From: Propionicimonas paludicola
GTDB lineage: Bacteria; Actinomycetota; Actinomycetes; Propionibacteriales; Propionibacteriaceae
Length of the DNA: 64,000 nucleotides
Direction of reading: 5' to 3'
NCBI RefSeq assembly: GCF_002563675.1
Contig: NZ_PDJC01000001.1
Span: forward strand, 2,852,001-2,916,000
A program made the translations under genes and the position numbers. The notes under the pieces were generated by a model. That model saw nothing but the letters and a program-made list of their open reading frames with translations. It made no database searches and was not told the DNA's origin. Below, piece by piece: positions 1 through 64,000 of the stretch; the stretch's first letter is position 1; each line of letters begins with the position of its first letter.

Positions 1-4
1 GCCT

Positions 5-111
5 GGTGGGGCGGACCGTTCGCAGAACCTATCCCTTCCTCACCCAACCCCCGACAACCCACAACCGACCCGAAGACCCGACCACCACGTTCAAGAATGG
101 TCCGCCCCACC
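5..111. repeat. Imperfect 17-bp inverted repeat 3' of the GalT-like gene
   Basis: Arms at 5-21 and 95-111 are complementary at 16 of 17 positions and carry the core GGGGCGGACCGTT / AATGGTCCGCCCC. The spacer is 73 bp. No gene is seen in 1-162. The element lies just downstream of the minus-strand gene that ends at 163. It resembles the GGGGACGGTTCC palindromes elsewhere in the window, but the arm sequence is different. Confidence 0.5.
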
Positions 112-133
112 GGGCACCCAGAGGCCACAACGA

Positions 134-159
134 GTGGACGGCGACGGAACCGTCCCCAG
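134..159. repeat. Half-copy of the GGAACCGTCCCC repeat
   Basis: GTGGACGG is followed by a short spacer and GGAACCGTCCCC (146-157). This is the same order as the right arms at 60892-60903 and 63088-63099. It sits within 30 bp of the 3' end of the GalT-like gene. The left arm is missing. Confidence 0.5.
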
Positions 160-162
160 CGG

Positions 163-1503
163 TCAGGAGCGGTTGGTGCGGTAGCGCAGCGGGTTGGGCT
201 TGCAGGGGGCCTCGGTGGCGATCTGCAGGGAGCCGGCGATCAGACCGGCGTCCCGCAGCTGCCAGAGCTTGGGGACCAGGCGATCCCGCAGCCCATAAGG
301 GTCGATGGTGTTCAGGTAGATCTTGGTGGCACCTTCGAAGCCGGCCAGCGTGGACGTCCGCCACTTCAGCATCACGCGCCAGGGCATCGGCAGATCGGTG
401 TCGATCGGACGGTAGTGCCACTCCTCATTGCAGGGCACGGCCACCCCGGTGGCGGCGTGCATGGCGTGCACCAGGTCCGAGACCGCGCGCAGCTCGTCCT
501 CGGTGTGGTTCCACGGGTCGCAGGCCTCGGACTTGGAGTAGATCTCCACGGTCGGGTAGCGATGTCCGAAGCCGGCGAACGCGATGGCGAACTCGTTCTC
601 GGCCAGGATCAGATTCTTGTAGGCGGCGTAGTTGGGGCCGAACTCGTTGTAGATGTTCGGGTTGGCGCGCAGCCGCTGCATGGCCAGCTCATGCTGGACG
701 CCACGCTCGTCGATGGCCACGAGCTGCTTGTGCAGATGGTCGAACGACGCCCCGGCCGGACGCAGCCAGTTCTGGAACACCGCCACGTAGCGGGCGTAGC
801 GATTCGACTCGAACAGCCCGGCTGCCGACTCCACGGTGAACTTCTGGAACTGGTGATGCTCGTCCGGAGTCAGGGTGCCCGACGAAGCCAGCTGAGTGTT
901 ATCGGTGGCGCCGTCCACGAAATGCCGGCGGGCCACGATCACGTCGTGGCCACCGCCGAAGAACCCGGACGCGTACTCCAACCGCTCGTCCTCGCCGAGA
1001 GCTGCGATCTCGTCGGGGGTACGCCCGCTGGCGGCCAGCTTGGCCGCGACCACCGAGAGCACGTGGGCCTTGCCGGCCGGCGAAGCCAGGTAGGCGTCAC
1101 GGCGCTCGCGGATCCGGTCGGGCAGCTGGTAGCCGTAGTTCAGGTGCCAGTAGTCGTAGCTGAGGATCTCGAACAGGTTCGGAATGCGGCGGAACTCGGC
1201 CACCGTGGCGTCCAACTCCTCGGCCGGGGTCCGATAGCGGGTCTCCCAGGCACCGTCCGGACGGCGCACCACCCGCGACTTCTCCGGCGGGGTCTCGAGC
1301 TTGCGGCCGTTACAGAAGGCGCAGTGACGGTCGTGTTGGGCGGCGTCCAGCGGGACCGGATCGGGCAGGCTCACCCCGAGTGGACGGTTCCCGCGGCCGG
1401 CCACGGTCCACACCTCGGTGCCGCTGAACGGATTGAGTTGCTTGGTGGTGCCGTCCTTGAGTTGCGTCAAGAACTCCGGATCACGGAGATACGGCTGCAC
1501 CAC
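163..1503 (-). CDS. GalT-like (DUF4921-type) HIT-superfamily protein
   Basis: This 446-aa protein resembles galactose-1-phosphate uridylyltransferases in architecture. It has an N-terminal CxxC knuckle (C61 and C64 in CAFCNGRK), like the zinc-binding CPFC of GalT. Around residue 255 it has DHLHKQ, matching the HxHxQ nucleotidyltransferase active site of the HIT superfamily. Actinobacterial proteins of this form are usually called DUF4921. A nucleotidyl or phosphoryl transfer on a sugar phosphate is likely but the substrate is unknown. The start is one of two consecutive GTG codons (1503 or 1500), preceded by GAAGGG about 8 nt upstream. It appears monocistronic. Confidence 0.7.
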   Translation of the reverse strand: MVQPYLRDPEFLTQLKDGTTKQLNPFSGTEVWTVAGRGNRPLGVSLPDPVPLDAAQHDRHCAFCNGRKLETPPEKSRVVRRPDGAWETRYRTPAEELDATVAEFRRIPNLFEILSYDYWHLNYGYQLPDRIRERRDAYLASPAGKAHVLSVVAAKLAASGRTPDEIAALGEDERLEYASGFFGGGHDVIVARRHFVDGATDNTQLASSGTLTPDEHHQFQKFTVESAAGLFESNRYARYVAVFQNWLRPAGASFDHLHKQLVAIDERGVQHELAMQRLRANPNIYNEFGPNYAAYKNLILAENEFAIAFAGFGHRYPTVEIYSKSEACDPWNHTEDELRAVSDLVHAMHAATGVAVPCNEEWHYRPIDTDLPMPWRVMLKWRTSTLAGFEGATKIYLNTIDPYGLRDRLVPKLWQLRDAGLIAGSLQIATEAPCKPNPLRYRTNRS

Positions 1504-1603
1504 GGTAGAAACCCTTCACCCATTGCGAGTAGTTGTCGCGATCAGGGTAGTCGCGCGGCGCCGTCGCGCCCAGCCACCGGCACCTGGCGATCCTCGGCCG
1601 TGG

Positions 1604-2350
1604 TCAGCGACCGTCCAGGATCCGTCCGATCAGCCGGGACGCCGCGTCCCAGGCGCGTGGATCCGCCGTGGTCGGGGCCATCAGCTGCACGTAGGACCGG
1701 ATGGCCAGGATGCCCATGGCGTCGTCCTGGTCAGCCTCGGTGGGCTGCGACCGGTCCCGTCCCCGGGAGACGGCGACCAGCTCGGCCACGCCGGACAGGC
1801 CGGGGCCCATCAGCTCGACGATGGTGGCCTGCAGTTCGGGGTGCCGGGCCGCGTAGAGGGCGATCTCAATGGCCAGCACCTGGGTGAGCTTGAGCGACTC
1901 GCTGGCCTCCAGGACGCGCAGCGCGTCCGGGTTGTCGTGATTCTCGGCCAGCCAGACCCGGTTGCACTCGCCGACCTCGGCGGCCACGGCGAGCAGCAGG
2001 TCCTCCTTGCTGGCGAAGTTGGCATAGACCGCTCCCTTGGTGAAGCCGGCCTCCGCGGCCACATCACCCAGGCTGGCCGCCTCGTAGCCCCGCTCGGCGA
2101 ACAGCTTGGCGGCGGCCTCGATCAGCCGAGCCCGGGTCTGTTCCGAACGCTTCCGCGCCGAGGACGACCCCGCCTTGCTGATCCGAGCCGAAGCCGCCGA
2201 GAGCTCCTCGGAGGCAGCCCGCAAGGAGCCCGCCACTTGGGCGTTCACATCCATGCCGACCTCACCCAGGTTCTTGGTCACCGACCTGGTCAGGGCACTG
2301 ACCGCCTCGGCGAGCGCCTTGGTGGCCGCTCCGATGTCCTCGTTGCTCAC
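1604..2350 (-). CDS. TetR-family repressor of the adjacent ABC exporter
   Basis: This 248-aa protein has an unusually long N-terminal extension of about 75 residues, followed by a TetR HTH (FAERGYEAASLGDVAAEAGF, then TKGAVYANFASKEDL) and a ligand-binding C-terminal region. It is divergent from an ABC ATPase/permease pair, so it probably represses the pair. The start is GTG at 2350. The hexamer TACGAT on the coding strand (plus 2357-2362) lies 6 nt upstream with no ribosome binding site, which points to a leaderless mRNA. Reading open upstream of 2350 continues antisense into the ABC gene and is not credible as coding. The N-terminal extension has an amphipathic, Ala/Ser-rich character. Confidence 0.85.
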   Translation of the reverse strand: MSNEDIGAATKALAEAVSALTRSVTKNLGEVGMDVNAQVAGSLRAASEELSAASARISKAGSSSARKRSEQTRARLIEAAAKLFAERGYEAASLGDVAAEAGFTKGAVYANFASKEDLLLAVAAEVGECNRVWLAENHDNPDALRVLEASESLKLTQVLAIEIALYAARHPELQATIVELMGPGLSGVAELVAVSRGRDRSQPTEADQDDAMGILAIRSYVQLMAPTTADPRAWDAASRLIGRILDGR

Positions 2351-2370
2351 CTGTGAATCGTACACCGTTC

Positions 2371-2383
2371 GGTATGACATACC
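2371..2383. promoter_or_regulatory. Probable TetR operator
   Basis: A perfect 13-bp palindrome, GGTATG-A-CATACC, lies between the divergent TetR gene (start 2350) and ABC gene (start 2429). A second short palindrome, CCGTACGG, is at 2401-2408. The position next to the regulator's -10 element fits autoregulation plus control of the exporter. Confidence 0.65.
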
Positions 2384-2428
2384 GTGTGGTATGTTCCATG
2401 CCGTACGGAATCTACCGAGAGGAATGTC

Positions 2429-3367
2429 GTGGAGGAGATCTTGAGGATCGAGGGGCTGCACAAGCGGTTCGGGAAGGCACCGAAGGCTGTGGACGCCAAT
2501 GCCGGCATCGATCTCAGCGTCGAAGCCGGAGCCGTACTCGGCCTCCTCGGCCACAACGGAGCGGGCAAGTCCACCCTGGTCAACCAGGTAGTCGGACTGC
2601 TGCGTCCGGACCGCGGCCGGATCACCCTGGCCAGCGTGGACGCCATCGCCCACCCGGACGTGGCTCGTAGGCTGGCCAGCGTCCAGGCCCAAGCCAATGT
2701 CCCGATCACCGGCCTGACCCCACTGATCGCCATCGAGTTGGTCGGACGGATCCGCGGCGGCAACCCGACCGAGGTCCGCCGCCGCTCCCGCGAACTGATC
2801 GACGCCCTCGATCTGGGCCCGTGGGCGAACACCCCGGCCGAGAAGGTCTCCGGCGGCATCGCCCGGCTGACCGCGTTCGCCATGGCCGCAGTCACCCCGG
2901 GCCGCCTGGTGGTGCTGGACGAGCCGACCAACGACGTCGACCCGGTCCGCCGGCGGCTGCTGTGGGAGCAGCTGCGGCGCCTGGCCGATGACGGCGCCGC
3001 CGTCCTGCTGGTCACCCACAACGTCCGCGAAGCCGAGCACGCCGTCGATCACCTGGTGATCCTCGACAACGGCCGCGTCCTGGCATCGGGGACCACCGCC
3101 CAACTGACCAGCAGCCTGGGCGACACCCTCAACCTGGAACTCGAGACGCCTCCGCAGATCACCCCGCACTGCCCGCTCGCGCTGGACAGCACCTCACACG
3201 GCCCCACCCACTGGCAGCTCCGGGTGGCGTCCGCCCGGGCCGCCGAAGCGATCGCTTGGGCAAGCCAGGAGCGGCAACTCGGCCGGATCGACAGCTTTGC
3301 GATCAGCCCGCGTTCCCTCGAGGACGTCTACATCGAACTGGTCTCACCCGAACGGAGCGCAGCATGA
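2429..3367 (+). CDS. ABC transporter ATP-binding protein
   Basis: This 312-aa cytoplasmic ATPase powers the permease encoded next. Walker A is GHNGAGKST (residues 41-49), the signature is VSGGI instead of LSGGQ, and Walker B is [13 protein letters not shown] followed by the H-loop in [10 protein letters not shown]. Family knowledge places it with DrrA-like ATPases of drug or lipid exporters. The start is GTG 2429 because GAGAGG lies 8 nt upstream and earlier in-frame codons overlap the operator. The 3' end overlaps the permease start by 4 nt (ATGA). It is controlled by the divergent TetR gene. Confidence 0.85.
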
Positions 3368-4161
3368 GCACGATGATCGCCGACCCGATCAGCCCGACCC
3401 GGGTCGAGGCTCGGCAACCACGGCTGCCGCGTTCCGTGCGGCAGTTCGGACTGATGCTGCAGTGGCAGCTGCGCCGCAGCGGCCAGTACCTCCCGCTGCT
3501 GATCGTCGTCCAGACCATGCTGGCAGTGGCCACCGTGATCGGCTACGGCCTGCTGGCCGGCGAGGTCAGCGAGTCGATCGGGCTGTACTTGGCCACCGGC
3601 GCGCCGACCATCACTTTGATCACCGTCGGTCTGGTGATGACGCCGCAGTCCACCGTGCAGGCGCGGACCGAAGGCAGCCTCGACTGGCTGCGGACTCTGC
3701 CCCTGCCCCGGGAGATCTTCCTGCTGGCCGACCTGGCCATGTGGACCCTGATCGCCCTACCCGGGACCGTGATCGGCGTGATCGCCGGTGCCGTGGCCTT
3801 CCACGTCAGTCTGACCGTGACCTGGTGGTTGGTGCCGGCCGCGCTGTTGATCTCGCTCACCTCGGCGTCGCTGGGCTACGCGATCGGGACCCTGCTCCAG
3901 CCGATGCTGGCCCACCTGATCTCCCAGGTGCTGATCTTCACGGTGATGCTGTTCACCCCGATCAGCTACCCGGCCGAGCGACTGCCGGAGTGGGCCCAGA
4001 CCGTCCATCAGTGGCTGCCGCTGGAGCCGATGGCTCAGGTGATGCGGGCCGCGCTGGCTCCGCAGGCGTTCCAGACCGATGCCCGGGCCTGGCTGGTCCT
4101 CACCGGATGGTGCGTGCTGGCCGTGCTGGGTGCTGGGGTGGCGCTGCGGCGCCGGAGCTGA
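3364..4161 (+). CDS. ABC-2 type transporter permease
   Basis: This 265-aa integral membrane protein has about six hydrophobic segments. They begin near residue 40 ([20 protein letters not shown]) and end with a C-terminal helix followed by RRRS. Its size and topology match ABC-2 permeases of the DrrB type. Its ATG overlaps the ATPase stop (ATGA), so the two are translationally coupled and form an exporter under the divergent TetR. The substrate cannot be read from the sequence. Confidence 0.8.
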
Positions 4162-4171
4162 TCGCTGTCGG

Positions 4172-5464
4172 CTAGGTGGCCAGCCCGTCCGAGGGATCCG
4201 TGACCAATGGACGCGGACGGGTGGCCAGCCAGCCAGCGACCGCGGCGGCCACGAAGCTCAGGTAGCTGACCAGCGGGTGGGCGGTGATCAGGTCGAATAG
4301 CGGCTGCAGGATGGTGGACGTGTCGGTGAGCACCGCTACCGCCCAGCAGACCGAGGCCAGCGCCGAGAAGCTGGCCAGCCCGATCCGCAGCCAGCGGTAG
4401 CCACTGCGGGTGGCCAACAGCAGCAGCACCGGCAGCACCAGGGCCACCACCACCAGCTGGGCCAGCTCGACCCCGACATTGAAACCCAGCACGGCGATCA
4501 CGGTGGCCCGGGTGTCCAGGCCCAGGTCGAGGATGGCCGTGGCGAAGGCCGTCCCGTGCACCAGGCCGAAGACCCCGCCCACCACGATCTCGCCGCGCCC
4601 GGTCAGCGGCCGCAGCGCGTGGATGGCGGCCACCAGGATCGACCCGGCCACCGCCACCTCCACCGGCGTGCTCGGGAACTGGATCAGCCCGAACGAGACC
4701 AGCGCCAACGAGGTGGTGTGGCCGGTGGTGAAGGCCGTGACGATGCCGAGCGTCCGGCCCAGCGCCGAGCGCACCGGACGCCGCCCTGCCCACCGGCCAC
4801 CGACGGCCACCAATGGCGCGGCCAGCAGCAAGGTGATCAGGAACAGCAGGTGATCGGTGCCGTCGGCGATGTGTTTTGCACCCAGGCCGACCATGGCCGC
4901 GAAGCCGGTCCAGGCCGACGCCGTGCCACGCTCGATGCTCAAGTGGGGGTTGGCCGCGTCCAGACTGCCCAGCGGAGCCGGACCGCCCTCACCGACCTGG
5001 CCGGCCTCCAGATCCGAGACCAGGAAGACGAAGGCCTTGTGGCCGGGCAGTTCGTTGAGCACCAGCGAGTAGTCCAGCTGCAGATCGCCGTCCAAGTGGC
5101 CCGAGGGCGGCGTCGCGCTCAGCCGGACGTCCAGAGCCCGGGTGCCGTTCACCTCCTGCGGCTCCAGTGACGTCACCGCGAGTTGGTAGGGCAGCGCCGC
5201 GGCATCGGTGAGCCGCACCCCGCCGAGCACCCAGGCCGTGAGCGCCGGACGAGCCGCGGCCACGGCCTCGGCAGTGCCGTCCAGGTGCTGGCCGGCGGCC
5301 TGGTTGAGCTTGTCCAGCGGGATGGCCAGCTCCACGTCCACCCGGTCGGCGCGGACGGTCAGGTAGACCGCACTGGCTCCGATCGGATGCGCCCAGGCGG
5401 TACCGGCCGGAGCCACCACCGCCAGGACCAGTGCTGCCAGCAGCACCCGAACCACTCGCTTCAC
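4172..5464 (-). CDS. HupE/UreJ_2-like membrane protein
   Basis: This 430-aa protein has a signal peptide ending AWA, so the predicted mature N-terminus is His-Pro-Ile-Gly. An extracytoplasmic domain of about 160 residues follows, then about seven membrane segments of the HupE/UreJ_2 family with its conserved GAKHIADGTDHLLFL, FTTGHTTSL and GLVHGTAFA histidine motifs. HupE/UreJ proteins are linked to nickel or cobalt handling, so a metal role is inferred here. The start is GTG at 5464, which overlaps the stop of the preceding gene (GTGA). It is the last gene of a three-gene operon with the secreted phosphoesterase. Confidence 0.8.
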   Translation of the reverse strand: MKRVVRVLLAALVLAVVAPAGTAWAHPIGASAVYLTVRADRVDVELAIPLDKLNQAAGQHLDGTAEAVAAARPALTAWVLGGVRLTDAAALPYQLAVTSLEPQEVNGTRALDVRLSATPPSGHLDGDLQLDYSLVLNELPGHKAFVFLVSDLEAGQVGEGGPAPLGSLDAANPHLSIERGTASAWTGFAAMVGLGAKHIADGTDHLLFLITLLLAAPLVAVGGRWAGRRPVRSALGRTLGIVTAFTTGHTTSLALVSFGLIQFPSTPVEVAVAGSILVAAIHALRPLTGRGEIVVGGVFGLVHGTAFATAILDLGLDTRATVIAVLGFNVGVELAQLVVVALVLPVLLLLATRSGYRWLRIGLASFSALASVCWAVAVLTDTSTILQPLFDLITAHPLVSYLSFVAAAVAGWLATRPRPLVTDPSDGLAT

Positions 5465-6198
5465 GAGACCGCCTGCTTTCGCTTGCGGCCGGCCAGCCAC
5501 CAGGTGAGCCCGCCGATGCCGAGCACCAACGCCGCACCGAGGCCGACCGCCGGAAGCCAGTTGCCGGTCAACCCGGCCATCGCCGGTTCCGGGCGCGGCG
5601 CGGTCGCCGGGTCGAAGGTCCAATCGTGGCTGGTGACGTGGCCGTTGTAGACCGCCTGAGTGCCGTCCGCCCCGGTCGCGACCGTGGCGTAGGACGCCTC
5701 CAGATCGGTGAGCAGGCCCAGCTCGATGCTGGCCTGGTGCACCGGGGCCGCGCAGGTGAACACCACGCTGGCTCCGGCTGTGCCCAAGTCGCCGAGCTCG
5801 GGACGGCCCGGCTGGCACTCTTGGCCACCGCTGACCACCCGGACTCGGGAGGTCAGGTACTTCGCCAAGGCTGGGGAGTCCTGCAGCAGCCGGACGTCGT
5901 CGGCCTGCGGCGTGATCGCTCCGTCCAGCATGATCCGGTCGGCCGGCAGCAGACCCAGATCGTAGGCCAGCCAGCTCAGGTCGTCGGGGGCGCCGACCTT
6001 CCAGGTCACCCGAACCTGATCGGGCGCGGCCAGGCTGAGGCTCGCCTGCTGCGGCGGCCCCATCGGATGGGCCTGAGCCGCCCCGGCCGGCCCGGCCAGG
6101 GCCAGCACTGCGGCCAGCGGCAGCAGCAGCCACCGCCACAACGCCGGTTGGCGGAGGTGATCACCCACCCCCGCCAACCGCTCGGGTCGACCCGTCAC
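5461..6198 (-). CDS. Secreted, C-terminally membrane-anchored protein of the HupE operon
   Basis: This 245-aa protein has a signal sequence (hydrophobic core near residues 23-40, ending AQA), a predicted mature N-terminus of His-Pro-Met-Gly, and an extracellular beta-rich domain with two cysteines. It ends with one transmembrane helix near residues 217-236 and a basic RKRKQ tail. The mature N-terminus parallels that of the HupE-like protein encoded next, which suggests a shared metal-binding or assembly role (inference). No known family was recognised. GTG at 6198 overlaps the preceding stop, and its own stop overlaps the next start, so all three genes are coupled. Confidence 0.7.
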   Translation of the reverse strand: MTGRPERLAGVGDHLRQPALWRWLLLPLAAVLALAGPAGAAQAHPMGPPQQASLSLAAPDQVRVTWKVGAPDDLSWLAYDLGLLPADRIMLDGAITPQADDVRLLQDSPALAKYLTSRVRVVSGGQECQPGRPELGDLGTAGASVVFTCAAPVHQASIELGLLTDLEASYATVATGADGTQAVYNGHVTSHDWTFDPATAPRPEPAMAGLTGNWLPAVGLGAALVLGIGGLTWWLAGRKRKQAVS

Positions 6199-9100
6199 CG
6201 CACCGCCAGCGGCTTGGTGGTCGTCGAGCCGGTGTACTTGGCCTTGTCGGACGGCACGAAGGTGGCCTTGATGGTGACCTTCTTGGTCTTCGGCCGATCG
6301 ACGGTCTTGACCGCCACGCCCTTCTTCACGGTGATCGTGTAGCTCTTCGAACCGACCTGGATGATCACCTTGCCGACCGCATTGCTGGGGCTCACCGTGA
6401 CGGTCACCCGCAGCTTCTTATCGGTCAGCGCGGTGCTCACCTTGGTGGAGGTCTTCACCGGAGCCTTGACCACCGTCACCTGCACGGTGGCCCGGGAGCC
6501 GTTGTGCAGTGCATCACCGGTGTACTCCAGGGTGAGCGTGTGGGTGCCGACCGAGAACCGGCCACCGGTGAAGGTGAGCGTCCCGGTGCCGTCGATCAGC
6601 CCCGGACGACCGAGCAGCGTCTTGCCTTCGCGGACGTCCACCGTGCCGGTGGGCAGGCTGGCCCCGCCGGTCACCTTCAGCTTCAGGGTGGCCGTGGCAT
6701 TGCCGTTGACGGTCAGCGGGAGTGCGCTGACCACGGTGTCGGCCTTGGCCACGCTCGGCTCGGTGACCTTCACAGCGATCGCCGTGTGCGACGGGTCGTG
6801 GGTGGCGTCACCGGCGTAGTCCACGGTCACCGGGTAGGTGCCGACCGGAGGCAGCGAGTTCACTGTGCACGAGACCGAGCCGTTGCCGATGGTGCCCCGG
6901 CACAGCTCGTCCTCACCGCTGGCGAACTGGACGGTGCCGCTGGCCGATGCCGGGCTGATCGTTGCCGACAGCACCGGGGAGGTGCCGAAGACCACGCTCA
7001 CGTTGCTGGCGCTGAGCTTGGTGGCCGTGCGATCCGGGACCGGAGTGGCCTTCACCGTCACCTGCCGGACGGCCTGAGCCTGGTTCTGGTTGGCATCCAC
7101 TGCGGAGTAGACCAGGGCGTAGCTGCCCGGCTTGCTGGTGTCGACCGAGCCGACCACCTGCAGGCTGCCGGAGACATCGCCGTCGGCGTTGTCGGTGGCG
7201 GTCACCTGGGCCAGGGCGTCGAAGCCAGCATCCTGATCGACGATGGTGTCGGTCGGGAAGCTGATCTTCGGCGCGGTGACGTCGGTGCCCTTCGCGGTGG
7301 CCTCGAAGACCCCACCGAACTGGTTCACGCTGCCCACCACATTGCCGTCGGCATTGGTGGTGGTCGCGGTCCAGGCGTAGGTCTTGCCGGCCTCCAACCC
7401 GGTCCAGGTCACCGAGGCCGGGAAGCCCGACTTGGCGGTGGCCGTGCCGATCACCTGATCGGTCGGGCTGAACACGCTCAGCGCCGAAGTGGCGAACGAG
7501 GTCTTCCGGCTGGTCAGATCGACCGGGACCGTGAAGTTGTCCTCGGACCCGTTGTAGCGGGCGGCCGGATCGTTGGCGGTGTTGCCGAAGGCGTCGAAGA
7601 ACGGCGAGTAGGTGTCCACCGACATCGTCGAGTCCTTGACGTTGAACTGCAGCACTCGCTGGTAGGCCGCCCCGAAGTAGAGCTGGTCGGTGGCCTTGTG
7701 GTCGACGGTGCCGTCGCCGTTGGTGTCGACCGAGCCGTCCGGAGCGATCACACAGGTCGGGCAGGTCTGCTTGGTGAAGATCTTGCTCGCCGGCAGCGTG
7801 TAGTTCTGGTAGTCAGCCAGCATTTCCACGGTGTGGTGGGTGATCTGGGTGGTGTTGGTCTGGTAGGTCTTCAGGTTCGTCCCCACCCCATGGATGTGGC
7901 CGGCCAGGACCAGGAAGACGTTCGGGTTGGCCGCGGCCACCTGCTGGTAGAGCCGGGAGCCGTCGCCGGTGGTGGCCACGTCACGGCCGTCCGGGTGGGA
8001 CGCGGTGGCTGCCGCCAGGTAGGAGTGGGTGATCAGGATCCCGTTGCGGTCGCGGTAGCGGGCGAAGACCTGGTTGGCCCAGTCGGCTTCGGCCTTGGTG
8101 ACGCCATAGGACAGGCCGACCGCGACGAAGTCGAGGCCGCCGGCCGAGAACAGCACGTAGTTGTTCTGGTTGTCGCCGCCCTGGCTGGTGGTCTTGCCAT
8201 CGGCATCGGCGGTCTCGTCCCACGCGTGGTAGGACGCTCCGGCCGGCCAGCCCTGCGCCTGCGCGTAGTAGTTGGCCGCACTGAACGCCTTACTGAACCG
8301 CGAGGTCGGGCCGGTCTCGACGCCGACCTGGTTGTCGTGGTTGCCGGCGATGGTCTGGTTGACCACTCCGGAGCCTTCCAGGCGCTTGAACTCCTTCGAG
8401 GCGAAGGCGTTCTCCTCATCCACGTGCGCGTTCAGGCCGGGGTACATCGGGCTGCCGTCGGGGTTGGTGGCGTCCGGGTTCACCAGGTCGTTGTTGATGA
8501 TGTCGCCGGTGTTGGCGGCGTACACGATCTTCTTGTCCTTGGCGTTGTCAGCGGTCCACTGCAGGGCCTGCGAGTAGGCCAGCGCCCACACCGCCTGCTC
8601 GTCGGCGGTCTGCACGCCGGACGAGGAGGTGTAGGTCGGGCTGGCCGGCCACTTGCCGGAGCCGCCGGTGGCGCCTTCGGCGATGAACTGCGGATCGGTC
8701 CAGTGGACGAAGGAGAAGTCGTAGCTCTCCGGCTTCTCGAAGTGGTTCTTCTCGTCGGGGGTACCGGCCGAGGAGTCGTGCGCGGACAGGTTGTCGGCGA
8801 ACGGGTCATTGCCGACCACCAGGACGTGCACCTTGCCGGCATCGACGGCATCGGACGGCGCGGTGCCGGACAGCACCACCTCGCCGTCGGCCAGGCCGGA
8901 CGCGCCGTCCAGCTTCAGCCACTTGGCCGAGGCGGCGTTCCACACGTACAGGGTGACCGCCCGCTGCGGATCGACCACACCGCTCCACCGGATCATCCGG
9001 TCGGCGTCGGCGGTGCCGACCTCCACATCGAAGCGCTGGAACGGCATCAGGTTGTGGCTGGACGGGCTGGCCACCGGCTGACCGGCGGACAGCTGGTCAC

Positions 9101-11012
9101 CGGTGAAGTTGGTGCCGTCGCTGTAGCTGAAGTCCAAGGTGGCCGGAACGGTGGCGATCGAACCGGTGAAGCCACCGGTCGGCAGGTTCGGGATCGCCTG
9201 CCGGAAGGTGGTGCTCAGCTGACCCTTGGTGGCGCTGGCGGCCAGCGCGGACAGAGTCACCGAGCCCTTGGCCTGGGTGGTGTCGGTTCCCGAGGCCAGC
9301 GGGATCGCCGCCGAGCTGAACGGCACCGTCCACGAGATCGGGTGGCCGAAGTTGTCGGTGGCGGTGACCGTCAGGTTGTGGCTGCCTGCAGCCAGCCCGG
9401 CGCCGATCTCCTGACCGACGGTGATCGGGACGCCGTCCAGGGCGTAGCTCCAGCCGGTGGCCGAGCCCTGGTTGGTGATCGTGGCGTTGAAGGTGACCGG
9501 CTCGGTGATCGTTGCGCCCTTGGCCGGCACGGTCGCCTTCAGCGAGACGTCCACCTGGCGGGCGCCGCTGACCTGGTAGTTCAGCGCCTCGACCTGGGCC
9601 GCGGTGAGCGCGGTGCTCCAGACCCGGGCGCCGGCGACGGTGGACGGAGCCAGGAACTCGGGGTAGCCGCCGACCTTGGTGTCGCCGCCGATCACGAAGT
9701 ACTTGGCGTCGCCGTCGGGGGCACCCAGGGTGCCGGTGACCGCCGCGGCCTCGGCCAGAGCGCCGTCGATGTAGAGCTTGTAGACCGAGCCGTCATAGGT
9801 GGCCACCACGGTGTGCCAGACGCCGGTGGTCAGCACCGGACTGACCACGCTGCGGTAGCCGCCGTCGATGTAGGCCATGGTGCCGATCTTGTTGCCGGTG
9901 GCGTAGACCGAGATGCCGCCGGTGTTCTTGCCCGAGCACACGTCCAGCTCGGATGGGGTCGGCACCGGGCCGTTGAACCGGAAGTCGCACTCGATGCTGA
10001 AGGTGTTCAAGACGTTGGGGGACTTGGTGGCGTCCCACGCGTTCGGGATCGGGTAGACCACGGCCTGGCCGACGCCGTCGAAGGTCGCGGCCTTGCGGCC
10101 CAGGGCCACGTCGGTGGAGATCTGCGGATCGGCGTACGGGTCCGGAGTCGCGCCGGACGCCCTGTCGGTGAACGAGCCGCCGGCCAGATCGACATCCAGG
10201 ACGTCCGCGGCCGGCACGGTGGCCGGAGCGGCGGTGTCGGCGGCGTAGACCGCGGCCACCTGGTCGGCGGTCAGCGCCGAGCTCCAGATCCGGGACAGCG
10301 CGATCTGCGACTGGGCGAACTTCTCCGGCAGACCGGAGCCGTTGGTGTCACCACCGAGGACGAAGTAGCGTCCGCCCGGGGCGCCGACCAGGCCGGTGAT
10401 GGCCAGGCGGCCCACCTCGGCGCCGTTGATGTAGAGGACCATGGCGGCACCGTCGTAGGTCGCCACCACGTGGTACCAGGTCTTGAGGGTCAGATCCTTG
10501 GCGTAGGTCAGGGTCCGGTAGGCACCGCCGATGTAGAACGACGCCTTCACCTTCGACCCGTTGACCTGGATGGCATAGCCACCGGTCTGGATGCCCGAGC
10601 ACGATTCGTGCTCACCGGACGGCATCGAGCCGACCGGGGCGAACCAGCACTCGATGGTGGCTCCGGTGGTCAGGTTCGGGCTGTTCAGCGGGTTCCAGAC
10701 ATTGGCCATGTCGTAGACGTAGGCGCTGCTGCTGCCGTCGAAGCCGGCCACCACCTTGTTCACCGCGTCACTGACCGTCACCTTCGGGGTGCCGTAGGTG
10801 ATCACCGTGCGGTTGGCCGCACGGTCAGCCGGCGAGCCGTTGCGGAAGTCGACGTTCAGCACGTCCGCGGCCGGCACGGTGACCTCTGCGTGGGCCAGCG
10901 TCGGGACGGTCAGCGCCGACCCGACGGTCAGGGCAGTGGCGAAGCTCAGCGCGAGCGCGACCAGGCGGCGCCGACGCGGGGCGGGCCGGGCGCCAGCAGG
11001 CACAGGTGACAT
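6195..11012 (-). CDS. Giant secreted LamG / metallophosphoesterase / Ig-like protein
   Basis: This protein of about 1605 aa has, in order: a signal peptide (basic RRRR, hydrophobic core, cleavage near AHA), two LamG-like concanavalin folds (about 45-255 and 265-480), an Ig-like linker, a calcineurin-type phosphoesterase (about 765-1050) and several Ig-like modules to the C-terminus. The phosphoesterase motifs visible are WTDPQF, GDIINND, GNHDNQ, HSYL and GHIHG, the full two-metal set. No sortase motif is seen, so it is either free or bound through its Ig/LamG parts. The ATG at 11012 is chosen over 11042 because GAGGAGA lies about 8 nt upstream. It is the first gene of the HupE operon. Upstream (11013-11232) is non-coding. 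Confidence 0.85.
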   Translation of the reverse strand: MSPVPAGARPAPRRRRLVALALSFATALTVGSALTVPTLAHAEVTVPAADVLNVDFRNGSPADRAANRTVITYGTPKVTVSDAVNKVVAGFDGSSSAYVYDMANVWNPLNSPNLTTGATIECWFAPVGSMPSGEHESCSGIQTGGYAIQVNGSKVKASFYIGGAYRTLTYAKDLTLKTWYHVVATYDGAAMVLYINGAEVGRLAITGLVGAPGGRYFVLGGDTNGSGLPEKFAQSQIALSRIWSSALTADQVAAVYAADTAAPATVPAADVLDVDLAGGSFTDRASGATPDPYADPQISTDVALGRKAATFDGVGQAVVYPIPNAWDATKSPNVLNTFSIECDFRFNGPVPTPSELDVCSGKNTGGISVYATGNKIGTMAYIDGGYRSVVSPVLTTGVWHTVVATYDGSVYKLYIDGALAEAAAVTGTLGAPDGDAKYFVIGGDTKVGGYPEFLAPSTVAGARVWSTALTAAQVEALNYQVSGARQVDVSLKATVPAKGATITEPVTFNATITNQGSATGWSYALDGVPITVGQEIGAGLAAGSHNLTVTATDNFGHPISWTVPFSSAAIPLASGTDTTQAKGSVTLSALAASATKGQLSTTFRQAIPNLPTGGFTGSIATVPATLDFSYSDGTNFTGDQLSAGQPVASPSSHNLMPFQRFDVEVGTADADRMIRWSGVVDPQRAVTLYVWNAASAKWLKLDGASGLADGEVVLSGTAPSDAVDAGKVHVLVVGNDPFADNLSAHDSSAGTPDEKNHFEKPESYDFSFVHWTDPQFIAEGATGGSGKWPASPTYTSSSGVQTADEQAVWALAYSQALQWTADNAKDKKIVYAANTGDIINNDLVNPDATNPDGSPMYPGLNAHVDEENAFASKEFKRLEGSGVVNQTIAGNHDNQVGVETGPTSRFSKAFSAANYYAQAQGWPAGASYHAWDETADADGKTTSQGGDNQNNYVLFSAGGLDFVAVGLSYGVTKAEADWANQVFARYRDRNGILITHSYLAAATASHPDGRDVATTGDGSRLYQQVAAANPNVFLVLAGHIHGVGTNLKTYQTNTTQITHHTVEMLADYQNYTLPASKIFTKQTCPTCVIAPDGSVDTNGDGTVDHKATDQLYFGAAYQRVLQFNVKDSTMSVDTYSPFFDAFGNTANDPAARYNGSEDNFTVPVDLTSRKTSFATSALSVFSPTDQVIGTATAKSGFPASVTWTGLEAGKTYAWTATTTNADGNVVGSVNQFGGVFEATAKGTDVTAPKISFPTDTIVDQDAGFDALAQVTATDNADGDVSGSLQVVGSVDTSKPGSYALVYSAVDANQNQAQAVRQVTVKATPVPDRTATKLSASNVSVVFGTSPVLSATISPASASGTVQFASGEDELCRGTIGNGSVSCTVNSLPPVGTYPVTVDYAGDATHDPSHTAIAVKVTEPSVAKADTVVSALPLTVNGNATATLKLKVTGGASLPTGTVDVREGKTLLGRPGLIDGTGTLTFTGGRFSVGTHTLTLEYTGDALHNGSRATVQVTVVKAPVKTSTKVSTALTDKKLRVTVTVSPSNAVGKVIIQVGSKSYTITVKKGVAVKTVDRPKTKKVTIKATFVPSDKAKYTGSTTTKPLAVR

Positions 11013-11232
11013 GGGCGATCTCTCCTCAGGGCAGGGCGACATCGCGTCCGGGTGTTCGCCGGACGACGCCTTCGGGAGGCGAGGAGCAAAGTCCCCGCCA
11101 CTGCTGAGGCAATCAAGGCCGGGTGTACGAGACCGGCCGGACAGGTGTCCCCCGGGTTACGAGAGCACGGCCAGAAGTTGGCCTTAGCCCTTCCGGACTA
11201 GGCCTTTTGGACGGTCCCGCGGAACCGGCGGC

Positions 11233-12225
11233 TCACTTGGCCGGGACGTAGCCGGCGTCGGCAACCGCCTTGCTGCCATCGGCGCTGAGCAGCCAGGCCA
11301 ACACCTTGCGGGCCGGGCTGTCGGCCGGCTCGTTGGCCCGGATCACCGCGAAGAAGTCGTTGGTGTAGGGGTAGCTGCCATCGGCGAGGGTCTCCTTGGT
11401 CGGCTGGACGCCACCCACGCCGAGCATCTTGATGCCGTCGACGGCGTACATGTTGGCCAGGTAGTAGTAGACGCTGTAGCCCAGTGCATTGCCGGAGTTG
11501 GCGTAGCTGGCCACTCCGTCGATGATCTCGCCCATCTCGCCGGAGATCCGATCGGCCGGGGCCTTGGCCAGCTTGGCGTCGCCGACCACGTACTTGCGGA
11601 ACAGCGCCTGCGAGCCGGACGCCTCCGGACGCTGGTAGCCGATGATCGGCGCCTTCTTGCCGCCGACCTGCTTCCAGTTGGTGAGCTTGCCGGTGTAGAT
11701 GTCCTTGTACTGGGCCGTGGTCAGAGACTTCACCGGGTTGGACGAGTTGGTGAAGAAGACCAGGGCGTCCCGCCCGATCGGGTGGTACTCCAGCTTGGTG
11801 CCGGACTCGGCGATCAGCCTCTTGGTCTCGGTGTCAGCCTCGTAGACCAGCAGCAGATCCGTCGACTGGTTGACCAGGTTCTGATAGGCCTGCGGAGTCC
11901 CGGTGGTCTTCACTGCGTTGTCGGCGATCGTGGCCGGCACCCCGGTGAGCCGCTGCGTCACCAGTGAGATCAGCGGAATGTTCGCCGTCGAGCCGTCGAT
12001 CCGCGGTAGCCCGGCCAGCGCGAACGGGTAGCCGGGCGCCGGAGTGGCCGGCGGCGCAGATCCGGTCTGCTCCGGATCATCGCCGGGCGAGCTCACCGCT
12101 GCGGTGGCCGGACTAGCCGGTGGCGTTGCGGCGGACGAGGCCGCGCCCGAACCGGGGGTGCAGGCAGCCAGGCTCGCTGCGAGCAGGGCGGCAACCAGTG
12201 CCGCGGCGAAGGAGCGGGTGCGCAT
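11233..12225 (-). CDS. PstS-like periplasmic-binding lipoprotein
   Basis: This 330-aa protein has a lipobox (LAAC, Cys22), a Ser/Pro/Ala-rich linker of about 40 residues and a PBP2-type domain with PstS-like features (SGSQALFRKYV, TNDFFAVIRANEP, and LTNWKQVGGKKAPIIGYQRP). It is probably a phosphate-binding or phosphate-sensing surface protein. No pstCAB genes are adjacent. It lies one base after the WG-repeat lipoprotein gene, so the two form an operon. GGAAG precedes the ATG by 6 nt. A weak hairpin (11169-11183) follows its 3' end. Confidence 0.75.
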   Translation of the reverse strand: MRTRSFAAALVAALLAASLAACTPGSGAASSAATPPASPATAAVSSPGDDPEQTGSAPPATPAPGYPFALAGLPRIDGSTANIPLISLVTQRLTGVPATIADNAVKTTGTPQAYQNLVNQSTDLLLVYEADTETKRLIAESGTKLEYHPIGRDALVFFTNSSNPVKSLTTAQYKDIYTGKLTNWKQVGGKKAPIIGYQRPEASGSQALFRKYVVGDAKLAKAPADRISGEMGEIIDGVASYANSGNALGYSVYYYLANMYAVDGIKMLGVGGVQPTKETLADGSYPYTNDFFAVIRANEPADSPARKVLAWLLSADGSKAVADAGYVPAK

Positions 12226-12226
12226 G

Positions 12227-13792
12227 TCAGTCTTCCAATCTGAGATAGCTGCTTTGCCGATAGAGCCAGGCACCGGACGCGTCCACGATGCCGGCGAACT
12301 TCGCCGTGGTGGCCTGGTAGTAGCGGGTCTCGCCGGCGGCCGGGTCGATCAACGGGCTCACTGAGGCCAAAGCCGTCGGGCCGTGGGCGTCGATGACCAC
12401 CCCGGGACCGGTCTCGGACCCGCAGTGGACGAAGGCTGGGCCAGCCCCCGCGCAGACCGACCCCGGAATCGTCTCGATCGTGATCCCGGTGGTAAGGGCA
12501 AGGATCCGGTCATCGGAGTCCTCGTCGTTGGGCCGGGCCGAACCGAGGAAGCCGGCGCTGATCGCCCGCGAGAAGCCACTCGGCAGCGGCGAAGCGGTCC
12601 CTTCAGGAAGATTCACCAGTTGATCGTCGCCGACATCCGGGGAGAAGGTGCAGGCTCCGCCCGCGTCCGATTCGCAGGTGATCCCGCCGAGTCCTGGCGC
12701 GATCACCTCACGGCCGTCCGCGGTGAACAGTGCTTGCCCAGTCCCGCCGGTCACGAGGTAGCCGAGCACCGGGCCGTAATCAAAGCCGAACTCCGAGCCG
12801 AGGACCTCGTCGACCTGACTCCACGTCCCGGGCAGCTGCCGTCCGCTCTTGTCGATCAGAACGTAGTCCTCATCGCCGCGCTGGAGGACGGTCACGCCTC
12901 CACCGTCGTCGCGCACGTCCTCGGACGTCGGTGCGACCATCCAGTGTCCGTCGAGGTCGAGGAGTCCCACTTTGCCGCCGTCACGCTTCGTGCGTGCCGG
13001 CAATCGGGACTCCCCGGCAGCCAGCGAGCTCCCCCACGTGACCCAGCCGGGGTGTCGGACCTTCCGTCCGCTGTTCAGGTTGAGGAAGTACTCGCCCTTG
13101 GGCTCGGTGACGTTGATCAGGCCCGGACGCAGGCTGGTCAGCTGCCGACCCTTGATCGGCCGGATCAGCCACTTTCCGGTGGCCAGCTCGAGCAGGCCGT
13201 TCTGGACGTCCGCCTGGGTCGAGGCTTCGTCCAGGCCGTCATTGGTGGTGATCACGTAGCTCGGCCCCGCGCAGTCGCCACGTTCGGTGGGCAGCTTCGC
13301 CAGCCGCTTGCCGCTCAGGTCGAAAACCTCGCCGCGGGCATCGCCGCCACGGTTGGCGATCAGCAGGACCGGACGTCCGGAGTCGTCGGAGCAGTACTGG
13401 TAGGACTCGTAGCGCTGCGGGATGACCAGCTTGCCGGTGACATCGAGGAAGCCGTAGCGGGGGTAGGACTCCCGGTAGCCGGAGTAGTCGGTCACCGATA
13501 CGTCGGTCTCCAGGGGCCACAGCATCGGCTTGCCGTCGCTGGCCGGCAGTGGCTGCGGGCCGGTGTACTCAGGCAGCGGCCGGAAGTCGTAGGGGCCGAC
13601 AGTGGCCGAGCCGGACGAGCTGGACGCAGTGGTGGTCGGGCTGGACGTGGCCGAGCTCAGCGGGGTGGCTCCGGGCTGCTCGGTTCCCGGCTGTGGGGTC
13701 GGCCCCAAACCGCGATCCGGCCCGGCTACACAACCGGCCAGCAGCACCCCAACCAGCCCGATGCCCAGCACCGTCCGCAACCGCCTCCGCAT
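12227..13792 (-). CDS. WG-repeat-containing lipoprotein
   Basis: This 521-aa lipoprotein has a lipobox (LLAGC, Cys21) and a Ser/Thr/Pro-rich spacer to about residue 70. It then has degenerate WG-type repeats, for example YGFLDVTGKLVIPQRYES and later KVGLLDLDGHWMVAP. Such repeats form beta-structured surface domains of unknown ligand. It is the first gene of a pair with the PstS-like lipoprotein (1-nt gap). No enzymatic motif is seen. Confidence 0.7.
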   Translation of the reverse strand: MRRRLRTVLGIGLVGVLLAGCVAGPDRGLGPTPQPGTEQPGATPLSSATSSPTTTASSSSGSATVGPYDFRPLPEYTGPQPLPASDGKPMLWPLETDVSVTDYSGYRESYPRYGFLDVTGKLVIPQRYESYQYCSDDSGRPVLLIANRGGDARGEVFDLSGKRLAKLPTERGDCAGPSYVITTNDGLDEASTQADVQNGLLELATGKWLIRPIKGRQLTSLRPGLINVTEPKGEYFLNLNSGRKVRHPGWVTWGSSLAAGESRLPARTKRDGGKVGLLDLDGHWMVAPTSEDVRDDGGGVTVLQRGDEDYVLIDKSGRQLPGTWSQVDEVLGSEFGFDYGPVLGYLVTGGTGQALFTADGREVIAPGLGGITCESDAGGACTFSPDVGDDQLVNLPEGTASPLPSGFSRAISAGFLGSARPNDEDSDDRILALTTGITIETIPGSVCAGAGPAFVHCGSETGPGVVIDAHGPTALASVSPLIDPAAGETRYYQATTAKFAGIVDASGAWLYRQSSYLRLED

Positions 13793-13938
13793 GCGGCCAT
13801 CATCCGCCCGTCGCCCACACCCCGCTGAGTTCTTGGGGTTGATTCACCTCATTCTCAGCCACCGCGACCCCGGAGATGGTTCGGAGGCTTCCACCCTTGT
13901 CAGCGCGAGTCTTGGGGGAAGGCACCGAAACAGACCAG

Positions 13939-13974
13939 CCCCACAGAAAGGGGACAGTCCCCATTTCTGTGGGG
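13939..13974. repeat. Compound hairpin with GGGGAC-A-GTCCCC core
   Basis: The outer arms CCCCACAGAAA (13939-13949) and TTTCTGTGGGG (13964-13974) are perfectly complementary over 11 bp. They enclose a second perfect palindrome GGGGAC-A-GTCCCC (13950-13962). The sequence can therefore form a nested or extended hairpin. A related copy lies at 20362-20374. It sits downstream of the HAD gene. Confidence 0.8.
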
Positions 13975-14000
13975 CGGCGCTTTTCCTGCGGAACGCAGAA

Positions 14001-14024
14001 GCGGACGGTCTCGCGACCGTCCGC
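14001..14024. terminator. Perfect 10-bp GC hairpin 3' of the HAD gene
   Basis: GCGGACGGTC, loop TCGC, GACCGTCCGC. It is 60 bp beyond the stop of the minus-strand HAD gene. No U-tract is evident, so it may be a factor-independent terminator of the high-GC type or another mobile palindrome. Confidence 0.55.
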
Positions 14025-14083
14025 TGTGCTAAGACGCCTCGTCGGACCGGCTTTATCGGAGCCGACCAGGCGTTCGGCTGCTC

Positions 14084-14932
14084 TCAGGACGCGAGAGCTG
14101 CCGGTTCCCAGGCTCGTCCACGCAATCGAGGAGCGAACCAACGATCCAGTTCGGCGGCAGTACCGCCGTCGGCGAAGCAGCCGGTGACACCATCTGCGGC
14201 TTCCTGGACGTCCGCGCACGCGTCGCCGACGGCGACCCCACGTCCGGCCCAGGTGAGCATCTCGATGTCATTGCGGCCATCGCCGATGGCCAGCACATCG
14301 GCGGCGGTGAAGCCCATCTCGGCGACGACTTCGGCCAGCGCCGAGGCCTTATTGACCCCCGCTGGTGCGATGTCGAGCCAGGCACTCCAGCCGACCGAAT
14401 AGCTGACCCCGTGCAGCCCGAGCCGTCCGGCCAAGTCGATGAACTCGGCATCGGAAGACTCCGGATCGCGGACGATGATGCGAGTCACGTCCGACCCGGC
14501 CAGTTCATCGGTGCTGACTTCGACGATCTCCCCGGACAGATCCCCTTCGGGGAACTGTCGGGTGACCCGGTAGCCAACGCCGATCACCTCGGCCGCGATT
14601 GCTGCACGTGGATGTTCACGAAGCACCTTCTCGATCACGTCAGCCGGATCGAAGGTGCGTACTGTCAGCAACTCCAGCGGCGGGAACTGGACGATCACAG
14701 CGCCATTCGACGCGATCGCCGGCCCCGTCGGGAGCTCAAGCTGTTCGAACACCGGGCGCGTGGCATGCCAACTACGCCCCGTGGTGAGGACGACCGGAAC
14801 CCCGGCCGCCGTGATTCGCCGAACCGATCGGCGCACATTTTCGGGTAGCACTCCCTCGTGATCGACGAGCGTCCCGTCGATATCGAGTGCTACCACTCGC
14901 GGCCTCCAAGCCGCCAGTTCACTCTTCTTCAT
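14084..14932 (-). CDS. HAD-superfamily Cof-type phosphatase
   Basis: This 282-aa cytosolic hydrolase has all four HAD motifs: DIDGTLVD (motif I, nucleophile and acid Asp), TTGRS (motif II), a conserved Lys in GVNKASAL (motif III) and GDGRNDIEML (motif IV). A C2-type cap lies between motifs II and III. Its substrate is probably a sugar phosphate or similar small phosphate ester. The ATG at 14932 opens MKKSELAAW and leaves a normal Cof-family length. In many actinobacteria a HAD gene like this lies near serS; here it is about 3 kb from serS. Confidence 0.8.
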   Translation of the reverse strand: MKKSELAAWRPRVVALDIDGTLVDHEGVLPENVRRSVRRITAAGVPVVLTTGRSWHATRPVFEQLELPTGPAIASNGAVIVQFPPLELLTVRTFDPADVIEKVLREHPRAAIAAEVIGVGYRVTRQFPEGDLSGEIVEVSTDELAGSDVTRIIVRDPESSDAEFIDLAGRLGLHGVSYSVGWSAWLDIAPAGVNKASALAEVVAEMGFTAADVLAIGDGRNDIEMLTWAGRGVAVGDACADVQEAADGVTGCFADGGTAAELDRWFAPRLRGRAWEPAALAS

Positions 14933-15039
14933 CTTGATTCGAGAGTACCTGGTGGCTGTGACGCCCCCGTGAACCACAGATGAATCTTGCCTCCGCGAGC
15001 GGTCTGGCTCGGCCGGCCGCCGGCATCGCAGCGGCGAGG

Positions 15040-15870
15040 CTACATCTCCTCGTGGTAGGTGGGATCGGCGTCGAAGAGCCGTCCGTCCGGGCGGCTCAAG
15101 CCGCTGATGGCAGCCACCTGGGAGTCATCCAGTTCGAAGTCGAACACGGCCAGGTTCTCCGCCTGCCGCTGGGCGCCGGCCGCCTTGGGCAGCGGCACCG
15201 CACCCAACTGCACCTGCCAGCGCAGGACGACCTGGGCCGGCGTCCGGCCGACTGCGGCGGCGATGTCGGTGATCTCCGGGCTGGCCAGGACGTCGCCGCG
15301 ACCCAGCGGGCTCCACGACTCGGTGATGATGCCGAGGTCGGCGTCCGCCTGGCGCTGCTCGGCCTGAGCGAACCGCGGGTGCAGCTCGACCTGGTTGACC
15401 GCCGGCACCACTCCGGTCTCGGCGATGATCCGCTGCAGGTGCTCGGGCAGGAAGTTGCTGACTCCGATCGAGCGGAGCAGGCCGTCGCGCTGCAGGTCGA
15501 CCAGCGCCTGCCAGGCCTCGACGTAGCGGTCGGTGATCGGGTTGGGCCAGTGGATCAGGTACAGATCGATCTGCTCCACGCCGAGCCGGTACGCCGACTC
15601 GTGCGCGGCGTTGATGGCCTTGGCATAGGTGTGGTGCCGGCCGGGCAGCTTCGAGGTGATGGTGATCTCTTCGCGCGGGATCCCGGAGCGCCGGACGGCC
15701 TCGCCGACTGCGCCCTCGTTCTCGTAGTTCACGGCCGAGTCGATCAGCCGGTACCCGGCGTGCAGCCCGCTGACGATGGCGTCCACCCCGGGACGTCCGA
15801 CCAGCGGATAGGTGCCGAGCCCGATCGCGGGCAGGAGGTGGCCGTCGTTCAGCGTATGGCTAGGGATCAT
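15040..15870 (-). CDS. Aldo-keto reductase (2,5-diketogluconate reductase-like)
   Basis: This 276-aa NADPH-dependent (beta/alpha)8-barrel has the catalytic tetrad D44, Y49, K74 and H107. The motifs are LIDSAVNYENE, TSKLPG and LIHWPNP, with GVSNF and a C-terminal NADP-binding region. It would reduce aldehydes or ketones in the cytosol; the substrate is not readable. Coding-strand TAGGGT (plus 15877-15882) lies 6 nt before the ATG with no ribosome binding site, so a leaderless transcript is likely. Confidence 0.85.
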   Translation of the reverse strand: MIPSHTLNDGHLLPAIGLGTYPLVGRPGVDAIVSGLHAGYRLIDSAVNYENEGAVGEAVRRSGIPREEITITSKLPGRHHTYAKAINAAHESAYRLGVEQIDLYLIHWPNPITDRYVEAWQALVDLQRDGLLRSIGVSNFLPEHLQRIIAETGVVPAVNQVELHPRFAQAEQRQADADLGIITESWSPLGRGDVLASPEITDIAAAVGRTPAQVVLRWQVQLGAVPLPKAAGAQRQAENLAVFDFELDDSQVAAISGLSRPDGRLFDADPTYHEEM

Positions 15871-15896
15871 GAGCAGACCCTAGCTCGGCAGCCGGG

Positions 15897-15913
15897 CCCC
15901 CTGCCAAGGGGGG
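15897..15913. repeat. C5/G6 hairpin between AKR and phosphatase genes
   Basis: CCCCC-TGCCAA-GGGGGG. It resembles the central CCCCTGACAAGGGG of the palindromic repeats at 60848 and 63034. It overlaps the start region of the AKR transcript and abuts the 3' end of the tyrosine phosphatase gene, where it could act as a terminator. Confidence 0.4.
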
Positions 15914-15914
15914 A

Positions 15915-16778
15915 TCAGCGGAACTTCGCCTTCAGCGCAGCCAGGTCGGCACTGCTCAGCCCGAGGCCGCTGCGCAGGTAGGCAGAGATGCTGCCGTACT
16001 TCTTCTTGGCGGCGTCGAGCCCTCCCTGCAGCGTGGACGCCGTCGTTCCCGAGGTGCGCAGGTACTCGCTCATCACCTGGGAGTCGCTGGCGCCGATGGC
16101 GTACATCACCATGGCCACCATCCAGCCGGTGCGGTCCTTGCCGGCCGTGCAGTGCACCAGCACCGTCCCCTTGGTCTTGGCGGCCGCGCGCAGCGCCTTG
16201 GCGAAGGCCGTCCGCCGCGCGGAGTCGGTGACATAGCGGGGGTAGACGGCATCGGAGTTGATCCCGATGCTCAGGTGGGTCACCTTGGGCAGCTTCGGGT
16301 CGGGGTACTTGGCGCGGACGCTGGTCGTGCGCAGATCGATGATCAACCCGCCGCGCAGTTCGAGGGCCAGCTTCAGTTTGTCGCGTTTGGTGGCGTCGAC
16401 CAGTCGGGCGGTACGCAGCAGGGCGCCCTTCTTGAAGCCGTAGCGGGCCAGCGCATCGCGCTCGTTGGTGACCCCGGACAGGCTGATGCTGGACGGGTAG
16501 GTGAAGGTCTGGTTACCCAGGGACGAGGTGAACACCTGGCCCTTGGTGAAGCGCTGCAGGTGGCCGGTGCGTCCACTGATGGTCACCGAGGTCCGGGCCG
16601 CGGTCGGCTTGCCGAACTTCGCGGTGCCACCGGCCGCCTTCCAGGCGGTGTAGGTGCTGCCGGTGATGGTGTGGCCGCCGACCGTGGTGGACGCGGCCTG
16701 CGCCGGGCTCGGCGCGACCAGGCCCAGACCGAGAGTGAGGGCCAGCGCTCCGACCAGGGGCTTCAGTAGCGGCTTCAT
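15915..16778 (-). CDS. Secreted tyrosine/lipid phosphatase with LGFP-like N-terminal module
   Basis: This 287-aa protein has a Sec signal peptide (cleavage near AQA-AS), an N-terminal module of about 60 residues resembling an LGFP repeat (AGGTAKFGKP, then LQRFTKGQVF), and a Y_phosphatase3-like domain. The catalytic P-loop is HCTAGKDRTG (H209, nucleophile C210, R216). Exported phosphatases of this kind occur as actinobacterial virulence or cell-envelope enzymes, but the substrate here is unknown. A GATAAT-like hexamer 6 nt before the ATG suggests leaderless expression. The 3' end abuts the C/G hairpin at 15897. Confidence 0.8.
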   Translation of the reverse strand: MKPLLKPLVGALALTLGLGLVAPSPAQAASTTVGGHTITGSTYTAWKAAGGTAKFGKPTAARTSVTISGRTGHLQRFTKGQVFTSSLGNQTFTYPSSISLSGVTNERDALARYGFKKGALLRTARLVDATKRDKLKLALELRGGLIIDLRTTSVRAKYPDPKLPKVTHLSIGINSDAVYPRYVTDSARRTAFAKALRAAAKTKGTVLVHCTAGKDRTGWMVAMVMYAIGASDSQVMSEYLRTSGTTASTLQGGLDAAKKKYGSISAYLRSGLGLSSADLAALKAKFR

Positions 16779-16839
16779 GTTGGCATTATCACCCCGACGC
16801 CCGGCCCGGCCGTGGCGAGCGAGCGTCCGCCGCAGCACA

Positions 16840-16903
16840 GACGCCACCGAAGATCACCCGGCCATCGAGACTCCGGTGGCGCTTGTGGCTCTTCGGTGGC
16901 GTC
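16840..16903. repeat. 13-bp perfect inverted repeat
   Basis: GACGCCACCGAAG (16840-16852) pairs with CTTCGGTGGCGTC (16891-16903). The 38-nt spacer contains a further partial copy, CCGGTGGCG. The repeat is 28 bp past the 3' end of the minus-strand HAAS gene, so it could be a terminator stem. Otherwise the 16779-16930 gap holds nothing recognised. Confidence 0.55.
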
Positions 16904-16930
16904 CGCGGGGGGCGGCCGGGACGAGTCGGA

Positions 16931-17662
16931 TCAGCCGACGCGTCCGCCCAGGGTCAGCCCGATCAGCACCACGACGACCCCCATCACAGGCAGGGCGAGC
17001 GCGGCGGCGATCCGCGGCCAGCGGGATCCGGACCGGCGAGGGCTCCACGGGGCGACGACCGGATCGAGGTCATTCCCGGGCTTGACCACCTGCGGGATGG
17101 TGCCGATCACCAGCGCACCCACTCCGACCACCCAGCCGACCCACTTCTCCGTGACCAGCGCCGGGTTCGGCAGAAGGATGATCAGCGCGGGAGTCGCGGC
17201 GACAGCCACGGCGATCAGGATGCCGGCCACCACCCTCGAGCCGTCCCGAAGCATTCGCAGCAGCCAGACCGAGAGCGCGGCCACCAGAGCGAGGAGCACG
17301 ATCACCCCCAGGATGAAGCCCCACCGCCAGACCATCGAGTCGCCGGTTCGAGAGCTGGCGATGCCGAGCACCATCACGCCGAGCAACTGGACGATACCCG
17401 GCAGCGCGCGGCGCAGCCGAGCGCCGGACGGTTCCTCCGCCTGGGCCAGCCCGAGCCCACGGGCATACTCGACCGGATCCCCGAAGGCATCGGCGACCGC
17501 GTCTCCGCTGTCCACGGCGTGTGCTTCCACTTCGGCCAAGACCGATCCGATGTCTCGTCCGGAGGCACCCTGCAGCCGCAGCTCGGTGACCAACCGTTCC
17601 ACCCAGGCCGGCTCGGCATGCGGGGCCAGCTGTGCCCAACTGGGGGTGTGTGTCTTACTCAT
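16931..17662 (-). CDS. HAAS-domain integral membrane protein
   Basis: This 243-aa protein has an N-terminal helical HAAS-type domain (WVERLVTELRLQGASGRDIG, then AFGDPVEYARGL) followed by about four transmembrane helices. HAAS/DUF1700-type proteins are regularly encoded next to PadR regulators and probably act as their membrane partners or targets. Its start overlaps the PadR stop by 8 nt, so the two are co-transcribed. The function is otherwise unknown. Confidence 0.7.
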   Translation of the reverse strand: MSKTHTPSWAQLAPHAEPAWVERLVTELRLQGASGRDIGSVLAEVEAHAVDSGDAVADAFGDPVEYARGLGLAQAEEPSGARLRRALPGIVQLLGVMVLGIASSRTGDSMVWRWGFILGVIVLLALVAALSVWLLRMLRDGSRVVAGILIAVAVAATPALIILLPNPALVTEKWVGWVVGVGALVIGTIPQVVKPGNDLDPVVAPWSPRRSGSRWPRIAAALALPVMGVVVVLIGLTLGGRVG

Positions 17663-18002
17663 CGTGACTCCTCTGTGCTGAGATGACGCCGGCGGCGAGG
17701 TCTGTGAAGGCCAGCCAGCGTGCGGCGTGTGCGTCGAAGTGCTCGCGGCCCTTGGCCGAGAGCTGGTAGTACTTGCGGCCGGGTCCGCTGTCGCCCTGGC
17801 GCCAGTCGATGTCGACCAGCCCGGCCTGCTCGAACCGGCTGAGCAGTGGGTAGAGCGTCCCGCCCTTCACGGTGCCAAGCCCGACCGCCTGAAGGTCTTG
17901 GGCAATGGCGTAGCCATAGGTGCTGCCTCTGGAGATGACCGCAAGCACGCACAGCTCAAGAGCTCCGCGCAGCCACTCCACCGGCCAAGGTTCACTGTCC
18001 AT
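17655..18002 (-). CDS. PadR-family transcriptional regulator
   Basis: This 115-aa winged-helix protein has the PadR core: LRGALELCVLAVISRGSTYG, then GTVKGGTLYPLLSRFEQAGL and GPGRKYYQLSAKGREH. It probably represses its own operon with the HAAS membrane protein. The mRNA looks leaderless: coding-strand TACCAT lies 6 nt before the ATG and no ribosome binding site is present. An operator inverted repeat brackets that hexamer, which predicts tight autorepression. Confidence 0.85.
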   Translation of the reverse strand: MDSEPWPVEWLRGALELCVLAVISRGSTYGYAIAQDLQAVGLGTVKGGTLYPLLSRFEQAGLVDIDWRQGDSGPGRKYYQLSAKGREHFDAHAARWLAFTDLAAGVISAQRSHDE

Positions 18003-18028
18003 AACTAGATGGTACGCCGATCTAGTTA
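18002..18028. promoter_or_regulatory. Probable PadR operator overlapping the -10 and start codon
   Basis: The perfect 9-bp arms TAACTAGAT (18002-18010) and ATCTAGTTA (18020-18028) have a 9-nt spacer. The padR ATG begins at 18002, inside the repeat, and the -10-like TACCAT lies between and within the arms. PadR sites are typically palindromes with spacers of this size. Confidence 0.75.
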
Positions 18029-18044
18029 GGCGCGCAACCTAGTG

Positions 18045-19313
18045 TCAGGGACGCAGGTACTCCAGCCCACCCAGGAACGGACGCAGGGCGGCCGGAATGT
18101 AGATCGAGCCATCGGCCTGCTGGTGGTTCTCCAGCAGCATGATGATCGTCCGAGTCATGGCGCACAGGGTGCCGTTCAGCGTGGCCACCGAGCGGACGCC
18201 CTCGCCGTCCCGCATCCGGATGTTCAGCCGACGGGCCTGGAACTCGGTGCAGTTCGAGGTGGAAGTGATCTCGCGATACTTGCCCTGAGTCGGCAGCCAG
18301 CCGTAGCAGTCGTACTTGCGGGCCGCGCTCAGGCCGAGGTCGCCGGCGGCCACCTCGAGCACCTGGAACGGGATCTCCAGCGACTCGATGAACTCCTTCT
18401 CGTAGCCGAGCAGCTTCTGGTGCTCGGCCTCGGCCTGGTCCGGATCGCAGTAGATGAACATCTCGGCCTTGTCGAACCAGTGCACCCGGAAGATGCCGCG
18501 GGTGTCCTTGCCGTACGAGCCGGCCTCACGCCGATAGCAGGGGCTGTAGCCGACGTAGTGGCGCGGCAGGGTGGCGGCGTCCAGGATCTCCTCGGAGTGC
18601 ATCGCGGCCAGGGCCACCTCCGAGGTGCCGACCAGGTACAGGTCGTCGGCGGGCAGGTAGTAGACGTCCTGGGCGGCCTGGCCCAGGAAGCCGGTGCCCT
18701 CCATGGCCGACGGCTTGACCAGCGCCGGCGGGATCACCGGAGTGAAGCCCCAGCTCATGGCCTTGCTCATGGCCAGGTTCAGCAGGGCGAACTCCAGCTG
18801 AGCGCCGACTCCGGTCAGGAAGTAGAACCGCGAGCCGGAGACCTTGGCGCCGCGCTCCATGTCGATGGCGCCGAGCATCTCGCCCAGCTCCAGGTGATCG
18901 CGCGGGACGAAACCCTCCGCGGCGAAGTCACGCGGAGTGCCGATCGTCTCGACCACGACGAAGTCGTCCTCGCCACCGCGCGGGACATCGTCGAAGACCG
19001 GGTTCGGCAGTTGCTTGATCAGCTCGTCGAAGGTGGCGTTGTTGGCGTCGGCCACGGCCTGGGCCTGCTTCACCTCAGCGGAGAGCTCCTTGGTGCGGGC
19101 CAGCAGTGCAGCCTTGGCCTCGCCGGTGGCCTTGGCCACCTCCTTGCCCAGGTCCTTCTGCTCGGCGCGCAGCTTCTCGAAGGACGCGATCGCGGCCCGG
19201 CGAGCTTCGTCACTGGCGACCAGGGCGTCCACCAGGGCGGGAGACTCCCCGCGCGCAGCCTGGGCGCGGCGGAGCAGGTCAGGGTCGGTACGCAGCAGCT
19301 TCGGGTCGATCAC
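18045..19313 (-). CDS. serS: Seryl-tRNA synthetase
   Basis: This 422-aa class II synthetase charges tRNA-Ser. The N-terminal coiled-coil arm spans about residues 25-100. Motif 2 is in the [10 protein letters not shown] segment ([15 protein letters not shown] follows), and motif 3 is in [20 protein letters not shown]. The length is normal. GTG at 19313 is preferred because coding-strand TAGGAT (plus 19321-19326) sits 7 nt upstream, a leaderless arrangement; an in-frame ATG at 19340 would lie upstream of that hexamer. pheA lies about 1 kb upstream, as often in actinobacteria, but a TetR/SMR pair intervenes. Confidence 0.95.
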
Positions 19314-19365
19314 GACCGAAATCCTATCGCCCGTCCTCATGACCGCCGGACGCCCTGCTGGCCGG

Positions 19366-19917
19366 TCAGTCGGCGCGAGCGAGGAGCGCCACAGCGCGGG
19401 CCAGCGCGGGCAGCCCGGCAGGCTCGGACGTACTGAGCGGCAAGTCGAGCTCGAAGCCCATGAACGCGGCCTCGACGAGCTCGGCGATCTCGTGGCTGCG
19501 CTCCTCGGCTACCCCTGAGCCCACCAAGTGCTGGCGGACGGCGTCCAGCCAGGTCTGATTCATGGCCGCGACTTCGTCCGCGTAGGGCTGTTGGCCGAAC
19601 AGGCCAAGGGTGGAGGCCTCGACGTAGAGGCGCTCGCACTGCGCCTGGCGTTCGGTGGTGCGCAGCCGCCACTGATCCAGCACGGCCTCGTGCGGTGAGG
19701 CGGACGCGGGCAGTAACCGCAACTCCTGGGCCGAGCGCATCGCCGAGCATCGGATGATGTCGACGATGAGCTGTTCCTTGCTGCCGAAGTGGTAGATCAG
19801 CATCCGGTCGCTGGTGCCGATCGCCGCAGCGAGCGGCCGCAGGCTCAGCCCGACCAGGCCATGCCCGAGCACCCAGTCGGTTGCTCGCTCGGTCAGCTCT
19901 TCGCGTCGGGTGCTCAT
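19366..19917 (-). CDS. TetR-family repressor of SMR efflux gene
   Basis: This 183-aa protein has an N-terminal TetR HTH ([20 protein letters not shown], then FGSKEQLI) and a variable ligand domain. It is divergent from a small multidrug resistance gene, with two palindromic operators between them. It very likely represses both genes and is released by a cationic drug. TACACT within the first operator could serve as its -10 element. Confidence 0.85.
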
Positions 19918-19929
19918 CTCGCCAATGAG

Positions 19930-19945
19930 TGTAGCGTCTGCTACA
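19930..19945. promoter_or_regulatory. TetR operator 1 (tetR-proximal)
   Basis: TGTAGC-GTCT-GCTACA, a perfect 6-bp inverted repeat in the 76-bp divergent intergenic region. It shares TGTAGC/GCTACA with operator 2 and overlaps the likely tetR -10 element. Confidence 0.75.
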
Positions 19946-19956
19946 GTTCTGGACGT

Positions 19957-19974
19957 ATGTAGCGACCGCTACAT
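19957..19974. promoter_or_regulatory. TetR operator 2 (SMR-proximal)
   Basis: ATGTAGCG-AC-CGCTACAT, a perfect 8-bp inverted repeat that ends 19 bp before the SMR start codon. The half-site matches operator 1. Confidence 0.8.
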
Positions 19975-19993
19975 CAGACCAGGAGAGTTCCTC

Positions 19994-20320
19994 ATGCCCA
20001 TGGCGCTCGCATTGCTCACGCTTGCGATCCTTGTCGAAGTGGGTGCTACCGCTCTGCTTCCGAAGGCCGAGGGCTTCACCAACCCGGTCTGGACGGCCGT
20101 CGTCGCCGCGGGCTACCTGTTCGCCATCTGGCTGCTCACCATCGTCGTGAAGAAGATGGACGTCTCTATCGCCTACGCCATCTGGTCGGGGGTTGGCACC
20201 GCCGTCATCGCGATCGTCGGCTACTTCTGGCTCGGCGAGGCCATGGGCGCACTGAAGGTGGGCGGTATCGCCTTGATCATCCTTGGCGTCGTGGCGGTGA
20301 ACATCGACACCGCGCACTAA
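19994..20320 (+). CDS. Small multidrug resistance (SMR) transporter
   Basis: This 108-aa protein has four transmembrane helices of the EmrE/QacC family. The essential membrane-embedded glutamate is E15 (LVEVGATALLPKAEGF). The family motifs WTAVVAAGYLFAIWLL, IAYAIWSGVGTA and the final helix GGIALIILGVVAVN are present. It is a proton-coupled exporter of lipophilic cations. AGGAGAG lies 6 nt before the ATG, so it is a leadered gene. It is controlled by the divergent TetR. The pair lies between pheA and serS, which looks like an inserted resistance cassette (inference). Confidence 0.9.
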   Translation: MPMALALLTLAILVEVGATALLPKAEGFTNPVWTAVVAAGYLFAIWLLTIVVKKMDVSIAYAIWSGVGTAVIAIVGYFWLGEAMGALKVGGIALIILGVVAVNIDTAH

Positions 20321-20361
20321 CGGCCCCGGACAGGCCGGCTAGCCCCCGTCCCCACAGGAAA

Positions 20362-20374
20362 GGGGACAGTCCCC
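20362..20374. repeat. GGGGAC-A-GTCCCC palindrome between convergent genes
   Basis: This perfect 6-1-6 palindrome lies in the 65-bp gap between the 3' ends of the SMR gene and pheA. Flanks CCCCACAGGAAA and TGTTCGGTG resemble the element at 13939-13974. It could terminate transcription from both sides. Confidence 0.65.
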
Positions 20375-20385
20375 TGTTCGGTGAG

Positions 20386-21297
20386 TCAGTCCTCAGGGTG
20401 AATCAGCGAGGCGTACCAGGCCCGGGCCGCGGCGAACTCCTCGTCGGTGAAACCGTCAGCGATGGCCGGACGCACCCCGTCCGCCCGGGGATAGGAGCCC
20501 AGGAACACCACGTCCGCGCAGATCCGGTGCAGGCCGAGCATGGCCTCGGCGACCCGCGGATCACGCAGATGGCCCTCGGCGTCGATGCTGAAGCAGTAGT
20601 TGCCCAGCCCGGTCTTGGTCGGACGCGACTCGATCCGGCTCAGGTTCACCCCACGGCTGGAGAACTGTTCAAGGATCTCCAGCAGCGCACCGGAGCGGTC
20701 GGCCCGCATGTAGGCCACCAGGGTGGTCTTGTCGGCCCCGGACCGGGCCGGCGGCTCGGTCGGCCGCGAGGCCAGGACGAAGCGAGTCACGGCGTCGGCG
20801 TTGTCGGCGATGCCGGTGGCCACCGGCTCCAGCCCATACAAGTCACCGGCCACCTGCGCACAGATGGCGGCGTCGTACTTCGAGGACGGATCGGAGACCT
20901 CCTCGGCGGCCGCAGCCGTCGAGCCACCCCCGGTGATCCGGGCCGCGGGCAAGAACTCATGCATCCAGCCGCGGCACTGTGCGGCCGCGTGCGGGTGGGT
21001 CAGCACCCGGCGGACGTCCTCGAGCCGAGTCCCCGGCCGGGCGCACAGGTTGAACTGCACCGGCAGCAACACCTCGCGCACGATGGTCAGCGGACGTCCG
21101 GAGGCCAGCGTGTCCAAGGTGACCGTGACTCCGCCTTCGACCGAGTTCTCGATCGGCACCAGCGCGGCCTCGACGACGCCTTCGCGCACCGCGTCCAGCG
21201 CCTCCCCGACGGTGGCAAACGGCATCGCAGGATCGGTGGAGAAGGTCAGCAAAGCCTGGTGGGTGAAGGTCCCCGCCGGTCCGAAGTATCCGAGCAC
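20386..21297 (-). CDS. pheA: Prephenate dehydratase
   Basis: This 303-aa cytosolic enzyme converts prephenate to phenylpyruvate in phenylalanine synthesis. The N-terminal PDT domain (YFGPAGTFTHQAL, IENSVEGGVTVTLD, and the catalytic TRF in NADAVTRFVLASR) is followed by an ACT domain with the phenylalanine-sensing ESRP motif (LSRIESRPTKTGLG). Allosteric inhibition by phenylalanine is expected. The start is GTG at 21297, and coding-strand TAGGCT (plus 21304-21309) is 6 nt upstream with no ribosome binding site, indicating a leaderless mRNA. Confidence 0.95.
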   Translation of the reverse strand: MLGYFGPAGTFTHQALLTFSTDPAMPFATVGEALDAVREGVVEAALVPIENSVEGGVTVTLDTLASGRPLTIVREVLLPVQFNLCARPGTRLEDVRRVLTHPHAAAQCRGWMHEFLPAARITGGGSTAAAAEEVSDPSSKYDAAICAQVAGDLYGLEPVATGIADNADAVTRFVLASRPTEPPARSGADKTTLVAYMRADRSGALLEILEQFSSRGVNLSRIESRPTKTGLGNYCFSIDAEGHLRDPRVAEAMLGLHRICADVVFLGSYPRADGVRPAIADGFTDEEFAAARAWYASLIHPED

Positions 21298-21419
21298 CTG
21301 CTCAGCCTAACGGTCGGGGTTCTGGCACAGGCTCAGCAGAACCCGCCGCCGAGACTGCCGAAACCTTGATCGCCCGCGCCGATCCGGAGCGTCCCCGGCG
21401 AACGACGCGGCTCGCCCGC

Positions 21420-23030
21420 CTAGCCGGGTTCGATGCCGACCGGCGTGCGCAACTTGGCCGGCAGGATCCGTCCCAGCCAGCGCGGCAGTTGGTGGCCCCA
21501 CGACCACCACCACTGGACGATCGCCACCAGCACCAGGATCTGGAAGGCCGAGCAGGCCCAATCTCGGACCACGCTGGATACCACCCGCATCGCCGGGCTG
21601 AACTCCACGGCCCGGCCGGTGACGTAGGCGGCGGCCAGCCAGAAGCCGCGTCCCATCATCAACAGGTCGAGCCGGCTGGCCGTCATCAGGCCGAGCGGCA
21701 CCCAGGCGATCAGGTCGTACCAGGACAGCGTGTAGGGCGAGGAGACCAGCCAGGCCGTGGTCAGGATGGTCGCCGTCCGCACGGTGATGGTCAGCGGGTC
21801 GCGGCGCGGCTCGTCGTCGTCCGGGTTACCGGGGACCAGCCGCCAGGGCAGCACCCGGGAGAGCATCCAGCCGATGGCCACCATCAGCAGCCAGCCGATC
21901 AGCACCGTCACGGCCCAGGACGCGTCGTGCCCGATCACGAAGGACAGGGCGCCTTGGATCGGCGGCGCCCAGGAGCCGGACGAGATGTAGCCGGTGTTCC
22001 GGCTGGCCGCGGTCAGCGCCCGCGGCACCCAGACTCCGTAGGCCAGACCCAGCGGGATGGCCGCCCCGATGGCCAGCTGGAGCAGCTTGCGCCAGTCGCG
22101 GCGATAGCCCCAGATCATGGCCAGCCCGTAGAAGACCAGGGACACCTTCACCGCGCCGGCCAGGCCGATCGCGATGCCGGCCACGAACGGGCTTCGCCGA
22201 ATGAACCACAGCCCCACGATGGCGAAGACCAGGGTGAGCGCCTCGTTGTGCGCTCCGGACAGCACCGACCAGATCATCAGCGGGTTGAGCACGGTGAACA
22301 GCACGGCGCGGGTCTGGGTGACCTTGTCGTCATGGGCGAGCTTGACCGCGATGGCGCCGATCACCAGGAACGGCAGCAGCGCCCACATCTGCAGCCAGAA
22401 GACGGTGTTGTGCATATTGCCGTTGCCGAGCCAGGCGGCCAGCCACTGCGAGGCGGACGCGATCGGTCCGTACACACTCGGAGTGTCCTGCCAGGGACGT
22501 TCGGTCCAGACCAGCAGCGGGTCGAACTCCTGGCGGAAGATCTCGGCCGGAGTGATCGAGTATGGATCCAGGCCAAGCACCTGGAGGCGTCCATAGGCGG
22601 CGTACATGAGCACGTCCGCCGAGGTCATCGGCGGCACCAGACTGGTGCCGATGCTGAGGACCGCGCCCAGGGCGAACAGCTTGCGGTTGTGCGGACGCCA
22701 ACCGGCGTGAATCGCCCGCCAGCACACCCACAGCCCGACCAGGCCGAGAATCAGCCCGAGCCACAGCAGCGGGACGGCCACCCACTCGCTCAGCGTGACC
22801 CAGCCAGCCGGCAGGTACCACGGCGGCATCAGGTTGTCTCGAGGGCCCAGCCGCAGCGCCACCATGGACGGTCCGCAGGCAGCCACCCCGATGGCCAGCA
22901 GCGAGCTGGCCACGATCAAACCGAGCCCGACCCGATGGTTGCGCGACCAGGGTCCGTCAAGGAATGCGGGTACGGGAAGGAAGGCCGGGGCCCTACCCAC
23001 CAGCTCGCCCACCGGCACCTCCATCCGCAT
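21420..23030 (-). CDS. MptB-like polyprenol-phosphomannose alpha-1,6-mannosyltransferase
   Basis: This 536-aa GT-C membrane glycosyltransferase has about 13 hydrophobic segments. The extracytoplasmic acidic loop MTSADVLMYAAYGRL and a second loop with TPSVYGPIAS are typical of the MptA/MptB family, which extends the mannan core of lipomannan or related lipoglycans from polyprenol-phosphate-mannose. This assignment rests on family resemblance. A glycine- and tryptophan-rich C-terminal helix ends in a basic tail. It is expressed alone. The short gap 21298-21419 holds only the pheA promoter and no gene. Confidence 0.8.
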   Translation of the reverse strand: MRMEVPVGELVGRAPAFLPVPAFLDGPWSRNHRVGLGLIVASSLLAIGVAACGPSMVALRLGPRDNLMPPWYLPAGWVTLSEWVAVPLLWLGLILGLVGLWVCWRAIHAGWRPHNRKLFALGAVLSIGTSLVPPMTSADVLMYAAYGRLQVLGLDPYSITPAEIFRQEFDPLLVWTERPWQDTPSVYGPIASASQWLAAWLGNGNMHNTVFWLQMWALLPFLVIGAIAVKLAHDDKVTQTRAVLFTVLNPLMIWSVLSGAHNEALTLVFAIVGLWFIRRSPFVAGIAIGLAGAVKVSLVFYGLAMIWGYRRDWRKLLQLAIGAAIPLGLAYGVWVPRALTAASRNTGYISSGSWAPPIQGALSFVIGHDASWAVTVLIGWLLMVAIGWMLSRVLPWRLVPGNPDDDEPRRDPLTITVRTATILTTAWLVSSPYTLSWYDLIAWVPLGLMTASRLDLLMMGRGFWLAAAYVTGRAVEFSPAMRVVSSVVRDWACSAFQILVLVAIVQWWWSWGHQLPRWLGRILPAKLRTPVGIEPG

Positions 23031-23100
23031 CAGGTCTGCAGGCAGGCTACCGGCTGTCTCCAGGTCTCCGAAGCCGAGCCGGTGTCCTGGTATCGGACCG

Positions 23101-23964
23101 TTATTTCAGCAGCCGAGACAGCCGCCGGTCGGCCAGCGGTTTCCCACCGGTTTGGCAGCCGGGGCAGTACTGCAGCGACGAGTCGGCGAAGGACACCTCG
23201 GCGATGGTCGTCCCGCAGACCTCGCAGGGCTGGCCGGTGCGTCCGTGGACCCGCAGGTTCGTCCGCTTCGCGTCCTTGAGTTCGTAGGCGGCCAGGCCCT
23301 CACTGCGGGCGATCGCCGACGTCAGCTCGGAGTTGATCGCTTGGTAGAGCCGGCTCAGCTCGTCCGGGCTGAGCGCATTGGACGGCTTGAAGGGGCTGAG
23401 CTTGGCGGCATGCAGGATCTCGTCGGAGTAGGCGTTGCCGATGCCGGCCAGCACTCTCTGGTCACGCAGCACTCCCTTGAGCTGGGCGCGGCCAGCCGTG
23501 GCGAGGATCTGCGCGAGGGCGTCCTGATCGAACTCGGTGGCCAGCGGATCCGGGCCGAGCCCGGCGATCCCGGGCACTTGCGCCGGGTCGGTGACCAGGT
23601 AGACGGCCAGCCGCTTCTGAGTGCCGGCCTCGGTCAGGTCGAAGCCGGTGCCGTCCGCGAAAGCCACCCGCAGCGCCAGCGGCCCCTTGCCCGGCCGGGC
23701 CGGAGTCTCCGGCAGTTGCTTGCGCCACGTCAGCCAGCCGGCCCGGGCCAGATGCCAGATCAGCCACAGGCCGCCGGCCTCCAGGCACAGGAACTTGCCG
23801 TGCCGGGCCACCTGCTCGACCTCGAGCCCAGCCAGGGCGGTCAGCGGCGGCGCATAGGTCTTCAGACTGGCGAAAGAGACCGGCTCGACCCGGGCGATGG
23901 TCTTGCCGAGGCAGGACTCACTGAGGAACCTCCGCAGTGACTCGACCTCGGGCAGCTCAGGCAC
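23101..23964 (-). CDS. Formamidopyrimidine-DNA glycosylase family protein
   Basis: This 287-aa Fpg/Nei-family base-excision enzyme starts MPELPEVE, giving the catalytic Pro2 and Glu3 after Met removal. An H2TH region includes LAGIGNAYSDEILHAAKLSP, and a C-terminal zinc finger CEVCGTT...YCPGC closes the protein. It removes oxidised bases. Divergence from classical MutM (for example SRLLK after the finger) leaves Fpg versus Nei-like substrate choice open. It overlaps the aat stop by 8 nt, so the two genes are co-transcribed. Confidence 0.85.
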   Translation of the reverse strand: MPELPEVESLRRFLSESCLGKTIARVEPVSFASLKTYAPPLTALAGLEVEQVARHGKFLCLEAGGLWLIWHLARAGWLTWRKQLPETPARPGKGPLALRVAFADGTGFDLTEAGTQKRLAVYLVTDPAQVPGIAGLGPDPLATEFDQDALAQILATAGRAQLKGVLRDQRVLAGIGNAYSDEILHAAKLSPFKPSNALSPDELSRLYQAINSELTSAIARSEGLAAYELKDAKRTNLRVHGRTGQPCEVCGTTIAEVSFADSSLQYCPGCQTGGKPLADRRLSRLLK

Positions 23965-24649
23965 GGCGACGCTCCGGGACGGACGGCCAGGCCGGCTCGG
24001 GCACCTCCAGAGCCTCCTCGATCAGCTCCAGATAGTCGTTGCGGTCGATCTCGATCACGCCGAGGCTGGCCAGGTGCGGGGTCAGCCACTGGGTGTCAAT
24101 CACCCGCTCCTGGGCGTGGCCGTCGGTCAGCAGCTGGACCAGCCGAAGCAGGGCCACCTTGGACGCGTCCCGGCCGAGCTCGGGGTCGTGGAACATCGAC
24201 TCCCCGGCGAACAGGCCACCCAGCGAGATGCCGTAGAGGCCGCCGACCAGGCGTCCGGACGAGTCCCAGGTCTCGACCGAATGGACGTAGCCACTCCGGT
24301 GCAGTTCCAGGTAGACCCGGCGGATGTCTTCGTCGATCCAGCCGAAGGGACGCCGCGGGTCGGCGCAGCCGGCCAGCACGGCCTCGAAGTCCTGGTCGAT
24401 GGTGGTCGTGTAGTGCCGCGCGGACTTCCGCAGCGAGCGGGTCACCCTCAGCCCGTCCGGCAGCAGGATCCCCCTGCGCAAGGGCGACCACCAGCCCATA
24501 TTGCCGAAATCGGTGGCGTGCAGCGCCATCGGGAAGACCCCACAGCGATAGGCCTGCAAGACCAACTCCTGGTCGAACTCCCTGGAGAAGGCGATCAGGT
24601 CCTGAGCAGGCCATTCACTGGGCGGTCCGAACATGCCCAGACGTGCCAT
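23957..24649 (-). CDS. aat: Leucyl/phenylalanyl-tRNA--protein transferase
   Basis: This 230-aa enzyme transfers Leu or Phe from tRNA to N-terminal Arg/Lys of proteins, marking them for ClpAP-type degradation (N-degron pathway). Family motifs are AYRCGVFPM, MGWWSPLRRGILLPD, FGWIDEDIRRVY and GGLYGISLGGLFAGESMFH. The ATG at 24649 (MARLGMFG) is chosen because upstream codons lack family similarity. It is followed by the Fpg-family gene with an 8-nt overlap. Confidence 0.9.
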   Translation of the reverse strand: MARLGMFGPPSEWPAQDLIAFSREFDQELVLQAYRCGVFPMALHATDFGNMGWWSPLRRGILLPDGLRVTRSLRKSARHYTTTIDQDFEAVLAGCADPRRPFGWIDEDIRRVYLELHRSGYVHSVETWDSSGRLVGGLYGISLGGLFAGESMFHDPELGRDASKVALLRLVQLLTDGHAQERVIDTQWLTPHLASLGVIEIDRNDYLELIEEALEVPEPAWPSVPERRRA

Positions 24650-24755
24650 GTTCCGATTCTGCCAGTCCTTTCCGTTGCCAAGCCGCTCACCGTGCGGACG
24701 TTCACACGGCATTTCCCCTCATCATCTAGTGCAGCACTGACATAACCTGATTCGC

Positions 24756-24851
24756 ATGAGTCGACGACGGGTACTCCTGCTGCTCGCCATCGTCGTGGTG
24801 GCCGGGCTGTTGCTGGGCTTCATCGTCGGTTGGGCAGCCATCCGTCCCTGA
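24756..24851 (+). CDS. Tiny predicted membrane peptide (31 aa)
   Basis: The peptide MSRRR is followed by one hydrophobic helix (VLLLLAIVVVAGLLLGFIVG) and the tail WAAIRP. The positive-inside start and single helix are typical of small membrane proteins. TAACCT lies 7 nt before the ATG, which matches the leaderless pattern seen across the window. It has no recognised family. The gap 24852-25059 after it holds only a degenerate copy of a CCTGAGCCTGTC repeat near 24865. Confidence 0.45.
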   Translation: MSRRRVLLLLAIVVVAGLLLGFIVGWAAIRP

Positions 24852-25059
24852 GCGCGAGCCAGTCCTGAGCCTGTCCAGGGGAACCCCAAGGCCGGGCGAG
24901 CGCGACCAACCCGTCCCCACCCGAGCTCCGACGAGTTCAGCCGGCCGATCTTCAGACTTCGTCTCCGGGGATGGGTTCAGGGTCGTCCTGGGGATCGAAC
25001 CGAGGCGCACGGCGCCACAACGCGCCTACGCTGGTGGAGCGGCTAGCGGAAGGCATCGG

Positions 25060-25743
25060 ATGGCGACCCCCACCGAAATCGGAAAGCAACTGGTGACTCG
25101 GACCCCCGAGGTGGCCGGCGGTCTGCTGCGCACCATCGTCGATTTCGCGATCGACGGCAGCTTCTCCTTCCCCGGCGCCAAGGCGGCCGCGGCGAAGGCG
25201 CTGGAGGCCAAGACCGACCGCGAGCAGGCCATCGACTCCCTGGTCGTCCAGCATGTCGGAGTGGCCTCGGCCCAGGGCTTCGTGACCAGCGTCGGCGGGC
25301 TGATCACTCTGCCGGTCGGGCTCCCGGCCAACATCGCGGGGATGGCGACTCTGAGCGTCCGAATGATCGCCGCCATCGCCCACCTGCGCGGCTACGACGT
25401 GGACGACCCGCGCGTGCGGACCGCGATCACCCTGCTGCTGCTCGGCGAGGACGAGGTCCGCAAGCTGGTCGACAAGGGCGCATTGCCCACCCGTCCGCTG
25501 GCCATCGCCACGGCTCCGGTCTTCGACGCCTCGCTGGATCGCCTGGTCTCGGAGAAGGTCATGGGCTCACTGGCCGGACGCCTGGGCGGCAAGCATCTGG
25601 CCGTGGTGATCGTCCGCCGAATCCCGCTGATCGGCGGTGGCGTCGGCGCGGCCGTCGACGGGCTGCTGACCTTCGGGCTGGCCGCCTACAGCAAGCGTGA
25701 GTTCGTGGCCCGGCAGCAGCTGACCCGCGGCACCGCCGAGTAG
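25060..25743 (+). CDS. EcsC family protein
   Basis: This 227-aa protein matches the EcsC family: Ala-rich helices, central glycine/leucine-rich segment ITLPVGLPANIAGMATLSVRM and RGYDVDDPRVRTAITLLLLG. EcsC proteins are membrane-associated and their biochemical role is not established. GGAAGG lies 7 nt before the ATG. It stands alone and is followed by a large palindrome. Confidence 0.75.
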   Translation: MATPTEIGKQLVTRTPEVAGGLLRTIVDFAIDGSFSFPGAKAAAAKALEAKTDREQAIDSLVVQHVGVASAQGFVTSVGGLITLPVGLPANIAGMATLSVRMIAAIAHLRGYDVDDPRVRTAITLLLLGEDEVRKLVDKGALPTRPLAIATAPVFDASLDRLVSEKVMGSLAGRLGGKHLAVVIVRRIPLIGGGVGAAVDGLLTFGLAAYSKREFVARQQLTRGTAE

Positions 25744-25813
25744 CGCCGCCGAAGAGGGCACGATTCGTGGAGACACCACTGAACCGCAGGGACAGTGACC
25801 CCCGCCGAACCTC

Positions 25814-25880
25814 GGGGACGGTTCCTATTCCGTACCAAACTCGACCCCACTACGGGGTGGTACGAATAGGAACCGTCCCC
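25814..25880. repeat. Near-perfect 23-bp palindrome, GGGGACGGTTCC family
   Basis: The left arm (25814-25837) starts GGGGACGGTTCCTATT, and the right arm (25858-25880) ends GGAACCGTCCCC. They pair over 23 bp with one unpaired base. The 20-nt loop carries an inner CCCC-ACTA-CGGGG. It lies between the EcsC gene and the LLM gene. The ends match the elements at 60848-60903 and 63034-63099. Confidence 0.8.
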
Positions 25881-25926
25881 ATTTCGTACCGGGAATGAAC
25901 TCCGCCGACCGAGAGTTGGTTGAAGC

Positions 25927-26946
25927 GTGAAGCACATTGGGTTCATATCGTTCGGTCACTGGACGCCGTCGGTCCACTCGCAGGTGCGCTCGGCCTCGGA
26001 CGCCTTGCTGCAGTCGATCGACCTGGCGGTCGCCGCTGAGGAGCTCGGCGCGGACGGCGCCTACTTCCGGGTGCACCACTTCGCCCGGCAGCTCGGTTCG
26101 CCGTTCCCGCTGCTGGCCGCGATCGGCGCCAAGACGTCCAAGATCGAAATCGGCACCGGCGTGATCGACATGCGCTACGAGAACCCGCTGTACATGGCCG
26201 AGGACGCCGGCGCAGCCGACCTGATCTCGGCCGGCCGACTTCAGCTCGGCATCAGCCGGGGATCGCCCGAGCAGGTTGTCGAGGGCTACCGGTACTTCGG
26301 CTACGAGCCGGCCGAGGGCAGCACGGACGCCGAGATGGCCCGCACCCACACCGACGTCTTCCTCGAGGTGCTGAAGGGCGAGGGCTTCGCCCAGCCCAAC
26401 CCGCGTCCGATGTTCCCGAACCCGCCGGGCCTGCTGCGCATCGAGCCGCACTCGCCGGGGCTGCGTCAGCGGATCTGGTGGGGCGCCGGCACCCGGGCCA
26501 CCGCCGAATGGACCGCGCAGAAGGGGATGAACCTGATGAGTTCGACCCTGCTCACCGAGGACACCGGGGTGCCGTTCCACCAGCTGCAGGCCGAACAGAT
26601 CCAGCGCTTCCGGGACGCGTGGGCGTCCGCCGGGCACGACTGGACGCCGCGAGTCTCGGTCAGCCGCAGCATCTTCCCGCTGGTGGACGAGCGCGACCAC
26701 GCCTACTTCGGTGGCCAGGGCGACGACCAGGATCAGGTCGGCTACCTCGACGGCGGCAGCGCCCGATTCGGACGCTCCTACGCGGCCGAGCCGGACAAGC
26801 TGATCGAGGAGCTGGCTGAGGATGAGGCGATCGCCGCGGCGGACACGCTGCTGCTGACCGTCCCGAACCAGCTGGGCGTGGACTACAACGCCCACGTCCT
26901 GGAGTCACTGCTCACCCACGTGGCGCCGGCCCTCGGCTGGCGCTGA
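25927..26946 (+). CDS. LLM-class flavin-dependent oxidoreductase
   Basis: This 339-aa luciferase-like TIM barrel probably uses FMN or F420. Visible family features are EELGADGAYFRVHHF near residue 40, IEIGTGVIDMRYENPLYMAEDAG, GRLQLGISRGSPEQV, and IWWGAGTRATAEWTAQKGMNLM. It is likely a monooxygenase or F420-dependent reductase; the substrate is unknown. The start is GTG at 25927 with a weak upstream purine stretch. It stands alone, downstream of the 25814-25880 palindrome. Confidence 0.8.
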   Translation: MKHIGFISFGHWTPSVHSQVRSASDALLQSIDLAVAAEELGADGAYFRVHHFARQLGSPFPLLAAIGAKTSKIEIGTGVIDMRYENPLYMAEDAGAADLISAGRLQLGISRGSPEQVVEGYRYFGYEPAEGSTDAEMARTHTDVFLEVLKGEGFAQPNPRPMFPNPPGLLRIEPHSPGLRQRIWWGAGTRATAEWTAQKGMNLMSSTLLTEDTGVPFHQLQAEQIQRFRDAWASAGHDWTPRVSVSRSIFPLVDERDHAYFGGQGDDQDQVGYLDGGSARFGRSYAAEPDKLIEELAEDEAIAAADTLLLTVPNQLGVDYNAHVLESLLTHVAPALGWR

Positions 26947-26979
26947 GCGAACGTCGGGGTCGGTATCGCCGGCCCCGAC

Positions 26980-28104
26980 TCAGCTGACGAAGGCGCGTCC
27001 CACCCGAGGCGTGATCAGGCAGGTGACCTCGTAGGGGATCGTCCCCATCCGGACGGCGAGCTCGGCGGTGGTGATCTCCTCATCGCCGTCGCGGCCGAGG
27101 ATGGTGACCACGTCACCGACCTGATCGGTGGCGTCCGGGCCGAGATCAATCATCACCTGATCCATGCAGATCCGTCCGGCCACCTCGCAGCTGCGTCCGT
27201 TGACCAGCATCCGCGCGTTGTTGGAGAAGCGGCGGTTGTAGCCGTCGGCATAGCCGATGGGGACGGTGCCGATCCAGGTGTCATGCGGGGCCGTCCAGGC
27301 GCGGCTGTAACCGACCGTTTCGCCGGCCGCGATCTTCTTGACGAAGGTCAGCGTGCTGCGCCATTCCAGGGTCGGCAGCAACGGGACGCTTCGGGGCGAC
27401 AGCGGGTCGGGGTAGTCGCCGTAGGCGATGATTCCGGGCCTGACCAGGTCGAACCAGGCCTCCGGGTAGGTCAGGACGGCACCGGACGCGGCCAGGTGCT
27501 TGATCAGCGGGCCGACCGCCGTCTCCACCTCGGCCGCGGTCGTGGCGAACAGCGCGATCTGGCCGCGAGTGAACTCCTCGCCGACCGGGACGTCTGAGAT
27601 CGGCAGGTGCGACATGATGCCTACCAGCTTCAGCCCGGGTGCTGCGACGGCCTGCTGGGCCAGCTCGACGGCCTGCTCGGGCGGGCAGCCGATCCGGCGC
27701 ATGCCGGTGTCGACCTTTAGGTGGACGCTGATCGTCTTGCCCTGGGCGGACGCGGCAGCGGACGCTTCCGCGATCGACTCGGCGTCGACCACGACCAGGC
27801 TGAGGTCGGCGGCGACCGCGTCGGCCACCTCGTCCCCGCGGGCCATCGAGAGCTTGAGGATCGGCAGCGTGATGCCCGCCTCGCGCAGAGTGATGCCCTC
27901 GCTGACCGTGGCCACGCCGAGCCACTCGGCCGCACCGGTGCGCTCCAGGAGCCGGGACACCTCGACGGCGCCGTGGCCGTAGGCGTCCGCCTTGACCGCG
28001 ACCAGCAACTGACGGCCGCCGACGTGCTGACGGATGGCGTTCAGATTGGCGACGATGTGGTCGCCGCGGGTGGTGGCGACGCTGGGCGCGGGACGGGGGC
28101 TCAT
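26980..28104 (-). CDS. alr: Alanine racemase
   Basis: This 374-aa PLP enzyme interconverts L- and D-alanine for peptidoglycan. The Schiff-base lysine is K38 in AVKADAYGHG. Family motifs include LKVDTGMRRIG, GIMSHL, VGYSRAW and IGYADGYNRRF, plus the C-terminal beta domain with AGRICMDQVMIDLG. Its ATG overlaps the sseA stop (ATGA), so it is translated from the sseA-alr message. This is an uncommon partner for alr. Confidence 0.92.
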   Translation of the reverse strand: MSPRPAPSVATTRGDHIVANLNAIRQHVGGRQLLVAVKADAYGHGAVEVSRLLERTGAAEWLGVATVSEGITLREAGITLPILKLSMARGDEVADAVAADLSLVVVDAESIAEASAAASAQGKTISVHLKVDTGMRRIGCPPEQAVELAQQAVAAPGLKLVGIMSHLPISDVPVGEEFTRGQIALFATTAAEVETAVGPLIKHLAASGAVLTYPEAWFDLVRPGIIAYGDYPDPLSPRSVPLLPTLEWRSTLTFVKKIAAGETVGYSRAWTAPHDTWIGTVPIGYADGYNRRFSNNARMLVNGRSCEVAGRICMDQVMIDLGPDATDQVGDVVTILGRDGDEEITTAELAVRMGTIPYEVTCLITPRVGRAFVS

Positions 28105-28952
28105 GCGTCCGCTCCGGTGGCGACCGGACGGCCCGGATCGGCCGACCACCCCGACCAGGACGGCGGGTAGAGCTTGGCGTTCACGCCGAGGCTGGCCAGA
28201 GCCAGCAGGCTCTGCGCGGCCGAGACTCCGGATCCGCAGTAGACCGCGATCGGACGGGTGCCGGCATAGACCTCGGCCGGCAGGTCGAGGGCCTCGAGCA
28301 GGGCGTCCGGCTCAGGAAGAAGGCCCTTGTCATCCCACAGTTTGCCGACCGGACGGTTGATGGCGCCGGGCACGTGGCCGGCCTTGGCGTCGATCGGCTC
28401 GACCTCGCCGCGGTAGCGCTCGCCGGCCCGGACATCGACCACGATCCCGTCGAAGTCGGCCAGCTCGTCTGCGGTCAGGGTGGGCAGGTGGCCCAGGGTG
28501 AGCTGCAGCTGGGTGGGCGCGACCGGCGTGGCCTCGCCTTCGCGCAGGAAGGCGTCCGCGGCCAGCCAGGCGGTGATCCCGCCGTCGAGGACGCGCACCG
28601 TCAGCCCGGCCCAGGACAGCACCCACCAGGCGCGGCCGGCTGCGAAGCTGCCCGGCTCGTCGTAGACGATGATTTCGCGGGCCGGATCGATGCCCAGTGC
28701 GCCGAGGCCGTCGGCCAGGCGTTGGGCGTCCGGCAAGGGGTGACGACCGAGCGTGGGGTCGTCGGTCGGACCGGTCAGCACCTGCTCGAGATCGAGGAAT
28801 CGGGCCGGCGGCAGGTGCCCCTCAAGGAACCGCTGATAGCCGGCGCCGTGCGGCTCGCCGAGCTTCCAGCGGACGTCGAGCACCTGGGCACCGTCGTTCA
28901 CCGCATCGGGCAGGTCGTTGACGCTGATCAGCACATCACTACGCGAACTCAC
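28101..28952 (-). CDS. sseA: Tandem-rhodanese sulfurtransferase
   Basis: This 283-aa protein has two rhodanese domains. The catalytic cysteine lies in the C-terminal loop YCGSGVSA, as in thiosulfate/3-mercaptopyruvate sulfurtransferases. The N-terminal domain (VLDVRWKLGEPHG, VIYDEPGS-like) is inactive. It moves sulfane sulfur to thiols or cyanide. GTG 28952 is preceded 6 nt upstream by coding-strand TAGGCT (plus 28959-28964), a leaderless start. It is the first gene of the sseA-alr operon. Confidence 0.85.
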   Translation of the reverse strand: MSSRSDVLISVNDLPDAVNDGAQVLDVRWKLGEPHGAGYQRFLEGHLPPARFLDLEQVLTGPTDDPTLGRHPLPDAQRLADGLGALGIDPAREIIVYDEPGSFAAGRAWWVLSWAGLTVRVLDGGITAWLAADAFLREGEATPVAPTQLQLTLGHLPTLTADELADFDGIVVDVRAGERYRGEVEPIDAKAGHVPGAINRPVGKLWDDKGLLPEPDALLEALDLPAEVYAGTRPIAVYCGSGVSAAQSLLALASLGVNAKLYPPSWSGWSADPGRPVATGADA

Positions 28953-28985
28953 CCCTGCAGCCTAGAACCCGGCTCCCGCCACCTC

Positions 28986-29009
28986 GGGGACGGTTCCATT
29001 ACCGTCCAC
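28986..29009. repeat. Half-copy of the GGGGACGGTTCC repeat
   Basis: GGGGACGGTTCC-ATTACC-GTCCAC. Read on the other strand it is identical to the right arm at 63076-63099. Only one arm is present. It lies in the 239-bp gap between the sseA start and the bkdC 3' end. Confidence 0.65.
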
Positions 29010-29106
29010 TTGGTGCACCATCGCAGCCCCACTCAGCGCGAGATCGAGGAAAGGGTTCTCAGACTGACCACAGCTAGGTCTCCGGGCCGGCGCAGTTGGG
29101 TGCAGC

Positions 29107-29142
29107 GAAAGGGTTTCAAGGGATACGTCCTCGAACCCTTTC
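29107..29142. terminator. Inverted repeat 3' of bkdC
   Basis: GAAAGGGTT (29107-29115) pairs with AACCCTTTC (29134-29142) across an 18-nt spacer. It lies 50 bp beyond the bkdC stop on the minus strand, a plausible transcription terminator for the bkd operon. A further GAAAGGGTT lies nearby at about 29050. Confidence 0.5.
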
Positions 29143-29191
29143 ATCGACCCCGCCACCGGGAGAGGATCACAGGCGCACTGACCTTCGACGA

Positions 29192-30544
29192 TCAGAAGAG
29201 CAGCGCCAGCGCCGGGTCGGCCATGATGGTCGAGACGTCGGCCAGGAACTTCGAGCCCATCTCGCCGTCGACCAGGCGGTGGTCGAAGGTCAGCGAGACC
29301 GTGCAGACCGAGCGCGGTTCGATCCGCTCCTGATCGCCCTCGCCGACCACCCACGGCTTGCGCAGGATCGTTCCCAGACACATGATCGCGGCCTCGCCGT
29401 TGTTCATGATCGGGGTGCCGCCGTCCACGCCGAAGACGCCGACGTTGGTGATCGAGAACGTCCCTCCGGCAAGGTCGGACGGTTGGACGCGGCCCTCGCG
29501 GGCCAGGGCGACCATGTCGTTCAGGCCGCGGGTCAGCTCGAGCAGATTCAGCTGGTTGGCCCGCTTGATGTTGGGCACCACCAGGCCGCGCGGGGTTGCC
29601 GCGGCGATGCCGAGGTTCACGTCGGTGGGGATCACCATCTCGTCGGCGGCCGCGTCGTAGCGGGAGTTGATCTCGGGCACCCGCTCGATGGCCAGGCAGG
29701 CGGCCTTGGCGAAGATCACGAGCGGCGACACCTTCAGTCCGGTGAAGTCGCGGCGCCGGCGCAGAGTGTCGATCAGCTGCATGGTGGCGGTGACGTCCAC
29801 CTCGACGAAGGCCGTGGCCTGCGGAACCGCAAGTGAGGCGGTCATCGACTGGAACATGGCCCGGCGGACCCCGCGCAGCGGGATCCGTTGCACAGCCGGG
29901 TTCTGCGGCGGACGTCCGGCTGCGGTGAGCACGTCGGCTGCCGTGATGGTGCCGTCCGGGCCGGTGCCGACCACGGTGCTCAGGTCGACACCGAGGTCGC
30001 GAGCCACCCGGCGGACCGGCGGCTTGGCACGGGGCACCTCGGTGCTGGTCGGAGCCGGAGCAGTGGGGGCAGTGGGGACAGGAGCCGGAGCGGACACCTG
30101 CGGGACGGCTGCCACAGCGGCGGCAGCTGCGTCCGGCACGGCCGCACCCGGCTGCCGGCGGGCCCGGCGGCTCACCGCGGCACCACGTGCGCCGTAGCCG
30201 ACCAAGACCGCCCCCGAATCTTCGGTCTTGGCCGTGGCTACGGCGGACGGGCTCGCCGAGGCGTCCGCGAGGACGTCCGGCGCGGCCGGGGTCGTCGACC
30301 CCGGAGCTTCTTCGTCGGCACCGATCCGAATGATGGGAGTCCCCACCGGCACCACCTGGCCGGCCGGCGCCAGAATCTCCTGCACCACACCGGCGAACGG
30401 CGAGGGCAGCTCCACCAGCGACTTGGCCGTCTCGATCTCGAGCAGGACGTCGTTCACGGCGACCACATCGCCGACCGCGACCTTCCACTCCACGATCTCG
30501 GCCTCCACCAGGCCTTCGCCCGGGTCGGGCAGTCGGAACTCCAT
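29192..30544 (-). CDS. bkdC: Dihydrolipoyl acyltransferase E2 of 2-oxo acid dehydrogenase
   Basis: This 450-aa E2 has one N-terminal lipoyl domain (lipoylated K41 in ETAKS), an Ala/Pro-rich linker of about 90 residues, a peripheral subunit-binding domain (VRRVARDLGVDLSTVVGTG, about 175-205) and a catalytic domain ending with DHRLVDG (catalytic His near 422). It transfers the acyl group from E1 to CoA. GAAAGG precedes the ATG. It is the last gene of the bkdABC operon; no E3 is present nearby. Confidence 0.88.
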   Translation of the reverse strand: MEFRLPDPGEGLVEAEIVEWKVAVGDVVAVNDVLLEIETAKSLVELPSPFAGVVQEILAPAGQVVPVGTPIIRIGADEEAPGSTTPAAPDVLADASASPSAVATAKTEDSGAVLVGYGARGAAVSRRARRQPGAAVPDAAAAAVAAVPQVSAPAPVPTAPTAPAPTSTEVPRAKPPVRRVARDLGVDLSTVVGTGPDGTITAADVLTAAGRPPQNPAVQRIPLRGVRRAMFQSMTASLAVPQATAFVEVDVTATMQLIDTLRRRRDFTGLKVSPLVIFAKAACLAIERVPEINSRYDAAADEMVIPTDVNLGIAAATPRGLVVPNIKRANQLNLLELTRGLNDMVALAREGRVQPSDLAGGTFSITNVGVFGVDGGTPIMNNGEAAIMCLGTILRKPWVVGEGDQERIEPRSVCTVSLTFDHRLVDGEMGSKFLADVSTIMADPALALLF

Positions 30545-30555
30545 GGCTACGCCTT

Positions 30556-31536
30556 TCAGTGGGCCAAGCTCTGGTCGACCGCGTCGAGTACGCGATCGAG
30601 GTCGGGCAAGTAGCTGTGCTCGGTGCGGCTGGGCGGGTAGGGCAGGTCGTAACCGGTGACCCGCAACACCGGGGCCTGCAGTTCATAGAAGCACTCAGCC
30701 TGGATCCGGGCGGCCAGTTCGGCGCCCATTCCGAGCGTCCGGACGGCCTCGTGAACGACGACGGCCCGTCCGGTGCGGCGGACTGAGGCGAACACGGTGG
30801 CGTCGTCGATCGGCGACAGGCTGCGCAGGTCGATCACTTCGAGGCTGCGTCCCTCGGCTTCGGCGGCGGCAGCGGCGTCCAGGCAGGTGCGGACCATCGG
30901 TCCGTAGGTGAGCAGGGTGGCATCCGTCCCATGCCGGGCGATCCGGGCCTGGTAGAGCGAGTCGGGGGCCGCGGACGCGTCCAGATCGACCTCGCCCTTG
31001 TCGTGGTAGCGGCGCTTGGGCTCGAAGAAGATCACCGGATCGGGGTCGGCGATGGCCTGCTGGATCATCCAGTAGGCGTCGGACGGGTTGGCGCAGGTGA
31101 CCACCTTCAGGCCCGGCGTGTGCGCGAAGTAGGCCTCCGGCGACTCCGAGTGATGCTCGATGGCGCCGATGCCGCCGCCGTAGGGGATCCGGACGACCAT
31201 GGGCACCGACAGCCGTCCGTGGGAGCGGAAGTGCAGCCGCGACACCTGGGAGACGATCTGATCGAAGGCCGGGTAGACGAACCCGTCGAACTGGATCTCC
31301 ACCACCGGCTTGTAGCCGCGCAGGGCCATTCCGACCGCGGTGCCGACGATGCCCGCCTCAGCCAGCGGCGTATCAACGACGCGAGTCGGGCCGAACTCGG
31401 CCTGCAGGCCTTCGGTGATCCGGAAGACCCCGCCCAGGCGTCCGATGTCCTCACCGGCCAGCAGCACCTTGGGGTCGCCGGCCAGCGCCCGGCGCAGCCC
31501 GGCGTTGAGCGCCTTGGCCATGGTCAGGGTGCTCAT
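30556..31536 (-). CDS. bkdB: 2-oxo acid dehydrogenase E1 component, beta subunit
   Basis: This 326-aa subunit pairs with the alpha subunit to decarboxylate branched-chain 2-oxo acids with ThDP. Motifs are LLAGEDIGRLGGVFRITEGL, DTPLAEAGIVGTAVGMAL, FRSHGRLSVPMVVRIPYGGG and IEHHSESPEAYF. The ATG at 31536 overlaps the bkdA stop (ATGA) with GAGGTG upstream, so it is translationally coupled. Confidence 0.9.
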   Translation of the reverse strand: MSTLTMAKALNAGLRRALAGDPKVLLAGEDIGRLGGVFRITEGLQAEFGPTRVVDTPLAEAGIVGTAVGMALRGYKPVVEIQFDGFVYPAFDQIVSQVSRLHFRSHGRLSVPMVVRIPYGGGIGAIEHHSESPEAYFAHTPGLKVVTCANPSDAYWMIQQAIADPDPVIFFEPKRRYHDKGEVDLDASAAPDSLYQARIARHGTDATLLTYGPMVRTCLDAAAAAEAEGRSLEVIDLRSLSPIDDATVFASVRRTGRAVVVHEAVRTLGMGAELAARIQAECFYELQAPVLRVTGYDLPYPPSRTEHSYLPDLDRVLDAVDQSLAH

Positions 31537-32672
31537 GCGTTCACCTCGAAGGACGCCTCGTAGGCCTGGAACTCCTGGCGTTGCCGCTGCAGGTGCTCGG
31601 GGGTGTCGGTGTAGACCAGATCGAAGCTGTCGGCCAGGTCGGGTTCGACCAGCTGGACGCAGCCGGTCCGCAGCCGCTCGGCCGCGATGGACGCCTCGGC
31701 GGCGACGCCGTCCAACCAGGCGTCGTCGATCAGGCCTCTGGCTAGCAGATACGTCCGCAACCGGTCGATCGGATCTTTGGCCTTCCACTCGTCCACCTCT
31801 GCGGCGTCCCGGTACTTCGTGGGGTCGTCGGAGGTGGTGTGGGCGCCGATCCGGTAGGTGAAGGCCTCGATCAGCACCGGTCCGGCGCCGCTGCGGGCCC
31901 GGGCCAGCGCCCACTCGGTGACCGCACGGACGGCCAGGACGTCGTTGCCGTCCACCCGGACGCCCGGGAAGCCGAAGCCGGCCGCCCGCCGATAGAGCGG
32001 GATCGGGGTCTGGACGGTGGTCGGCTCGCTGATCGCCCACTGGTTGTTCTGGCAGAAGAAGACCACCGGCGCCTGGGCCGCCGCGGCGAAGACGAAGGCC
32101 TCATTCACGTCGCCCTGGCTGGTGGCGCCGTCGCCGAAGTAGACCACCACGGCGCCGTTGTCGGCCGGTTCGGGGTTGCCCACGCGTCCATCGCGCTGGA
32201 GGGCCATGGCCATGCCGACCGCGTGCAGGGTCTGGGTGCCGATCACGAAGCTGGGCAGGTGCAGGTTGGCCGGGCCGGTGGGCCAGTCGACCATGGCCGT
32301 GCCGCGGAAGGTGCCGAGGAACTCCAGCGGATCGAGCCCGAGGGCCAAGTAGACCCCGAGTTCGCGGTAGGAGGGGACGATCAGGTCGTGGCGTCCGAAG
32401 GCGCGGGCTGAGCCGACCTGAGCCGCTTCTTGGCCCAGCGACTGCACCCACAGGCCGAGTTCACCCTTGCGCTGCAGCGCCGTGGCCTCGATGTCGATGG
32501 CTCGGGTGAGCAACATGGTGCGAAGGTCGTCGACCAGCTCCTGCTCACTGCCGGAGTAGTGAAAGTCCTGGTCAGCGACCAGTTCGCCGGACGGCGTGAG
32601 CAGCTGAACCAGATGATCGTCGGCTCTGGTGGCTAGCTCGGCGGCTACCGCTTCGGGCAAGGCAACTCCCAT
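31533..32672 (-). CDS. bkdA: 2-oxo acid dehydrogenase E1 component, alpha subunit
   Basis: This 379-aa subunit carries the ThDP motif GDGATSQGDVNEA...CQNN. Residues GELGLWVQSLGQEAAQVGSA, YRELGVYLALG, IGTQTLHAVG and FTYRIGAHTTSDDPTKYR resemble mycobacterial BkdA more than pyruvate E1, so branched-chain substrates are favoured. The products would feed branched fatty acid primers. It is the first gene of bkdABC, with a near-palindromic site 24 bp upstream of its start. Confidence 0.88.
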   Translation of the reverse strand: MGVALPEAVAAELATRADDHLVQLLTPSGELVADQDFHYSGSEQELVDDLRTMLLTRAIDIEATALQRKGELGLWVQSLGQEAAQVGSARAFGRHDLIVPSYRELGVYLALGLDPLEFLGTFRGTAMVDWPTGPANLHLPSFVIGTQTLHAVGMAMALQRDGRVGNPEPADNGAVVVYFGDGATSQGDVNEAFVFAAAAQAPVVFFCQNNQWAISEPTTVQTPIPLYRRAAGFGFPGVRVDGNDVLAVRAVTEWALARARSGAGPVLIEAFTYRIGAHTTSDDPTKYRDAAEVDEWKAKDPIDRLRTYLLARGLIDDAWLDGVAAEASIAAERLRTGCVQLVEPDLADSFDLVYTDTPEHLQRQRQEFQAYEASFEVNA

Positions 32673-32695
32673 CGTGAGGCTCGCGACCTGGCCTA

Positions 32696-32719
32696 ACCTA
32701 CGGTTACGTAACCATAGGT
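32696..32719. promoter_or_regulatory. Probable operator upstream of bkdABC
   Basis: ACCTACGGTTAC-GTAACCATAGGT is a 24-bp palindrome with one mismatched pair. Its centre GGTTACGTAACC (32702-32713) is perfect. It lies immediately upstream of the bkdA start. The regulator is not in the window. Confidence 0.55.
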
Positions 32720-32821
32720 GTCAATGACTGGACGCCCCCGATAGGTACCCATTGGTAGCCGGAAGCAATGCGCCTCCGGGCTCGTTGTGGCCGCGGTATC
32801 AGTGCGCTCGCCCAGCCCGAA

Positions 32822-32989
32822 CCCGAGTTTGGCCCCGATCCTGCGGGGTTCGCCGGGCATTCCTGGCTCGAACCTGATTTCGGTCCCGATCCGGGGCCGC
32901 GGGAAGGCCGGATCGGGTACCAAACTCAGGTATCACCCGCGGCGGGTCCCGCCACCGCTCGAGATGGGGGCGGAAATCGGGTTCGAGCC
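32822..32989. repeat. Nested degenerate inverted repeats in the bkdA / M20 gap
   Basis: Three arm pairs overlap: 32865-32881 with 32973-32989 (GGCTCGAACC / GGTTCGAGCC, one mismatch in 17), 32885-32894 with 32908-32917 (CCCGATCCGG / CCGGATCGGG, perfect) and 32822-32841 with 32910-32930 (CGAGTTTGG / CCAAACTC). The same CGAACC...CCCGATCC unit thus appears twice in each orientation. The 458-bp gap 32673-33130 contains this array, the bkd operator and no recognised gene. Confidence 0.6.
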
Positions 32990-33130
32990 CCGCCGCCGAC
33001 TCGGCACGCGCTGTGCGGCTCATCTGGCTAACCAGTGCCCGGTGTGGGCGTAGCGGCGCGACCCAGTCCTGCCCGGCGGCATGGCCCTCGCGGTCGGCGA
33101 GCCGCGACCGGGTGGTCCCCAGACGTCAGC

Positions 33131-34282
33131 TCAGGCCAGGCCGGTGAGGACGGTGCCGAGGAGGACGATCCGGTCGAGGAGCGAGGCGAGCAGGACGTGC
33201 TCGCTGACCGCATGGGCGCCGCCGCCGCGGGGGCCGAAGCCGTCCAGGGTGGGGATGCCCAGGGAGCCGGTGGTGTTGGTATCGGCGGCGCCGGCAGCCG
33301 GACGTCCGGGCACCTCGAGGCCGGCTAGCTCACCGACCCGAGCCAGCAGCGCCTGATCGGCGGACGACGCCGCCCACGCCGGACGCGAGCTGAGCACCTC
33401 AAGCTCGATCACGGCCCCCGGACGCACCGGCGCCAGCCCGTCCAGGACGGCCATCACGTCCGCCTCGGCAGCAGCGCTGGCGAACCGGAAGCCGATCAGC
33501 GCCTCCGCGGCACCAGGCACGACATTGGTCCTACCGCCACCACTCACCCCGCCGACGTTCACCAGCACCTCGCCGGGCCGGGCCGCCGACACCCGGGCCA
33601 CCTCGGTGCGCAGCACCAGCAGCTGATCGACCAGTTCTTCGATGGCCGACACCCCGCCGTCGGGATCCAGCGCGGCGTGCGACTCGCGCCCAACCACCTT
33701 CAACTTCACTCGGGTCGAACCGAGTCGGCCGACCTTCAGAGCACCATCCGGATGCGGCGACTCGAAGCCGAACACCGCCTGCACCCCGGCGGCCGCCTCC
33801 CGTACCAGCGCGGTCGCCGAACCAGAGCCGACCTCCTCGTCCGCGGCGATCAGCACCCGGATCGGCGGACGCGGCAAGTCCAGGGCAGCCAGCGCCCGAA
33901 CGGCGGCCAGCATCACCACCAGGCCCGACTTCATGTCGTAGGCACCCGGCCCGCGCAGCACGCCGTCAGCAACTGAGAAGGGCACCGAGCCGACCAGCGT
34001 CCCGATCGGCCACACGGTGTCACTGTGGCCCAGCAGCAGCACCGGGGAGGTCTCTGACGAGGCGACGGAAGGAACGTCGACGATCAGATGGCTGCCCGCC
34101 GAGCTCGGCTCGATCCGGGCCTCGCCCAGCGTCGTCCAGGCCGCCGCAAGCAGCCCGGCAATCTCCGCGCTACTGGCCAGATCGTGGCTCGGGCTCTCCA
34201 GTTCGATCAGCGTGGTGAGCTCGGCGACCAGCGCCTGCTCGTCCAGCTGCTCGCGGATCCGATCCGCCACGCTCTGCGCCAT
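33131..34282 (-). CDS. M20-family metallopeptidase / N-acyl-amino-acid deacylase
   Basis: This 383-aa protein resembles the M20 carboxypeptidase G2/desuccinylase group. Di-zinc ligands and catalytic residues visible are H86 (LLGHSDTVW), D116 (GAYDMKSG), E149/E150 (ADEEVGS) and a late His in GGAHAVSEH. A dimerisation domain lies between. An excellent AGGAGG precedes the ATG by 5 nt. It is divergent from a GNAT-SIS-NSAR-aminotransferase operon. In characterised NSAR pathways an M20 enzyme removes the succinyl group from N-succinyl-L-amino acids, so that role is inferred here. Confidence 0.8.
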   Translation of the reverse strand: MAQSVADRIREQLDEQALVAELTTLIELESPSHDLASSAEIAGLLAAAWTTLGEARIEPSSAGSHLIVDVPSVASSETSPVLLLGHSDTVWPIGTLVGSVPFSVADGVLRGPGAYDMKSGLVVMLAAVRALAALDLPRPPIRVLIAADEEVGSGSATALVREAAAGVQAVFGFESPHPDGALKVGRLGSTRVKLKVVGRESHAALDPDGGVSAIEELVDQLLVLRTEVARVSAARPGEVLVNVGGVSGGGRTNVVPGAAEALIGFRFASAAAEADVMAVLDGLAPVRPGAVIELEVLSSRPAWAASSADQALLARVGELAGLEVPGRPAAGAADTNTTGSLGIPTLDGFGPRGGGAHAVSEHVLLASLLDRIVLLGTVLTGLA

Positions 34283-34374
34283 CAAAGACCTCCTGTGTCT
34301 TACGTACCCTATCTTCTGACCACTCTCACTGTCTCTCCCTGCGAGAAGGCTCACACCGGCAAAGATACGAAACC

Positions 34375-34380
34375 TATAGT
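34375..34380 (+). promoter_or_regulatory. -10 element of the GNAT operon
   Basis: TATAGT lies 6 nt before the ATG at 34387, and no ribosome binding site is present, so transcription probably starts at or next to the A of the start codon. Confidence 0.55.
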
Positions 34381-34386
34381 TCAACC

Positions 34387-35118
34387 ATGAGCACTCACGG
34401 CGACCTGCACGTCGGCCCCCTTTCGGCCGCCGCAGATCTGACCAGCGCCTCGCAGCTGTACCGCGACGTCTTCGGCTACACCAAGCCCGAGGCCAGCCTG
34501 AACCCGCGGCTGCTGAAGGCGCTGGCCGCCAACGGCGGCTCCATGGTGGGCGCCTGGGACGCCACCGGCGCGCTCGTGGCCTTCGGCTACGGCTTCGTCG
34601 GCCACGCCGGCGGCGAAACCTACTTCTACTCTCAGGCCGTCGTGGTCGCGGACGGCCTGCAGGGCGCCGGGCTGGGCCGCCGGATCAAGAACGAGCAGCG
34701 GCGGCTGGCGCTGGCCGACGGACTGCACCGGATGCGCTGGGCCTACAACCCGGTGCTGTCCCGCAACGCGCACTTCAACCTGTCAGTCCTGGGTGCGGTC
34801 GGACGCTGGTTCGTCCCCGACTGCTACGGCGACGGCGAATCCCGAATGGTCGTCGATTGGGATCTCGACCAGGCCCGTCCCGCGCCCAGCCCGCAGCCCT
34901 GGGCCAGCTACACTGCGGACGACTGGAGCCGCGCCGACCGGCAGGGGGCCTTCGCGGCCGTCCCGGTGCCGGTGAACCGCGACCTCGTGACTCCGCAGGT
35001 GAACCAAGCCCTCGACGAGTCCTTCAGCGCCCTGCTGGCCGACGGCCTGGTCGCCGTGGCGTGCAACCGCCAAGACCACAAGACGTCGGTCTACCTGTTC
35101 GCGGAGGCCGACCGATGA
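34387..35118 (+). CDS. GNAT-family acyltransferase, putative amino-acid N-succinyltransferase
   Basis: This 243-aa protein has acyl-CoA binding motif A in VVVADGLQGAGLGRRIKNEQ and then WAYNPVLSRNAHFNLSVLGA with a following YG. This pattern is that of the GNAT subgroup (COG3375-like) encoded next to N-succinylamino acid racemases. By analogy it would transfer succinyl from succinyl-CoA to a D-amino acid (inference). The C-terminal third is less conserved. Its stop overlaps the SIS gene start (ATGA). It is the first gene of a four-gene coupled operon. Confidence 0.75.
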   Translation: MSTHGDLHVGPLSAAADLTSASQLYRDVFGYTKPEASLNPRLLKALAANGGSMVGAWDATGALVAFGYGFVGHAGGETYFYSQAVVVADGLQGAGLGRRIKNEQRRLALADGLHRMRWAYNPVLSRNAHFNLSVLGAVGRWFVPDCYGDGESRMVVDWDLDQARPAPSPQPWASYTADDWSRADRQGAFAAVPVPVNRDLVTPQVNQALDESFSALLADGLVAVACNRQDHKTSVYLFAEADR

Positions 35119-35804
35119 GCCAGCCGAAACAGCACGTCCAGAACGCCAAACACGAGCAGAACCGGACGCTGCGCAGCCCCGGCGAGCGCTACCAGGCCCG
35201 GATGGAGTCCACCTCCTCGGCCACCCTGCAGGCCCGACTGATCGCCTCCGAACTGGAGAACCTCACTGAGGTCTTCGAGCGGCTGAGCACCGACGGCAGC
35301 CTGCGCCGAGCAGCCGCGCTGACCGTGGCCGCCCGCCGCCGGTTCGTGATCGGGGCCGGCAAGAGCCACGCCTACGCCAGCCTGCTGGCCAGTGACCTGT
35401 CCGCGGCGGTCGCTCAGGTCAGCCTGGTGGACGACTCCAGCCTGAGCACGCTCGACCTGCTCAGCGACGTCCGCGAATCCGACGTGCTGATCGCCTTCTC
35501 GTTCCGCCGGTACCGGCGCACCACGGTCGAGGTGGCCCAGCAGTTCGCCGCAGCCGGTGGAACCGTGATCGCCATCACCGACGACGCCTCGGCTCCGCTG
35601 GGCCGCTACGCCCACGAGGTGGTCGAGGTCGGCACCGACTCAGCCTCCTACGCTGACTCCCCGACCGCGGTTGCGGCCACGATTCACCTCCTGGCCACCC
35701 TGACCACGGCCAGCGCCAAGGGCGCCCGGCGCCGGTTCGCCGATCGGGACCGGATCTCGACGGCCTTGGGCATGTACCTGGACGAGAGCGAGACCGCCGA
35801 ATGA
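35115..35804 (+). CDS. SIS-domain protein without HTH
   Basis: This 229-aa protein has a basic, probably disordered N-terminus of about 35 residues, then helices and a SIS sugar-isomerase fold (FVIGAGKSHAYASLLASDLS, LLSDVRESDVLIAFSFRRY, GTVIAITDDASAPLGRYA). RpiR regulators have an HTH before this domain; here it is lacking, so the protein is either an isomerase or a stand-alone ligand sensor. It is coupled by ATGA overlaps on both sides, which puts it inside the NSAR operon, where no such gene is required by the known pathway. Confidence 0.75.
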   Translation: MSQPKQHVQNAKHEQNRTLRSPGERYQARMESTSSATLQARLIASELENLTEVFERLSTDGSLRRAAALTVAARRRFVIGAGKSHAYASLLASDLSAAVAQVSLVDDSSLSTLDLLSDVRESDVLIAFSFRRYRRTTVEVAQQFAAAGGTVIAITDDASAPLGRYAHEVVEVGTDSASYADSPTAVAATIHLLATLTTASAKGARRRFADRDRISTALGMYLDESETAE

Positions 35805-36919
35805 GAGTCGTCGCTGCCGCGCTGCACACCGTCCGGCTGCCGTTGGTGCACGAGTTCCAGACCAGCTCGCACGCCAAGCGGCACCTGGATCACATCCTGG
35901 TGCAGCTCACCGACGAGTCCGGGGCGGTCGGCTGGGGCGAGATCGCGTCCGCCTCGCACCCGTTCTACGGATCCGAGACCGTCGAGACCGCCACCTTGAT
36001 CGCGCAGCGCTACCTGCTGCCGGCGCTGGTCGGCAAAGAGTGGACGCATCCGTCCGAGGCGGCTCGGCTGTGGGCCAAGGTGCGCGGCAACGAGTTCGCC
36101 AAGGCCGGCGTCGACATGGCCTGCTGGACGCTGTTCGCCCAGGTCAGCGGGCAATCGCTGGCCTCGGCGCTGGGTGGCGTCCGCGATCGTGCGGCCACCG
36201 GAGTATCGCTGGGCATCGAGCCGACCATCGACGCGCTGGTCGAACAGGTCGGCGCCCAGATCGAGGCCGGCTACCGCCGAGTGAAGCTGAAGATCGCCCC
36301 GGGCTGGGACGTCGAGCCGGTCAAGGCCGTCCGGGCCACCTTCGGCGACCACGACCTGCACGTGGACGCCAACGGCGCCTACCCGGCCGACGACGCCTCG
36401 TTCGCCATCATGCGCGAGCTCGACCGCTACCGGCTGACCATGATCGAGCAGCCGTTCGCGCCCAGGAACTTTGTCGACCACGCCCGGCTCCAAGCCCAAC
36501 TCGACACCGCGGTCTGCCTGGACGAGGCCGTCGAGACCCTGGACGATCTGGCCACCCTGATCGAGCTGCAGGCCGGACGGATCCTGAACATCAAGGTCTC
36601 CCGGATGGGCGGCCTGACCACGGCGGTGGCGGCCCACGACCGGGCCACCGCCGCCGGCATCAGAGTCTGGTGCGGCGGCATGCACGAGTTCGGCATCGGC
36701 CGCGCGGCCAACGTGGCGCTGTGCGCGCTGCCCGGCTTCGAGCTGCCCTCGGACGTCTCCGGTTCGGCCAAGTACTACGCCCGCGACGTCATCGTCCCGG
36801 TGGTGGAAACCACCGCCGACGGCTACGTCGTGATTCCCACCCAACCCGGCCTCGGGTTCGACGTCGACACCGAATGGGTCGCCGCCAACACCTTGGCCAC
36901 CAGCCAGATAGAGGAATGA
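35801..36919 (+). CDS. Enolase-superfamily N-succinylamino acid racemase / OSBS-like enzyme
   Basis: This 372-aa muconate-lactonizing-enzyme subgroup member has all expected catalytic residues: KxK (K162, K164), metal ligands D189, E216 and D241, and the opposing lysine K265. The motifs are VKLKIAPGWD, HVDANGAY, MIEQPF, CLDE and NIKVSRMGG. The family includes o-succinylbenzoate synthase (MenC) and N-succinylamino acid racemase; no men genes are nearby and the GNAT and M20 neighbours favour racemisation. It overlaps both neighbours by 4 nt. Confidence 0.8.
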   Translation: MRVVAAALHTVRLPLVHEFQTSSHAKRHLDHILVQLTDESGAVGWGEIASASHPFYGSETVETATLIAQRYLLPALVGKEWTHPSEAARLWAKVRGNEFAKAGVDMACWTLFAQVSGQSLASALGGVRDRAATGVSLGIEPTIDALVEQVGAQIEAGYRRVKLKIAPGWDVEPVKAVRATFGDHDLHVDANGAYPADDASFAIMRELDRYRLTMIEQPFAPRNFVDHARLQAQLDTAVCLDEAVETLDDLATLIELQAGRILNIKVSRMGGLTTAVAAHDRATAAGIRVWCGGMHEFGIGRAANVALCALPGFELPSDVSGSAKYYARDVIVPVVETTADGYVVIPTQPGLGFDVDTEWVAANTLATSQIEE

Positions 36920-37803
36920 GCATGTCCGCCTGCATCATCGTCAGCCCGGTCGAGGCGTCCGCGGAAGCCGAACTGGCCGCCCGACTGCATGTGGTCGACT
37001 CCGACCAGCCCCAGGTGTCCGTCCTCGATCTGGGCGTGACCAGGGGTGATGGCATCTTCGAGGTGCTCGGTGTGATCAACGGCAAGCCGCAGGCCGTGGA
37101 CGCCCACCTGCGCCGTCTGGGCGTCTCCGCGGCCATGCTCGACCTGCCGAAGCTCGACCTGGAGGCGATCCGGGCCGCGATCTACCAGGTGGTCGAGCTC
37201 GCCGAGAAGCACGACGAGTTCTCGGTGAAGGTGATCGTCACCCGCGGCATCGAAGGCTCCGGCGTGGCCACGGCGTGGGTGCTGGCCTTCAAGGCGCCGG
37301 ACGACTTCGCCGCCGAGCGGGCCGAGGGAGTCAAGGTCGTCCTTCTCGATCGGGGCTACCCGCACGACATCGCGGCCCGGGCTCCGTGGTTGTTGGCCGG
37401 CGCCAAGACGCTGTCCTACGCGGTGAACAAGGCCGTCCTGCGTGAGGCGGCCCGCCGCGGCGCGGACGACGTGGTCTTCACCAGCTCGGACGGCTACCTG
37501 CTGGAGGGCCCCAGCGCCAGCCTGATCCTGAAGTTCGGCAACAAGATCTGGACGCCGGCCACGGCGCAGGGGATCCTGCCCGGCACCACCCAGGGCGCGG
37601 CCTTCGAGTACTTCGCCGATGCCGGCTTCGCCACTGCCCAGGTGCTGCTGCGCACCGAGCAGCTGTGGGACGCCGACGCCGCCTGGCTCACCTCGTCCGG
37701 ACGGATGCTGGTGCCGATCTGCGAGGTCGATGGACGTCCGATCCCGGTCGATCACGCCCTCACCGAAGCCGGCAACGCCGCCCTGCTGGCCCGGACGAAC
37801 TAG
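36916..37803 (+). CDS. Class IV PLP aminotransferase (ADC lyase / D-amino acid transaminase type)
   Basis: This 295-aa fold-type IV enzyme has its PLP lysine at K164 in GAKTLSYAVNKAVLR and the following DDVVFTSSDGYLLEGPSASLIL. It closely resembles mycobacterial PabC-like proteins (Rv0812 type), reported as aminodeoxychorismate lyase with D-amino acid transaminase activity. In this operon a D-amino acid role is attractive (inference). The ATG at 36916 overlaps the preceding stop; ATG 36922 is an alternative. GAGG precedes it. Confidence 0.75.
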   Translation: MSMSACIIVSPVEASAEAELAARLHVVDSDQPQVSVLDLGVTRGDGIFEVLGVINGKPQAVDAHLRRLGVSAAMLDLPKLDLEAIRAAIYQVVELAEKHDEFSVKVIVTRGIEGSGVATAWVLAFKAPDDFAAERAEGVKVVLLDRGYPHDIAARAPWLLAGAKTLSYAVNKAVLREAARRGADDVVFTSSDGYLLEGPSASLILKFGNKIWTPATAQGILPGTTQGAAFEYFADAGFATAQVLLRTEQLWDADAAWLTSSGRMLVPICEVDGRPIPVDHALTEAGNAALLARTN

Positions 37804-37899
37804 CCCTCAGGCGCGAGCCTCCCGCCAGGACGCCGGGTCCGCCAACTCGGTGTCCTGAGCTCAGCCCGTCCCGGGCCTCCATATGGGCTGGTCAGCGGC

Positions 37900-38964
37900 C
37901 TAACCGGCCCACCGGCCGGAGAAGAACAGCCAGGCCCACACTGCCTGCAGGGCCAGGGCCACCACGGCCAGCGCACCCAGCATGGCCGCGCGCCAGGGAC
38001 GGGGCTTGGTGCGTCCGGCCAGCCCGCGGCCCAGGTCGATCCACAACGGGAACCACAGCAGCATCGCCCGCGGGACGCTCATGAACCAGTACGAGATTGA
38101 GAACGCGGCCACCTGGACGCCCACCCAGGCACCTTCGGCCCAGCGCCGCTTCGCCAGCGCGTAGATGGTGACCACCAGGCCGATCACCATGGCGACCAGC
38201 TCGACGCGGAACATCCACGACCACTCCGGGTAGTTGGCGTAGGAGCCGGGCGCGGCCGCGTCCAGGGTGTGCTGGAAGGACACCCACGGCCAGGTCAGCC
38301 CGCGAGCCCAGCCGGTGGCCTGGGCGTCGTACCAGGCCGTCCAGCTGCCGGTGAGCTGCCACAGGTAGCTGGCGTAGCCGACCACGACGGCCGTCGGCAC
38401 CAGCAGCCAGGCCAGTCGTGGCCAGCGGCGTCCGCCCTGGTTCCAGGCCAGGACAGCCAGCGCGAGAATCAGGAAGACCCCGGAGACCCTCACCGAGGCG
38501 GCCACCGCGGCCAATGCCGCTGCCGGCCACCACTGCTTGGCCAGCGCCCGGTCCCAGGCCCAGAAGGCGGCCGCGCAGAACAGCGACTCGGTGTAGGGCA
38601 CCACGGTGAAGATGGCCGTCGGGGCCAGCAGCCAGGCGATCGCGGCCGGAGGGCCGCCGAGCCGGTACAGCGCCCACGCGGCCAGCCCGGACGCCACCAG
38701 GGCCAGGAGCACGCCGCCCAGCCAGGCCGGCAGGCCGGTCAGCGAGACCAGCCGGAGCAGCAGCGGCCAGCCCGGGAAGAAGGCCACGTCGGTACCGATG
38801 TAGCCCTGTTCGGCGATCGCCAGGAAGTGGGACACATCCCAGTTGTCGAACATGTCCGGCAGCGCCCGACCCTCGACCACCGCCAGATAGAACGCAACCA
38901 GCAGGATCACCAGCCGGGTGCCCAGCCAGGTCTGGACGACCAGCCGAGCGCTCCCTGAGGTCAC
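37900..38964 (-). CDS. PIG-V-like mannosyltransferase family membrane protein
   Basis: This 354-aa GT-C type protein has about ten membrane segments. The first loop (MFDNWDVSHFLAIAEQGYIG) and PGWPLLLRLVSL match the WD...IA..GY pattern of PIG-V-like mannosyltransferases. Donor and acceptor are unknown, with a polyprenyl-phosphate sugar donor likely. GTG 38964 overlaps the preceding gene's stop by 4 nt. It is the last gene of the DUF5318-PBP-GT87-GT run. Confidence 0.7.
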   Translation of the reverse strand: MTSGSARLVVQTWLGTRLVILLVAFYLAVVEGRALPDMFDNWDVSHFLAIAEQGYIGTDVAFFPGWPLLLRLVSLTGLPAWLGGVLLALVASGLAAWALYRLGGPPAAIAWLLAPTAIFTVVPYTESLFCAAAFWAWDRALAKQWWPAAALAAVAASVRVSGVFLILALAVLAWNQGGRRWPRLAWLLVPTAVVVGYASYLWQLTGSWTAWYDAQATGWARGLTWPWVSFQHTLDAAAPGSYANYPEWSWMFRVELVAMVIGLVVTIYALAKRRWAEGAWVGVQVAAFSISYWFMSVPRAMLLWFPLWIDLGRGLAGRTKPRPWRAAMLGALAVVALALQAVWAWLFFSGRWAG

Positions 38965-40307
38965 CGTCGCGCGAACGCACCGCGCAGGGACTGAGCCCAG
39001 GGTGCGTCCGGAGCGTTGTCGAAGACACCGCCGTCCGGCTCGTCCGCGCCATTGGCCCGGATCGGGTCATGTTCGGGAGCCACGATGTCGCGGATCACCC
39101 GGGCACTGATCCACAAGGTGACGCCGATCCGCAGCAGTACGGCCGCCCAGTACAGCCGGTCCTGCGGCGTCCCGGACGCCAGCACGCCACCCAGATGCGC
39201 CCAGATCGCCACCCAGTAGAGCGTCTCGGCGATCGAGTAGACCACCCACTCCAGCCACTTCGGACGAGCCAGCACCAGCAACGGCAGCAGCCACAGCACA
39301 TACTGCGGCGAGTAGACCTTGTTCAGGACCAGGAACAGCGCGACGATCAGGAAGGCTCCCTGGGCGAGCCGCGCGCGACGCTCGCTGAGCAGCAGCAGGC
39401 CACAGATCAGGCTGGTGCCGAGCACCATCAGGGCACCCTCGGCCCAGGAGGCGTCGACCTCCCAGCCGGCCAACTTCAGCACGTACCAGATCGAGCCGAG
39501 ATCCCCGCCACGCTCCGCGTTGAACTTCCAGAACTGCCACCAGCCGGCCGGCGTGGCCAGATAGACCGGCAGGTTCGCCAGCACCCAGGCGACCGCGGTC
39601 GCCCCGACGGTCTGGGAAACCTCGCGGTACTTCCCGGTGCGGGCGCCGAGCACCACCAGCGGGACGAGCAGCAGCACCGGGTAGAGCTTGGCGGCGATCC
39701 CCAACCCGAGCCAGATGCCGGTCCAGATCGGCTTGCCCTTCGCCCAGGAGAGCAGCGCCAGCGCGGTCAGGGCGATCACCAGCGCGTCCCAGTTGATCAG
39801 GCCGGCGGTCACGATCGCCGGGCTGACCGCGATCATCATGGCGTCCCACGGACGGCCCAGGCGCAGGTGGGTACGCACCAGCAGGACGAACAGGGCGAAG
39901 ATCAGCACGGCCGTGGAGCCGAAGAAGATCAGAGTCGCCGTGGACACGTCCGCACTGGGCAGGCCGGGCTCACTGCGTCCGCCGAGCAGCACCACGAGCC
40001 GGCGACCGAGTTCCATGAAGTAGCCGGTCAGCACCGGGTACTCGACCTGGCTGTCCAGGTAGGGGATCTGGCCGTCCTTCAGCCCGCGCCAGTAATACAG
40101 GACGCTGATGTCGGAGTAGCACATGCTCGGCCACAGGTTGTTCGCGCCGGTGATGCAGGGCAGCTGCCGGATCATCAGCAGCAAGTAGTTCAGAGTGAGG
40201 ACCAGATAGGTCCACGGCGCCGGACGAAGCCAGACCCCACCCGGCGCGGCGTGGCCCCCCAATGGACCGCCGAGCATGCGGTCGATGGTCGGCACCGGAT
40301 TGCTCAC
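38961..40307 (-). CDS. GT87-family (DUF2029) glycosyltransferase
   Basis: This 448-aa polytopic membrane protein has a first external loop with DISVLYYWRGLKDGQIPYLDSQVEYPVLTG split by acidic residues typical of polyprenol-phosphate-sugar transferases, and KVYSPQYVLWLLPLLV near the C-terminus. It occupies the position of mycobacterial Rv0051, next to a class A PBP. A C-terminal hydrophilic tail of about 45 residues is cytoplasmic. GTG 40307 is preceded at 6 nt by coding-strand TAGGAT (plus 40314-40319), a leaderless start. Confidence 0.75.
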   Translation of the reverse strand: MSNPVPTIDRMLGGPLGGHAAPGGVWLRPAPWTYLVLTLNYLLLMIRQLPCITGANNLWPSMCYSDISVLYYWRGLKDGQIPYLDSQVEYPVLTGYFMELGRRLVVLLGGRSEPGLPSADVSTATLIFFGSTAVLIFALFVLLVRTHLRLGRPWDAMMIAVSPAIVTAGLINWDALVIALTALALLSWAKGKPIWTGIWLGLGIAAKLYPVLLLVPLVVLGARTGKYREVSQTVGATAVAWVLANLPVYLATPAGWWQFWKFNAERGGDLGSIWYVLKLAGWEVDASWAEGALMVLGTSLICGLLLLSERRARLAQGAFLIVALFLVLNKVYSPQYVLWLLPLLVLARPKWLEWVVYSIAETLYWVAIWAHLGGVLASGTPQDRLYWAAVLLRIGVTLWISARVIRDIVAPEHDPIRANGADEPDGGVFDNAPDAPWAQSLRGAFARR

Positions 40308-40325
40308 CCAGCGATCCTACGGTCC

Positions 40326-42524
40326 TCAGCCACCGGATGCGCCTGGGTCCGTCTTTCCGCCGGCTCCGCCTGCTGTCGGGGTCGGCGTGGTCGGCGGCTT
40401 CGGAGGCGTCGGGGTGGTCGGCGGCGGGGTGGTCGGAGCCGTCGGCGTGGTCGGCGGCGTCGGCACGGTCGGGGTCGGCGTGGTCGGCGGCGCAGTCGGG
40501 GTGTTCGCCGAGGTGGACGTGTTCGCCGGCGTCGGCTTCTGGGTCGACACGCGTCCGGACGGATCGGCGAAGTCGACCTTCGGCTTGCCGTCCATGGCCT
40601 TCTGCATGTAGTCCAGCCAGGTCATGGCCGGCCACTTCGAACCGTAGATCTTGGCGCCCAGGCTCTCGGTGCCACTGTCGCCGCGGACGAAGTTGATCGC
40701 CGTGGTGATCTGCTTGGTGAAGCCCACGAACCAGATGGCCGGAGTGATCGGCTTGCCGTTGACCGTGTAGTACACGGTTCCGGTCTTGCCACCGACCGGG
40801 TAGCCGAGTGCGGCCGCCCGCGATCCGGTGCCGTCCTGGGCGACGTGCTCGAGGGCGTAGGTGACATCTCGGGCGATGTCCGCCTCGATCGCCTGGGTGC
40901 CGGAGGTGTCGGCCTCGAACAGGGTGCGGCCCTGCAGGTCGATCACCTTGGCCACAACGTGCGGGGCCCGGCGGACGCCTTCATTCGCGAAGGTGGAGTA
41001 GCCGGCGGCCTGATACAGCGGGCTGACCTCCGGGACGCCCAGAGTGGCCGTCGGCACCGCGTCCCAGCCTTCGGCGGTCGGCACGCCGGCATCATTGGCC
41101 GCCTGCAGGATCGACTCGTAGCCGCTGGTGAGCTTGGTGGCCAGGTCGACGAAGGCGGTGTTGATCGACTTGGTGGTGGCGGTGAGCAGGTTGACCCGTC
41201 CGTAGTTCGCGCCGCCGGCGTTGGTGATCGGCTTGGTGCTGCCGGGCAGCCGCAGCGTGTTACCGCTGACCGTGTCGGAGAGCGTCCAGCCGTCCCGAAG
41301 CGCGGCCACCAGCGTGTACGGCTTGAAGGTGGACCCGGTGCGGGTGGTGGTGGTGGCCCAGTTCCGGTTGTTCTTGACGTAGTCAGCCCCGCCATAGATG
41401 GCCAGGACCCCGCCCGTGGCGTTGTCGATCGAGGCCATCCCTGGGTGCAGCGAGCTGGCCTTCACGCCGGTACCCGCAGCCACCCACTTGATCCCCTTCT
41501 CGACCGAGGCCGTCATGGCGTCCTGAGCCTTGGCGTCGAAGGTGGTGACGATCTTCAGGCCACCGCCGGTGATCTGGTCATCGGTGAAGCCCTTGGCCAG
41601 CATCTCCTTCTCGACCATCTTGAGCAGATAGCCCTTGGTGCCGCCGAACTGGGAGCCGGCCTGGATCTCGGGGAACTTCGGCAGCGTGTAGTAGATCGCG
41701 TCGTGCTGGGACTGGGAGATCTTTCCCATGGTGAGCATGTTGTTCAGGATGTACTGGTAGCGCTCGAGCAGGTCGGCGGCCGCGTTGTCTCCGGTGGCCG
41801 GGTCGAGCCGTCCGGGCAGGTTCACGATGGCGGCCAACGCCACCGACTCACCCAGGTCGAGCTTGCTGGCGTTCTTCTTGAAGTAGGCCTGGGCCGCAGC
41901 CTGGATGCCATAGGCGCCGCGTCCGAAGTAGACGGTGTTGAGGTAGCGGCCGAGGATGTCTTCCTTGCTCAACTCGTTGCCGATCTTGGCGGCCAGCAGG
42001 ATCTCCTTCGCCTTGCGGGTGAAGGTCTTCTCCTGGGTCAGGTACATCACCTTGATGTACTGCTGGGTGATCGTCGATCCGCCGCCGGTGGCCGTGGCGT
42101 CGGGCGGAGCGATACCGATCAGACCGAGGCTGGCCCGGAGCAGGCCGGTGGGCGAGATGCCGGGGTCGGTCCAGAAGTCCTTGTTCTCGCCGGCGACGAT
42201 GGCGTCCTTCACGTACTGCGGCATCTGGTCGTAGGCGATCGACTGACGGTTCTGCACCTGGAAGGAGCCGATCTTCTGCTTGCCGTCGGCGTAGTAGACC
42301 GAGGTGGTGTTGGTCAGGAACTCGGCGTTCTCGTCCGGCACCTGGATGGTGACGTAGGCGTAGGCGATGCCACCCACCCCGATCAGGCCCAGGCCGAGCA
42401 GGCTGATCATCGTCCACATCAGGGCGCGCAGCCACGGATTGCGCTTGCGCTTACCCTTCCCCCGGCTCGGCCCGCTGCCAGTGGCGGCGCGGGTGGCGGA
42501 GTTGGCGCGTTTGGGATTAGCCAT
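40326..42524 (-). CDS. ponA: Class A penicillin-binding protein (GT51 plus transpeptidase)
   Basis: This 732-aa bifunctional enzyme has a basic cytoplasmic start, a TM helix near 40-60, a GT51 domain (catalytic Glu in GENKDFWTDPG near 111, GGSTITQQYIK, RKAKEILLAAKI) and a transpeptidase domain with STFK (about residue 399), SIN and KTG motifs. The last 80 residues form a Thr/Pro-rich extracellular tail. It polymerises and cross-links peptidoglycan. The ATG overlaps the DUF5318 stop by 8 nt with GAGGA upstream. The order DUF5318-PBP-GT87 matches mycobacterial Rv0049-Rv0051. Confidence 0.92.
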   Translation of the reverse strand: MANPKRANSATRAATGSGPSRGKGKRKRNPWLRALMWTMISLLGLGLIGVGGIAYAYVTIQVPDENAEFLTNTTSVYYADGKQKIGSFQVQNRQSIAYDQMPQYVKDAIVAGENKDFWTDPGISPTGLLRASLGLIGIAPPDATATGGGSTITQQYIKVMYLTQEKTFTRKAKEILLAAKIGNELSKEDILGRYLNTVYFGRGAYGIQAAAQAYFKKNASKLDLGESVALAAIVNLPGRLDPATGDNAAADLLERYQYILNNMLTMGKISQSQHDAIYYTLPKFPEIQAGSQFGGTKGYLLKMVEKEMLAKGFTDDQITGGGLKIVTTFDAKAQDAMTASVEKGIKWVAAGTGVKASSLHPGMASIDNATGGVLAIYGGADYVKNNRNWATTTTRTGSTFKPYTLVAALRDGWTLSDTVSGNTLRLPGSTKPITNAGGANYGRVNLLTATTKSINTAFVDLATKLTSGYESILQAANDAGVPTAEGWDAVPTATLGVPEVSPLYQAAGYSTFANEGVRRAPHVVAKVIDLQGRTLFEADTSGTQAIEADIARDVTYALEHVAQDGTGSRAAALGYPVGGKTGTVYYTVNGKPITPAIWFVGFTKQITTAINFVRGDSGTESLGAKIYGSKWPAMTWLDYMQKAMDGKPKVDFADPSGRVSTQKPTPANTSTSANTPTAPPTTPTPTVPTPPTTPTAPTTPPPTTPTPPKPPTTPTPTAGGAGGKTDPGASGG

Positions 42525-42936
42525 AGATGTCCTCAACGGTGGGCTGGCGGCGTGGCGGACGTCGGGTAACCCCGTCCCCGAGTAAGTACGAGCTGATCAT
42601 TTGGTTCCAGCCGCACTCGGTGCAGACCTCGACCACTCGGACCTTGAACTCGCCGAACTGGTTCTCCATCTCGTCCAGCTCAGCGCTGGACTTGATGCGT
42701 CCGGAGTACTGGCCGAGTTGGTCACCGAACACATAGTTCAGGTTGACCAGGTGGGGTGCGGCGCAGATCGGGCAGGCGAGGTCGACAGCTTCGCCGTGAT
42801 GACGCGCGGCCCGCAGCAGAAGCGGGTCGGCATCACACAGCTCTGAGCTGTCCAAAGAGCGTTGTGGACGCCGCGCGGCCGCCAGTCGATTGCGTCGCTG
42901 GAGCGCGTAGTCCACCACCTCTCGCCGTGACCACAT
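42517..42936 (-). CDS. DUF5318 zinc-ribbon-like protein
   Basis: This 139-aa soluble protein begins MWSRREVVDYALQRRN and has two Cys pairs, CPIC and CTEC, likely binding zinc. It corresponds to Rv0049-type DUF5318 proteins, which precede the class A PBP gene in many actinobacteria. The function is unknown. Coding-strand TACCCT lies 7 nt before the ATG (leaderless); reading open further upstream runs through the tandem repeat and is not credible. It is coupled to ponA by an 8-nt overlap. Confidence 0.8.
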   Translation of the reverse strand: MWSRREVVDYALQRRNRLAAARRPQRSLDSSELCDADPLLLRAARHHGEAVDLACPICAAPHLVNLNYVFGDQLGQYSGRIKSSAELDEMENQFGEFKVRVVEVCTECGWNQMISSYLLGDGVTRRPPRRQPTVEDIYG

Positions 42937-43013
42937 GGCTTCAAGGGTAGTTGGCGGCCAGAAAGGGGTCGATTTCGCCCCGTCCGCCTGGACGTCGCGC
43001 GGCTCTCCACGTA

Positions 43014-43136
43014 CTCTCCCGCGGCCTCTCACGCACCCTCCCGCGGGCCCCTCACACACCCTCCCGCGGGCCCCTCGCACGCCCTCCCGCGGGCCCTCAC
43101 TCACCTTCCCGCGGGCCCTCACTCACCTTCCCGGCC
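43014..43136. repeat. Tandem repeat, 22-23 bp unit, about 5 copies
   Basis: Units start at 43014, 43037, 43060, 43083 and 43105, with a decayed sixth from 43127. The consensus is CCTCCCGCGGGCCC followed by CTCACnCAC. Each unit has the GC-rich palindrome CCCGCGGG. Copies differ by small substitutions and 1-bp length changes. The 431-bp gap 42937-43367 contains this array, the next inverted repeat and the tRNA promoter, with no gene. Confidence 0.85.
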
Positions 43137-43152
43137 GCCCTTCCTCTCCGTT

Positions 43153-43197
43153 CCCGCTACCGAACGCAACCCTTGCTGCCGAAATTCCGGTAGCGGG
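43153..43197. repeat. Inverted repeat CCCGCTACCG / CGGTAGCGGG
   Basis: The perfect 10-bp arms (43153-43162 and 43188-43197) are separated by 25 nt. A further TTCGGTAGCGAACG follows at about 43206, so the CGGTAGCG unit occurs three times. It sits directly after the tandem array and before tRNA-Ala. Confidence 0.6.
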
Positions 43198-43367
43198 AGT
43201 TCCATTCGGTAGCGAACGCGGAGTGGGGGACGGGGGTGGGCGCGATCCGGGGACGACTCCGCCGGGCTTCGGCCGGGGACGACTCCACCCGTGGCGGCCG
43301 AGTTCGGGGCCTGCAGTCGGGCGTGTTGGTGTCCACCCGGCCGCAGATGCCACAATGGGCGCCGCAC

Positions 43368-43440
43368 GGGGCATTAGCTCAGTTGGTAGAGCACCTGCTT
43401 TGCAAGCAGGGGGTCAGGGGTTCGAGTCCCCTATGCTCCA
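43368..43440 (+). tRNA. tRNA-Ala(TGC)
   Basis: This 73-nt cloverleaf has acceptor GGGGCAT/ATGCTCC with discriminator A, D-arm TTAGCTCAGTTGGTAGAGC, anticodon stem CCTGC/GCAGG with loop TTTGCAA (anticodon TGC), and T-arm AGGGG TTCGAGT CCCCT. CCA is not encoded (CCC follows). CACAAT at 43351-43356 with TTGGTG at 43326 could be its promoter. In many actinobacteria tRNA-Ala lies near a DLW-39 gene, as here (2.1 kb away). Confidence 0.97.
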
Positions 43441-43532
43441 CCCCGTCCCTGGCCACCGGGCGCGATGGACGCCCGGGCACGAGCCAGGTCCCCTCACCAC
43501 CGACCGCGACCTCGCCGGCTCGAGGCAACCTG

Positions 43533-44018
43533 TCAGCCATTCCCGCTCTCCGACGGGACAATCCACGGCTCACACATCGCGTCGCCGAGAACTGGGCGCA
43601 ACGCATCGATACCGGCTTGGCCGGCAGCACCGACGTCCACGCCGAGCGCATTGCTCCCGTCCCAGTCGCAGCTGACAAGGGCGAACTTGGATCCGTAGGT
43701 GACCAGCAGGCCTGGGTGTTGGCGGTTGGGCGAGCCCTCATAGGTGAGGACGGCTCCCACCAGCGAACGTCCCTCGGGAAGGTCGAAAGCGTAGGCGCTC
43801 GTCTTCAGCTCGAGCATTCCCAGAGATGACAGTGCCACGCGTTCCTGGCTGGTCGCCGGCCGGAGTCCGCCGGCTCCAGAGGGAGTCTCCACGGCTGAGC
43901 TGACCCGCGCGGACGAGCTCGGCTCGGGAGCAGTGGCGTCCGACTCCCAGGGCAAGAAGGAGCAGCCGGTAAGCGCAAGAGCCAGACCGGCGACGCCGAG
44001 CACCAGCAGCGTCCTCAT
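43533..44018 (-). CDS. Small lipoprotein of unknown function
   Basis: This 161-aa protein has a lipobox (LTGC, Cys19), a Ser/Pro-rich spacer to about residue 50 and a C-terminal domain with two cysteines (VSCDWDG and DAMCEPW) that could form a disulfide. No family was recognised. Coding-strand TAGCTT lies 6 nt before the ATG, a leaderless start. It is convergent with tRNA-Ala. Confidence 0.65.
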   Translation of the reverse strand: MRTLLVLGVAGLALALTGCSFLPWESDATAPEPSSSARVSSAVETPSGAGGLRPATSQERVALSSLGMLELKTSAYAFDLPEGRSLVGAVLTYEGSPNRQHPGLLVTYGSKFALVSCDWDGSNALGVDVGAAGQAGIDALRPVLGDAMCEPWIVPSESGNG

Positions 44019-44081
44019 GATCAGAAGCTACAACCGAACCGGCGCAGCCGAAGCGTCGGAAGGAAAAGAGCCAACCGGTCC

Positions 44082-45026
44082 TCACCGACCGGGCTCAGCC
44101 ATGACCAGGGCCAGCTTCCCGCGCGTGTGACGCTGCTGCTGCCGCTCGATGGCCACCCGGTAGTCGGCCAATGGGAAGGTCTGCTCGACTGGAATCCGCA
44201 ATCGTCCGGACGCCACCAGGCCCAGCAACTCCGGCAGAGCCTCGGGACGCGCGTCGCGGCCGTTGATCGCCACTGCACCCACCGGCGGGTCGTCGGCTTC
44301 GATGGTGACCACACGTCCGGGGGTAGCGCCCAACTCCAACGCGGCAGTCGCCGCCGTCACGCCGTACAGATCGGCGGCCGCCGTGATCCCGGACGGGGCC
44401 GCCCGGCGCACCTCGGAAACCAGCTCGGCGCCGTAGCGCACCGGCTCGGCCCCCAGTGACCGGATCACCTCGGCACTGTCGGGAGAGCCGCTGCCCAGCA
44501 CCCGGGCTCCGGTGGCCACGGCCAACTGGGTGAGCACGGTGCCCACCCCACCCGCCGCTGAGCCGATCAGCACCGTGTCGTCCGGGCCCAGCCGCAGCCG
44601 GTCGGCGACGGCGCTGGCCGTCCGTCCGACGATGTCGATCACCCCGGCCACCAGGTCGGTCACCCCGGACGGCGTGGCCAGAACCCTGGGGTCGTCGGCG
44701 GCGGCCAGGAAGTAGTCGGCGGCCGCCCGGGCCCGGGCTCCCCCGAAGACCCGATCGCCGACCCGCCACCGGGTGACCTCCGCACCCACGGCGTCCACCA
44801 CGCCGGCGAAGTCGTTGCCGTAGCCGGTCGGCGGTTGCACCCCGAAGTGGGCGGCCAGCGCCGGGGAGGCGAGGATCTGCCAGTCCACCGGGTTCAGCCC
44901 GGCCACCGCGACCCGTACTCGAATTTGCCCCGGCCCGGGCTCGGGGCGCTCGGACGTGACCAGGCTGAGCTGCTCAAGCCCGCCGAACTCCGCGAAGCGC
45001 AGTGCCCGGTTGATCGCATGCGGCAT
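44082..45026 (-). CDS. MDR-family NAD(P)-dependent oxidoreductase (quinone reductase-like)
   Basis: This 314-aa medium-chain dehydrogenase/reductase has a GroES-like N-terminal part (PGPGQIRVRVAVAGLNPVDW, GNDFAGVVDAVG) and a Rossmann part with GSAAGGVGTVLTQLA. Zinc-ligand cysteines are absent, which places it in the QOR subgroup. The likely role is reduction of quinones or enones with NADPH. The ATG at 45026 (MPHAINRALRF) is preceded by coding-strand TACGAT at 7 nt, so it is probably leaderless. Confidence 0.75.
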   Translation of the reverse strand: MPHAINRALRFAEFGGLEQLSLVTSERPEPGPGQIRVRVAVAGLNPVDWQILASPALAAHFGVQPPTGYGNDFAGVVDAVGAEVTRWRVGDRVFGGARARAAADYFLAAADDPRVLATPSGVTDLVAGVIDIVGRTASAVADRLRLGPDDTVLIGSAAGGVGTVLTQLAVATGARVLGSGSPDSAEVIRSLGAEPVRYGAELVSEVRRAAPSGITAAADLYGVTAATAALELGATPGRVVTIEADDPPVGAVAINGRDARPEALPELLGLVASGRLRIPVEQTFPLADYRVAIERQQQRHTRGKLALVMAEPGR

Positions 45027-45134
45027 GTCGACGATCGTATCCACTCCGGACCAGCCGCTGGGAGTCCCCGCAGCCGGGATCCACCACACCTTGGGGCCCC
45101 GCCTCACCCCGATCCGGCGCGCTAGCGTTGGAGC

Positions 45135-45542
45135 ATGGGACTACCGGACGGCTATCTGGCCAGCTTGAGCGACAACCTGGCGCCCTACGGCCTGGAGTAC
45201 GGCCGCACAGACGAACTCCCGGGCGGGCTCACCGAACTGACGTTCACCACCGACCCGGAGGGCTTTGCCCGGCAGCACCCGCAACTCGGGGTCGAGTTCT
45301 CCTACGGCGAGTCCTGGCCGCCGCCGCAGCTGAGGTTGGTGCTCGACTTCGACCAGCGGCTCGACCCGCTGCGGATCGAGTTCGAGACCGTCGATCTGCT
45401 GGCTTGGACGGCATCGACGGACGCGGCGCTACGCAATCGACTGAACACGCTGGACGATCCGAGTGACCACGCGGCCGCCGTCGCCGAAGCCTTCGACCAG
45501 ATCCTGACCGTCGCTGATCCGGACGACAACTACCTGGACTGA
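45135..45542 (+). CDS. Hypothetical 135-aa acidic protein
   Basis: This soluble acidic protein has alternating beta and helical segments (LTELTFTTDPEGFARQHPQL, LRLVLDFDQRLDPLRIEFET). No family was recognised. TAGCGT lies 6 nt before the ATG, so it is likely leaderless. It is convergent with the DLW-39-like gene and divergent from the MDR gene. Confidence 0.55.
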   Translation: MGLPDGYLASLSDNLAPYGLEYGRTDELPGGLTELTFTTDPEGFARQHPQLGVEFSYGESWPPPQLRLVLDFDQRLDPLRIEFETVDLLAWTASTDAALRNRLNTLDDPSDHAAAVAEAFDQILTVADPDDNYLD

Positions 45543-45547
45543 CCGGC

Positions 45548-45673
45548 CTACTCGACGGGGTCGGTGCCGTCGGCCCAGCGCTGACGAGCCGGCAACTGCC
45601 GGTCCTGCCAGTAGCGGTAGGCGGCGTAGCCGGCCAGCGCCACCAAGACGGTGAATCTGAAGTACTTGGCCAT
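45548..45673 (-). CDS. DLW-39-like small membrane protein (41 aa)
   Basis: MAKYFRF is followed by a short hydrophobic stretch, YRYWQDRQ and the end RWADGTDPVE. This pattern (small helix, charged region, W-A-TDPV end) resembles the DLW-39 family, tiny actinobacterial proteins usually found near gyrA and tRNA-Ile/tRNA-Ala. It lies 15 nt downstream of the LCP-like gene in the same orientation, so the two are probably co-transcribed. Confidence 0.6.
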   Translation of the reverse strand: MAKYFRFTVLVALAGYAAYRYWQDRQLPARQRWADGTDPVE

Positions 45674-45687
45674 GGCTCCAGCCTAGG

Positions 45688-46779
45688 TCAGCGGGACGTC
45701 TGAGTGACCGACGGCGACGGGGCGTCCTCGCCACCATCGGACGGGCTGAGCGATTCGTCCGTCGGCCCGGTCGTGACGGCCGGCATCGGAGCCTCGGTCG
45801 CGTCGCTGGTGACCAGGGTGGCGGTGGGCGAACTGGCCGGGAGCGACACACTCTTGTCGGTCGCCTGCGTGCGCACCGCCGTTCCGGACCGGGTCAGCCC
45901 GCCGACGCCCAGCTGCCGCGCCGTGGCCAGGGCGTCGCTGGCAAGGCCGGCCCGCAGTGCGGCCAAGCCCTGTGGATCGGCCACGGTGCCCTCAGCCGTC
46001 CGCGAGCCGAGCACAGGCCACAGCCCCACGTCGTCCAGATGCACCCGGGACTCGACCAGGATTCCCTCGATCGCGTCATTGCTGAGCCCGGAGTCGATGG
46101 TCAGGCAGCCACCCAAGGCACTGATCACGCGGTCGAAGCGCGGCAGGTTGAGCACTCCGCCGTCCGCCTCGGCCTGGATCATCGTCTGCCGGATCAGCTC
46201 CGCCGCCCGCTGCGATCGCTGCGGCGAGGAACTCGCCTCGGTGAGGTAGCTGGCCGCGGTGGCTCCGGTCAGCCGCCGGTCGGCGATCGCCAGGCCGTCC
46301 AGACCGTCCACCACTGCACCAAAGCCGTCGAGTTCGAGCTGCGCCTGATGATCCATCCGGGCACCGGTCAGCTGCTCGACCAGCTGGGTCGCTGGCAGCG
46401 GGCCGGACGCATAGGCATTGGCCAGCGTCTGACCGGACGGCCCGGCCACGAGATCGGCCGGAAGCGCGACCAAGGTCAGATCACGCCGAGAGCCGGAGAG
46501 GTTGGCGATCACCGCAGCCTGGAGCTGATCCCCGGAGTCCACGAAGATCAGAAAGTTCACCGCGGGGTTCTCGGCCACCTGGACCGGCGTCGGACGGCCG
46601 TCGTAGTCGGCCAGCCCGTCCACTCGACGCAGGCCGGTGGCCATGTCGCTGATCCGGTCCACATAGATCGACAGCAGCACCACCACCGCGACCGACAGCA
46701 CCGACGCTCCGATGATCGCGGTCAGGGCAAGCCGATGGCCAAAGCCACTGCGGGCCCTGGGCTCGACGATCGGTTGCAT
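45688..46779 (-). CDS. Degenerate LytR-CpsA-Psr (LCP) family protein
   Basis: This 363-aa protein has a TM anchor (about 17-40) and an extracytoplasmic domain with LCP-like order: VNFLIFVDSGD, LTLVALPAD, ANAYASG...LVEQLTG and LDGFGAVVDGLDGL. The catalytic SIPRDT-type arginine is not conserved (ALPAD instead) and other Arg sites are weak. Loss of transferase activity is therefore likely. It ends in a Ser/Thr/Pro-rich tail. GAAGGGG precedes the ATG at 46779. It is followed by the DLW-39-like gene. Confidence 0.6.
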   Translation of the reverse strand: MQPIVEPRARSGFGHRLALTAIIGASVLSVAVVVLLSIYVDRISDMATGLRRVDGLADYDGRPTPVQVAENPAVNFLIFVDSGDQLQAAVIANLSGSRRDLTLVALPADLVAGPSGQTLANAYASGPLPATQLVEQLTGARMDHQAQLELDGFGAVVDGLDGLAIADRRLTGATAASYLTEASSSPQRSQRAAELIRQTMIQAEADGGVLNLPRFDRVISALGGCLTIDSGLSNDAIEGILVESRVHLDDVGLWPVLGSRTAEGTVADPQGLAALRAGLASDALATARQLGVGGLTRSGTAVRTQATDKSVSLPASSPTATLVTSDATEAPMPAVTTGPTDESLSPSDGGEDAPSPSVTQTSR

Positions 46780-46870
46780 GCCACCCCTTCGGTAATCACC
46801 ATCAACCCTAGGGTCACCGGACAACCCGGACGTTTCCGCCGCTCGGCCGCGAGCCGTTTAGGCTGGCCGG

Positions 46871-47284
46871 GTGCCATCTGAGAACCAGCGTCAGGCCGAC
46901 GCGCTACGCCGCGAGGAAATGGCCCGGGCCGCCCAGCGGCGCGAGGCGGCGGCAGCCCAGCTCCAACTGGACGAGTTCGTCACCGAGTTGCGCGCGGCCG
47001 GGATCGCGCCGCACCCGCTGCGGGCGACCCTGCTGAACGGCGTCCGGGTCCGCACCGGGCTGCTCGGCTGGTACCTCAACCGGGCCGAGACTCTGGCCGT
47101 CGACCAGGTCGGACGCTACTTCCAGCTGATCTGCCCGGGCTCGCCGCTGTCTCGGCTGACCGGCGTCCGGGTGTTCCCGGCCGAACCGACCCTGGTGATT
47201 GGCCGCGGCGGACGCGATGGCGAGACCGGTGATCTGTCGGAGTTCCTGGACCGGGCCCGACAGCGGTACAACCCGGCCAGCTAG
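46871..47284 (+). CDS. Hypothetical 137-aa protein with N-terminal coiled coil
   Basis: The N-terminal 40 residues are charged and helical (RREEMARAAQRREAAAAQLQ), followed by a compact domain with GWYLNRAETLAVDQVGRYFQL. No family was recognised. The start is GTG at 46871 with TAGGCT 6 nt upstream, the leaderless arrangement. It is divergent from the LCP-like gene. Confidence 0.55.
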   Translation: MPSENQRQADALRREEMARAAQRREAAAAQLQLDEFVTELRAAGIAPHPLRATLLNGVRVRTGLLGWYLNRAETLAVDQVGRYFQLICPGSPLSRLTGVRVFPAEPTLVIGRGGRDGETGDLSEFLDRARQRYNPAS

Positions 47285-47533
47285 GCCCACCGGACCCAGA
47301 CATGGCACCAGGTGGCCACTGGATATCCGAGTGGCCACCTGGGCGAATGTGGGGCGGAGGTTCTTGCAGCCGCCGACTGCCGGATGGTTAGGGAAATCAT
47401 AGCTTTTTGAGACCTCTCTCTTCGACAGCTGAGACGCCATCGTTGCTAAATCGTTAGCGCTCTGCGCAGAGTGCCAACAACGCCTCAGATCCGGACAACA
47501 CCGGCGCCAACACCGTCCGACCAAGCTGCGGCC

Positions 47534-48196
47534 ATGACGACGAGCTTCCCGACTCTGATCGCACTCAACCGCGAGTGGACACACCTCGATCTGACCAGCC
47601 CCGATACCGTGCGCTGCTGGGCTCAGACCGAGCCGGCGTTGGCCAGTTGCCGCGACCTCTCGGCCATCCTGGACGCGGCCCGGCAGCACCCTGATCCGGT
47701 CTTCGCCGCACTGCTGCGGCTGGGCGCCGACGGCAGCGGACTGGCGCGCCGGGTGATCCTGCAAGCGATGCTCGGGCTGATCGTTCGGCTGGCCAAAGGA
47801 CGTCCGGAGGTCTTCGAGGAAGCCGTGGGTGAGGCGTGGCTGCTGATCGCGGAGTACCCGCTGGCCCGGCGACCGTCCTCGATCGTGGCGAACCTGGCCT
47901 GGGCGCTGCGCCGCTGGGTCGCCGAACGCAGCCTCCCGCCGCGAACCGGCCTCGCCGAGCTGCCCGACCCTGCCCTCGCCGAGGCGGAGCCCGATCCGGC
48001 CCGGACACTGGCCAGAGCCCGCGAGCTCGGCCTGATCGACCCGCTCACCCATCGCACGCTGAGTTCGGTCTATCTGGCCGGGAAGACCAGCGCACAGGCT
48101 GGCCGAGAGCTCGGGTTGAGCGCGGAGGCGGTCCGCTGGCGATGCAGCCGGGCACTGCGAAACCTCCATCGACAGGCGGCCTTACTGGCCGGTTGA
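47534..48196 (+). CDS. Sigma-70-region-4-like HTH protein
   Basis: This 220-aa protein ends with an HTH of sigma-region-4 or LuxR style: THRTLSSVYLAGKTSAQAGR, then ELGLSAEAVRWRCSRALRNL. The N-terminal 150 residues are helical and may hold a divergent region 2 (EAVGEAWLLIAEYPLARRPS). It might be an atypical sigma factor or a regulator. The ATG at 47534 lacks a clear ribosome binding site. The 249-bp gap upstream is relatively AT-rich and contains the palindrome CTCTGCGCAGAG (47460-47471). Confidence 0.5.
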   Translation: MTTSFPTLIALNREWTHLDLTSPDTVRCWAQTEPALASCRDLSAILDAARQHPDPVFAALLRLGADGSGLARRVILQAMLGLIVRLAKGRPEVFEEAVGEAWLLIAEYPLARRPSSIVANLAWALRRWVAERSLPPRTGLAELPDPALAEAEPDPARTLARARELGLIDPLTHRTLSSVYLAGKTSAQAGRELGLSAEAVRWRCSRALRNLHRQAALLAG

Positions 48197-48300
48197 CCGG
48201 GTCCGAGCCGACCCGGAAAGGAGGTTCACGGCTCAAGCTCACTGGTCCCGACCGTCCTGCGGTGCGAGAATGGCCGACGCACGACGTGTGAGAGGAACCG

Positions 48301-49254
48301 GTGAGCGACCCAAAGACGAGCCAGTATTCGGCTGCGGCTCCGGCCTTCGCCCGCCTGGTCGCCCAGCATTTGGTGATGAAGCCGTACATCTGGTCGGCCC
48401 TCACTGTGAACCTGCATGGCCTGCGCAACCTGGACGACCTGAAGCCGCCGTTCGTGGTGATCGCGAACCACTCCAGCCACCTGGACGCCCCGCTGATCTA
48501 CGGCTCCCTGCCGCGCCGGCTCTCCCAGAACCTGGCCGCGGCCACCGCCGGCGACTACTTCTTCAACAGCTGGTACAAGGCGCTGCCGACCAAGCTGTTC
48601 TTCAACTCGTTCCCCGTGGTCCGGCAGGGTCACGCCAACCGCAATGGCCAGCGCGGTCTGGCCGCCAAGCTGGTCAACGACGGCGTCCCGATCCTGATCT
48701 TCCCCGAGGGCACCCGGTCCCGCACCGGCGCCATGGCGAACTTCACTCCGGGCGCGGCCGCGCTGAGCATCTCCCGCAACGCCCCGATCGTGCCGATCGC
48801 CCTGGTCGGCGCCTATGCGGCCATGCCGTACGGGGCCACGGTTCCGGTGCCGGGACGTCCGCACGTCCACGTGGTGTTCGGACGCCCGCTGCGGGCCACT
48901 CCTGGCGAGACCGCGAACCATTTCGCCGAGCGGCTGCACCGCTACGTGGTCGAACTCCACGACAGCACGGCACGCGCCTACGGGATGCCGACCCAGGCCG
49001 ACTTCGCCCGCGCCGTGGCGCTGCGTTCCGCAGCCGCCCGCGCCGATCAGGCCGCCGACGGCGCCGTCCGAGCCGAGCCGGAGTCAGCCTCCGGGCCGGA
49101 GACCAGCCCAGCGCCGGCAGACCAGCAGATCCCGTTGGCAGCCGACGAGACCGTGGTTCGGCTGGAGCCGCCGGACGAGATCGTCCCGCTCAGTCCGCCG
49201 GAGCCGGTCGTCCCACTGGAACCACCGGACTCGACCGACTCAGACCAGGCCTAG
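48301..49254 (+). CDS. PlsC-like 1-acylglycerol-3-phosphate acyltransferase
   Basis: This 317-aa protein has the acyltransferase signature NHSSHLD (HxxxxD) near residue 56 and FPEGTRS near 137, with HANRNGQRGLAAKL and a later VPIALVGAYAAMP. It probably acylates lysophosphatidic acid or a related glycolipid at the membrane. The C-terminal 70 residues are acidic, Pro/Glu-rich and probably disordered, an unusual extension. GTG at 48301 has GAGAGG upstream. It is convergent with the YhgE gene (11-bp gap). Confidence 0.85.
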   Translation: MSDPKTSQYSAAAPAFARLVAQHLVMKPYIWSALTVNLHGLRNLDDLKPPFVVIANHSSHLDAPLIYGSLPRRLSQNLAAATAGDYFFNSWYKALPTKLFFNSFPVVRQGHANRNGQRGLAAKLVNDGVPILIFPEGTRSRTGAMANFTPGAAALSISRNAPIVPIALVGAYAAMPYGATVPVPGRPHVHVVFGRPLRATPGETANHFAERLHRYVVELHDSTARAYGMPTQADFARAVALRSAAARADQAADGAVRAEPESASGPETSPAPADQQIPLAADETVVRLEPPDEIVPLSPPEPVVPLEPPDSTDSDQA

Positions 49255-49265
49255 GCCCGCCGGAC

Positions 49266-51353
49266 TCAGGCCGCGGTGGTGGCCGCGACTTCAGCCAGGC
49301 TGGTGGTTCGGCGCCGGGTGATCGCGATGGCGCTGGCGGCCAAGGCGATGATCAGCCACCCGACCAGGGTCAACGTGGACGTGGTGGCTGCCCCCGATTC
49401 GGTAACGACCGCCCGCACCGCATCCAGCGCCGGGGTCAACGGAGAGAAGGCCCGCAGTCCGCTGAGCAGTCCGTCGGTGGCCGGCCCGAGCGAGATGGCC
49501 GTGGTCACCACGGCGAAGCCGATCGAGATCAGCCGGCCCAGACCACCCAGCCAGGCGACCAGTGCATGGTTCACCATCACGAAGGCCAGGGCAGCGACCA
49601 GCAGGACGCCGGTCACCTCCAGCCACTTCTGCCAGGACAGGCCGAGCCCAGGTTGGGCCAGCCCGGCCAATGCCAGGGCTTGCAGGCCGACCACGGCGAT
49701 GCCGGGCACCAAGGCCCGAGCGATCAGCAGGACGGTCGGCTCCGGCGAGCTGAGCAGGCCGCGTCCGATCGCCTTGACCACGGCATAGGTGGCCAGCGCA
49801 CCGACCCACAAGGCCACGATCAGCAACAGGCTGATCCAGCCGATGTTGGTGTTGGCCAGCCCGTCCAGGCCTTCGGTGGCCACCGGCTGGGCGACCACAC
49901 TGGCCAAATCGGTTCGCTCCGAGCTGGAGTAGCTGGGCACCTTGTCCTTGCCCTCGGTGATCCCGTTGGCCAGCTTCCACAGCCCGTCGGTGAACTTGGT
50001 GCCGCCGGTCTTGGCTTGGGCCAGGCCGGAGCTGAGCTGGGCCGAACCGTCCGCGGCCTGCTGGATCCCACTGGCCAGCGCCGGGATCCCGTCGGCGAGC
50101 TGGTCGGTGCCGGTGGCCAGCTTCTTGCCGCCGGCGATCAGCTTCTTGAGCTGTGCGGTGGTGGTGCTGACGTCCGGAGCCCCGGCGGCCGCCTGATCGG
50201 CGGCGTCGGTCAGACTGGACGCCAACGCCGACGCCCCGCTGAGCAGGCTCTGGTGAGTCGAGGGATCTTCCTGGCTGAGCCCGCCGGCCGCCCCCTGAAG
50301 GGCCTGCGCGGCCCCCTTCAGTGACCCGACGCAGCCGGCCCCGGCCGTGGCCAGGTGGGCGAGGTCGGTGGTCACGCCACAGGCGGAGTGGACCGCCGAG
50401 ATTGCTGCTGCGCCGTAGGTGCCCGGATCGGCAGCAGCGGCGTCCAGCACGTTCTGCACATTGGTGGCGCCCTGGCTGGCCTGGCTGGCCTGGCTGAGCA
50501 GCGAGCTCTTGTAGGTGCTCAACCCTCCGCTCAGTCCGGACGCTCCGTCGGCCGCCTGCTTGAGCCCGCCGATCAGGGCGACCTGCTGCGGCAGCGAGTC
50601 GATCGTCGACTGGGCCAGCTGGTTGGCGCCGGCCACGTAGCCGGCCGTGCCATCGGCGAGCTTGCTCACGTCGCCGGGCATCGAGGACGTCTTGTCGGCC
50701 ATGGTCTTCAGGCCGCTGGTGAGCTTCGCCGAGCCGTCCGCGGCATCGCCGATGCCGGAGACCAGCTTGTCGCCGCCCTTGGCCAGGTCGGTGGCGCCGT
50801 CGGCCATCGTCGAGAACTGCTTGCCCAGGTCGTTGAAGCCCACGTAGATATTCTCGAGGTAGCCCGAGGTCAGGGTCTCGTTGAGCGAGTCGGCCGCGGC
50901 CAGCGCGACCACCTTGCCGAGAGTCGCGTCAGCCACGCCGGCCACCGGAGAGGTGGACAGCTCGATGGTGGCCCGCTCGGCGGTGGCGGCGTCGTTCTTC
51001 GAGTAGGACGTGGCTGCCGCAGAGAAGTTCTTCGGGATCACCACCATGGCCGCATAGCTGCCGTTGGCCAGGCCGGCCTTGGCATTGGCCTCGGTGTCCA
51101 GCCGCCAGCCGAGGTTCTGGACCCGCTGGGAGTCGACCAGGTTGGCGGTGAGCTGACGGCCCAGCGGGATGTACTTGCCGTTGAGAGTGATCGGCTCGTC
51201 GAGGTTCACCACGGCGGCGCGGACCTGCCCGAAGCGGTGGTCAGAGGTCAGGCCGGCCATCAGGAAGCCGCCGGCGACCAGCAGCGGGACCAGGACCAGT
51301 CCGAGCAGGCTCCACCAACGGGCCGGGGTGGAGTTCACCAGTTCGGTCTTCAC
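49266..51353 (-). CDS. YhgE/Pip-family membrane protein
   Basis: This 695-aa protein has one N-terminal TM (14-34), a large extracellular region of about 420 residues with many ADGxxxLxxG turns (for example ADGATDLAKGGDKL, ADGSAQLSSG) and a C-terminal block of about six TMs. This is the YhgE/Pip architecture (phage-infection protein, ESX/EsaA-like). Actinobacterial members are often linked to ABC ATPases. The start GTG (51353) overlaps the MMPL stop by 4 nt, so it is coupled to it. It probably works with MMPL in envelope export (inference). Confidence 0.8.
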   Translation of the reverse strand: MKTELVNSTPARWWSLLGLVLVPLLVAGGFLMAGLTSDHRFGQVRAAVVNLDEPITLNGKYIPLGRQLTANLVDSQRVQNLGWRLDTEANAKAGLANGSYAAMVVIPKNFSAAATSYSKNDAATAERATIELSTSPVAGVADATLGKVVALAAADSLNETLTSGYLENIYVGFNDLGKQFSTMADGATDLAKGGDKLVSGIGDAADGSAKLTSGLKTMADKTSSMPGDVSKLADGTAGYVAGANQLAQSTIDSLPQQVALIGGLKQAADGASGLSGGLSTYKSSLLSQASQASQGATNVQNVLDAAAADPGTYGAAAISAVHSACGVTTDLAHLATAGAGCVGSLKGAAQALQGAAGGLSQEDPSTHQSLLSGASALASSLTDAADQAAAGAPDVSTTTAQLKKLIAGGKKLATGTDQLADGIPALASGIQQAADGSAQLSSGLAQAKTGGTKFTDGLWKLANGITEGKDKVPSYSSSERTDLASVVAQPVATEGLDGLANTNIGWISLLLIVALWVGALATYAVVKAIGRGLLSSPEPTVLLIARALVPGIAVVGLQALALAGLAQPGLGLSWQKWLEVTGVLLVAALAFVMVNHALVAWLGGLGRLISIGFAVVTTAISLGPATDGLLSGLRAFSPLTPALDAVRAVVTESGAATTSTLTLVGWLIIALAASAIAITRRRTTSLAEVAATTAA

Positions 51354-54040
51354 TTGCTCGCTCCTTCCAGCGCGCGGTGGGAGGCCAGATGCAGCACCCG
51401 GTAGGGCACCGGCAACCAGCCGTCCAGCTCGGCGCCGGGGGAGACCCCCAGCAGCCAGGTGATCGGGGTTGGCGAGTCGGCCGAGGCACTCAGCGCCTGG
51501 GTCAGCAGGGTGTCGCGGCGCTGACTGAGGTCGTCGGCGGAGTCGACGCAGACCAGGCCTCCGTGTTGGCGGCCGAGCAGCCGCTCGAAGTCGGCGGTTC
51601 CGGCCGACAGCATGGCGGCCTGCGGACGCAGCACCGGCGCCTCCTCCGGCAACACCAAGCCGAGCACCTTCAGCCGTCCCTCGGTGAGCTTCAGTCGTCC
51701 GGAAAGTGCCATCAGCAAGGCCCGGCGCTGGGCCGGCTCGGCTTCGATGACCAGCACCTCACCGGGCTCCACGCGCAGTTCGAGCTGGTCGAAAATGATC
51801 CGGTCCTTGAGCCGGGCGCTGAGGCCCTGGCCGACCACGGCCGCGGTGTCGCCGGGGGCGGGCCAGTCGGCCAGTTCGAGCTGGCGAGCCAGCGACTCGC
51901 CCTCGATGTCGAGGGACGGCAGCCGGCGATCCAGCCACTTCGGCAGCCACCAGGCGTGCCGGCCGAGCAACTTCATCACTGCCGGCACCAGGGTCATCCG
52001 GACCACGAAGGCGTCCAGGGCCACCCCGACGGCCAGGGCGAAGGCGATCGGCTTGATGGCACCCTCACCGTTGGGGACGAAGAAGGCGAAGACCGCGAAC
52101 ATGATGCCGCCGGCGGCCGCGACCACCTTGGCCGAGTGGACGAAGCCGTCCTCGACCCAGGTCGTGGTGCTGCCGTGGACGTACTCCTCCCGCATCCGGG
52201 AGACCAGGAAGACCTCGTAGTCCATGGCCAGCCCGAACAAGATGCCCATCCCGATGATCGGCAGGAAGCTGATCACCGGCCCGGCCTCGGGCAGGTTGAT
52301 GGCCTGCCGGAACCAGCCCTGGTTGAACACCAAGGTGGTGGCGCCGAAGGCCCCGCCCAGGCTGAGCAGGTAGCCCAGGGCCGCCTTGATCGGCACCCAG
52401 ACCGAGCGGAAGACCATGGTCAGCAGGACCAGGGACAGCCCGACCACGAAGATGCCGAACGGCAGCAGGGCGTCCCGGAGTCGCTCGGTGACGTCGATGG
52501 TCACCGCGGTGAAGCCGGTGACGGCGGTATCCACGCCCCACTCGGACTTCCATTGCCCCTGGTGATCGCGCAGTTGCTGGACGAGGGTTGCGGTGGCCGG
52601 ATCGTCCGGGCCGGTGGTCGGAATGACTTGAACCATGCCGGTGTCGGCATTGGCGTTCGGGGTGGACGTGGCCACCATCTTCACCCCGGGCATCGCCTCG
52701 ATGTCGGCCTTCAGCCCGTCCATGACCTTCATGGGGTCGTCGGACTCGACGATGTTGGCGGTGACGATCAGTGGCCCGTTGGCGCCGGCCCCGAAGATCT
52801 TGGTGATCTCGTCGGCGGCGACCCGGTCCTGGGTGCCCGGCAGCGAGCGTCCCGAAGTCGGCAGGGCCAGGTAGAGGTCCTTGGTCGGGATGGCCAGCGC
52901 ACCCAGCCCGACCAGGACGATGGCCACCGTGACCAGCGGCCACTTGGTGACGGCCTTGACCCAGCCGCCGGCGATGTTGAGGCTGCGCCGAGGCCGCTTG
53001 TTCTTCTTCGGTTTGGGCGCCTTGGGCCGCAGCCGGTCACCGGCGAAGCCGAGGAAGGCCGGCAGCATGGTCAGCGCCAGCAACACCTCGACGGCCACCC
53101 CGACCGCGGCGAAGATGCCCATCACCGACAGGAATGGCAGCCCGGCGATGCTCAGCCCGACCAGGGCGATGATCACGGTGAGGCCGGCGAAGACCACCGC
53201 GGAGCCGGCGGTGCCGACCGCGCGGGCCGCGGACTCCTCGACGTCCATCCCGCTGGCCAGCTGATCGCGGTGCCGGGACAGGATGAACAGCGCGTAGTCG
53301 ATGCCGACTGCCAGGCCGAGCATGATGGCCAGCATCAGGGTGGTCGAGCTGACCGAGATCACCCCGGCCGCGATCTGGGTGATCATCACGGCGATGCCCA
53401 CCCCGGTGATCGCACTGCCGATCGGCATCATCGAGGCCACGAACGAGCCCAGCGTCACCAGCAGGACCAGGACGGCCACGCCCAGACCGAGCGCCTCGAC
53501 GATGCTCAGGTGCGGCACGTGGATGCCGAAGATCTCACCACCGGCGAAGGCCTTGGTGCCCGGCAGCTGCTCCGCCAGCGAGTCGGCGACTTCGGTGATC
53601 TGCTCGCGCTGGGCGTTGGTGACCAGCGAGGCCGTGGTGTTCACCCGGACGGTCACCCGTCCGCTGCGTCCGTCGGAGCTGATCAGGCCGTCCACGTGCT
53701 CGTTGTAGGGGCTGACCGTGCCGCGGACGAAGCTGAGGTCGTCGAACTTCTTCAGCCAGGTCTCGACCTTCTTCTTCACCGCCGGGTCTTCGAGCTTGCT
53801 GCCCTCGGGCACGGTGATCAGCACGGTGGCGGTGGCGTCCGCGGCTTCGGGGAAGGTGGCCTTCAGCTGATCGAGGGCGATCGTGGAGGCCGCATTCGGC
53901 ACCCGGAAGCTGTCGTCGAACTTGCCGCCGATGGTGAAGGCGAGCGCGCCGAGCACCACCAGCACCAGCAGCCAGGCGGCGACGACGCGGCCGCGGGCAC
54001 GGTAGCTGGCCCGTCCGATGCGATACAGGAACGACGACAT
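51350..54040 (-). CDS. MMPL/RND transporter with C-terminal degenerate ABC-ATPase-like domain
   Basis: This 896-aa protein has a typical MMPL body to about residue 700: two repeats of TM1 plus porter loop plus five TMs, with GIDYALFILSRHRDQ and AMDYEVFLVSRMREEY (proton-relay Asp-Tyr). The last 170 residues are not MMPL: LKDRIIFDQLELRVEPGEVL, then LMALSGRLKLTEGRLKVLGL and a late VCVDSADDLS. They resemble an ABC ATPase whose Walker A GxGKS is lost (EAEPAQRRA). GGAAGG precedes the ATG. It is controlled by the divergent TetR and coupled to YhgE. Confidence 0.8.
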   Translation of the reverse strand: MSSFLYRIGRASYRARGRVVAAWLLVLVVLGALAFTIGGKFDDSFRVPNAASTIALDQLKATFPEAADATATVLITVPEGSKLEDPAVKKKVETWLKKFDDLSFVRGTVSPYNEHVDGLISSDGRSGRVTVRVNTTASLVTNAQREQITEVADSLAEQLPGTKAFAGGEIFGIHVPHLSIVEALGLGVAVLVLLVTLGSFVASMMPIGSAITGVGIAVMITQIAAGVISVSSTTLMLAIMLGLAVGIDYALFILSRHRDQLASGMDVEESAARAVGTAGSAVVFAGLTVIIALVGLSIAGLPFLSVMGIFAAVGVAVEVLLALTMLPAFLGFAGDRLRPKAPKPKKNKRPRRSLNIAGGWVKAVTKWPLVTVAIVLVGLGALAIPTKDLYLALPTSGRSLPGTQDRVAADEITKIFGAGANGPLIVTANIVESDDPMKVMDGLKADIEAMPGVKMVATSTPNANADTGMVQVIPTTGPDDPATATLVQQLRDHQGQWKSEWGVDTAVTGFTAVTIDVTERLRDALLPFGIFVVGLSLVLLTMVFRSVWVPIKAALGYLLSLGGAFGATTLVFNQGWFRQAINLPEAGPVISFLPIIGMGILFGLAMDYEVFLVSRMREEYVHGSTTTWVEDGFVHSAKVVAAAGGIMFAVFAFFVPNGEGAIKPIAFALAVGVALDAFVVRMTLVPAVMKLLGRHAWWLPKWLDRRLPSLDIEGESLARQLELADWPAPGDTAAVVGQGLSARLKDRIIFDQLELRVEPGEVLVIEAEPAQRRALLMALSGRLKLTEGRLKVLGLVLPEEAPVLRPQAAMLSAGTADFERLLGRQHGGLVCVDSADDLSQRRDTLLTQALSASADSPTPITWLLGVSPGAELDGWLPVPYRVLHLASHRALEGASK

Positions 54041-54120
54041 GCAGGACCTTCCGGGTGACTGTGCGCTGTCTTGAGGTCACCGGAGGAGAGGTCAAGTCTC
54101 CGCGTTGTCGGTGCGCCCGA

Positions 54121-54149
54121 TACACAACTGTATGCGATACAGCGGTGTA
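54121..54149. promoter_or_regulatory. Probable TetR operator for the MMPL-YhgE operon
   Basis: TACAC-N2-CTGTAT-N3-ATACAG-N2-GTGTA is a perfectly spaced, two-step 29-bp palindrome; its core at 54128-54142 is perfect. It lies 80 bp upstream of the MMPL start, in the 343-bp divergent region 54041-54383. That region holds no gene. Confidence 0.75.
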
Positions 54150-54354
54150 CCCAAATCGCAGGAAGCGGGAGAAATGCCCGAGCCCAGGCGGAAACGACTG
54201 CAGTACTACGCCGATATGCGGATGCGGCCAGCCTGCTGAGCCCGTCCGAACCCGATGACTGAACCTCTCGAGGCCCGATCGGACGCCGGGATCCACACCC
54301 CGCGCCGTCGGGTTGCCTGCCGAGGCGCGAACTCCCGACTAGGCTGGACGGGTT

Positions 54355-54372
54355 GGATACAGTGGCGTATCC
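54355..54372. promoter_or_regulatory. Second operator, next to tetR
   Basis: GGATAC-AGTGGC-GTATCC is a perfect 6-bp inverted repeat that ends 11 bp before the TetR start and overlaps a TACAGT -10-like hexamer. GTAT/ATAC half-sites are shared with the 54121-54149 operator. Confidence 0.6.
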
Positions 54373-54383
54373 GGCGGGCGAAG

Positions 54384-55052
54384 ATGGGGGTGACGGTGTC
54401 CAGCGAAGTGGTGAGTAGGCGGCGTCAGCAGACTCTCGATCGACTGGTGGCGGCGGCCATCGACGTGTTCGCTGAGCGCGGCGTCGAGGCGGCCAGCGTC
54501 GAGGAGATCTGCGAACGAGCCGGCTTCACCCGGGGTGCCTTCTACTCCAACTTCGACTCCAAAGAAGAGCTCTGCCTGGCCATCGTCCGGCAACAGAGTG
54601 CACTGATGCTGGAGTCGACCCGCCAGGCGCTGGCCGCGATCCCGGAGGCCACCGTCGACGACGGCTCTCTGGACGAAATCGTGGCCAAAGTCGTGGCCCT
54701 GGTGGACGCCGAGATCGGCCATGAGCACAACTGGGTGGTGGTGCGCGACGAGCTGCGCCTGTACGCCTACCGCAACCGGTCGTTCTGGCCGCCGCTGCAG
54801 GCGGCCACCAATGAGGTCTCCGAGCTGTTCCGGGAGGCCATCCAGGAGGCCTTCGATCGGCAGCAGGCGCAACTGCTGATTCCGGTGGAGCAGTTCATCG
54901 TGACGCTGGACGCCTACCGGGAGCGACTGCGGCTGGAGGAGATCCTCGGCTCCGACCGGGCCGACCACGCGAGCTGGCGGGCCGGAATGGAGAAGCTGAT
55001 TCGGGCCCTCGTGGTCCTTCCCGAACGCGCCACCGAGGGCGGAACCCACTAG
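54384..55052 (+). CDS. TetR-family regulator of the MMPL-YhgE operon
   Basis: This 222-aa protein has an N-terminal HTH (FAERGVEAASVEEICERAGF, then TRGAFYSNFDSKEEL) and a helical ligand domain. It is divergent from the MMPL gene, with two related palindromes between. It probably represses both transcription units and responds to an envelope lipid or drug (inference). The ATG at 54384 is chosen because it follows the operator; its ribosome binding site is weak. ldh begins 9 bp after its stop. Confidence 0.8.
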   Translation: MGVTVSSEVVSRRRQQTLDRLVAAAIDVFAERGVEAASVEEICERAGFTRGAFYSNFDSKEELCLAIVRQQSALMLESTRQALAAIPEATVDDGSLDEIVAKVVALVDAEIGHEHNWVVVRDELRLYAYRNRSFWPPLQAATNEVSELFREAIQEAFDRQQAQLLIPVEQFIVTLDAYRERLRLEEILGSDRADHASWRAGMEKLIRALVVLPERATEGGTH

Positions 55053-55061
55053 GCTGAAGGC

Positions 55062-56039
55062 ATGACCGCAGCCAGCGTCGAATCATTCAATCTGGCCAAC
55101 TCGAAGCTGACGGTGGTCGGCGCGGGTTCTGTCGGAACGTCCATCGCCTACGCCGCACTGATCCGAGGCTCCGCCCGTCAGATTGCGCTCTACGACATCG
55201 ATGCCAAGAAGGTCGAGGCTGAGGTCCACGACCTGGCCCACGGCACCCAGTTCACCCCGACCTCGGTGGTCACCGGCGGCGCCGACATTGCCGTGGCCAA
55301 GGACTCCTCGGTGATCATCATCACCGCCGGCGCCCGGCAGAAGCCCGGCCAGACCCGACTCGAACTGGCCGGCGTGAACGCCGAGATCATGACCAAGCTC
55401 GTCCCCGACCTGCTCGAGCAGGCGCCGAACGCGGTGCTGGTGCTGGTCACCAACCCCTGCGACGTGCTCACCGTGGTCGCCCAGAAGGTCAGCGACCTGC
55501 CCTATGGACGGGTGCTGTCCACCGGGACGCTGCTGGACACCTCCCGCCTGCGCTGGGCCATCGCCCAGCGGGCCGGCGTCTCGCTGTCCAATGTGCACGC
55601 GGCCATGCTCGGCGAGCACGGCGACACCGAGTTCCCGATCTGGTCGTCGGCCTCGATCGCCCAGATCCCGATTCGAGGCTGGACCGACCCGGCCGGAGAG
55701 CGGATCTTCACCGAAGAGGTGCTGGCCACGGTCGCCTACAACACCGTCCACGCCGCCTACGAGATCATCGAAGGCAAGGGTGCGACCAACTACGCCATCG
55801 GCCTGGCCGGGGCCCGGTTGGTGGAGGCGATCCTGAAGGATCAGCGCAAGATCTGGCCGCTGTCCAGCGTGCTCACCGACTACCGCGGCGTCTCCGGCGT
55901 GGCCCTGTCGGTGCCCAGCCTGGTCGGCCCGTCCGGCATCGAGCGCACCTTCGAGTTCCCCATGGACGCCCACGAGATCAGCTTGCTGAACAAGTCGGCC
56001 GCCGCGATCCGGGCCACCCTGAACGCCATCGGCTTCTGA
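55062..56039 (+). CDS. ldh: L-lactate dehydrogenase
   Basis: This 325-aa NAD-dependent enzyme has GAGSVG (residues 20-25), VTNPCDVLT, the [10 protein letters not shown] segment and the catalytic His in GEHGDTEFP (H186). The specificity loop has [10 protein letters not shown], consistent with LDH, not malate dehydrogenase. It interconverts pyruvate and lactate. TAGGCT followed by GAAGGC before the ATG serves as either a leaderless -10 or an overlapping ribosome binding site. It lies 9 bp downstream of the TetR gene. Confidence 0.9.
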
Positions 56040-56123
56040 CCTCTGGGACGGCTCGCCCGTCCACAGCTCGGTGGGACGGTTCGCGCCGCCCCGGACGCCG
56101 TACTCCCAGCCAAGGAGACAGTC

Positions 56124-57365
56124 ATGACCACACCGCTGGCCGCCGCGCAGGCCGCCTACGACGAGCTCGCTGCGCTCGGGCTGAAGCTGAACCTGCAGCG
56201 CGGGCAACCCTCCGACGCCGACTTCGACCTCTCCGACGCGCTGCTGACCGCGGTCACGCCCGGCGAGACCACCATGGACGGGGTCGACCTGCGCAACTAC
56301 CCCGGCGGGGTGGCCGGCCTGCCCAGCGCCCGGGCGCTGTTCGGCCGCTACCTGGGCCTGGATGCGGCCAACGTCGTGGTCTGGAACAACTCCTCCCTCG
56401 AACTCCAGGCGCTGGTGCTGGGCTTCGCGCTGCTGCACGGCCTGCCCGGCTCCACCGGCGGGTGGGTGCACGATCGTCCGAAGATCGTGGTGACCACGCC
56501 CGGCTATGACCGGCACTTCCTGATGCTCACCACGCTCGGCTTCGAACTGATCAGCGTGGGGATGGAGCCGGACGGCCCGGACGTCGCCGCCATCGAGGCC
56601 GCAGCTGCCGACCCGGCCGTGCGCGGGGTGTTGTTCGTCCCCACCTACTCCAACCCGGGCGGCGAGACCATCAGTGCCGAAAAGGCAGCTCGACTAGCCG
56701 AAATGGTGACGGCTGCGGCCGACTTCACGATCTTCGCCGACGACGCCTACCGGGTGCACCACCTGGGCCAGCCGGACGCGGCCGTGAACTTCGTCGAGCT
56801 GTGCGCGGCGGCCGGCCATCCGGACCGGGCGTTCGCGTTCGGCAGCACTAGCAAGATCACTTTCGCCAGCGGCGGCCTGGGCTTCGTGGGGACGTCGGCG
56901 GCCAACGTGGCCTGGCTCTCCCGGCTGCTCAGCGCCCAGAGCATCGGCCCGAACAAGGTCGAGCAGGCTCGGCACGTCCGCTTCCTCGCGGGCTACCCGG
57001 GTGGGCTGGACGGCCTGATGCGCGCCCACGCCGCGCTGATCGCCCCCAAGTTCGCCGCCGTGGACGAGGTGCTGTCGACCGAACTCGGCACCGACGGCAG
57101 CTACGCCACCTGGACCACGCCGCGCGGCGGCTACTTCAGTTCGCTGTTCACCACCGCGCCGGTGGCGGCCCGAGTGGTCGAGTTGGCCGATGCGGCCGGA
57201 GTGAGCCTGACCCCGGCCGGTGCCACCTATCCGGGCGGAGTCGATCCCGACAATCGCAACATCCGGCTGGCGCCGACCCGTCCACCGCTGGACGAGGTGC
57301 GCACCGCCATGACCGTGGCTGCGGCCTGCGTCCGGCTGGCCACCGAGGAGTATCGGGCCCGCTGA
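56124..57365 (+). CDS. Aminotransferase of the AspT/MocR-like type (PLP fold I)
   Basis: This 413-aa enzyme has a PLP lysine in FGSTSKITF, NNSSLELQ and PTYSNPGGETIS motifs, and DDAYRVHHL. The sequence matches the actinobacterial AspT-type aspartate aminotransferase subgroup (PF12897-like) in form. It would transfer amino groups between aspartate and 2-oxoglutarate (inference from family). A good AAGGAGA precedes the ATG, in contrast to the leaderless genes around it. Confidence 0.8.
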   Translation: MTTPLAAAQAAYDELAALGLKLNLQRGQPSDADFDLSDALLTAVTPGETTMDGVDLRNYPGGVAGLPSARALFGRYLGLDAANVVVWNNSSLELQALVLGFALLHGLPGSTGGWVHDRPKIVVTTPGYDRHFLMLTTLGFELISVGMEPDGPDVAAIEAAAADPAVRGVLFVPTYSNPGGETISAEKAARLAEMVTAAADFTIFADDAYRVHHLGQPDAAVNFVELCAAAGHPDRAFAFGSTSKITFASGGLGFVGTSAANVAWLSRLLSAQSIGPNKVEQARHVRFLAGYPGGLDGLMRAHAALIAPKFAAVDEVLSTELGTDGSYATWTTPRGGYFSSLFTTAPVAARVVELADAAGVSLTPAGATYPGGVDPDNRNIRLAPTRPPLDEVRTAMTVAAACVRLATEEYRAR

Positions 57366-57395
57366 GGTCGGACGCCGAGGCTGGCCGAGCCGGCC

Positions 57396-58322
57396 TCAGC
57401 CGAACAGGCTCCAACCGAGCCGCGCCGCCAAAGCGGCGGTGGCCGCCCGTCCGCGGACCGAGTTTCCGGCCTCGTCCAGGCGCGGTGAGAAGCTGCCGAT
57501 GCCGGCCCGACCAGGCACGACGCTGAGGATCCCGCCGCCGAGCCCGGACTTGCCGGGCAGGCCGACCTGGTAGAGCCACTCGCCGCTTCGCTCGTAGAGC
57601 CCGGCAGTTGTCATCACGGCCAGCACCGGGGCGCTCACTACGGCCGGCACCACCTGGACGCCGGTGAGCGGGTTGCGTCCGGCGTGGGCCAGGGTGGCGG
57701 CCATCACTCCCAGATCGCGGGCCGAGACCTTCAGGCAGGACTGGCGCGAGTACAGCTCGAGCGCCTCGGCCGGCTCCCCGACCAGCAGGCCGCGCAACGC
57801 GAGTGCCTCGGTGAGCTCCCGGTTGCGGACGTTGGTGGCGGCCACGTCGGCCAGCAACTCCTCGTCGAGCCGCAGCTCACGTCCGGCGAAGGCGGACAGG
57901 GCGCTGCGTAGCGCGTCCCAGCGTTCCACCAGGGACGTCCCGGGCAGCCGTGAGCAGGTGGCGATGGCGCCGGCGTTGACCATGGGGTTGGTCCGACCGT
58001 CGCGGCGCTTGCGGACCGGCTCGACGGCGTTGAACGTGTCGCCGGTGGCGTTGACGCCGAGTTCGTCGGCGGCGCGCGCAACGCCCAGCGTCTGGCAGAC
58101 CACCGCGAAGGTGAACGGCTTGGCCGCGCTCATCAGGGCGAACTCTGCGGTGGCGTCCCCGGCTTCGGCCTGGGATCCGTCGACCAGGGTCACGCTCAGC
58201 CCGAACTGCTCGGGGTCGGCACCGGCCAGGCTCGGGTAGACCGCGGCGTTGTGGCCGCCCTGCTCGGGCAGCACCTCGGCGTAGGTCGCGGCCAGTGCGC
58301 GGGCCACGGACGATTCGGACAT
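57396..58322 (-). CDS. glsA: Glutaminase
   Basis: This 308-aa serine-dependent beta-lactamase-fold enzyme hydrolyses glutamine to glutamate and ammonia. Catalytic S65 and K68 lie in MSAAKPF. Family motifs are GRTNPMVNAGAIA, a Tyr in LYSRQSCLKVSARDLGVMAA and LPGKSGLGGGILSVVPGRAG. The start ATG 58322 is preceded at 7 nt by coding-strand TAAGGT (plus 58330-58335), leaderless. It is divergent from cobU by 27 bp. Confidence 0.9.
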   Translation of the reverse strand: MSESSVARALAATYAEVLPEQGGHNAAVYPSLAGADPEQFGLSVTLVDGSQAEAGDATAEFALMSAAKPFTFAVVCQTLGVARAADELGVNATGDTFNAVEPVRKRRDGRTNPMVNAGAIATCSRLPGTSLVERWDALRSALSAFAGRELRLDEELLADVAATNVRNRELTEALALRGLLVGEPAEALELYSRQSCLKVSARDLGVMAATLAHAGRNPLTGVQVVPAVVSAPVLAVMTTAGLYERSGEWLYQVGLPGKSGLGGGILSVVPGRAGIGSFSPRLDEAGNSVRGRAATAALAARLGWSLFG

Positions 58323-58349
58323 GGCGGCGACCTTAGTAGGGTTCAGGTC

Positions 58350-58877
58350 ATGGCACATGTCCTGGTCACCGGTGGCGTGCGTAGCGGCAAGTCCCGCTAC
58401 GCAGAACAACTGCTGGCCGATGTCGAGCAGGTCACCTACCTGGCGGCCGGCTACCCGACCGGCGACGACCCGGAGTGGAACGCCCGGGTGGCCGCGCATC
58501 AGCTGCATCGCCCCGCCTCGTGGCGGACCGTCGAGACCTTGGAGTTGGCGCAGGGCGTCCGGGAGGCGGACAGGCCGGTGCTGATCGACTGCCTGGGCAC
58601 CTGGCTGACTCGCACCTTCGACACCTGGGAGGCCTGGGAGGCCCCGGTCGCCAGCTGGGAGCCGCGGCTGAATCGGGAAGTCGCCGAGCTAGCGTCCGCG
58701 ATCAGCGCGCACCCGTCCGACGTGATCGTGGTCACCAACGAGGTCGGCTGGGGTCTGGTCTCGGAGTACCCGGCTGGACGCATCTTCGCCGACCACCTCG
58801 GACGGCTGAACCAGGTCATCGCCGCGGCCTGCGATCAGGTCGTCCTGCTGGTCGCGGGACGCCCGATCACCCTCTAG
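58350..58877 (+). CDS. cobU: Adenosylcobinamide kinase / guanylyltransferase
   Basis: This 175-aa bifunctional enzyme phosphorylates adenosylcobinamide and activates it with GTP for B12 nucleotide-loop assembly. The P-loop is GGVRSGKS (8-15); the RYAEQL, LIDCLGTWLTR and VVTNEVGWGLVSEYP segments are typical, the last with the conserved EVG. The ATG at 58350 is preceded at 7 nt by TAGGGT (58337-58342), leaderless. cobS lies 2 kb downstream in the opposite orientation. Confidence 0.92.
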   Translation: MAHVLVTGGVRSGKSRYAEQLLADVEQVTYLAAGYPTGDDPEWNARVAAHQLHRPASWRTVETLELAQGVREADRPVLIDCLGTWLTRTFDTWEAWEAPVASWEPRLNREVAELASAISAHPSDVIVVTNEVGWGLVSEYPAGRIFADHLGRLNQVIAAACDQVVLLVAGRPITL

Positions 58878-58888
58878 TCGAGAACGAC

Positions 58889-60226
58889 TCAGCCCACCGT
58901 CTGCACGCTGGCCAGGATTGCGACCAGCTGGTCGAGTTCGGCCGGAGTCGGGTTGTCGGCGGTTCCCACTCCCAGCACCTGCACGCCGCGGTGATTCCCG
59001 AAGTGCAGCAGGCTCTGCTCACGATCGCCCTTTGACAAGGCCAGATATGCGCTCGCAGCGAACTGGCCGCCGTTGACCCAGCGCACCTCGACCGGTCCGG
59101 CCGCTGCGGCCGTGGTCTCGTTGAAGCCCAGCTCCATGGCCGCCTTGGCCGACACCTGCGTCAACCGTCCGAGCAGCTCCGAGTCGGTCTTGTGGGCGAA
59201 GTACTCGTTGCCGTCCATGGCCAGCCCGACCTTGACCTGATATCCGCTCGGGGCCGTGATCGCCCAACTCTGCGACTCGGCATCGTGGCTGAGCTTCCAG
59301 CCGTCCGGATACCGCAGCCGAACCCCGGCCTCGGCGACGGTGAGCGTGCGCCAACTCTCGTCGGGAGCGACGGCTCCGAGCACCGGCGTGCTCATCGAGT
59401 CGAACTGGGCCAGCACGCCGCCCACCGGCGTGGTGGGGTCGTAGTCGAGGTTGAGCCGAGCGCTGGCCAAGATCATCATCACCGTTCGCCTCTCCTCGTC
59501 GTCGGTGGTGGAGCCACCGAGGTTGTCCAGCGCGGTTCCAAAGGTAAACAGCGCCTCCCGATGAGTACTCAGCGGATTCGTCGGTCCCACCGCGATCGCT
59601 GCCGGTCCCACCGATCCGTCGGCCGCCCTGACGGCCAGGAAGAAGTCCTCCCCGTGCTCGCCCGCTTCCGACCGCGCGACCGAGATCGGGCGCGCGACGG
59701 CATCCTTGGGGTCGCCCCACCCGGTCAGCTCCGGGACGTCGACCAGCACCCGGGGAGACCGATGTGAGCTATCCGCCACGCTGTCCGTGGCTTCGAAACC
59801 GTTGCGGGCGAGAACCACCGGAGTCATCGAACTCCCCTTCGGCGGCAGCAAGGTCAACTCGCACCCAGACATAGAGCAGCCGGCGGTGCGCCCGATCAGG
59901 CCACTGATCGACCAGTCCTTGGGGATGCCGAAAGTGATCGGGTATTCCTTCGACACAAAGAGCTTCCAGTCGTTCATCGGCTCGAACGTGTACGGGCGAG
60001 GTGGGGTCGACGCCGGTGTGGCGATCACCGCGGCCGAATGCGTCCAGCCCGGGACGACGAAGACGGCGCACGCGAGGACCGCCGCGGCAGCAACGCCACT
60101 GACCACGCCCGATGTGCGCCGGCGGCGCCGACTGGTGGCGGCCAGGTCGGCCGGATCGAGAGCAGGACGGAAGGCGTCGGCCGTGTCCTGCAGATTGCGT
60201 CGAAGCTCGTCCATCGGGTCGGTCAT
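58889..60226 (-). CDS. Membrane-anchored extracytoplasmic protein, SigE-factor partner
   Basis: This 445-aa protein has a cytoplasmic N-terminus of about 40 residues (MTDPMDELRRNLQDTADAFR), one TM (about 41-60) and a large extracytoplasmic domain with two cysteines in GCSMSGCEL. The position and topology suggest an anti-sigma or sigma-partner role, but no ZAS or RskA motif is seen. The start is ATG 60226 (or GTG 60229), overlapping the sigma factor stop (TGATG). Confidence 0.65.
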   Translation of the reverse strand: MTDPMDELRRNLQDTADAFRPALDPADLAATSRRRRRTSGVVSGVAAAAVLACAVFVVPGWTHSAAVIATPASTPPRPYTFEPMNDWKLFVSKEYPITFGIPKDWSISGLIGRTAGCSMSGCELTLLPPKGSSMTPVVLARNGFEATDSVADSSHRSPRVLVDVPELTGWGDPKDAVARPISVARSEAGEHGEDFFLAVRAADGSVGPAAIAVGPTNPLSTHREALFTFGTALDNLGGSTTDDEERRTVMMILASARLNLDYDPTTPVGGVLAQFDSMSTPVLGAVAPDESWRTLTVAEAGVRLRYPDGWKLSHDAESQSWAITAPSGYQVKVGLAMDGNEYFAHKTDSELLGRLTQVSAKAAMELGFNETTAAAAGPVEVRWVNGGQFAASAYLALSKGDREQSLLHFGNHRGVQVLGVGTADNPTPAELDQLVAILASVQTVG

Positions 60227-60735
60227 CACAGTTCTCCCTCACTCAGATGCGTCCGCAGGGCAGCCACTCCACGGGAGACGAGTTTTCGGGCGTTCGCTTC
60301 GCTGACTCCGAGCAGTTCGGCGACCTCGGCGAAGCTGCGGTCCTCCATCACGCGAAGGATCACCGCGATCCGCTGACGATCGGGCAACCGCCCGACCAGG
60401 CTGAGCGCCCAGTCGGCGTCCGCGAGGCGCACAGTCGGGTCAGCGCTGGCCGGCTCGCGATCGCCCAGGGCCACCAAGCGGTACAACTTGCGGCGAAGGG
60501 AGATCTGTCGGTTCACGATGGAACGACGGACGTAGGCCAGCGGGTCTCCGCTTTCGCTGAGGCGTTGCCAGCGCGGGTAGACCGCGATCAGGGCGTCTTG
60601 GACGATGTCCTGCGCGTCCTGGCGATTCCCGGTGACCATGAGCGCGAAGCCGGCCAGCGACGAACCGTTGCTGGCCACGAAACTCTCAAAGCTGGTCGTC
60701 GGTGTGACCGCCACCTGCACAGCGTATTCGCTCAC
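60226..60735 (-). CDS. SigE-family ECF-type RNA polymerase sigma factor
   Basis: This 169-aa protein has region 2 (FVASNGSSLAGFALMVTGNR, then QDAQDIVQDALIAVYPRWQR) and region 4 HTH (DRSFAEVAELLGVSEANARK). It belongs to the SigE-like, SCO/MSMEG-type ECF subfamily common in actinobacteria. GTG 60735 has GAGGGACGAGG upstream. It is coupled to a downstream membrane protein. Confidence 0.85.
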   Translation of the reverse strand: MSEYAVQVAVTPTTSFESFVASNGSSLAGFALMVTGNRQDAQDIVQDALIAVYPRWQRLSESGDPLAYVRRSIVNRQISLRRKLYRLVALGDREPASADPTVRLADADWALSLVGRLPDRQRIAVILRVMEDRSFAEVAELLGVSEANARKLVSRGVAALRTHLSEGEL

Positions 60736-60847
60736 GCCTCGTCCCTCGGTGTCTAGGTGGACGGCTGCCCACACCCATACAACGCACCGGCGCCCCGATT
60801 TGGGACACACCTTCGAGTCCGGTTCCGCAGGCGGTCTTGGGCAGCCC

Positions 60848-60903
60848 GGGGACGGTTCCTGCCAACTCCCCTGACAAGGGTGGACGGTACGGGAACCGTC
60901 CCC
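60848..60903. repeat. Full palindromic repeat, GGGGACGGTTCC / GGAACCGTCCCC
   Basis: The left arm is 60848-60859 and the right arm 60892-60903. The loop contains CCCCTGACAAGGG and TGGACGGTA, as in the copy at 63034-63099. It lies just 3' of cobS. Confidence 0.8.
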
Positions 60904-60949
60904 AATGCCGTTCAGGTCGTAGGGCTGGTTTCACCGATCGGCCGGCCGA

Positions 60950-61708
60950 CTACCAGGCGATCGAGGCCACAATCAGCATCACGGTGGCCGCGAGTTCCAC
61001 CCCGGCGCCCAAGACGTCACCGGTGAGACCGCCGAGTCGGCGCCGAGCCGTCCGAGACAGCCAGAGGACGGCCGCCAGAGCGAGCGGCAGCGCCACGATG
61101 GCACCGATCAGATGTCCGGTCAGCCAGCCGGTGGCGGCCGTGATCAGCCAGGCCACCAGGACCGCGACCAGGGCGGACGGTACCGGAACCGTCCCCAGCA
61201 CCAGGGCGCCGAGGCCACCGGGACGAGCCGGAGCCTGACCGCGCCGGGTGAGCACGGCCAGCGCCACCCGGGCGCCGGCCAGCAACAACGCGACCTGCAG
61301 CCAGCCCCAGGGACGCGCCAGCAGCACCGGCACCGCAGCCGCCTGGGCCAGGTAGACCAGCGCCAGCGCGACCGCGCCCATCGGCCCGACGTCGCCGCGC
61401 TTCATGATGGCCAGCGAGGTCTGTGGATCGCGGCGGCTGCCCAGTCCGTCTGCGGTGTCGGCCAGGCCGTCCGCGTGCAGGGCACCGGTGGCCAGCAGCC
61501 CGACCGCCACGGTCACGATCCCGGCCACCAAGCCGGGCAGGCCCAGCAGCAGACAGCCCCAACCGGCCAGTGCGGCCGCCAGGCTGATCGGCAGCAGCGC
61601 CAGCGGTGCCAGCAGCATGGCGCGCCGAGCCGCGTCCCGGTCGACCCCGTCCGGTGCGGGCACCGGAATCAGCGTCAGCAAACCCAGGGCCAGGCGAAGT
61701 CCGTTCAC
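60950..61708 (-). CDS. cobS: Adenosylcobinamide-GDP ribazoletransferase (cobalamin synthase)
   Basis: This 252-aa integral membrane enzyme joins adenosylcobinamide-GDP to alpha-ribazole. The catalytic acid motif is GALHADGLADTADGLG with RDPQTSLAIMKRGDVGPMG; about six TMs follow. The end region has GLTGDVLGA. GTG 61708 is chosen because coding-strand TAGGGT lies 7 nt upstream (leaderless); GTG 61717 is an alternative. A copy of the dispersed repeat lies inside the gene at 61174-61198. Confidence 0.9.
   Translation of the reverse strand: MNGLRLALGLLTLIPVPAPDGVDRDAARRAMLLAPLALLPISLAAALAGWGCLLLGLPGLVAGIVTVAVGLLATGALHADGLADTADGLGSRRDPQTSLAIMKRGDVGPMGAVALALVYLAQAAAVPVLLARPWGWLQVALLLAGARVALAVLTRRGQAPARPGGLGALVLGTVPVPSALVAVLVAWLITAATGWLTGHLIGAIVALPLALAAVLWLSRTARRRLGGLTGDVLGAGVELAATVMLIVASIAW
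61174..61198. repeat. GGAACCGTCCCC half-repeat inside cobS
   Basis: CGGACGGTACC is followed by GGAACCGTCCCCAG, matching the arm of the intergenic repeats. It is in frame with cobS and encodes LGTVPVPSA between two hydrophobic segments. It may be an insertion that kept the frame, or a chance match. Confidence 0.5.
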
Positions 61709-61876
61709 GTTCTGCACCCTAGCCACAACTGGGCCCCGACTGGGTAATGGGGTAGTGCCGGGCCGGGCTTCGGGCCGGAATGCCCCGGACGGCCAGGTGG
61801 TTGTCCCTGGTGACACCACAAGTGAACGCAGCGCTCGGGCGAACCAGAGCCCGGGCCACCACAATCAGGAGAGTTG

Positions 61877-62377
61877 ATGGCAACGAAGACGAAGAGCACT
61901 GAGCGTCCGTCCGGTCTGAGCGCCGAGGACGCAGCCACCGTGATCGAGATCCTGCAGGAACGGCTCAACGCCTACAACGATCTGCATCTGACCTTGAAGC
62001 ACGTGCATTGGAATGTTGTCGGCCCGAGCTTCATCGGAGTGCACGAGATGATCGATCCCGAGGTCGATCGGGTCCGGCTCAGCGCGGACGCCGTGGCTGA
62101 GCGGATCGCCACCCTGGGCGGCTCGCCGCGCGGAACCGTCGGTGCCATCACCAAGACCCGTGATTGGGCCGACTACCCGCTGGGCCGCGCGCTGGTTCCC
62201 GACCATCTGGCCGCGATCGACCGCGAGTACGATCGGGTCATCGCCGACAACCGGGCAGCGATGGACGCCCTGGAGGACGCCGATCTGGTCACCCAGGATC
62301 TGCTGATCGGGCAGACCGGGGCGCTGGAGAAGTTCCAGTGGTTCGTCCGGGCTCACCTGGAGACCGCGGCCAAGTAG
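61877..62377 (+). CDS. dps: Dps-family ferritin-like protein
   Basis: This 166-aa protein forms dodecamers that store iron and shield DNA. Ferroxidase ligands fall at the Dps spacing: H44, H56, D60, D71 and E75, with KHVHWNVVGPSFIGVHEMID. The N-terminal tail is Lys-rich (MATKTKSTERP), which is suited to DNA binding. AGGAGAG precedes the ATG at 61877. It is monocistronic. Confidence 0.9.
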   Translation: MATKTKSTERPSGLSAEDAATVIEILQERLNAYNDLHLTLKHVHWNVVGPSFIGVHEMIDPEVDRVRLSADAVAERIATLGGSPRGTVGAITKTRDWADYPLGRALVPDHLAAIDREYDRVIADNRAAMDALEDADLVTQDLLIGQTGALEKFQWFVRAHLETAAK

Positions 62378-62447
62378 GCCGCCCGAAGACGGGGCTCGGG
62401 GCGCGGCTTGGTCCGCTCCCTGGGCCCTCTTTCGTGCCCGGTTCGGG

Positions 62448-62957
62448 CTAGTCGACCAGGGAGATGTCGACCAGGATCTCGCTGGCCAGTCGCTCCAGGT
62501 CGGCGGTGAGCGCCTCCGGGTCGACCTCCTGCGGGAGCCGGGCCACCACGGTGGCCTCGAACAGCCGTCCGCCCGACATCGGGGCTTCGATGATTCGGGT
62601 GGCCAGCTTCTCGATGTTCAGCCGGTGCTGGTTGAGCACGTCGGTGACGTCGCGGACGATGCCGGGGTGGTCGTTGCCCAGGACGTTCAGCTCCAGGCTG
62701 CGCCAGGCCGGCGCGGCCGGCTCCGAGCCGGGGTGGGTGGTGATCTTCAGCAGGCCGTCCAACTCGCCGAGAGCCTCGATGAGCTCTGCGCTGCGGACGT
62801 CCGGAACCGAGACCTCGACGATGCCGGCAAAGGTACCGGCCAGCTCGGCCAGTCGGCTCTGTTCCCAGTTGCCCCCATGCGCGCTGACCACCGTGGCCAG
62901 CGCCGCCACCAGGCCGGCCCGGTCGTCACCTACGACAGTCAGTACGAGATTCGCCAC
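62448..62957 (-). CDS. ACT-domain protein (GcvR-like)
   Basis: This 169-aa protein has two tandem ACT domains (LVLTVVGDDRAGLVAALATV, and LNVLGNDHPGIVRDVTDVLN). Such proteins regulate amino acid metabolism, for example GcvR in glycine cleavage. GTG 62957 is preceded 6 nt upstream by coding-strand TACGAT (leaderless). The gene is followed by dps at its 3' side. Confidence 0.75.
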   Translation of the reverse strand: MANLVLTVVGDDRAGLVAALATVVSAHGGNWEQSRLAELAGTFAGIVEVSVPDVRSAELIEALGELDGLLKITTHPGSEPAAPAWRSLELNVLGNDHPGIVRDVTDVLNQHRLNIEKLATRIIEAPMSGGRLFEATVVARLPQEVDPEALTADLERLASEILVDISLVD

Positions 62958-63033
62958 TTGTGCATCGTAGTGTGCGGGCCGCCGGCCGGCTTCTGGGCCC
63001 GAACCGCGGTACTCACGCCTCAACCCGCGCCGT

Positions 63034-63099
63034 GGGGACGGTTCCGAAATTCGTAGCGCTGCCCCCTGACAAGGGGTGGACGGTAATGGAACCGTCCCC
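63034..63099. repeat. Full palindromic repeat, GGGGACGGTTCC / GGAACCGTCCCC
   Basis: The left arm is 63034-63045 and the right arm 63088-63099. The loop contains CCCCTGACAAGGGG and GTGGACGGTAAT. The right arm is identical in reverse to 28986-29009. It lies 3' of the thioredoxin gene. Confidence 0.8.
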
Positions 63100-63116
63100 A
63101 GTTGAGTCCGCCGAGG

Positions 63117-63443
63117 CTAGTCGGGCATCGCGCCGTCGAGCTGGTCGAGCGCGGCGCTCAGCTCGCCGGTTCCCCAGGGCCGGACGACCCGGGCCACCTC
63201 GACGCCGTCGGCCAGGAAGATCAGGGTCGGCCACAGCTTGACCCGATACGAGCGACCCAGCGGACGGCCCTTGCCGTCCTCCACCCGGATCCGGGTCAGG
63301 TCACTGCGTCCGCCGAGCACCTGCTCGATGGCGGCGTCCGCGCCCTGGCAGTAGCCACACCAGTTGGTGCCGAACTGCAGCACGGTGGCCCCGGCGTGGG
63401 CGTCCACCTCTTCTCGAGTGATCGACTCCGGCTGGTAGTCCAT
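63117..63443 (-). CDS. Thioredoxin-family protein
   Basis: This 108-aa protein has the redox motif WCGYC (C29, C32) and cis-Pro in LWPTLIFL. It would reduce disulfides in the cytosol. The active site GY differs from the classic GP. Coding-strand TAGCGT lies 6 nt before the ATG, leaderless. Confidence 0.85.
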   Translation of the reverse strand: MDYQPESITREEVDAHAGATVLQFGTNWCGYCQGADAAIEQVLGGRSDLTRIRVEDGKGRPLGRSYRVKLWPTLIFLADGVEVARVVRPWGTGELSAALDQLDGAMPD

Positions 63444-63587
63444 GCACCAACGCTAGTCGCCCCGGACAATCGAACCGGCGAGCAATCCTGCGTCAGGGGT
63501 CGATTGCCGGCCAAGTCCCCGAATTCGGCACGGGGATTTCATCCCGGTGCGAAAATGCGGACAACTTCGCTCCGGGAGATATCAACA

Positions 63588-64000
63588 ATGACCTTCGAAG
63601 ATGCCCTGCATGACGTCGCGGACAAGGTCCGCGAGTTCGGTCCCGCGCTCACCACCGAGGAGGCGACCAAGACCGCGGTGATCATGCCCTTCATCAGCCG
63701 CGTCCTCGGATATGACGTGTTCAACCCCCAGGAGGTGCTTCCCGAGTACGTCGCCGACCTGGGCCTGAAGCACGGGGAGAAGGTGGACTTCGCGATCCTC
63801 CGCGACGGCCAGGTGCAGATGCTGATCGAGGCCAAGCGGATCGGCGACAGCCTGAGCCTCGACCATGCCGGCCAACTCGTCCGCTACTTCCACACCTCCA
63901 ACGCGCGCATTGGCGTCCTCACCAATGGTCAGCACTGGCACTTCTACACCGACCTCGAGCGGACCAACATCATGGACGAGCGGCCGTTCCTGCAGTTGGA
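63588..64000 (+). CDS. HsdR-N-like restriction endonuclease fold protein, 3' truncated by the window
   Basis: The first 137 residues are visible. The sequence MTFEDALHDVADKVREFG, FISRVLGYDVFNPQEVLPEY, KVDFAILRDG, LIEAKRIGDSL and RYFHTSNARIGVLTNGQHW matches the type I restriction HsdR N-terminal (PD-(D/E)xK) fold. The nuclease triad is D67, E81 and K83. It may be a stand-alone nuclease or the start of a larger restriction or defence protein. The 144-bp upstream gap is AT-richer than average. A GGGAGAT precedes the ATG. Real ending unknown. Confidence 0.75.
   Translation, partial: MTFEDALHDVADKVREFGPALTTEEATKTAVIMPFISRVLGYDVFNPQEVLPEYVADLGLKHGEKVDFAILRDGQVQMLIEAKRIGDSLSLDHAGQLVRYFHTSNARIGVLTNGQHWHFYTDLERTNIMDERPFLQL

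What the first reader, a model, noticed from the sequence alone, without database searches (positions are those of the whole stretch)
33131..37803. Candidate expanded N-succinyl-amino-acid racemase (D-amino acid salvage) cluster
Seen: a four-gene operon with ATGA overlaps (GNAT, SIS, enolase-superfamily, class IV aminotransferase) and a divergent M20 deacylase. The enolase protein keeps all residues of the MLE/NSAR-OSBS group (K162, K164, D189, E216, D241, K265). Known: in Geobacillus-type pathways a GNAT enzyme succinylates D-amino acids, NSAR racemises them and an M20 enzyme desuccinylates the L form. Inference: the same route operates here. Novel parts are the coupled SIS protein (no HTH) and a D-amino-acid-transaminase-like enzyme, which could supply, consume or sense D-amino acids.
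Basis: partly seen in the sequence, partly recalled or inferred. Interest (0 to 1): 0.75.

Follow-up and report, generated by a model that had tools for sequence, protein, structure and literature searches.

The report
Regulated D-amino-acid salvage gene cluster
A small gene cluster found across many actinobacteria probably converts D-amino acids (such as those in bacterial cell walls) into the usable L forms, and it carries an unstudied protein that resembles the sensing half of a gene regulator and travels together with a conserved DNA control site.

Summary
In detail: a divergent M20 hydrolase and a GNAT–SIS–NSAR–class IV aminotransferase operon with three ATGA overlaps. The NSAR reading is well supported: the enzyme passes TIGR01928, keeps the catalytic residues, and the genome has its own menC beside a UbiA-type (menA-like) gene. 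SIS is a core member: in the order sample it abuts 40 of 45 cassette-type NSAR genes and 0 of 61 other NSAR-family genes; 58 of 80 SIS loci from named genomes keep M20<-|GNAT-SIS-NSAR->. Many relatives add a dipeptide ABC importer, LD-carboxypeptidase, M19 dipeptidase, beta-lactamase-fold hydrolases or an Amidohydro_3 protein, pointing to cell-wall-peptide and D-amino-acid salvage. The aminotransferase is nearest to CpuTA1, a measured D-alanine transaminase.
New: a 17-bp palindrome (aGATACGtwaCGTATCt) lies in the promoter gap, twice in the window and nowhere else in its 64 kb at >=12 bits. A site of >=14 bits is in 75 of 80 SIS loci; none of >=12 bits is in 5 SIS-less relatives nested in the cassette clade (two inferred losses) or in 14 other NSAR loci. 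The SIS model is nearest to RpiR effector domains but has no HTH. I propose that SIS senses the substrate and controls this regulon; what contacts DNA is unknown.

The parts
33131..34282 (-). M20 metallohydrolase, candidate N-succinyl (N-acyl) L-amino acid deacylase, divergent from the operon
   Evidence: Pfam Peptidase_M20 90.8 bits; nearest solved relatives carboxypeptidase G2 and, lower, succinyl-diaminopimelate desuccinylase; divergent M20 within 4 kb of SIS in 59 of 80 loci
34298..34314 (.). Operator-like palindrome 1 (TCTTACGTACCCTATCT), 16.9 bits, M20 side
   Evidence: one of only two sites >=12 bits in the 64 kb window
34363..34379 (.). Operator-like palindrome 2 (AGATACGAAACCTATAG), 18.2 bits, ends 7 bp before the GNAT start codon
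   Evidence: overlaps a TATAGT hexamer (34375-34380) read by eye; the sigma-70 scan found no promoter in the gap
34387..35118 (+). GNAT acyltransferase, candidate D-amino acid N-succinyltransferase
   Evidence: no Pfam or NCBIfam hit; AlphaFold model pLDDT 92.9 matches GNAT acetyltransferases; the same profile hits a GNAT in 12 of 14 other NSAR loci
35115..35804 (+). Stand-alone SIS-domain protein, candidate effector sensor/regulator of the regulon
   Evidence: Pfam SIS 60.5 bits, no HTH; model closest to RpiR effector domains; adjacent to 40 of 45 cassette-type NSAR genes in the order sample
35801..36919 (+). Enolase-superfamily N-succinylamino acid racemase (NSAR/OSBS subfamily)
   Evidence: TIGR01928 298.9 bits, cut-off 200.65; N-acylamino acid racemases lead the named PDB matches; catalytic residues and R268 present
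36916..37803 (+). Class IV (fold type IV) aminotransferase, CpuTA1-like; candidate D-amino acid transaminase
   Evidence: Pfam Aminotran_4 148.4 bits; 51% identical to CpuTA1 and 41% to the genome's own PabC-type protein; downstream of NSAR in 24 of 80 loci

Best explanation
This is a D-amino-acid salvage cassette of the N-succinylamino acid racemase type. Inferred steps: the GNAT acylates a D-amino acid with succinyl-CoA, the enolase-superfamily enzyme racemises the N-succinyl amino acid, the M20 enzyme frees the L-amino acid, and the class IV aminotransferase, where present, takes D-amino acids directly to 2-oxo acids. In many relatives the cassette sits with importers and hydrolases of D-containing peptides, so cell-wall peptides are the likely source. 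The SIS protein is most likely the ligand-sensing part of the cassette's own regulator: an RpiR-type effector domain without the usual HTH, acting on a 17-bp palindrome, usually one or two copies, in the M20|GNAT gap and in front of related transporter and SIS genes. Shown by computation: gene order, family membership, conservation, the operator and its co-occurrence with SIS. Inferred: every catalytic step, the ligand, and that SIS acts through the operator, directly or with an unknown DNA-binding partner.
For: NSAR: TIGR01928 passes; N-acylamino acid racemases lead the named PDB matches; catalytic residues and R268 kept, while the genome's own MenC has P at R268; dedicated MenC elsewhere. 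GNAT fold. Cassette: 58 of 80 SIS loci from named genomes have exactly M20<-|GNAT-SIS-NSAR->, 24 of them followed by the aminotransferase; 40 of 45 cassette-type NSAR genes lie within 500 bp of SIS against 0 of 61 other NSAR-family genes; class sample: 17 of 17 genomes with cassette-type NSAR also hold SIS. Neighbours in the 80 loci: SBP_bac_5 and permease clusters in 27 each, S66 in 15, Amidohydro_3 in 23, a merged cluster with PF00144 and M19 proteins in 28, named by Pfam on examples. Aminotransferase nearest CpuTA1, which transaminates D-alanine (passages of PMC5131300). Operator: 64 of 65 gaps have a site >=11 bits; trained on 28 Microbacteriaceae gaps and tested on 37 others, 33 of 37 at >=10 bits against a shuffled mean of 0.08; 75 of 80 SIS loci have a site >=14 bits, and 152 of 156 such sites lie in front of a gene of the system; 0 of 5 SIS-less cassette-type loci and 0 of 14 other NSAR loci at >=12 bits; the 5 are nested in the cassette clade in two places, and two of them still have the divergent M20|GNAT gap. 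SIS model nearest RpiR effector domains. RccR of that family binds 15-bp 6-3-6 sites, two of them 68 bp apart (passages of PMC5489143). Paired operators here favour a 10.5-bp phase over 11 genera.
Against: No activity or binding has been measured for these proteins. NSAR and OSBS activities cannot be told apart by family models. The SIS protein has no recognisable DNA-binding domain, so direct control of the operator is unproven and an unlinked regulator is not excluded; its best NCBIfam model is the isomerase HxlB (TIGR03127, 36.5 bits, far below its cut-off of 160), ahead of RpiR regulators. Some SIS genes lack the operator: 5 of 80 loci have no site >=14 bits (L079, L129-L131, and the full cassette L134), and L097 has one only far from SIS; G426 has SIS, GNAT, NSAR and M20 but no site. 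Two losses are few events, and three of the five SIS-less loci also lack the divergent M20, so their promoters were rebuilt in any case. The window genome has no S66 carboxypeptidase and no importer beside the cassette, so the cell-wall link rests on relatives. TIGR01121 (D-amino acid transaminase) is far below its cut-off for the aminotransferase, and the aminotransferase tree does not resolve the place of CpuTA1.
Confidence: 0.6

Rival explanations
1. The SIS protein is an enzyme of the pathway (for example an isomerase or deglycase on an amino-acid conjugate), and the palindrome belongs to an unlinked regulator.
For: K83 and H191 are invariant in the 42 rows of alignment A4, while the six paralogue rows of A1 keep K83 in 1 and H191 in 0; Lys and His are the kind of residues SIS isomerases use (recalled). 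The best NCBIfam model is HxlB, below its cut-off. Foldseek matches isomerases from rank 7 down.
Against: Best PDB sequence match and ranks 1-6 of the fold search are RpiR-type regulators. Five cassette-type loci and the other NSAR operons do without it. The neighbours named by Pfam are peptide and D-amino acid type genes, not sugar genes. SIS and operator are both missing in two nested lineages.
Confidence: 0.2
2. The SIS protein is an allosteric or scaffold subunit of the GNAT or NSAR enzyme.
For: SIS and NSAR abut: the matched stretches are -4 to 99 bp apart in the 40 order-sample pairs, and in the window the genes overlap by 4 bases; R25 and R29 of an N-terminal tail are the same in 42 of 42 rows.
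Against: SIS occurs apart from GNAT and NSAR (Actinomadura, L132, L074, L085) with the operator in front of it or of a neighbour. The paralogue in L050 sits with S66 and M19 peptidases and a peptide importer instead.
Confidence: 0.15
3. The enolase-superfamily protein serves mainly as O-succinylbenzoate synthase for menaquinone.
For: It passes the model named o-succinylbenzoate synthase, TIGR01928, a family that mixes both activities (recalled).
Against: A dedicated MenC beside a UbiA-type gene in the same genome; co-conservation with GNAT and M20.
Confidence: 0.04
4. The class IV aminotransferase is the folate enzyme aminodeoxychorismate lyase and is in the operon by chance.
For: NF005888 just passes (274.1 against 273).
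Against: The genome has another NF005888 protein (284.6 bits) and a PabB-type protein with an aminotransferase-like C-terminus; the window protein is closer to CpuTA1 (51%) than to the own PabC-type protein (41%); 24 of 80 loci carry it in the same place.
Confidence: 0.2

Closest known systems
Geobacillus-type NSAR pathway (GNAT succinyltransferase, NSAR, M20 desuccinylase); pathway recalled, a table of NSAR kinetics seen in passages of PMC8142540
   Same: The same three enzyme families, adjacent; NSAR catalytic residues; separate menC
   Different: Adds a stand-alone SIS protein, a shared palindromic operator and, in part, a CpuTA1-like aminotransferase; M20 is divergent; the cassette NSARs group apart from the other actinobacterial NSARs sampled
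RpiR/MurR/HexR/RccR transcription regulators
   Same: SIS effector domain (3sho and RccR 8k3b lead the fold matches); 6-3-6 palindrome with A/T-rich spacer, often in two copies, as for RccR (passages); HexR motif TGTAATTAAATTACA has the same layout (passages)
   Different: No N-terminal HTH in the window protein or 41 relatives
CpuTA1 (Curtobacterium pusillum fold type IV transaminase, PDB 5k3w)
   Same: 51% identity to the window aminotransferase, 55-57% to the Cryobacterium and Glaciihabitans cassette enzymes; measured D-alanine/2-oxoglutarate activity
   Different: CpuTA1's genomic setting was not examined here; it was studied mainly as an (R)-amine transaminase
DgcN/DgcA N-acetyl-D-glutamate racemisation route (recalled; DgcA model NF042940)
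   Same: Same logic: acylate, racemise with an enolase-superfamily enzyme, deacylate
   Different: NF042940 is far below cut-off (104.2 against 400); the acyltransferase here has a GNAT fold

Membership tests
NSAR pathway | Racemase of the NSAR/OSBS subfamily of the MLE group | tested here: met
   TIGR01928 298.9 against 200.65; N-acylamino acid racemases lead the named PDB matches
NSAR pathway | Catalytic KxK, D/E/D metal ligands, second Lys, and the Arg three residues after it (importance of the Arg recalled) | tested here: met
   K162, K164, D189, E216, D241, K265, R268 in all NSAR-family rows compared; own MenC has P and L002 has K in place of R268
NSAR pathway | Linked GNAT acyltransferase and M20 deacylase | tested here: met
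NSAR pathway | Succinyl specificity, racemisation and desuccinylation | not testable with these tools
   needs enzyme assays
MenC (menaquinone OSBS) | The genome's only OSBS, linked to men genes | tested here: not met
   separate MenC NF002782 395.7 against 288 beside a UbiA-type gene
RpiR/MurR transcription regulator | C-terminal SIS effector domain | tested here: met
RpiR/MurR transcription regulator | N-terminal HTH domain | tested here: not met
   no HTH family in 42 rows at E<=1; model shows only helices 9-17 and 22-60 before the SIS part
RpiR/MurR transcription regulator | Short palindromic operator in the controlled promoters | tested here: met
   binding itself not tested
SIS sugar isomerase | Sugar-phosphate loop of the S-x-S-G-x-T kind (motif recalled) | tested here: not met
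   loop reads SFRRYRRTT; S129, R132 and T137 invariant in alignment A1
SIS sugar isomerase | Passes an isomerase family model | tested here: not met
   TIGR03127 HxlB 36.5 against 160
Aminodeoxychorismate lyase | Passes the family model | tested here: met
   NF005888 274.1 against 273
Aminodeoxychorismate lyase | Needed for folate in this genome | tested here: inconclusive
   another NF005888 protein and a PabB-type protein with an aminotransferase-like C-terminus exist
D-amino acid transaminase | Passes TIGR01121 | tested here: not met
   54.6 against 277.45
D-amino acid transaminase | D-amino acid activity | not testable with these tools
   only the relative CpuTA1 has been measured

The most novel reading that the evidence does not exclude
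The HTH-less SIS protein is itself the DNA-binding, substrate-sensing regulator of a D-amino-acid and cell-wall-peptide salvage regulon. It would bind a 6-3-6 palindrome through a part not yet known as a DNA-binding domain (the tail with invariant R25 and R29 at the start of the long helix, or the invariant ASAKGA-RR segment), two complexes cooperating on one face of the DNA. That would be a new kind of bacterial regulator derived from RpiR proteins by loss of the HTH.
Probability: 0.25. Interest if true: 0.8.

Novelty: new variant of a known kind. Interest (0 to 1): 0.62.

Why it matters
How bacteria recycle D-amino acids from cell walls by the acylate-racemise-deacylate route is poorly mapped, and no regulator of an NSAR cluster turned up in the paper listings that I searched. 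The cassette gives a defined, widespread actinobacterial regulon with a ready operator, an unstudied sensor protein and a likely genomic setting for CpuTA1-like D-transaminases. If the SIS protein binds DNA, it breaks the rule that RpiR-type regulation needs an HTH; if it does not, the operator is the bait for finding the partner.

Tried and rejected
Considered and rejected or downgraded. (1) Menaquinone OSBS: own MenC. (2) SIS as a chance neighbour. (3) A hidden N-terminal HTH; in Actinomadura L108 the operator (8118-8134) lies just in front of the SIS ORF start (8152), leaving no room. (4) A conserved small ORF encoding a separate DNA-binding protein beside the cassette: the 12 largest groups of shared short segments were listed; by their letters they read as shadow frames of known genes; none was annotated, so this is weak. 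(5) Other sites in the own genome: 36 matches at up to 2 mismatches against 29 for the reversed control; scored by the matrix, the window site is best (18.4 on its 15-base core), the next (16.0) lies inside an ABC ATPase ORF, then 14.0 and 13.1, not examined further. That pattern cannot find sites like window palindrome 1, which has 3 mismatches. (6) Sites in six other genomes at up to 1 mismatch: of the four perfect matches two are at cassettes; the others are at a class III aminotransferase gene (L215) and beside a TetR gene (L216). (7) A promoter: the sigma-70 scan found none in 34200-34450.

Paper searches: listings only, except passages of PMC5131300, PMC8142540, PMC5489143 and PMC11906056. 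No listed title or abstract start told of an SIS protein in an NSAR cluster; most subscription papers are not in that library.

Rows dropped before counts: the 80 loci are the best 80 of 129 relatives. A4 used 41 of 78 SIS ORFs (under 88% identity to each other) plus the window; A5 used 34 of 58 non-redundant GNATs plus the window; the NSAR tree used 24 of 71 cassette NSARs. The operator set is 64 of 80 loci (M20 and GNAT divergent, closer than 600 bp) plus the window. The spacing test kept sites >=11 bits, so the L058 pair (132 bp, second site printed as 11.0) was left out; it is poorly phased and would weaken the test; Kribbella, with spacings 75 and 110, entered as their median. Genera and the Microbacteriaceae training set were assigned by hand from record titles. 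Shuffles were of single letters.
Full report
Observation. The window lies in a 3.26-Mb single-contig genome.

Enzymes. The enolase-superfamily protein passes TIGR01928 (298.9 against 200.65). Among its solved relatives a hypothetical Listeria protein is first, followed by N-acylamino acid racemases. The named catalytic residues are present in all 49 rows compared. R268, whose counterpart is recalled as important for NSAR activity, is kept in all NSAR-family rows but is P in the genome's own MenC and K in another relative, L002. The own MenC (NF002782, 395.7 against 288) sits beside a UbiA-type prenyltransferase gene, as menA would. The GNAT has no Pfam or NCBIfam hit, but its model (pLDDT 92.9) matches GNAT acetyltransferases. 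The M20 protein passes Pfam Peptidase_M20; its nearest solved relatives are carboxypeptidase G2 and, lower, DapE. The aminotransferase just passes an aminodeoxychorismate lyase model. Its closest solved relative is CpuTA1, 51% identical against 41% to the genome's own NF005888 protein; the tree leaves the place of CpuTA1 unresolved. CpuTA1 was active with D-alanine and 2-oxoglutarate, and L-alanine was not accepted (passages of PMC5131300).

Conservation. In 245 genomes of the order, 51 have an SIS match at E<=1e-15 and 87 an NSAR-family match at E<=1e-80. NSAR scores fall into two groups: 45 genes above 576 bits (cassette type) and 61 of 366 bits or less. SIS lies within 500 bp of 40 of the 45 and of 0 of the 61; the matched stretches are -4 to 99 bp apart (the Fisher p of 2.9e-30 there takes no account of kinship). 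In 340 genomes of the class, 17 have a cassette-type NSAR and all 17 have SIS; by their coordinates 16 are adjacent and G426 is not. Four further genomes have SIS only. In the even phylum sample 2 of 396 genomes have SIS, the two with NSAR scores above 500 bits. A scan of named genomes gave 129 relatives; the best 80 loci were kept. Within 4 kb of SIS, NSAR is found on the same strand in 63 of 80, GNAT in 62, divergent M20 in 59 and the aminotransferase in 24; 58 of 80 have the exact order M20<-|GNAT-SIS-NSAR->, 24 of them with the aminotransferase after NSAR. Exceptions: in nine Actinomadura loci SIS stands about 4 kb from an NSAR-GNAT pair on the other strand, and eight loci (L074, L079, L085, L097, L129-L132) hold SIS without the others.

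Neighbours. Recurrent extra genes in the 80 loci: dipeptide-type solute-binding protein and permease clusters (27 loci each), LD-carboxypeptidase S66 (15), an Amidohydro_3 cluster (23), a possible ion or organic acid transporter (18), and a merged cluster that holds PF00144 beta-lactamase-type and M19 dipeptidase proteins (28). Pfam names come from one or a few examples of each. In Microbacterium L081 the order is permease, SBP_bac_5, M20 <- | -> GNAT, SIS, NSAR, aminotransferase, M19 (with a second domain), beta-lactamase-type, Amidohydro_3. A second group of SIS proteins sits without NSAR; in L050 it lies with S66, M19 and the same kind of importer (Pfam), and by sequence clustering L047 and L051-L054 share parts of that set. 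Together this points to peptides with D-amino acids, most simply from peptidoglycan. The window genome itself has no S66, and its six SBP_bac_5 matches lie outside the window, so it seems to carry a reduced version.

Operator. The M20|GNAT gaps of the window and 64 loci share a palindrome. A symmetric 17-bp matrix, aGATACGtwaCGTATCt, finds a site of >=11 bits in 64 of 65 gaps, against 0.3 on average after shuffling; that matrix was trained on the same gaps. As an independent test, a de novo matrix from 28 Microbacteriaceae gaps recovered 33 of 37 other gaps at >=10 bits (shuffled mean 0.08). The window has two sites of >=12 bits in 64 kb, both in the gap, 34298-34314 and 34363-34379. In the 80 loci 75 have a site >=14 bits; 152 of 156 such sites lie within 350 bp in front of a gene of the system: mostly GNAT and M20, then the importer's SBP_bac_5 gene, then SIS (no random control was run for this count). 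Among paralogue-type SIS loci, L047, L050 and L052 have a 15-16-bit site between M20 and SBP_bac_5, L053 a 15.7-bit and L051 a 12.3-bit site near the SBP_bac_5 gene, and L048, L049, L054 and L055 none >=12. Thirty-three of 65 gaps have two sites >=11 bits. Their spacing differs between genera but tends to whole helical turns (11 genera, best period 10.5; P 0.001 at 10.5, 0.03 with the period scanned). That is suggestive, not strong; one out-of-phase pair (L058, 132 bp) fell just under the score limit.

Link to SIS. None of 5 SIS-less cassette-type loci (L170-L174) and none of 14 other NSAR loci (L176-L189, 12 of them with a GNAT) has a site >=12 bits; the five genomes gave no SIS match at E<=1e-15. 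In the tree the five fall inside the cassette clade in two separate places, beside Kribbella and beside Actinomadura, so SIS seems to have been lost twice and the palindrome with it each time. L173 and L174 still have the divergent M20|GNAT gap; L170-L172 have GNAT-NSAR without M20, so there the promoter was rebuilt anyway. The palindrome also goes with SIS where NSAR is not in the locus (L132, L074, L085). Against: L079 and L129-L131 have SIS and no site >=14 bits, L097 has one only far from SIS, L134 has the cassette with no site (best 6.2 bits), L043 has only a 12.7-bit site, and G426 has SIS, GNAT, NSAR and M20 and no site.

Mechanism of SIS. The model of the SIS protein (pLDDT 88.3) is closest to effector domains of RpiR-type regulators (3sho, TM 0.87 by target length, then RccR); the first isomerase ranks 7th, and NanR and MurR follow. 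Against this, its best NCBIfam model is the isomerase HxlB, far below cut-off. It has no HTH. RccR binds a 15-bp 6-3-6 palindrome with an A/T-rich spacer, two copies 68 bp apart in front of aceE (passages of PMC5489143). The palindrome here has the same geometry. None of the recurrent neighbour clusters that I named is a regulator, whereas three of the other NSAR loci (L181, L185, L188) have a PucR-type regulator next door. I therefore take SIS as the sensing part of the regulator. What touches DNA is open: either SIS itself, for which invariant R25/R29 and the ASAKGA-RR segment are candidates, or a partner encoded elsewhere. Palindrome 2 in the window overlaps a TATAGT hexamer 6 bases from the GNAT start, which would fit repression of a near-leaderless transcript; this is read by eye and the promoter scan did not support it.

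Verdict. The SIS protein is the real novelty, as a core, operator-linked member of a widespread actinobacterial regulon. Pathway confidence is about 0.8, SIS as part of the regulator about 0.55, SIS as the DNA-binding protein itself about 0.25. The checking round changed counts and wording, not these odds.

Noticed in passing
L002 (G000:C1:572859-576461): A second MLE-type enzyme nearest to dipeptide epimerase models (below cut-off) sits directly beside a class A beta-lactamase-like protein, also below the family cut-off.
   Followed up: partly
L047-L054: Paralogous HTH-less SIS proteins without NSAR; in L050 beside LD-carboxypeptidase S66, M19 dipeptidase and a dipeptide ABC importer. Six such rows keep K83 in 1 and H191 in 0.
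   Followed up: partly
L181:8782-10443, L185:8813-10480, L188:9111-10763: PucR-type regulators (HTH_30) follow the NSAR gene in three other GNAT-NSAR loci.
   Followed up: no
L216 (G914:C1:6814440-6814506): Two similar GATACG/CGTATC palindromes beside a TetR gene in Actinomadura, so TetR-type proteins may use like half-sites.
   Followed up: no
L170-L172: Three Propionibacteriaceae relatives keep a cassette-type GNAT-NSAR pair without SIS and M20; in L170 it follows an SBP_bac_3 amino-acid-type ABC transporter.
   Followed up: partly
L061-L064: The Cryobacterium and Glaciihabitans cassette aminotransferases are 55-57% identical to CpuTA1, which gives that orphan transaminase group a likely genomic setting.
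   Followed up: partly
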